The notes beneath the pieces were generated by a model. That model was given only the letters and a program-made list of their open reading frames with translations, ran no database searches and was not told the DNA's origin. The translations under genes were made by a program, and so were the position numbers. From positions 16,244-46,177 of the forward strand of contig NW_003151772.1 of NCBI RefSeq assembly GCF_000003605.2: a stretch of 29,934 bases of DNA. The letters run 5' to 3'. This DNA is from Saccoglossus kowalevskii. Lineage: Eukaryota; Hemichordata; Enteropneusta; Harrimaniidae. Every line of letters starts with the position of its first letter. Positions within the stretch are counted from its first letter, which is position 1. Positions 1-29,934 of the stretch are shown piece after piece.

Positions 1-358
1 TGTGGATCTATTGAAAGATACATTGATGTCTCCAGCATGCAGTTACTGAATATCCATATTATTTGATTATTTGGTAATCTGTATTACCTGGCAACATTTT
101 CGATTGGTGTAGCTCAGTCTCATTTACGTCCTAATGCAAGGTTTTGAAATTGCAGATCAACGACCAATTATGATAAGCACAACTTAATTCAGCATCGACC
201 AGGCTCTGTTGAATATATATTGACCTACGAAAAAGAAACCATGACGGGTCTCTAAGTGACTGTTAGGTTTTGCTTTTATGGTCAACTCCATCACGCTGTG
301 TGAATAACAAGCCTTTGAACTAATATCTCAATTTTTGTATTTTTCACTATAGATAAAT
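1..358. other. Upstream sequence and 3' splice site before the sulfotransferase ORF
   Basis: No ORF or RNA gene is visible here. The last bases form a pyrimidine-rich tract followed by AG at 351-352, so the coding exon probably starts at 353 after an intron in the 5' untranslated region. An in-frame TAG (350-352) spans the acceptor, so the ATG at 359 is the first usable start. The exon carrying the 5' end of the mRNA is either upstream of the window or unrecognised. Confidence 0.45.
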
Positions 359-1153
359 ATGGAAGCTGCATCTAATTATCGACCCTCGAAAAGAGTTATG
401 CTGTGGACCCACCCTCGTACACGCTCTACTGCTTTTGAGTTGTCAATGGCATCAGTGCCGTCGTTTAAAGTCCATCATGAGATATATACTCTCGCGGCGT
501 GCTTTGGTCCGGAAAGGCATTTTCCTTCGCAAGCGCCAGTCCTACCAGGATATACATTCAAGGAGGTGAGGAAGATGCTTGAGGCTAATTATCCCAGTTA
601 TGATGTCGTATTTGCAAAAGATGGCCCAATCACTTTTCAAAATGATATGAGTTATCTGCCTAATGGGTTTATTCATTCCTTCTTGATAAGAGACCCCGAG
701 AAAACAATACCGTCTTTGTTCAAATTGATCAGTCGCTTACAAGACTCCGACCACATCAAAGCCACGCTGACTTGGGGAAGCATGCAGCCACTTCTAGATT
801 TGAGCAAGTATGTACAAGAAGAACTCCGTCAAGTTCCCATTGTTATTGATTCTGACGATCTAGTCAAAGCCCCTAGTGAAATATTGCAAGCTTATTGCCA
901 CACTACAGGCATTCCATTCCAAGAAACAATGTCGAATTGGAAACCAGGAAATATCGGACATTGGCACGAATTACTTCGAAATCCCGATATGATTCAATCT
1001 TATGAAGCGGCTATAGCAAGTTCGTCTTTCGTTGCCCCTTCTGGAAATCGACATGATGCTGTAGCAAATAATGACCTTCCTCAAGAGCTTTTGAAGTTTA
1101 TTGAGACCTTGAGACCAATTTACCACCAGCTGCGAAAGTTGAAGATAACATAA
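359..1153 (+). CDS. Sulfotransferase-like P-loop protein, single coding exon (264 aa)
   Basis: The likely role is transfer of a sulfuryl group from PAPS to an unknown acceptor. Residues 16-26 carry the WTHPRTRSTAF signature, which fits the 5'-phosphosulfate loop of the cytosolic sulfotransferase fold. RDPEKTIPSLFK near residues 111-122 fits the 3'-phosphate site (Arg111, Ser119). WTHPRTRST is characteristic of a family found in invertebrates, fungi and plants that is distinct from the classical SULT enzymes. The length of 264 aa is normal for such a domain and the ORF is uninterrupted from ATG to TAA. I see no signal peptide or membrane segment, so a soluble cytosolic protein is likely. The whole CDS sits in one exon just after a probable acceptor at 351-352. 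No close AATAAA follows; the nearest I found is at 1669-1674. Substrate unknown. Confidence 0.85.
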   Translation: MEAASNYRPSKRVMLWTHPRTRSTAFELSMASVPSFKVHHEIYTLAACFGPERHFPSQAPVLPGYTFKEVRKMLEANYPSYDVVFAKDGPITFQNDMSYLPNGFIHSFLIRDPEKTIPSLFKLISRLQDSDHIKATLTWGSMQPLLDLSKYVQEELRQVPIVIDSDDLVKAPSEILQAYCHTTGIPFQETMSNWKPGNIGHWHELLRNPDMIQSYEAAIASSSFVAPSGNRHDAVANNDLPQELLKFIETLRPIYHQLRKLKIT

Positions 1154-4100
1154 GCTTTTTTTTACTAAAAGTCAAGAATCTAAAATTTTACTCGTGTTGG
1201 TTATCGCGTGATTGTAATATATAGAGGAATTAACGGAGATTATCAACCTATGGCGGTCGTTCACAATTTTGTTGATTCCCAAAATAATAATGGGCCAAGT
1301 AAAACAATCAGAAAATAGGGATCTTGAAACGAAAATCTGATAGAGGTCCATCTAACCTATCAAACTATATATAAACAATTTTGTCTCTCTGATCTGACGA
1401 ACAATTGTATCAAGACTTAACAAAACAAGTAACCTGTAGAATGCTGTGTGGGTAATATTTTTATATTGATTTTTGTTGCATTTGCAGCAAATAGTTACCA
1501 AACAATGAGAAATCTATAGGATTGGATATACCTCTCAGCTGGCTTCACATGCATAGTTCAAGCCTGTCTGACCGGTGCTTACACCAGGATTTAGTTACAG
1601 CACCTAGACGGTCTGTGGTTACAGCTTCATGTTCCGAGTAATCGCAACAAATTGACATTACAATAGGAAATAAATGACTGGCACTCCCATGCAATTAATA
1701 GCAAGTAAAATTCCTGGGATTGAAACATAGACTTTGAAGACATTGGTCTAGGCAATGAATAACTTCAAGTTGGCATAAAGACGTGGCAGTTTATTTAATC
1801 AGTGCTGAACTAGAGGCTGAAATTATAATTACCTTTGTTGTAATATAATTTGTTTATTTCACTTTCTCCTGATGTTTTGGGGGTTTAGTGTATATAGAGG
1901 CGTAGGGGTTGGTGTCATATAATTTGTTCATTTCTAACTCTCATGAAGTCTCATAGAATTTCACTTAATTTATTTTCGCTGAAAAGTTTTCAAGCATTAC
2001 GTGTGGATCTAATTTTCACTGTGCTGTGTCAAGTCTCAATAGAGTACGAGGGAAATGGAATTTTCATTGGAATTTATTTTAGTGGAAAAATGCTTTCAGT
2101 GAAAATGAAGTATTCCACATTATTACATATGTACTGCAGTTTATTCTTTCCTGAAAATAAAATCGGTATTTCCACACCCCATATGCAAATGAGGTCTGAG
2201 AGCAAACAAAGTAGTCCGTTCAGGAGTAGCGTTTTTCGAAACACAGCAGAAATAAACAATATTTAGAAGTACGATATTTTACCCTTGGGGTACATGAATA
2301 TATTTGCTGAGTGAAATGAAATTTGATCAACAGTAATGGTACTTTTAGACAGTCACTTATTTTGACTAAAGCTAATTTGCAAATGTATCTCCAAATGACC
2401 AAATGTATTTCCTCCTATAAATTTAGTATACAACACATCAGACATAGCTCATTCTACTCTAGTGACTTCTAAAGACTGAATGTTTTTTTGCGAACTTCGT
2501 TTACGGTGCCCGGTTTTAGTTATAAACCGACGTTAACTTCATGTTAATGTCCTACCATGGCAACAGCCGAAAACATGTTGCCTATTTTTGAGCGGAGCGG
2601 ATCGCCAACCAACCTACCGGCTTGTTTCCATTGCCAACCGAACTATTTTTATTTTGTAAACAAACTTTCGTCTTCGACAATTTTTTTTTAGCATATTAGG
2701 TGTACATCATATGAAATACTACGATTGAGAGAACTTGATGTATGTTGACCACCTGGAAACTGAGTTTTATAAACCCTGAATGGCTCTCGAAAGATCCCCC
2801 CCGCAGTAAAATTACCGATTGCCATGGTGGCGTAACCATCAACATCGAAGTACCAGGAGGTTTCTACTGGCGACGTTGCGGCGTTACCAACCAACGCCAA
2901 ATGAGCAACATTTTAACCGGTAATCAAGATTCATTCAATCAACGGCTAGGAAGCAACATCACAAGCGAGGTTGTAGCGTGCAGCTCAGCAACGACTGCTG
3001 TCGACGAAAGTCATCCCGTCAGTGGAGTACCGCAGTTGCACGGCATGCTTGCCAATGCACAATTCTGTTGAGGAACTTTTAACTTCAACATAAATGACCA
3101 CGGTTATTAGAAAAGAACCGTGGTATGACTGACTTCGAAACGTTGCACCGAGATCGCTCGACGCCCTATTGTTCCAGTCCTTCACCATTGTATTCAAACG
3201 AATCATGTGGTGCGCTGTTGCATTCTCCTTCAAACCATTAGGGGCGTTTCAGTAAAAAAACACAGCGCAAATCATGCAAATTCAACATTTTCAAACCAGT
3301 ATACTAAAACAGAAATGTTCAGCGATGCAAAAGAAGGATAGATATTACTTTTCAGTATACGCATCTCTGTTGATACAATGCTTCACATATTCTATTCCCA
3401 ATTATTCCTGCGTAAAATGGAAAAGCCTCTTTCCATGTTGACATTCTGAGTAAAATCACGTGATATGCTGTTAAAATTGGCTGTTACATACTCTTTCACC
3501 GGTCTGGAAAATGTGTTTAATTAGCTCTCATCCAAGCGACAATGCATATTTCCCAGTGGGAGTGAAACTAGTTAGAATAGAATAGTTAGAATACCACAGA
3601 CTGACAGAAATATCAGACGAAACATGAAAACACTATATATTGTATTTCGGCCTGAACCCTCTCTATTGCAATTCACCCACCCACCTCTGAAAACAAATTC
3701 TGAATACCACGCTGAAGCGATTGATAACAAATGATATACGTACGTAACTGCACGATAAGTCACCGAGTGTCAAATGTCGTCCAGTCCACGGAATGGTCTA
3801 GCACCGAAGCTACGAATCATGCTTGTCGTACGCAGGCTATGGACTCACATTTGTACAGTCATACTGTATTAAAAACGCACTTACAGAGATGGCCATTCAA
3901 TAAGTGATATGACTCAATACAGTTTCTGGTTCAGTCAGTGCTGGCATCGTTCTTTTTAGTAGCTGTCACGGTTCTTTCTTTCTCCGTAGATTTTGGAAGA
4001 CAAACAGAACATTATTTGATGTGAAATATGTAGTGATTTATTCATAAATAAAATGCACACATGTTTACATGTGTATGAAAATAATGAGTTTAACTCCCGA

Positions 4101-5830
4101 ACTGTTCAGACAACCATAAATATAGCCATAAAGTGGCACACCGCGTTTCAATTACGGCGGTCTTTGCCGGTCCGAGTGACGGATTTCCATGCGTCATATA
4201 ACATGTATAGCTATGTTAGATACACATAGAATTATCCACTCGTTGCTGGAAATCTCCATAACAAATACAAGCGAGCTATGATTGAAGTCTTTCAGAAACA
4301 GTTCTGTTTGCATCTGAGCGGCTCGAGTTGGTCGTTTCGTTGTGTTGCCACAGAACACGTCACCATCGTTGCGCTGTCTTGAGCACAATATAGGTGACGC
4401 CCTAAATAAATAGTGCTAACCGATTTTGACTAAAATATCCTTCCGCCAACGCTTTACACTGGTCTTTATACGCGTGGAACGTAAAACCATTAGCCCGGTT
4501 CTACTTTTTGCGCTATCCTGAATATATTTTAAAACATAACAGTATTATCCGCAACAAATCTCATACAACCACGGTATACAACTGGAAGTTTAATTCAATT
4601 AAAACAATGCGAGGAAGGATTTAAATGATGACAGTTGGCCGCGGAAAAACCGAATTCATTGAAGGAAGTAATGAAATATATTCATTAGAAAACTAACCCA
4701 TACAGTTTTTAACATGGTCTGTTTCTATGTAAAAACGTAAACAGAAAGTTTTTCCCTCCGTTTGAATGTGTCACGTGTTTAATGGCCCCCAAGTATCGTT
4801 ATATCGTACAGCGTAATTCTTAATAAGAATTTGCATTTCCGTTTTTGCTGTTGTCAGACATATATTTACTTCAAAATTGTTTTCAATACATTGTTATATA
4901 AAGCAACTGTTACACTGCGATTGAGTTAAAGATTGCCTATGATATTGTAGCTTGCTTGTCTTTTTATTCTATCCTGACTTGTGACGCAGCACGACTACAT
5001 CGTGGAATACAAAAGTGCAAAACCCTATGGTTTTCAAATTGCGCCATCAGTGTTGGATTCACTCTCAACCAAACTTGAATCCTGAAAATAAATACGAAAT
5101 TAAATAATTGCTCTCATTTTAAGCTCTCTTTTTTATTTGCATGTTAAACATTCATTTCTCATGCTCATCATAATGACGTCATTTTAAAAATGAACCTGTC
5201 TTACAATATTTAGATCAAAACGTATCACTGTGTTTGGATTTCATGAAGTTATAATTTCACAATCACACGCATGAAATTATTAGGAATATAATAGTTGTTT
5301 ATATTCAGGATCCTCAATAATTGTGATGAAAGAAATAAAATTATATATAAAATTATAATACTTAAATAATAACACCACATGCTATAATATATGATTTTAA
5401 ATTATTAATATATCAACACAAATAGGAGTGACACATGATCTAACAGTTTATTCAAACTTATTCACTCAGCATCAGTCAGTAGCGAATTTTGTCCGGCAGA
5501 AAACCTTGCAACATATCAAGTTGACTACATAATACACTCGAGAGAAACCAATATCAAAGATGGTGGCAACAGCGCACAAGCACAACTGACCCTAAATCGC
5601 ACATGAACAGTAACAATGATTTATTTACAGTAATGTGGAAATATTAACCATTTGTGGTTTTAGATAAAATATGTTACATATTAATTATAAAACACACAAG
5701 GTGTTTTTAAAGGTGGTGACAAAAATGTGTATAATTTAAAAACACTTGATTTACAGTGTGTGAATATACAACAGATGTGTCAATGAACCTTAATATATAC
5801 TTTATGTCAAGTTCAAATTTAGACATGTTC

Positions 5831-5834
<4 letters not shown>
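1154..5834. other. Gene-poor intergenic region
   Basis: About 4.7 kb between the sulfotransferase stop and the AT microsatellite. Only short ORFs occur (up to 109 codons at 2742-3071) and none has a domain I recognise. The part from about 2560 to 3240 is visibly richer in G and C than its surroundings and has overlapping ORFs on both strands, which could mark an old transposon or pseudogene fragment. The rest is AT-rich with no RNA gene, array or long repeat seen. Confidence 0.5.
3097..3124. repeat. Perfect 9-bp inverted repeat with 10-base loop
   Basis: ACCACGGTT at 3097-3105 is matched by AACCGTGGT at 3116-3124, separated by a 10-base A-rich loop. It lies in the GC-richer intergenic block at 2560-3240. 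There is no T run after it and no adjacent gene, so no terminator role is implied. Confidence 0.6.

Positions 5835-5912
<78 letters not shown>
5835..5912. repeat. (AT)n dinucleotide microsatellite, about 39 units
   Basis: Uninterrupted alternating A and T over 78 bases, about 260 bp upstream of the transporter start codon. The repeat produces an artificial Ile/Tyr-rich ORF on the minus strand, which is not a gene. Copy number in an assembly is often unreliable for such tracts. Confidence 0.97.
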
Positions 5913-5914
<2 letters not shown>

Positions 5915-6050
5915 CATGTGTAACTGAAAGTAACAGACTCTGCAGTGATTGGTTGGCAAGGAAACGGTCGTTCACACCCCAAAATAAAATAATGACGCTT
6001 TAAAAAAATGTTTTAGTTTTCTTGTAAATACATCAATATATCAGAGTAGG

Positions 6051-6057
6051 TCACGTG
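6051..6057. promoter_or_regulatory. E-box TCACGTG upstream of the transporter
   Basis: TCACGTG contains the palindromic CACGTG E-box (6052-6057) recognised by bHLH-zipper factors of the USF, MYC/MAX and MITF/TFE type. It overlaps an AGGTCA half-site (6048-6053) and is about 120 bp upstream of the transporter ATG. The motif is short, so function is inference from position only. Confidence 0.3.
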
Positions 6058-6131
6058 CTATTGTTAATCATTAGTCCGGGGCCTTTGTTATCAGCTATTT
6101 ACATTATGGTTGACACAAATGATGTAAACTG

Positions 6132-6144
6132 AGGTCAAAGATCA
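6132..6144 (+). promoter_or_regulatory. DR1 nuclear-receptor-like element upstream of the transporter
   Basis: AGGTCA-A-AGATCA is two direct half-sites spaced by one base. It fits the DR1 elements bound by HNF4 and RXR heterodimers and differs from the common HNF4 consensus at one position. It ends 31 bp before the ATG of the SLC16-like gene, in the probable 5' leader or core promoter. Confidence 0.35.
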
Positions 6145-6175
6145 TGTAGTCGTCTTATTCACCTTGTACACACAG

Positions 6176-9100
6176 ATGAAGTATGTTAGTGTGGAAGACG
6201 GGGGCTGTTATGGTTGGCTTGTAGTTTTAGCTAGCCATATTATTCTGATGTTGATGGCAGGGTGTCAGTGTAGTATGGGAGTATTCCTAGTACTGTTTAT
6301 GGATTATTTTGGAGAAGGTGTTGGAAAGACTGTTATTGCACAGTCTGTGCAAGCTGGGTTAATGTTGTTTACAGGTAGGAGGCTTTGAAGTCATTTATCA
6401 CACATTCAAAATTACCAGGCGTCAATAGACGATTGGGTATATTGGTCGATCTTTTAATAGCACGTACAACATGTGGATCCCTCTCATGCGTGAACAAAAT
6501 TGGGTCTAGAAATATACAACCATATTGGATTGTTTTTTTTCCTTACTAGAGTGCAACCCGAACTACCGGTAATACTATTGTATTCGTTCATCAAAAATGA
6601 TAATCAGTTTGGTTTTGACAAAACAACTTTCAACAACAATTTTAATTTTTTTGAATTATTATTACAAAAATATGTCTACAGTAATATTATAAGGTCAATA
6701 AATTACCATGACTATTTTATTGACATATATAACATGGTGAGTTACACACTACAGAAACTAGGTGTTGGTGGTAAATGCTATAATGGGTCGTATATCACTC
6801 TACAGCAATACAAATTACAGTATTGAACAAGAAAGTGTTACCTCACACTACAATCCCGATTTGGGTATAAAGCAGGATTGTAATCTAAGGCAGTGGTTAT
6901 TTAGCACCTTTATGAATGATATTTGTGAGCAATAATGATAATTAAGATAACTAAGAATAATTACATTTTTATGCATATAATATATTACTTCTTCAAAGGA
7001 ATGGAATGTGTTGCAATAACAAATCACTGACATAGAAAAATAATTTGATGATTCTAAAGGTCAATATTAATAAATCGAAAGACAGTTTTCAACAAAAAGG
7101 ACAAGGTTAAATTCAACTGTCTGGGCAATATTTTTTAATCAAATGGCAAATTTAACTTTATTAAAGTAATAATCAAAACCATTTTATTATGGTGGGGGAG
7201 AATTCAATCCAATTCTTTGTAAATACGTATTCGGAGGTCATAAGTACAATGCAAATATAAATTACCAACACTTATACAAAGTTCCTCGTCTCGCTACTGT
7301 AAACAGGCGTATCATTTATTGTTGCTGTTGTTTACTGATGTTTTAGCACAATATAATGCAATATTTATTAAGTCTCTGTTTCCGCAGGTCCGCTGATTAG
7401 CATTTTAAATAATAAATATGGAACCAGACCATTAGTTGTTATTGGTGGAGTATTATCCAGTACTGGTATATTCTTAAGTGCATTTGTAAGCAGTGTGAAT
7501 GCACTAGTTATAACTTATGGAGTTATAGTTGGTATGAAATTACTATATATTTCAAATAATTGACTTATATTAATTAACTAATTAAGGTATATATAATAGT
7601 TTCACAACATACATCTAATGTATGTCAATTATGATAACTGATAAGAATATAGGTACATATTTTAGATATATACATTGCAGTTTAATATACGATGACCTTG
7701 TTCGACACAATTCGTTAATTTGTCACCTTTAAAACACGTGAATTATTGATGAAGGTTTTTTTTTCCGAACAGGATTGGCTTATGGTTTGGTTTTTGGACC
7801 GGGTATAGTGATTGTGGGAAGATATTTCCACAAACGACATGCATTCGCCAATGGAATTGTCTATGCTGGTTATGGTGTAGGTATAATGATATTTCCACCA
7901 CTTTGTCAAAAATTAATCGACACATATGGATGGAGAGGATCATTGATCGTCATGGCAGGAATTAATATGCATATTGTTGCATGTGCAATGATATTGAAAA
8001 AACCAACATATAATAGATGCGATGAACAGAATACCACAAGAGATATTGAACCATGGCCAGCCACCGAAAATGAAGGTGTGCAACCAGCGTTAGTCAATAA
8101 ATTACATGTGGATGACACTAATGCGCTATATGGTCCTGCCACACAACAAAACGGTGACCACGATATTACTGGTTGCAACGACAATGACACCTCAGATGAC
8201 ATTAAGTTAATGAATATTACTTACACACAACGTGTGAAAATGTTAATGCACAGAATGGCTTCCGATCTTTCGTTATACTTATTCTGGAAATCCTGGTTTC
8301 GAACCATGTGTCTTGTTGTACTACTTGTTGCAGTCAGTCAACTTATTATAATGGTTCATTTAGTTAACAGAGCAGTATCTGATGGAATAGCAGCAATCGA
8401 TTCTGCGTTTCTATTGACAATTATCGGGATATGTGAATTAATAGGAAGAGCAACCCACGGCTTGTTAATTGATTTGACTAGATTTTCTCCAATGTTTATT
8501 GCTGCCTGTTCGTGTGTTGTATGTGGAATATCGATAATTCTTCTTCTTTTTGCAAATAGCAACTATGTAGTATATGCTATCATAGCAGCAGTATACGGCC
8601 TATTTGACGGTGTTTTTGTGCCGCTAGTGGGAGCTGTGTCTATAAAGGCATGTATTGGGAGAGAACACGTGTCAAGTGCATTTGGTTGGTTTTTATTTCA
8701 TGTTGGTATTGGGTATACAATTGGACCGCCTATTGCGGGTGAGTATTGCAATTATAAGAAAACTACGGATTGTCAATATCCAATCGTCAAATAAATTTAG
8801 AACATAACATGATCAATAATAAATCTTGTCTTCAGTCAGAAAGCTTCACCAGATAGCCGTATGAATCAAAATCAAAGTCAGATTTTTGTATTTTCTAATT
8901 TAGTGATTGCATTCTATTGTCGTCGTCTTTGGGGTTAGAAAATGTTTACTCGTTGTTTCGTACTCGTTGTTTCAAGTCTGAGGATGTAATTTATCAAGAG
9001 AAATTAATTCTTGTAATAGTTAATTTGTTGTAATTGGATTAAGTATTTCATTCTGACCAATCAACAATATATCACACTATTGTATTACTATGTATATATA

Positions 9101-9675
9101 TATCAGTCCTTTCTCTCGAAATAGATCTTTCCTATTGTAATTTAGGCCATATAGATTTGAAATCAGTTTTTGACGTAAATTACGCTATTACGAAAATCAT
9201 GGTCACATATTGGCCTGATCAAATGATCTGTTGTTGTACGGTCAAAATGGTTCCACGGCGTTGAACTTTTCTACTGACCTATGGTTAATTAAAATGACAT
9301 GTATTTAAGTCTCAATGGAAAGAATGTTAGAAATCTGATAGCTTTTTGACTGTTGACTGCTTTGAACGGATTTCTTCATGTCTACCAGCACTGATATGTA
9401 TATATATATATATATACACACTGAAAGCATTGAGATTGCTTTGTATTGCATGTTCCATTTCAGGTTGGATATACGACTATTCATTGGACTATGACATGTC
9501 TTTTGTCTTCGCTGGATGCATAATGATTTTAGCAGCTTTAATCATATTTGTACAAATTATCTACAAAGAGTACCAATCGAAACGCAGTGACAAGAACTGT
9601 AAGAACAAATTTATTTCCAATCGAGATGTACAGAAATACGATTACCGTGACGTCTATTGTGAGACATCTGTGTGA
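6176..9675 (+). CDS. SLC16 (monocarboxylate transporter)-like major facilitator, 4 exons, 506 aa
   Basis: A twelve-helix plasma-membrane transporter of the MFS SLC16 family. Exons: 6176-6374, 7388-7531, 7773-8738 and 9464-9675. All three introns are GT-AG and phase 1, and the exons join to 506 residues. Residues 8-13 (DGGCYG) sit where the family has its DGG-W-G-W entry motif before TM1. YFHKRHAFANG in exon 3 matches the TM4-TM5 signature, followed by PPLCQKLIDTYGWRGS. A hydrophilic loop at about residues 190-285 separates the N- and C-terminal bundles. ELIGRATHG matches the TM8 region of MCT1, with Glu in place of its Asp302 and the Arg306 equivalent kept. The TM1 lysine of MCT1 (Lys38) is absent, as in several orphan SLC16 members, so the substrate cannot be assumed to be lactate or pyruvate. 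A TTG at 6164 is in frame, but ATG 6176 is the natural start. AATAAA follows the stop by 58 bp. Confidence 0.93.
8947..8974. repeat. 14-bp tandem duplication in the last transporter intron
   Basis: TACTCGTTGTTTCG at 8947-8960 is repeated directly at 8961-8974 with the last base changed. It lies in intron 3 of the SLC16-like gene and looks like a simple slippage duplication. Confidence 0.85.
9399..9416. repeat. (TA)9 microsatellite near a 3' splice site
   Basis: Eighteen bases of alternating TA in intron 3 of the SLC16-like gene, ending 47 bp before the start of exon 4. Confidence 0.9.
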
Positions 9676-9732
9676 AAAAAAAGTATCCTCTGAGTGGAAA
9701 GTATTCTCATAATGTTGTTTTTTTAATGGTAA

Positions 9733-9738
9733 AATAAA
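9733..9738 (+). terminator. Polyadenylation signal AATAAA of the SLC16-like gene
   Basis: A canonical AATAAA hexamer beginning 58 bases after the TGA stop, in the expected orientation and followed by T- and GT-containing sequence. Confidence 0.65.
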
Positions 9739-11369
9739 ATTATTATTGCGAAAATGTATAATTTCATTGGTACTGTTTGACAATGGTATACATATCAACA
9801 TTTACACCAATATCTGGGAACTATTTTGTACAACCTTAACTGAGAACCTAATGAGTTGATTGAAATCTTGCATGTTTCCAAATAACAAAATTGCATTGAA
9901 TCAATAAAACAAATATTTACCTTTATACGTCTGCCAAAAGTTCATTTGGTTATTATCATGTTATGGTGGAATATATGCATGATAATATCATATTTGATGA
10001 GACTGGATGAAGAGGGTGGACCTTGTAATGTACTACATGCCATGATCGCAATCGATGTACATCGAGTGATCACACTCACGCACGCACACATGCACGTTTT
10101 GGGTACCATTGTTCGCATACCATCCAGCCAATTTAGTATTCGAATGACGCACAATATCAATTTTTGTTAGCTGGGCCTAACCGGACGAGGTTTGAAAATC
10201 TGAGCATCGACCTTCTTCAATCTAAATGTTGGTGTCACAAATGGGTTCAAACCAAGGTTGTCTCAAATGTTTGTATATTCATCAAAACCCCAAAATTCCT
10301 ACGGAAGATATACTAATACTTGTTTGGTGAACAAATAAGTCAGGTAGAGTCACTGTTGTAAAGACCACACTATAGTAATCATCAACCTCTATAAATAACA
10401 TTCGTCCCGTTATTCCGACCTACATATAAATATCAACGAAATGCTTCTTGCCGCTTTCAAAAATACATCGAAAATAGCATTATAGTAGTGGAGTAGTATT
10501 ACATCATTTTTTGAGTAAATATATTATATGCATTACACGTGCATCTTCCCAAGTACTGACATTATATGTAAGAGCGACCACATGAGATCTTAACCCTACT
10601 GTGCGTTGACGCGGTCTGTATATAATATGCAAGTGTCTGATAATTCGTTTTACATAAATATCCAATGATGTCCAATGAGTCTGAACAGCTCCGGTAATGT
10701 CCGGGAAATTAATTAACCAGTATCTCAGTAAGTAGAGGTGTCAGCATACAATCATTGTAAGTATGCCAGCTAAGGCGAGAATGATACAGAATACAGAAAA
10801 TACAGAAAAGCGCGTATTCGTCAATCAAAGCATATTTACAATATACCGCATTAAACATGTTACAATAAATAGTTATTGGTTCATAAATCACACTCTGATT
10901 TGTAACAGCAATTACTTGTCAATAAAATTACTATTAACTGCAAATAAATAAACTAATATAATATATATATATCTATATCATATGTATCCAACAAACGTAC
11001 GTATCACGCATATTTGTAAGTTTTCTAAATATAATGTTTTAGAATTGAGGTAGATGCAATAGTCATCCACGCAATTATTGGTGATAGAGCTATGACCCGG
11101 TCATATGATAACATGCCAGTCAAGTTATCACTGCTTCGGTTATATTAAAACTCTTTTATTACCAAATGAAGTATGGCTGACTCGAATCCGTGTCGAAACT
11201 GTAGGTTAATTAGTTGTGGGAAATAAGATAGTTGTACTGGACGCTGTGTATGATTCACAAACAGTAAACTAAGTTGTAACTTATCGAAAAATATTACTTT
11301 GGTGTTCGCACACAGTAAATTTGAGTCAAACGACTGGAGTAGACACAAAAATACATAACATAATTATGA

Positions 11370-11403
11370 AAATGACAAATAAAATGTAAATGACAAATAA
11401 AAT
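11370..11403. repeat. Short direct repeat, 18-bp period
   Basis: AAATGACAAATAAAAT occurs at 11370-11385 and again at 11388-11403. A simple local duplication in AT-rich intergenic DNA. Confidence 0.85.
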
Positions 11404-12467
11404 ACATAGTACGGTAGTATTTTAAATAGTGTTTAAATTGTATTCGGGCTTAGAATGTCAACACATGTTTTGACAATCATGTATATTATACCAGTCGTTC
11501 ATTCGTAAAATATGCACACATAGCAGTAACAATTCATAATTCTTAATATCATATTTAAATTAAACTTGGTGCATAGGTGATCTGAAATACATCACAGGCT
11601 GTAAACAACAGATGTACAATCATTTTTTTCATTTGCTTTGATGAGAGTTTTGTGTTTTATAAACTTTAGTTCTGTGGATCAGATTGTTTTCACATTGTGC
11701 ATCTCAAAAGTCAGTGTATATTACTCGTTTTATTAATTATAATTTACTCGTTTATATTCATATTTATTTTATATACATTCTATTTTGTTTTATATGCCTC
11801 TGATATCCTCAGCATGCTGGAGTTCTTTCAAAACTTTCTTTCATATTGTTAGTTTGCATTTTGTTATTGTAGTAATCATTTGTAATTGTTGCAACCTTGA
11901 TCAAACAACAAATGATCAAACAATGATATTTTGTGGCCATTTCCATTTGAGGAACCTGATATTGAAAAGTAGCTAATATATCACGTAATCAAGGCATCCA
12001 TGGGAGTGGGAAATAACCACGAGATGGATACATATGATTGTATATCTGTGCTTTTGATGAATGTCAACACTAAAATGACCGTCATTCGGCCATCTTGAAT
12101 CTGATCATCAAACGAACACATGTGCATCATAATGTATATATAATTGGATCACGAAACGAATAGACGTGCATATGTTTACCAATATATGTTATGTATGTGG
12201 GTAGTTTGAATGTGATCATACCAGGCATGTTTTAAATACAGGCGGGAACGCACGGATGAACATACGCATATACGCATAAATAAATCCATAAATGCCCGTT
12301 TTCACACTTCGTCTGAACCAATGAGCAATTAAAATGTATGTGTAACTGAACATAATCAACACCAAATACTAATAAACATTGAAATAATTATGATAATAAA
12401 TATACCCGAAATATAATGCCCTTATGTAAATATATCAATCGCGTCTTCTCCAATCCATGATTCTAAA

Positions 12468-12644
12468 TCATGCAAGGGATAGGTCTTCTTTAAAGTTAAC
12501 TGTTGCAATTCTCATATGACTGTGCGTTTTAATGACATGCACACAACCACTTATCGACTGCAAATGATTATTTGTATGTCGCAGTACGTATGTCACTGCT
12601 GGGGATGGTCCTCCTCCATTAGTATTCATCCACACAGCTCCATT
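12468..12644 (-). CDS. Last exon: C-terminal half of UPA domain and stop
   Basis: Begins after a TTCAG acceptor (12646-12645) in phase 0 and gives 58 residues, starting NGAVWMNTNGGG and ending KEDLSLA. The stretch TYVLRHTNN...VHVIKTHSHMRIATVNF fits the last strands of a UNC5-type UPA domain, where UNC5 has a CTFTLER-like strand and ends in ...FSINF. The protein stops within a few residues of the UPA end, close to where the neighbouring plus-strand gene has its intron before the death-domain exon. Confidence 0.7.
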   Translation of the reverse strand, partial: NGAVWMNTNGGGPSPAVTYVLRHTNNHLQSISGCVHVIKTHSHMRIATVNFKEDLSLA

Positions 12645-15600
12645 CTGAATAGTGTGTAAAATGTCCAAAATCATATTATGAATTCACAGTTCCTCTAAAT
12701 CGCGATCTAGAGTGACAAAGCGTGTCTATGACGTAAAACCATTTAAAGCATTAAGATTTAGATCTGCTGTCGCTGCCAATGAAAATTGTGATTTTTACTG
12801 AATTCCATGTGACAAACTACTACACAACAAAACACTGCTGATTTCAGTAACATTGCGTCAACCCCTCTACGTCGCTTTGGCATAACAGACGCACTTCGGC
12901 ACTAGAGTTCGCGATTTATAGAAACGGGGTATTTGTAAACATACAAATCGAATAAATAAAATTGTAGCTGTTTGGCATGTTTTCCTATTTACATATACAT
13001 TCTTATGATACATTTTAGTCACAAAACTGTAGTCTTACCTTCATAGGTTCTCCATCGACTAGTTTCCATCCGGCATGATTTAGGTCACATAGTTCTATTG
13101 AATAATCTCCATCTGTCTTACTCAGTACAACTTTACATTCATCTCTGGATTTATAGCTTCCGATGCTGGTCTCCTTCAATGTCACCATCTGATTACATAA
13201 TGAGAAAATTACATTTTATTTTTTTTACTACTCAGATCTACAGGTCCTTTCAGAGTACATATATCGAAGCCCCAGCTGTTTTATGGGTTGACATGAGAAA
13301 TGCGGCACCACTAGATGGGCAGCACATATGACCAACATCATCCTAATATGGAGAGTAATTATTTCAAGTCAAATATCACATGATTGGCGGTGCGAGCAGT
13401 ATGCAATTAATTATTCGCACTGCTGATTAGGAAGTCGAGATAATCAAACCAACAACCTCAGACCTTGACCAGATATTCGACTTTTGGATAATGCATAAAA
13501 AGCTACACTAAAAATCACATGACACTTTGAAACGCCACACAGGACTGCATCACTCCACTAAATACTACCTGCACTGCACAACACAACATGACGCAGCACC
13601 ATATCACACTTGACTAGATTAGTGTATTAGTGAACAAATATTTATTCGTTATTACGCTAACTAGACTGCACTGAACTAGACTATCACCACATTCATGATC
13701 AGTAAATCACAATACAAAATCATAATTACCTCATTGTCTGCTGGCGTGTCTCTGGATAATCTTGCCCTGATCTTCATAAACTTTTGATTGACTCTAGTTA
13801 TAAATATATTAATAACATACATGCAGGAATCCACACTGCTAACCACACTGTACATCGCTAACTGGTTGATGAATGCTATACAATCGGTGCCTTGAGAGAT
13901 ACACAGTGTCTCTTTTCCTTCACTTGAATCGTGCCAGGCCTTGATTGGTTCATTTCACTCAAGCTCCTCCACAGCTTCAACGGAGCATTGTGTTCACTGT
14001 CAAGGCAATTTTTGAAGGAGAGCAGCACATGTTTCTGGAAACGAAACCCAGTTGGTCCACAGCGAACTATGGGTGTTAGTGCTGTCTCTCCAGGGCGCAT
14101 TCTTGGATACTCACTATCAATGTCAGAAATATATATGTAAAATTGTTGTGTTCCATCATCTTGAGAAAGAGCATCAGGAGGAATAAATAGATTAACGCCT
14201 GNNNNNNNNNNNNNNNNNNNNNNNNNNNNNNNNNNNNNNNNNNNNNNNNNNNNNNNNNNNNNNNNNNNNNNNNNNNNNNNNNNNNNNNNNNNNNNNNNNN
14301 NNNNNNNNNNNNNNNNNNNNNNNNNNNNNNNNNNNNNNNNNNNNNNNNNNNNNNNNNNNNNNNNNNNNNNNNNNNNNNNNNNNNNNNNNNNNNNNNNNNN
14401 NNNNNNNNNNNNNNNNNNNNNNNNNNNNNNNNNNNNNNNNNNNNNNNNNNNNNNNNNNNNNNNTGCTTTGTGCAGGTGACATTAGCAGTATAGGTTGGTC
14501 AGAGACAGAAGTTCCCTCAACATCAGATGTACTTATTTCACTATTGCCCTCTTTATCTATTGAATCGTGTATTCCCCTTCGTGGGCGTGTGTGTTTTCGT
14601 CTGCATTCTGGCGTTCTGATTACATCAGATATAACTCGAGTGGAAGGCTCTTCTGATGCATCATTACAGGCAAACTCTTGTGAAGACATCTGTCCTACAT
14701 CTCGTAATCTTTGGTATTTAGTTGTTAATCGATCGGTAATACAATTAACAAGCTTGTGAAACATTAGACCTATCATTATGATCAAGGGCACGAGAGCCAA
14801 TAAAATTTGACCCACTTCGATAATGTTCAGAATGTTAGTACCAGCAATACATTCTGATTCACCATAAGAATAGCAGAAGGCATCAACTACATTCAAAAGT
14901 CCAACTGCAACCAGAATAATGAAAGTGATTGATTGATACCATTGGAGTTTGTTACTGTTATACGGTATGCAGTAAGCATGGAGGAACAAGAGTCCAGCAC
15001 AAATGCTTACTAATATCAGAGTCCGGATGAATTCATTATGAAGAAAGATGTGACAGATGACAAGAATAAGTCTCACTGCCAGCATTACAGTTTCCCAGTG
15101 ACGAGTTACAAATGATCTTGGTGAGTAGTTTGATTGCAGAACAAAGAGCACACTAGATGCATTCAGTTGGTTGGTTGGTTGGTTGACTGTATGTATCTAC
15201 ACCTGTTATATCAACCATCTCAGTGTAAGAGTTGTCTTCAGAATCAGATTCGTTCATAGAATTAGGGTCTCTCTTCTTTTTATTACAACATCTGGATATT
15301 AGAGCATATATGCTGTATGGCAGTGGTAACATGCACATGACAGCAAAGAATTTAAACCCAAATTTCTCTTCCTTTATTTTCCACTGTGTCATTACAGGTA
15401 CAGCAATGAATGGAACAGTGAATATAAATGCAAAGATAACCGCAGAATACCACCATGGTCCTAAACAGCGTAGATTTCCGGAATAATACATTCGCAATTG
15501 ACTATTGATATTGACACAATCAAGCAACATAAATGTAACTCTTAGTATAGAGATATAACCCAGAATTATAGTGAGCGTAAATGCCCCAGCTATTCCGCTC

Positions 15601-18600
15601 TTTATATTCACACACTTGTTCCCATTTGAAGACTTCTTCTTCAACAATAGTTCCACACAAGTGAATATGAAATACAGGATGAGCTGTGCTGCAATAATTG
15701 GTAATAATACACATAGTTCCATGAATAATGTTTTGTCGATATAATTATCAAGAAACATCAGGCATGTGTCTTTGAAATCTGGAGATATTTTGAAACTGAA
15801 AAGATTTATAATGAATGATATATATTGTAATGCGGTGTATTTTATGTGTCTTGGGCTAGCAATAAGTGCAACGATTTGGTAGAAGATAAACAGAATCTTG
15901 ATGAAGCTAATAAGGTAAATATGATCTCCTGTCTTTTCTATGGTGCTGATATCACATGATTTGTTACTGTTTCTTGATGATGAGGAATCCTGTATGCTAC
16001 ACTCTCGATTGACTGTGTTCGAATCTAACATTTCTTCTGTTTCTTCAAATTCATTATTCACGTTTTTATTTCTCACCTTTTTATGACACATTCTATTTTT
16101 CAATATCCATTGTATATTGCATTTTACCTTCCATCTACATAAAATATAGAAGGCTACAGAAAACATGCATATAACAGCTACCAACAAGAACCAGAAGACA
16201 CTCGTGTTTTGCTCACAATTTTCAGTTGCAATGCATTCTGGGTCAACAATAGACTGGCTGAAACCATCCATGCAAGTTCCACACAGGATACCATTGCGAT
16301 GGCCGTTGCATGTCTGATAGCTATCACATGTATAACCTCGATTTCCATGACAGCAGTATCCAGGTGGACAAAGAATAAAGTCGAGTGTACTGTCATGTTG
16401 GTAGCCCCAGAAATTCGATTTTGCTTTCACAGCGGACGATGAGCAGTCTCCTCCAGGAGGACAATTGATGCAGTCAATTTCATTTGGATTTGATCCATTG
16501 CTGTAGCCTTGTTGTAGACTGTACTTGCCTGATTCACATGGCTGACACGTATAGATAAGGCTGTATTGATTTACATTAAATTGATCTGTCAATCTTATGT
16601 TGTATCCATGGTTACATACCACAGATGACGATGTATCCAGGGAGTAGTTAAATCTGAGCCGTGTTCAAGACGTTCACTTCATGTTGATTTGTTAACGCAC
16701 TGAAAACCGTGTTTACAGCTGTAAAACTCCCTTTAAAAACACTGTACACTAATTCGCCGCGACTCGCTAAAGTCTTTGTTGTTGTCAGGATGCATCTATC
16801 CAATCTCACCTCACCTTCTGCTGAATCCATGTAAATTGAACCACCAAGGAATGCAGCAGAGTTGTCTGAAAATGTACAGGATAAAATGTCCACTTTACCG
16901 CCATAGATATATATCCCTCCACCGAACGCACTTGGTCCAGATGCTTGATTTTCTGAGAATATCACGTTTTTGAATTGAAGAGTCGAGTTAGCAGACTCAA
17001 ACTGGGATAACACAGCGCCGCCATGAGAAGTTGCGATGTTTGCCACAAAATGAGTGTTCTCAAAATAAAACTGTATTGTCTTAGATTTAGTTGCATCCTT
17101 ACATATTGAGTATTTTCTGAGAGTGTTCGTATCGACATAGTTTGAAGGACTGTAGCTGGGGTCAGTCATCTCCCCAAATGAACTGTCGTTGAGGAATTTT
17201 AGTTCTTTATCGGATAATTCGCATTGTGCCTCATTTCCATTGTCTGTCTCTATGATACTAACACCTGCACCTCTTTTATATTTATTGTCCAAGAATAAGA
17301 TGTCTCTAAATATACCCGTAATATTTAATATTTTATCAATTTTGATATTCAGTGCACCTCCTGTATTGTGGCTGAATTCAGAGTTCATGATCGAAAGTTC
17401 AACAGAATCAATTGTCTGGTTTTTCTCATTAAGATGGATGTACAAACCCCCTTCATTATTTATGAATTTAGAATCAGAAATTATCACTTTGTATTTCATA
17501 TTACCCAGTGCTAACTTCTGAGAGTAACGAAAAGCGTAATTGGTATGTCTTCTATTCCGCATTCCTGTTGAGTTTTGTAAATTACAACGATGGACAACAA
17601 CCGATGTATCTTCCGTATTTATAGCGCCACCAACGTCGATGTTTTTTGAAAACCCGCCAGTGATGTGTAATCCAATCAAACTTACTTGCATTGGATTACG
17701 GGAGCGTCTCGTTTGTTTTGTACCATCAATGTCAATTACAGTGCACTTAGATCTTCCATCAATCGCCGCTGTTCCATTCACCCCCACAATATGAACAGAG
17801 TTTCGTATTTTTATTCCAGTATATTCATTGGTTTCTAGATCTCGTTCACACTCGTAATACGGTGACTGTTCCGTGTTTGTTCCATCCACGTGTATTATAG
17901 CACCATATTCTGCAAGTTGTACAGCGTGGTTAATTGTTTTGCACGGTGTTTGCAATGAACAACTCGTAGAGGTATCACTTCCTCTCACATTGGAAACATA
18001 CAACATTGTAGGGTTACTTTCAGGGCACCCTGTAAGCATATAATAACGAACAGCGATTCATAAAAATTGCAAACAGAAAAAAAAACATGATATAACAATT
18101 TCATGAGAGCACTAATATTCATTCGCTGTCATGTTCATTATTTTATTTGGATAAATGAAAATTAATATAAGTTGAATGTTGTGGAATTTAAATGTGAACA
18201 ATTGTCATAATGTGAATCAACGAGCCTTTTTTGTCACTATGTTTGAATTAACTTTTGATCCGATAAAGCTGGCAACTTAACGTCTACCCCCAACCATATA
18301 CAACCGAACAAAGGTGTGGATATAAGCCGTTGGTGGTGATGGGGGGAGGGTGTTGTCTGAGTCAATGTTAGTTCATAAAGAAATTCGTACAGACATTGAC
18401 TTTCGACATTAATTATTAAACTGCGTAACAAAAAGTCGTACATAGGAATTCATTGCAAGACATATGTGCTAAAGTTATGTTTTGTTGGTAATTAATTTGT
18501 CGTCCTAACTATACTTTACATTGTTTTCTGTCCTCTACTGTACGGAGTCACGATAGAATAACATTTCTTTATGACGAAATTATATTGTTTATATTTTTTT

Positions 18601-20021
18601 CATTTTCATTTTTTTTAATAAAGACAATAATCAAACACGTTTAAACGAGTTGGTGAGTAAGTGACACACGTTTATGATGGAAAATATTATTTATTTTAAT
18701 TGTTAATATGTTATTTTCTATTTATAATAAAAAGCTTCAGTGAAATCAGTCAAATAATAAATAAAGACAATAGTATGACGTATCACATATGTAGGTCAAC
18801 GTCAGATTCAGATTTGACATTACGAAAATGACCAGAAATAAAAAGTCACTGTACACAATGACAAAAAAAACATCCTCATCTAATTGAACTCAGGCAAAAA
18901 ATAAATACTGGCCTTATGAACATCATAAAATGTCTGACTGAATATAGTAATTATCAAGCACTGGCACCCCAGTTCTCTGTCATTTTTCCTGCGAAAACTC
19001 ATTATTGGAACGACACTATATCACTACATAAAGGCCGTCATGTTTTGGTACACACTTTAACTGCTTAGGTTTACTTCAAAATTAAGTTTGTGTAGTTTTC
19101 TCGACTTTAGCTATTTTCACCTGCTCGTCGACCAGCGTTCTACAGCAGCTTGCGCAGAGCCCATAGAAATACATGGTACAGCGGTGCGCGTCTTAGCAAC
19201 GTGGAACGTTCTGTTACGTTAAACCATGGAAGTACCTTCCATGGTTAAACCATGGAACTATAGTTCCATGGTTAAACCTATCATCCGCCACTGAATAGCG
19301 CCATCATTCGACGAGTTTTGTGATTTCATAATTTACGTTCATGCGAGGTCATGCGGGTATACCAAATATAACAGGTATTCTACGACACAATATGCACACT
19401 ATAAACGGAATTTACACAACTGATTACTATAGCAATACAGCCACATCGCATCAACGATGAATCTATCTTATCCAATCATGGCAAGCCAATCGAACGCTTT
19501 ACGGATTTAAGATACGCTGGCTGACATTGCAGTGTATTACTCGAATGCAACGTGTATGTGTGTACCACGATCTACATGCGTCATTCGTCAACAAGTTTAA
19601 ATTAATTTTATTATTCGAAAATCATAAACTTGCATTTAATTCTATTCTATTCAGTTATGAATCATGGGTAAATTCCACACTCCATATGTTGAATCACATC
19701 GTGAAGCCAATTCACGGCTGATAGTGTCGAGATGCCGCTAGCGCTTTGGTGAACATTGAAATCGATGCAAAATGGAACAAAAAACATCACCATCGTGTAA
19801 TTTATTCATGCTGTGAATGTTAACTTTAGGTTATGACACAGCGAAGTACATGTAGACACATTTATTATTTCGCAACTCAGCAAATTTAGGTCAAGGTTTT
19901 TTTTTTAAATTATTATTCACCAGAACGTCGCAAAGATAAAAGGGTATACGATTAACTCACCTCGAGATTGAAATAAAATAAGCACCACCAACCAAATTAA
20001 ACATGAACATCGAGATTTCAT
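12468..20021 (-). CDS. Beta-helix / Cys-rich / multi-pass membrane protein with intracellular ZU5-UPA; three frame breaks and a gap
   Basis: Whole-gene model. Exons on the minus strand: 20021-19961 (signal peptide), 18029-13730 (ectodomain, membrane region, tail, ZU5, start of UPA), 13188-13039 and 12644-12468 (rest of UPA, stop). Splice sites are GT-AG; the first intron is phase 1 and the last two are phase 0, and all join in frame. Domain order: signal peptide, right-handed beta-helix, cysteine-rich module, about ten TM segments, acidic/Ser-rich tail, gap, ZU5, UPA. The reading frame shifts near 16650-16665, near 15153-15186 and near 13890, so no intact product is encoded as assembled. Function unknown; a cell-surface receptor or sensor signalling through ZU5-UPA is the natural inference. 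Joining the ZU5 part to the membrane part crosses the N gap. It rests on strand, order, lack of a stop before the gap and lack of a start after it. It could instead be two adjacent genes. Confidence 0.65.
13039..13188 (-). CDS. Internal exon: central part of UPA domain
   Basis: A 50-codon exon with acceptor TAATCAG (to 13189) and donor GTAAGA (from 13038), phase 0 at both ends. It starts MVTLKETSIGSY, which lines up with the UNC5 UPA stretch VVQLEKQLGGQL, and continues VVLSKTDGDYSIELCDL, matching the strand pair before the W-K-S segment. It corresponds in position and phase to the 46-codon exon 24050-24187 of the divergent gene. Confidence 0.75.
13730..14201 (-). CDS. ZU5 domain and start of UPA, with one frame break
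   Basis: Begins inside the ZU5 domain at the gap edge with GVNLFIPPDALSQDDG and continues ALTPIVRCGPTGFRFQKHVLL, the core ZU5 signature. It then runs to a cysteine pair and QLAMYSVVS, which aligns with UNC5 ...C-(6)-C...EQLGRFALVG. UPA starts at about YVINIFITRVNQKF. The exon ends GAG|GTAATT (13730). The open frame from the left part hits TAG just after CVSLKAPIV, while the conserved continuation is in another frame: one base is missing or two are extra near 13889-13893. The His-Phe of self-cleaving ZU5 proteins is absent. Confidence 0.75.
14202..14463. other. Assembly gap (262 N)
   Basis: A continuous run of N inside the coding region of the minus-strand gene, between the cytoplasmic tail after the last TM segment and the middle of the ZU5 domain. 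It should hide the first part of ZU5 and possibly an intron. Because its length may be an estimate, reading frame across it cannot be judged. Confidence 1.
14464..15152 (-). CDS. C-terminal membrane segments and cytoplasmic tail
   Basis: Continuation of the membrane protein in a shifted frame. It begins VLFVLQSNYSPRSF, then HWETVMLAVRLILVICHIF and four hydrophobic stretches separated by short loops (HAYCIPYNSNKLQW, CYSYGESECIAG). The pattern WE-x(8)-R followed by closely packed helices is usual for the C-terminal membrane block of beta-helix/Cys-rich multi-pass proteins in invertebrates. The tail after FHKLVNCITDRL is hydrophilic, with basic TRPRRG and Ser/Glu-rich segments, and runs into the gap without a stop. 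The GTG at 15151 is not a real start; the segment belongs to the open frame upstream. Confidence 0.75.
15153..16664 (-). CDS. Cysteine-rich module and first membrane helices
   Basis: After the beta-helix comes a cysteine-rich module of GCC2/GCC3- or TNFR-like spacing: CQPCESGKYSL, CINCPPGGDC, NFWGYQ, CPPGYCCHG, and GILCGTCMDGFS. It is followed by about six hydrophobic helices beginning with VFWFLLVAVICMFSVAFYIL. A Ser/Asn-rich loop lies between the first and second helices. The frame is open from just downstream of a TGA at 16667-16665 and ends at TAG 15155-15153, directly after a CCAA repeat that makes the artificial ending QPTNQPTECI. The family's next conserved block resumes in the +1 frame a few bases later. 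The GTG at 16622 is not a genuine start. Confidence 0.8.
   Translation of the reverse strand, partial: TRLRFNYSLDTSSSVVCNHGYNIRLTDQFNVNQYSLIYTCQPCESGKYSLQQGYSNGSNPNEIDCINCPPGGDCSSSAVKAKSNFWGYQHDSTLDFILCPPGYCCHGNRGYTCDSYQTCNGHRNGILCGTCMDGFSQSIVDPECIATENCEQNTSVFWFLLVAVICMFSVAFYILCRWKVKCNIQWILKNRMCHKKVRNKNVNNEFEETEEMLDSNTVNRECSIQDSSSSRNSNKSCDISTIEKTGDHIYLISFIKILFIFYQIVALIASPRHIKYTALQYISFIINLFSFKISPDFKDTCLMFLDNYIDKTLFMELCVLLPIIAAQLILYFIFTCVELLLKKKSSNGNKCVNIKSGIAGAFTLTIILGYISILRVTFMLLDCVNINSQLRMYYSGNLRCLGPWWYSAVIFAFIFTVPFIAVPVMTQWKIKEEKFGFKFFAVMCMLPLPYSIYALISRCCNKKKRDPNSMNESDSEDNSYTEMVDITGVDTYSQPTNQPTECI
15166..15185. repeat. Tetranucleotide repeat (TTGG/CCAA) at a coding frame break
   Basis: Four full TTGG units plus flanking partial units on the plus strand, read as CCAA on the coding strand. 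It sits exactly where the open frame ends and the downstream frame must take over. Losing one four-base unit would keep the reading frame open across the junction. Confidence 0.9.
16648..18029 (-). CDS. Right-handed beta-helix (pectin-lyase-like) ectodomain
   Basis: About 460 residues following the TTACAG acceptor (18031-18030). It opens CPESNPTMLYVSNVRGSD and SCSLQTPCKTINHAVQLA, the usual start of extracellular parallel beta-helix proteins. It then shows repeated turns of the type GGAINTED, NTGGALNI, HGGAVLSQF, FGGGIYIYGG and GGSIYMDSA, each next to Asn/Ser-rich strands. Several N-glycosylation sequons (for example NGT, NST, NIT, NDS) fit a secreted or extracellular domain. The ATG at 18039 lies in the intron, so it is not the start. 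The frame ends at TAA 16650-16648 (...VNVLNTAQI), while the natural continuation LRFNYSLDTSSSVVC is in the next frame. Confidence 0.85.
18030..19960 (-). other. Intron 1 of the minus-strand membrane-protein gene
   Basis: Bounded by GTGAGT (19960 downward) and TTACAG (ending 18030). It splits a glycine codon (phase 1), and the two sides match exactly. It contains the palindrome cluster at 19222-19273 and otherwise AT-rich sequence with only short ORFs. Confidence 0.65.
19222..19273. repeat. Cluster of overlapping palindromes around four CCATGG cores
   Basis: AACCATGGAAG / TAC / CTTCCATGGTT (19222-19246) is followed directly by the perfect 26-bp palindrome at 19248-19273, whose half is AACCATGGAACTA. 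The inner arms also pair with each other (TTCCATGGTT-A-AACCATGGAA). Thus four copies of ACCATGG or its complement alternate in about 50 bp and can form alternative hairpins or cruciforms. It lies in intron 1 of the minus-strand gene. Confidence 0.95.
19961..20021 (-). CDS. Signal-peptide exon of the membrane-protein gene
   Basis: A short first coding exon not covered by any long ORF. ATG (20021-20019) opens MKSRCSC followed by the hydrophobic LIWLVVLILF and QSR, a textbook n- and h-region. It ends CGAG|GTGAGT with one base of a split codon, which matches the phase of the acceptor before the beta-helix exon (G + GG). No other exon with these properties was found in the 4.9 kb upstream of the beta-helix exon. 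Exon choice is inference from signal, donor and phase. Confidence 0.7.
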
Positions 20022-22499
20022 ACTTATTAAATAGTTAGGATAGACCGTGTCGAACAAAAGACTTGAATATTTGACAGCGACAGTAACGTCTATAACTAAA
20101 ACAACCCCTTCTTACCCCGCGTGTTGAAACAATCGGGAAATTCCCTACTTGGGCGAATCTACGTGATGTGGGGGAGGAAGGGGTATTCAAAGGGAACGAT
20201 CACAAAATAATCTAGAGATATTAGGCACTGTTTTATATTATGTGACACTTTTTGATTGATTTAATCATTTCTGAAAACCGATCAGACATGACAAGCCACT
20301 ACAACGCACATGTCAACATATTTCACCCGTACCGTTGAGGGATGTCTTCGTTGTTGACCGTACATTGGCCTATATTATGCTCGAACATTGTCAAAGTTGA
20401 CCGTATGAAATGAAAGGGGGAATCCCCACTACTAAACCAGTATTCGCCGGTCGTCACCAGATCGTTTTCAACGAGTTTAGAATAAAGTAGTATAAGGACA
20501 TTTCGCAACATTTATTTGTATTGAAATTGGCATTCCGCCTCACAATATTTTATGACATTTTATACGCAATTTTGTCTCGAAATGCACTACTGAATGCTTC
20601 TTTTTTTACATGTCTGGCATTACATAAAAGGCAGGCTACACAGAATGCAATGCAACGTATGCAACCGAAGCCGTATATGGAATGAACAGAATTATATCAA
20701 ACTGTTGCTTTATGAATAAGAAATTACAATTTAACTGCATGTTGATCAGGGGTTAGAACCGATGAACAAAAAATGATGAAACTTATCATTTTATGGCATA
20801 TCATTCTGTGATTTCTAAAATCGACAAATAGTGACATATTGTTACTTTTCAAACTACATTGAAAAAAGTATTTAATACGAAAATAATTGCTCGGTAATGT
20901 AACAATCAAAAATACATCACTTTGTGAATATTTCATGGACAAACCTAACCACAAACAAAGGTAATGGGATGAGTAATGGTTTTCTGCAATCGACACGATA
21001 GTTTCAGTAATCAACGTAATCTCATCAGTCGAATAATCAATAGTCGGACAAAGTCTATCCTCGGTATTGCATGAGCAACAACCCGTTTGCGACGCGGGCC
21101 GATGACACATGTCTCACACTCTGTCAATATGTGCATATCTAATTGTTTATACTCATTTGCAACCATGTCATGACGTCAAACACAGAATAAAAAGTTCTCG
21201 AACCTAACCAAAGATTCCTGGTCCAACAGCATACACAATTAACGTCAAACGCTGTTTCTACCAAATTATGAATATCGCTATAATCCTCGCCAAAAACGTT
21301 TTATGGAAAATGAAACAATACCTATGACCAGCTTCGACTGATGAATTTCAAATGTCAACAGAACGATCAGCAAGTATAAATGCCAGCATACGATCGACAT
21401 AGCTCGTTGTTCAAGTGTACCCGAGAGTATTCAAAATGATTCAAGGCGAGGAATCAGATTAATCGTAGGCAATTTCTTTTGTTTAGAACAATGTATGACA
21501 TCATATATGGCGCACATACATTGTAACATTTCACGTGACGAAAGTCATATGATTCGGTATAATTAGTAGCGACTCGCCTTACGGGGAATACCATATAATT
21601 CCTTTTAAATAATAACGAGGACACAATAGTTTATGCTGAAGAAGTGACATCTAACCAATTTATCTTTTCTTGGTGAGTATCTTCTAACGAATTACGTCAT
21701 ATTGTTAATTATTGAATTCAGATCGGACGTTTAATATTTTTCTGTGGAAGATTGTTGTTCGATTCCTTGAAGTATACTATTTATGTGTATCAGTTGTCAA
21801 CAAATGGAACTGGCATTTTGCCATGTACATGATTCGATCTGTCACGGGACCTAGTCATGACTACGTCATAACCTCAGTGTGCTATGGTGTCCTGCGACAT
21901 TAACTGGTACAATCTGTTTTACTCTGAGCGGCAGCCACACGTATTTGTTCATAGGCCTATTGTATTTGACATGTATCATTTAAATGTTAATATGATGCTA
22001 ACAAGTATGTATGGTTTCTTGAAAAACGCTGATAGAAAACTGTAACGCTCGAGGCATTAATATTTGGAAGAATTGCATAGTTTGGAAAACTGCCAGCTCA
22101 CATACGTGGTCAGAGATTGAGGTAACTCGGTTTCACAAAGATATATCTGTCGAGTAGAACAAGTGGTTGAAACCGCATATGGGAATTCCCCATCATATTG
22201 CATTATGGGTATTATTGGTGCAATGGATGAATCACAACTATTTTTGTTGGCTGTCTGTAAACCCGCTTTTAGACGATTTTATTTGTTGTGAGGTGTGAGA
22301 AGCCAAAGTACAATCGTGAATCCCAAATATTGTCCAACAAATTCTAGAACCATATACTAATGCATATGTACTGTGCTATTCGTAGTTATAGCCTTGCTCA
22401 ACAATTTTGGTATTGACTAAAAAAATATGCAAATGAGATAAATAGTCCCGCTGACAACCTAGAACTATAGCTCTTAGCTAATTGCGGTCAGATTGGTTA

Positions 22500-22525
22500 A
22501 CTCAAAGGGAAAGACCCTTTTGAGT
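22500..22525. repeat. Stem-loop with one bulge
   Basis: ACTCAAAGGG (22500-22509), loop AAAGA, then CCCTTTTGAGT (22515-22525), pairing over 10 bp with a single bulged T. It does not match the histone-mRNA stem-loop consensus and no coding region ends just before it. Confidence 0.6.
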
Positions 22526-22840
22526 GAATGAATGTCTCTATTATAAATAAACGACGAGTAAATGAGGTCCCGCGTTGTGTTTTATTTAATAATGTATTGG
22601 CTAAGTACATGGAGTAAAGACATATATGCCTCTACGTTAATACAACGCACACTACTCTCGGCAACAGTATTATCATGACAGAACTGGTTTAACAATATCT
22701 TAGAAAATCGCTACTTGAGTACGGATTGTTCTTTGCTTTTGTCACCGTCCTGGACATCGAATTGGTACGTACTACGCCGTAGCAAATTGGTATACTTCCA
22801 AGTACGTGACATCATGTTGTACATGTACGGATGTAGATAT

Positions 22841-22849
22841 TATATATAA
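22841..22849 (+). promoter_or_regulatory. TATA-like element upstream of the ZU5-UPA-death gene
   Basis: TATATATAA lies 88 bp before the ATG at 22938, a plausible distance if transcription starts near 22875. AT-rich surroundings make chance matches common. Confidence 0.3.
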
Positions 22850-22937
22850 CTACTGCATTCGAAAGAGTCAAAGTGATACACGTTCTTTATAATAATCAAA
22901 ATTCCTGCCGATTTGCCTGTTAGTTTGTACCGTAATT

Positions 22938-25183
22938 ATGCCAATCAAGGATACGAAGCAGCATGTATCCCTACATCAACAACGAGGTCGGGTGGATAAG
23001 TACTCCGTCCGAGAGGGTGAACCTGGCTTACAAACAGGATTTAGTGATAATCACCACACCAGAAAACACCCATGTGTTCGTGACGTGAACGCCAAACAAC
23101 AGGCTCTGTATACCAGCGACTACAAATCAATGCGATCCGGAGCGGCGTTAGCCACTCCTATGAAATACTCAAATGTTTCTGCTGAGAAACACTTGAGCAA
23201 AAACAAGACTTCATCTAAATGCAAAGAAGACAAAACATCCACAAAAGACGAACATTTTGAAAACAGTTTGTTCAATCTTGATAGAAAAATTCGTAAGAAT
23301 GAAGATCGAAAAATAAACACCGTATTATACGAAAATCCTGTTTTTGCCGGAGGTATATTCAATCACGAAGGCGGGGTGCTATCTGTGGCAGGAGGTGCGG
23401 TAAAACTTCGAGTCACTCCAGGTGCGATTGCACGTAGCAAAGACCCACAGAAAATTTATTTATACCTTCCTCACAGGGAACAATTGCCAAACATAAAATT
23501 GGGTGGGTTTCCTCTGTCGCCCATGATACATTGCGGACAGAATGGAATGGCGTTCGAGAAACCGGTCCTGTTGTCTATAAAATCGGCCATCGACGGAAAT
23601 GTAAATTCATTCAAGGTGTTAAGAAGCGATACAAGTCCTGGTGAAAAAACACAATGGAACGTTATCGATGACGGCGGCGTGCACTGCCTGTGGAATAATG
23701 GTTACTGTACGGTAGCACTCACACACTTCACACTCTATACCGTTATTGGAATGCACAATGAATCTATCGTAAAGGGAGTATTTCGGGTACAAACATATAT
23801 CGATGATGGTGGAGGAAAAACACCGTGTATACGATTTAGAGTCAGAATATTTCCTGAAACACAGGCTGAAATGGAGGTAGGCAAAATTGTTTTCTGTTGT
23901 TCAATCAATCAATTCAGTTCTATAAATATCATATGACTAAATGACGAGTTTCGATTGGAATATAGCCAATACATACCAAAGTCATATAAAATAGCTAACT
24001 TGGCTGAAAAGATTTGAACCATTCTCTCGAATATTTTGTTAAAATGCAGATTGTTACAAATCGTGAAGCGGAACTTGGTGGCTGTTCAGTCGATCCATGG
24101 CAAAGAATATCAATAAATCAAAACAAAGGCGCAACCATTTCTCTGTCTAATTTTGTGGGGTGTTCACCAATGGAGGATATCGTTCAGGTACATGATGTTT
24201 ATGTTCATGTTTTCAAACATGCTACTACATGTATATATAATTTAATCGATAATCTAGAAGCATGCTTGGTTACAATCTGATTTTTCTATGACCCTTCATA
24301 TAATATTTATTTGTATTTTAGTTTGAATATGTCGATTTTTTGGTTTTTTCTTGCCGTTAATCAGTTTTTATAAAATCTCTCCCAGTCGCCTCAAACTAAA
24401 TGGTAAAAATAAAAATTGGAGCCTCATACCTACATCGGATTTTAATCAGATTGGCTTGTATACATCAGAACCTCGTTAGTAAAAATAGCAAGGTATTTGA
24501 ACGATTTGCCATTGCATATTAACATTCATTATAAACAGGTTGTGTAAATCTGACGTAATTTGGTGGCACAAAGTGCCAGGTTTGGAAGGTTTGTGTCTTC
24601 CTAAACTATTAAATTGTTTGACCACAGAAGATAAGCGCTTTGGGGATTGTGTTGAATTAACCATGTATATTAAACGTATTCGAATTATGCCTTCAGGATC
24701 GTAAAAGTGAAACTTTATAATGTAACCCCACTGTAAAGCTTATATACGTGTCAAATAGGAACATCTTGGTAATCTCCACACTGTGCCAACTAGCACCACG
24801 CCATCCATTTGACATTGCGTTTGAACATTTTCCGTATTGTTGATTGTTGCGGGATTGATTGTTAAGAGATGAAGTGAAAATGTTTTTTTTTCATGCAATG
24901 TATCATTAGACTGTGATAATGACGATACCAAAACAAATTTGAAACATCATAAGGTAATACACAATAATTTGTTATGTTTGATCATTATAAAAAAATATAC
25001 ATTTCATTTCAATTTCAACTCAATAATTGACATTTTTTTCAAATGTATTTTGATGTTCCAAAGCTCGAGCATTAAAATTTTTCTTCTAAATTTCTAGTTC
25101 TTTTTAAATGTCTTCAATATGTTAATGGCCATTTATATACGTCTACCAGATATCAGGGGGGTAAGGGAATTAAAACTATATTT

Positions 25184-25223
<40 letters not shown>

Positions 25224-26927
25224 GGTGTAGTGAGTTGTTATACATATGTCTTGGCCACTTCTCTGTAATATTTATGTGGATTATAACTGATAACTTATTT
25301 AAAAAAATATGTATGACAAACCATTGACATATTACACACTTTTACTGATATTTTGACTAATGTAGATGACATATTTTCATAGTTTGCTGCTATATTTACA
25401 TCTTTCATCTGTTTTTCTTTTTTAATTTCTCTTTATCCGCAGAAACTGAGTTTATTTGAAATATGTGAGTGTATGATTTGTTAGATTTAGTAGAACATGG
25501 TAGAAGTATGATGTATTGATCATACTTTTTCACTGATCAATTTCAATGGTTTTAAATCTCCTCAGTATAAACAATGACATATATGTTCGTGAAATATTAT
25601 AGTTACGTCATAATGATTGCCAACCTCTGAGATACATCAGTGTTAAATTACTGCTCACAAACCCAGTTGTTTTGTTTGTAAGTTTAAATTTAGTTGACCA
25701 GTATTTAGCTCATGATTAATGAGTACGACGCATGGCATAATATGTGTGTGTTACAGGTTACAGACCCAATTGTTATGGTTTACACGTTTAAATTAAGTTT
25801 AACATTACTTTTGGTTAATATTCTCGATGCATGGTGACATTTACGCATGTTACAAAATTGTATTAGTTTGTACATTTACTATACCAGTTACTATACTAAT
25901 ACAATACGTGCGATTATGCACAATGCATATTAAAACCAGTGCATGTCGTTACCTTGATAAAGGAATATCAAATGCCTTGTTTTCAATCTACGAGTGTAAT
26001 TTGTTGTAGGATGTTCGGGCTAAGCATATTTGGATGATTAAGCCTTCGGGAGTGGTATGTCCATTCAAACTGAAGAGAAGTATCCAAGGTGGAGGACAAG
26101 CTAGAATTCAAGTAACAATAACAGTGACTGAGTCCGAAAATGTCGACAATAAAGTACAGGTGCAGGTTAACAGTGTCTTACCTGTTCATTGTGATTCGCA
26201 GGTAAGGAAATGTCTTTCAACAAATCGTTGTTAAGTGTCTGTTGCTGCTGAGGAATATGATATGAAATTTTGAACAGAGAATTCAGCTAAGTAATTATGG
26301 CAAATAAAAGTGATCGATTCGAACAATATGATATTAGTTCAATAGCACTATTGTATTTTTAAATATGTATGATTATCACCCAATCTTCTAATTGTAGTTT
26401 TGTGTCTTATTTTTCAGTTTCTGTCTACACAATCTGATATTTTCACTACCCGGCGAATGCGTTGTGTTTCAAATGTGACATCAGCGCAGTTAGTCTCGAC
26501 TGATCGTGCTTTCCGCCACAGTCTTCCCGAATTCCGTCGTCCTTACTCACCTGTATTCGCGATGGTTATGCCCTATGAGCTATACGTTAGTTTGTGCGTC
26601 CAACTCGACATCAAACAATGCAACGGCAGAGATGCACGATACTTAGCGGAAAATTTTGGTATTGGTTTTGAAACTATACAATACTGTACACAGAATGTGT
26701 CCGAACAGCAACGGAGCTTAACGTCTGCATTGCTGGACTTCTTCCTAGAAAGAGGACTTCAGAATGGATTCGGTAAAGAGAAAATCCTCACTGAGCTTAG
26801 AGATCGATTATTAGCAATCGACCTTGAACAAGCAGCTGCATTGGTTACCAAACATCTGCAATGTAAGCTGATGTCTGATGATTCCGGGATGGGGGATAGT
26901 TTAGGTGAGCTTCGTCCTACAACTTGA
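22938..26927 (+). CDS. UNC5CL-like ZU5-UPA-death domain protein, 4 exons, 592 aa
   Basis: Exons 22938-23876, 24050-24187, 26010-26201 and 26418-26927, all joined by phase-0 GT-AG introns. An in-frame TAA 43 bp upstream supports the ATG at 22938. Residues 1-130 are Lys/Ser/Asn-rich and look disordered. ZU5 spans about 138-272 (GGVLSV...VTPGAI...LSPMIHCGQNGMAFEKPVLL). It ends in ALTHFTLYTVIG, with His263-Phe264-Thr265 where PIDD1-type proteins self-cleave. UPA spans about 277-420 (REAELGG, then HIWMIKPSG...CPFKLKRS). The death-like domain spans about 474-566 (LCVQLDIKQ...GRDARYLAENFGI...LTSALLDFFL). A C-terminal DSGMGDS lies at 578-584. No signal peptide or membrane segment is visible, so it is probably cytosolic, unlike UNC5 receptors and unlike membrane-anchored UNC5CL. 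By family it is an adaptor for death-domain signalling; the exact partner is unknown. Confidence 0.88.
25188..25221. repeat. (AT)17 microsatellite in intron 2 of the ZU5-UPA-death gene
   Basis: Thirty-four bases of uninterrupted alternating AT inside the long intron 24188-26009. Confidence 0.95.
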
Positions 26928-28633
26928 ATTTGTTCGTTATTTAATGGTAAATATCCGTCCAGGATTGGCTGATATCCGTAGATGAATATGTTATATCATA
27001 TTAATACATATACATGCGACGATTTTTCAAACAAATTGAAGTGAGTCTGGTGCTTAAAGAAGGCATTCTAAATATGCAAATCTCAACCATATATGCTTAT
27101 CTTGACAATAAAACACTATATGTCAATTTTCCAATAAATAAATAAATTGTCTGCGGTCAGGGTTTCCACCCTACGTCACCTGATTCATTTAAGACTATGT
27201 GATTTTCGGTTTTGCCAAAGACTTTCTAAACCTTTCAAAATAGGTTGCCCCAAACCATCGCAATATTTGTCTGCTTCATGGAGTGTATTTTCCAGAAAGC
27301 ATAACCATGCCAGGAATAATTGAATTATACCGCGGTTGTTTTTGTAATAAAATCTTATAAATAATATTCAAAAAATAATCTCATGCAATCTGTCACCCAG
27401 GTCATAAGATTAAATTAGGATTAAGGTGGGTATTTATAGCGTTACATTACAAACTTGGAGAACAATAACAAAATGTCTCTCATAAACGTCTATTTGAGTG
27501 TCACTTGGTAGTTGGCAAAGCCTATGTTCCGTTCGACAATAGTTTAATAGCCATTGCCTTATGTATATTTGGCATTATAACAATTGCATAATTTGGTCTG
27601 AAACATAATCACTTAAATTTAGGGTAGTTAGTGCCAAGGTTGTATGCATGCCACGTTTATAGAACGATATGATGTGCCAGTAAAATGCTTGAAATATACT
27701 GGTTGTTGTGTTAATTGTTTGCAAAAACCATGAAGTTGTCAATCTATAATTTTAATATCTATACCATGTAATAATAATCTATATTCGTAATCGGAATGAT
27801 ACATACAAGCAGATTGGACATTTTAACTTCAATAGATCTCTTAAAAGAGTGTTGGGAACCATATTAAATCGAATATTTGTCGTTATTCTAAACCTCAGAT
27901 TATAAATGTACACGTTGAGACATCGTTCACAATTTTGCCACCTGTATCTTGTGATGTGATGCTACTGCATAACTATCTGGCTATTTCTCACAGATGCCTT
28001 GAATTTGCGACAAATTTTTGATAAACAAGCTACTAGTGAAACTACAATATCAGATCATTTTCATTTCTTCCTCAAAAAATCGCATTAAATACAATAGTGA
28101 CATATCCTCCGTAACACACAAGATAAAGATCACATTGCACAAGTACATGTACTACAAAATATGATGAGATACAAACTAACAATTTGGTGATTGGTTCTTA
28201 AGATATCAGTGAAACACACACATACACTAACTGCCTTCAATGTGCACACTGGAGTTAATAAAACGAATTTATCAACTAATGTTGGAAAACTGAGGTCACT
28301 TGGTTGTTAACGTTACAACCGTCAATCATTTTACAAGGGTCTTTCACAAATTGGTTAATCTCTCGTTATCTTCAGTTGTTGTGTTCTACTGTTTTGTGTG
28401 TATACATGATATATTTTGCCCAATATTGCATATATAGCTGATGTAAGTGAATGTGACATAGGAGAATGTCAGATTTAAGGGTGGAAGATAATTATGAGTG
28501 GGTACATTGGTTATCTGTCGTTTGTTGGTAAAAAAGACTGTTTGTGAACAACCTTTAATTTATTGGTACTGTCATGAATTTGTTTTTGCGTATCTATTAA
28601 TCGACTTAATTAGCTGATTACGAGCGAGTTGCT
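26928..28633. other. 3' flank and gene-free sequence
   Basis: After the polyadenylation signals near 27.1 kb I see only AT-rich sequence without long ORFs, RNA genes or notable repeats. Confidence 0.5.
27107..27146 (+). terminator. Polyadenylation signal cluster of the ZU5-UPA-death gene
   Basis: AATAAA at 27107-27112 and three overlapping AATAAA hexamers at 27133-27146, about 180-220 bp after the TGA stop. They are followed by a TTGT-containing stretch. These are the first canonical signals after the gene. Confidence 0.6.
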
Positions 28634-29225
28634 GTGTTATGTCTGTCATCGTTTAGGCAGGCGAGGTCCTGGACGGAACTTGGCTCAGTGATTTGGATCT
28701 AATTACGAGATATCCGTCGCTATTCTGACTACGATTTCTGACAGTTGGTATCCGTAGTTATTAATGTAGTGAACGATTAATCAAAAGATATGACGTATTC
28801 TGTACTTAGTGTGATTGGCTTTATGATTGAAGGTTACGCCCTATAGTCTTTTTACTGCGTTGTAATTGGTTTAGTTTTGAAAATGAATAAAGTTGTTTTA
28901 GTTGGTCTTGGGGGGTACAGCAGAACAGACGCAGTCCTGGAGAGCCTTGGGGCGAGTGTTGATGCAGTCTAAGAGAGTCTTGGGTCAGCCTTGCGATAGT
29001 CTTGGGGATTTTTCCCCAGGGCGCGGTGTCTTATAGAGTGCTCGACAGACCGACTAAGACGAGAGTTGAAACGTATTTCGTTGTGTGTATCTTATTTGAC
29101 TGTAAAGTTAAAGTAACTTTCCTGATCCCGTACCTCAAGGGGACGCGATAGAGAGACGAGACGAGATTCCCCCCTGGCAAGTGTGGAGAACCCCGTGGAG
29201 AAGAATTTCCCCCCTGATAGTACTA
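28634..29225. mobile_element. GC-richer block, possible retroelement (LTR-like) remnant
   Basis: Base composition rises sharply against the AT-rich flanks. The block contains TGTTATGT near its left side (28636-28643), an AATAAA near 28886, four imperfect copies of GTCTTGGGG between 28905 and 29007, and a hairpin TGGGGA-TTTT-TCCCCA (29003-29018). It also has C-rich runs near 29167-29215. No ORF is present. A TG start and internal AATAAA are usual in LTRs, but I found no second copy, target-site duplication or primer-binding site, so this is only a candidate. Confidence 0.2.
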
Positions 29226-29934
29226 TGGGACAATGTGGTCGATACTTTAATCAAAACATCTCATTATCAATGCACAAACGTCAATATCGCGCATTGTAGT
29301 GTTTTGCATAATATTAGGATCCATATCAATAAATTTCTTTTGATATATGCTGATCGTATTTACTAATACTAATTAAAGTATAACGAAGTTGACATATACA
29401 CTTAAACTTGGCTTTAAACTTCTTAAGTTGTATTTCAATATCTATTCATTTGTACACTAATTATTGTGTATTATAGTAAATACAACAATGCCAAATCAGC
29501 AATTTCTATAATGCAGTTTATTTCTCAGTATGAGGGTAAACAAATAATAAATTACACCCGTGTGTCATACATAAAGTCGTTCTAAAATTTTATAAAATGT
29601 CTTGATATTGACATTGAAATGTGCCTTTAAAAACATCGAAGCACTGACTACATAAATACGATGTATCATAGGTGCAACTTCACTTCAATATTAATTAAGA
29701 AATGTGTATGACGTAACATCTACAGTGGCTTTTGTAATGTACTTAAGGTAGCGAGACTATTATTTGTGTTGAAAATTCCGATTTTCACATTTATTTATTA
29801 ATTGATGAAATGCACTATAAACTTTCATCTGACAAAGTCAACGTAACCTAGAATGTCATGTAAGTTGGTTAAAATGTAGATTTTCTGAAGGGAAGCAAGG
29901 CAGCTTCAGTAGTGTTTTCTAAAATCAACAACAC
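29226..29934. other. Terminal AT-rich sequence
   Basis: No supported gene, RNA or repeat in the last 700 bp. The only ORF is about 60 codons and looks like chance. Confidence 0.5.

Follow-up and report, generated by a model that had tools for sequence, protein, structure and literature searches.

Organization of the locus

The window analysed here, a stretch of 29,934 nucleotides from the hemichordate Saccoglossus kowalevskii (contig NW_003151772.1, positions 16,244 to 46,177 of the forward strand), carries on its minus strand the elements of a large candidate membrane protein (Table 1). Mitochondrial features of the genome agree with this origin, whereas the lancelet Asymmetron was rejected as host on account of a different published gene order (PMC2034537). 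A signal-peptide exon, a beta-helix, a cysteine-rich module, a membrane block, a cytoplasmic tail and, beyond an assembly gap, ZU5 and UPA domains had been read in a preliminary description of this DNA, and each of them was located on the minus strand at the place described. The UPA stretches are connected by phase-0 joins and end in a stop. Judged from a paralogue in the same genome (see below), the gap would cover the remaining linker together with the beginning of ZU5. While the strand and the domain order form one consistent reading, as had been proposed, the reading frame does not: three frame changes had been overlooked.

Table 1. Features of the candidate gene in the window, in order of transcription.
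Feature	Position	Strand	Basis
Exon 1, signal-peptide-like start MKSRCSCLIWLVVLILFQSR, GT donor phase 1	19961..20021	-	sequence reading
Ectodomain, a beta-helix carrying Pmp-type repeats; read in the first frame of exon 2, which opens in phase 1 at 18029	16648..18029	-	Pfam Chlam_PMP; similarity to paralogue A
Frame change, beta-helix to Cys-rich frame	16648..16664	-	ORF overlap, 17 bases
Cys-rich module, beta-helix to first membrane segment	16215..16616	-	coordinates computed from ORF positions
Membrane block part 1, 6 hydrophobic segments above 1.2	15294..16199	-	hydropathy
Frame change in CAAC repeat, loop ahead of last four segments	15153..15196	-	ORF overlap, 44 bases
Membrane block, final four hydrophobic segments	14759..15097	-	hydropathy
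Cytoplasmic tail, open frame as far as gap	14464..14758	-	ORF
262-N assembly gap	14202..14463	.	N run
ZU5 domain, profile positions 18-95 of 97	13966..14199	-	PF00791 51.4 bits, E 1.3e-13
Frame change, ZU5 to UPA frame	13876..13954	-	ORF overlap, 79 bases
ZU5 end and UPA start, donor phase 0	13730..13936	-	exon reading; paralogue A similarity
UPA exon, phase 0 to 0	13039..13188	-	exon reading
Last exon: UPA end and stop; no death domain found	12468..12644	-	exon reading; Death search

An unbroken paralogue with the same domain order

The same genome contains a second copy, paralogue A (C3983:19883-24193), in sequence free of assembly gaps. Beta-helix, Cys-rich module, membrane block, linker, ZU5 and the beginning of UPA are there encoded by a single uninterrupted open frame of 1,437 residues. 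Two further exons, bounded by GT/AG splice sites and with the intron phases of the window, complete UPA and bring the total to 1,540 amino acids and a stop; a start exon belonging to this copy was not identified. The window beta-helix is 28% identical to residues 24-377 of paralogue A (E 9e-29), and the phase-0 introns of the window lie at the same two places as in paralogue A. A third copy, copy B, has the same domain order but is broken by several stops and a frame change, so that only paralogue A is unbroken among the three copies found, all of them from this one genome.

Because the ungapped 1,437-codon open frame of paralogue A repeats the domain order of the window, this order is more than chance, and the fusion of a beta-helix, Cys-rich and multi-pass protein to ZU5-UPA, as originally proposed, finds its support there. 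The concern raised with that proposal, that a stop or a new start may lie inside the gap, is likewise answered at the level of the family by paralogue A. Taken alone, the window with its 262-N gap would allow two adjoining genes, one for a beta-helix membrane protein and another for ZU5-UPA. However, both halves share one open frame in paralogue A, for which this reading is rejected, and the window ZU5 groups with the ZU5 of both paralogues, which makes it unlikely for the window as well; overall, we consider two genes highly improbable. A tree of 23 ZU5 rows places the three copies together on one side of a branch (93/81) that was present in 94% of 200 bootstrap trees, a moderate support just below the program's own 95/80 mark. 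Since their ZU5 domains form one branch, a single fusion followed by duplication is the likely origin of the three copies. A search for relatives of the family in viral contigs yielded 59 pattern-matching stretches, none of which encoded a relative.

Frame changes in the window copy

The window ORFs (16648-18057, 15153-16664, 14464-15196, a ZU5 ORF ending at 13876 and a UPA ORF starting at 13954) can be joined only through changes of frame near 16.65, 15.17 and 13.95 kb. Coding similarity to paralogue A continues across the first of them at matching spacing and overlaps at the third, and paralogue A has no intron at any of the three places. Introns at the frame changes are therefore unlikely, given this spacing and the paralogue; only the second, which falls in a variable loop, could conceivably conceal a very short one. 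Because of the three frame changes, the window copy is doubtful as a working gene and may be misassembled or dead.

It is quite possible, without being probable, that the window copy is a pseudogene in a family that is mostly decaying, a reading compatible with the explanation favoured below, which rests on paralogue A. Besides the three frame changes, the stops and frame change of copy B point this way, as does the contrast with a sulfotransferase domain (profile 2-222/226) and an MFS piece (profile 93-347/347) in the neighbourhood, each in a single frame. Yet beyond the three frame changes the similarity between the window and paralogue A shows no other break, the Cys-rich module keeps its 14 cysteines in all three copies and paralogue A is unbroken. 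Moreover, no break is more than about 2.2 kb away from the assembly gap and one sits in a short tandem repeat, a common place of assembly error.

Ectodomain and membrane block

The beta-helix frame of the window matched Pfam Chlam_PMP with 27.1 bits (E 3.6e-6, cut-off 20.6), and thus carries the Pmp repeats of right-handed beta-helix proteins; paralogue A reached 14.4 bits, below the cut-off. The predicted structure of the beta-helix was nearly all beta, at a low confidence for a single sequence (mean pLDDT 39.4), and a PDB fold search with this low-confidence model gave a best E of 0.089, the 50 matches listed out of 112 being mostly beta-solenoids by title. The 14 cysteines of the adjoining module are invariant.

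With a hydropathy threshold of 1.2, the window shows 10 segments and paralogue A 11 (weakest 1.31). About ten transmembrane helices had been announced for this protein; the number of actual spans may differ from these segment counts. An outside N-terminus combined with an inside C-terminus would require an odd number of spans. In a topology calculation that presupposed an outside N-terminus, each odd number from 5 to 11 outscored both even neighbours for the window at all three charge weights tried; for paralogue A, 5 or 7 spans were preferred, 9 exceeded 8 solely when the charge weight was highest, and 11 scored lower than 10 at every weight. No Pfam family scored above cut-off in the membrane block (window pieces and paralogue A), and its search against PDB sequences returned no relative, the one match (E 2.1) being at chance level. 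The predicted structure of the Cys-rich and membrane piece was of low confidence (single sequence, mean pLDDT 42.4).

Such a block might belong to a transporter or channel, with ZU5-UPA merely its scaffold-binding tail: 10-11 hydrophobic segments exceed the seven of a GPCR, and no known receptor family was matched. But neither was a transporter or channel family, and seven spans are compatible with the topology calculation; we regard this possibility as improbable.

The ZU5-UPA tail

The ZU5 piece of the window scored 51.4 bits against PF00791 (cut-off 21) and that of paralogue A 54 bits. With a profile built from the three tails, the best solved match was UNC5B (3g5b, E 5.2e-10), aligned over profile positions 5-249 of 282 and residues 6-260, that is, ZU5 and UPA; ZO-1 came second (E 2.4e-9). 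Searched alone, paralogue A placed the ZO-1 ZU5 (1.3e-7) ahead of UNC5B (9.5e-5). Since the Pfam UPA model had no match, the UPA call rests on the UNC5B alignment and the position in the gene.

Both the window copy and paralogue A end after UPA. A genome-wide search for Death domains gave 55 matches, none of them on C3983 or C4189; because this search overlooked a weak death-like exon of a neighbouring gene (window 26373-26927, E 0.15), a death domain of divergent sequence might have escaped it. At the self-cleavage position the three copies read TLS, TLS and QLA, with leucine in place of phenylalanine. The other 20 ZU5 places read HFT in nine cases, were otherwise read or aligned in three and were not or partly covered in eight.

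Comparison with known systems

ZU5-UPA modules occur on single-span guidance receptors, on cytoskeletal scaffolds and on death- or inflammasome-type proteins. The family described here resembles UNC5 (UNC5B, 3g5b) in being a membrane protein, in the succession of ZU5 and UPA and in the leucine at the cleavage-site position; it differs in its beta-helix, its Cys-rich module and its 10-11 hydrophobic segments, and the C-terminal death domain of UNC5 was not found. "UNC5-like" would accordingly be limited to ZU5 and UPA. UNC5b itself has a leucine where CARD8 needs phenylalanine (excerpt of PMC3210808). The C. elegans UNC-5 has repeats of the Ig and TSP1 types, crosses the membrane once and carries a death domain (excerpt of PMC10464613); for this Ig/TSP1 ectodomain on a single span, Pfam gave no match at E 1 in the window pieces and paralogue A.

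Large ectodomains of beta-helix type on a multi-pass membrane protein are also found in class C GPCRs of gut fungi, which carry pectin-lyase or beta-helix ectodomains on seven spans (excerpt of PMC5168858). These are fungal proteins with the class C seven spans, however, and the excerpt makes no mention of ZU5. Neither the window nor paralogue A had a Pfam 7TM match, and no PDB sequence matched the membrane block, so that at the sequence level no GPCR family is recognised in it.

PIDD1 and the FIIND of NLRP1 and CARD8 share the ZU5-UPA module, and these are cytosolic proteins. They undergo autoproteolysis at HF/S or SF/S and bear death or CARD domains (excerpt of PMC3210808), whereas the three copies show no HF/S or SF/S at the end of ZU5 and no death or CARD domain was found in them. 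ZO-1 and ankyrins, which are cytoplasmic scaffolds, also have a ZU5 domain; Pfam, run on the window pieces and on paralogue A, detected no ankyrin repeats and no PDZ, SH3 or GK, which sets the family apart from both. The likeness to Chlamydia-type Pmp proteins is confined to the repeats, which exceed the Chlam_PMP cut-off in the window but not in paralogue A, and no autotransporter family was matched here. In invertebrates, ZU5 has also been combined with NACHT (excerpt of PMC12909245) and with TRADD-N (excerpt of PMC8195603). The portions of the literature covered by our search (ZU5 architectures, multi-pass, beta-helix, hemichordate) contain no description of the present architecture, which may well be listed uncommented among predicted proteins.

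Receptor or anchor?

Sequence comparison makes it very probable that beta-helix, Cys-rich module, membrane block, linker and ZU5-UPA belong to one protein. A signal peptide would lead a multi-pass membrane protein with a long cytoplasmic linker ahead of a C-terminal ZU5-UPA. We infer a location at the surface, where the beta-helix and its Cys-rich stalk would bind a carbohydrate or matrix surface and the membrane block would cluster or alter its shape. Inside, ZU5-UPA would act as an uncleaved docking platform of the UNC5 type that recruits partners, the simplest of which would be proteins with ZU5, UPA and a death domain, supplying the domain absent here. As a whole, this architecture with the proposed platform mechanism is probably the best explanation; judged from sequence, a receptor or sensor role in the strict sense is conceivable but somewhat doubtful.

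Scaffolds bearing ZU5, such as ankyrins and ZO-1, link the membrane to the cell cortex. By analogy, the protein might serve adhesion or anchoring, its beta-helix sticking to matrix or mucus and its ZU5-UPA tying the membrane block to the cortex. In line with this, the ZU5 of ZO-1 heads the solved structures matched by paralogue A alone and ranks second for the three-tail profile, neither a death domain nor an autocleavage motif was found, and exons with galaxin-like repeats are located upstream of both copies on C3983, galaxins being matrix proteins. We nevertheless think an anchor rather unlikely: the three-tail profile covers both ZU5 and UPA of UNC5B, with a slightly better E than for ZO-1, and 10-11 hydrophobic segments exceed the needs of an anchor.

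Returning to the platform mechanism, it is tempting to speculate, at the risk of being wrong, that these proteins might represent a novel class of multi-pass receptor in animals, with a beta-helix, a membrane block without known relatives and an uncleaved ZU5-UPA that relies in trans on the death domain of ZU5-UPA-death proteins; one such partner may be encoded head to head with it at 22.9-26.9 kb of the window. We hold this to be unlikely as it stands. If the protein is a receptor, an inner module of UNC5 type would have been put to a second use behind a sensor of quite another kind, with paralogue A offering a concrete, unbroken gene in which to study ZU5-UPA without a death domain.

Results

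The domain order of the preliminary description is found, from the beta-helix on, in one predicted protein. In the 572-Mb genome (4,830 contigs, the window being C4189:16244-46177), a search with the Cys-rich/membrane piece of the window returned three places, namely the window itself and two on contig C3983, of which paralogue A carries beta-helix, Cys-rich module, membrane block, linker, ZU5 and the start of the UPA in a single open frame. With two further exons its UPA is complete; from the beta-helix exon to the stop this makes 1,540 residues, and, like the window copy, it has both 3' introns in phase 0. Copy B shows the identical order of parts, but with several stops and one frame change. 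Identity to paralogue A is 27% (window copy) and 36% (copy B) over the Cys-rich and membrane part, and 41% and 64%, respectively, over the tails. In a tree of 23 ZU5 domains (21 of the at least 32 genome matches, plus UNC5B and ZO-1; C4344 and C3326, which gave no alignment to the query, are among the 11 genome matches left out), the three copies form one side of a branch (93/81) found in 94% of 200 bootstrap trees. On the simplest reading, a single fusion followed by duplication would lie behind the three copies.

Each C3983 copy is preceded on its own strand by a galaxin-like repeat exon, about 0.5 kb from the beta-helix part in paralogue A and 1.9 kb in copy B. The phase of the first fits the beta-helix exon of paralogue A, and these exons may thus encode the N-terminus of both proteins; one of them had no match in the window by tblastn at E 1.

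Coordinates of the features (window positions unless a contig or locus is named)
Feature	Position	Strand	Remarks
Exon 1	20021-19961	minus	signal-peptide-like start; ends in phase 1
Beta-helix exon	opens at 18029	minus	starts in phase 1, matching exon 1
Post-ZU5 coding stretches	13936-13730, 13188-13039, 12644-12468	minus	phase-0 joins, stop at end
Sulfotransferase domain	353-1153	plus	PF19798, E 3.2e-11 (Pfam)
Major Facilitator transporter piece	7742-8794	plus	PF07690, E 7e-24 (Pfam)
Head-to-head neighbour	22896-23936, 26373-26927	plus	ZU5 (PF00791, E 4.7e-12), HFT at self-cleavage position; 26373-26927 weak death-domain-like exon, E 0.15 (Pfam)
Paralogue A	C3983:19883-24193		1,437-residue open frame
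Copy B	C3983:3611-7438
Galaxin-like exon	L014:4847-5269	minus	PF24748, E 1.4e-14; ends in phase 1
Galaxin-like exon	G000:C3983:9387-9974	minus	PF24748, E 1.8e-13
Mitochondrial tandem copies	G000:C4830:16243-16876		191-base step

All the parts first noted in the window gene are present on the minus strand with matching splice phases, and in Pfam the beta-helix frame scores as Chlam_PMP repeats (27.1 bits against a cut-off of 20.6) and the stretch 3' of the gap as ZU5 (51.4 bits against 21); no family exceeded its own cut-off in the membrane pieces. The window copy needs more than one reading frame: ORF overlaps of 17, 44 and 79 bases, overlooked at first reading, mark frame changes at about 16.65, 15.17 and 13.95 kb. 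Introns are unlikely there, because at the first the base count between flanking matches about equals that of paralogue A, at the third the flanking matches overlap, and paralogue A has no intron at any of the three positions; the second sits in a CAAC repeat inside a variable loop, where a very short intron could in principle exist. Assembly error and pseudogene are both retained as readings. The neighbouring sulfotransferase domain and transporter piece are each in one frame, and this tips the balance slightly to a real lesion.

About ten transmembrane helices had been proposed. Hydropathy above 1.2 marks 10 segments in the window pieces and 11 in paralogue A past the Cys-rich module (the weakest 1.31 and 1.32), and two ectodomain stretches of paralogue A likewise exceed it. 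A crude topology calculation on an energy scale (1-13 spans, three charge weights, N-terminus assumed outside) favoured 5 or 7 spans by total score. For the window copy, each odd number from 5 to 11 outscored the even numbers on either side of it, whichever weight was used; for paralogue A, 9 outscored 8 at the highest weight alone, and 11 fell short of 10 throughout. The scores are thus mixed as to span number and orientation. The membrane block had no sequence match in the PDB. Single-sequence models reached a mean pLDDT of 39.4 (beta-helix, nearly all beta) and 42.4 (Cys-rich/TM); among the best 50 of 112 fold matches to the former, most are beta-solenoids by title (best E 0.089).

The best solved structure for the three-tail profile, built from the ZU5-UPA tails, was UNC5B (3g5b, E 5.2e-10; profile positions 5-249 of 282, UNC5B 6-260), followed by ZO-1 (2.4e-9 and 8.8e-9); the remaining 25 listed matches, none better than E 0.05 and all to ribonuclease H chains, are taken as chance. 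Searched singly, paralogue A placed ZO-1 (1.3e-7) ahead of UNC5B (9.5e-5). The Pfam UPA family gave no match, so the UPA call comes from the UNC5B alignment and gene position.

The genome holds at least 32 ZU5 matches, and HFT replaces HF/S at the self-cleavage position in 9 of the 23 places examined. This position is TLS, TLS and QLA in the three copies; the other 20 places comprise the nine HFT, three that differ in residues or alignment (C2267, C3326, C350) and eight with the position not or only partly covered. Self-cleavage of the three copies would not be expected, because UNC5b also has leucine where CARD8 needs phenylalanine, according to PMC3210808.

No death domain was found in the window copy or paralogue A, which end after the UPA, and the genome's 55 Death matches all fall on contigs other than C3983 and C4189. 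That search missed the weak death-like exon of the head-to-head neighbour, so a divergent death domain could escape it. The neighbour, its two stretches assumed to be one gene, could be a partner to the receptor-like gene.

On the mitochondrial contig (17,037 bases), COX1 and COX2 are encoded on opposite strands, ND2 precedes ND1, tRNA-Lys has anticodon TTT, and 48 AAA and zero AGG codons fall within gene boundaries drawn by us; ATA in COX1 falls, as judged by eye, at sites that are usually isoleucine. The tandem copies beyond COX2, visible as repeated ORFs, are perhaps the control region. PMC3121625 describes COX1 as inverted and ND1 or ND2 as moved in Saccoglossus kowalevskii, with AAA as lysine (anticodon UUU), AUA as isoleucine and AGG unassigned. 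The contig thus points to this species, or one closely related to it, as the host.

Discussion

Our literature search found no description of a beta-helix, multi-pass, ZU5-UPA architecture. A precedent for a beta-helix ectodomain on a multi-pass protein is provided by class C GPCRs of gut fungi, as described in PMC5168858. By the features tested, the protein lies outside the UNC5, PIDD1, ankyrin and GPCR families. We infer that it acts as a receptor and recruits partners, and likewise the kind of ligand; most likely, it is a surface protein with a UNC5-type docking module inside.
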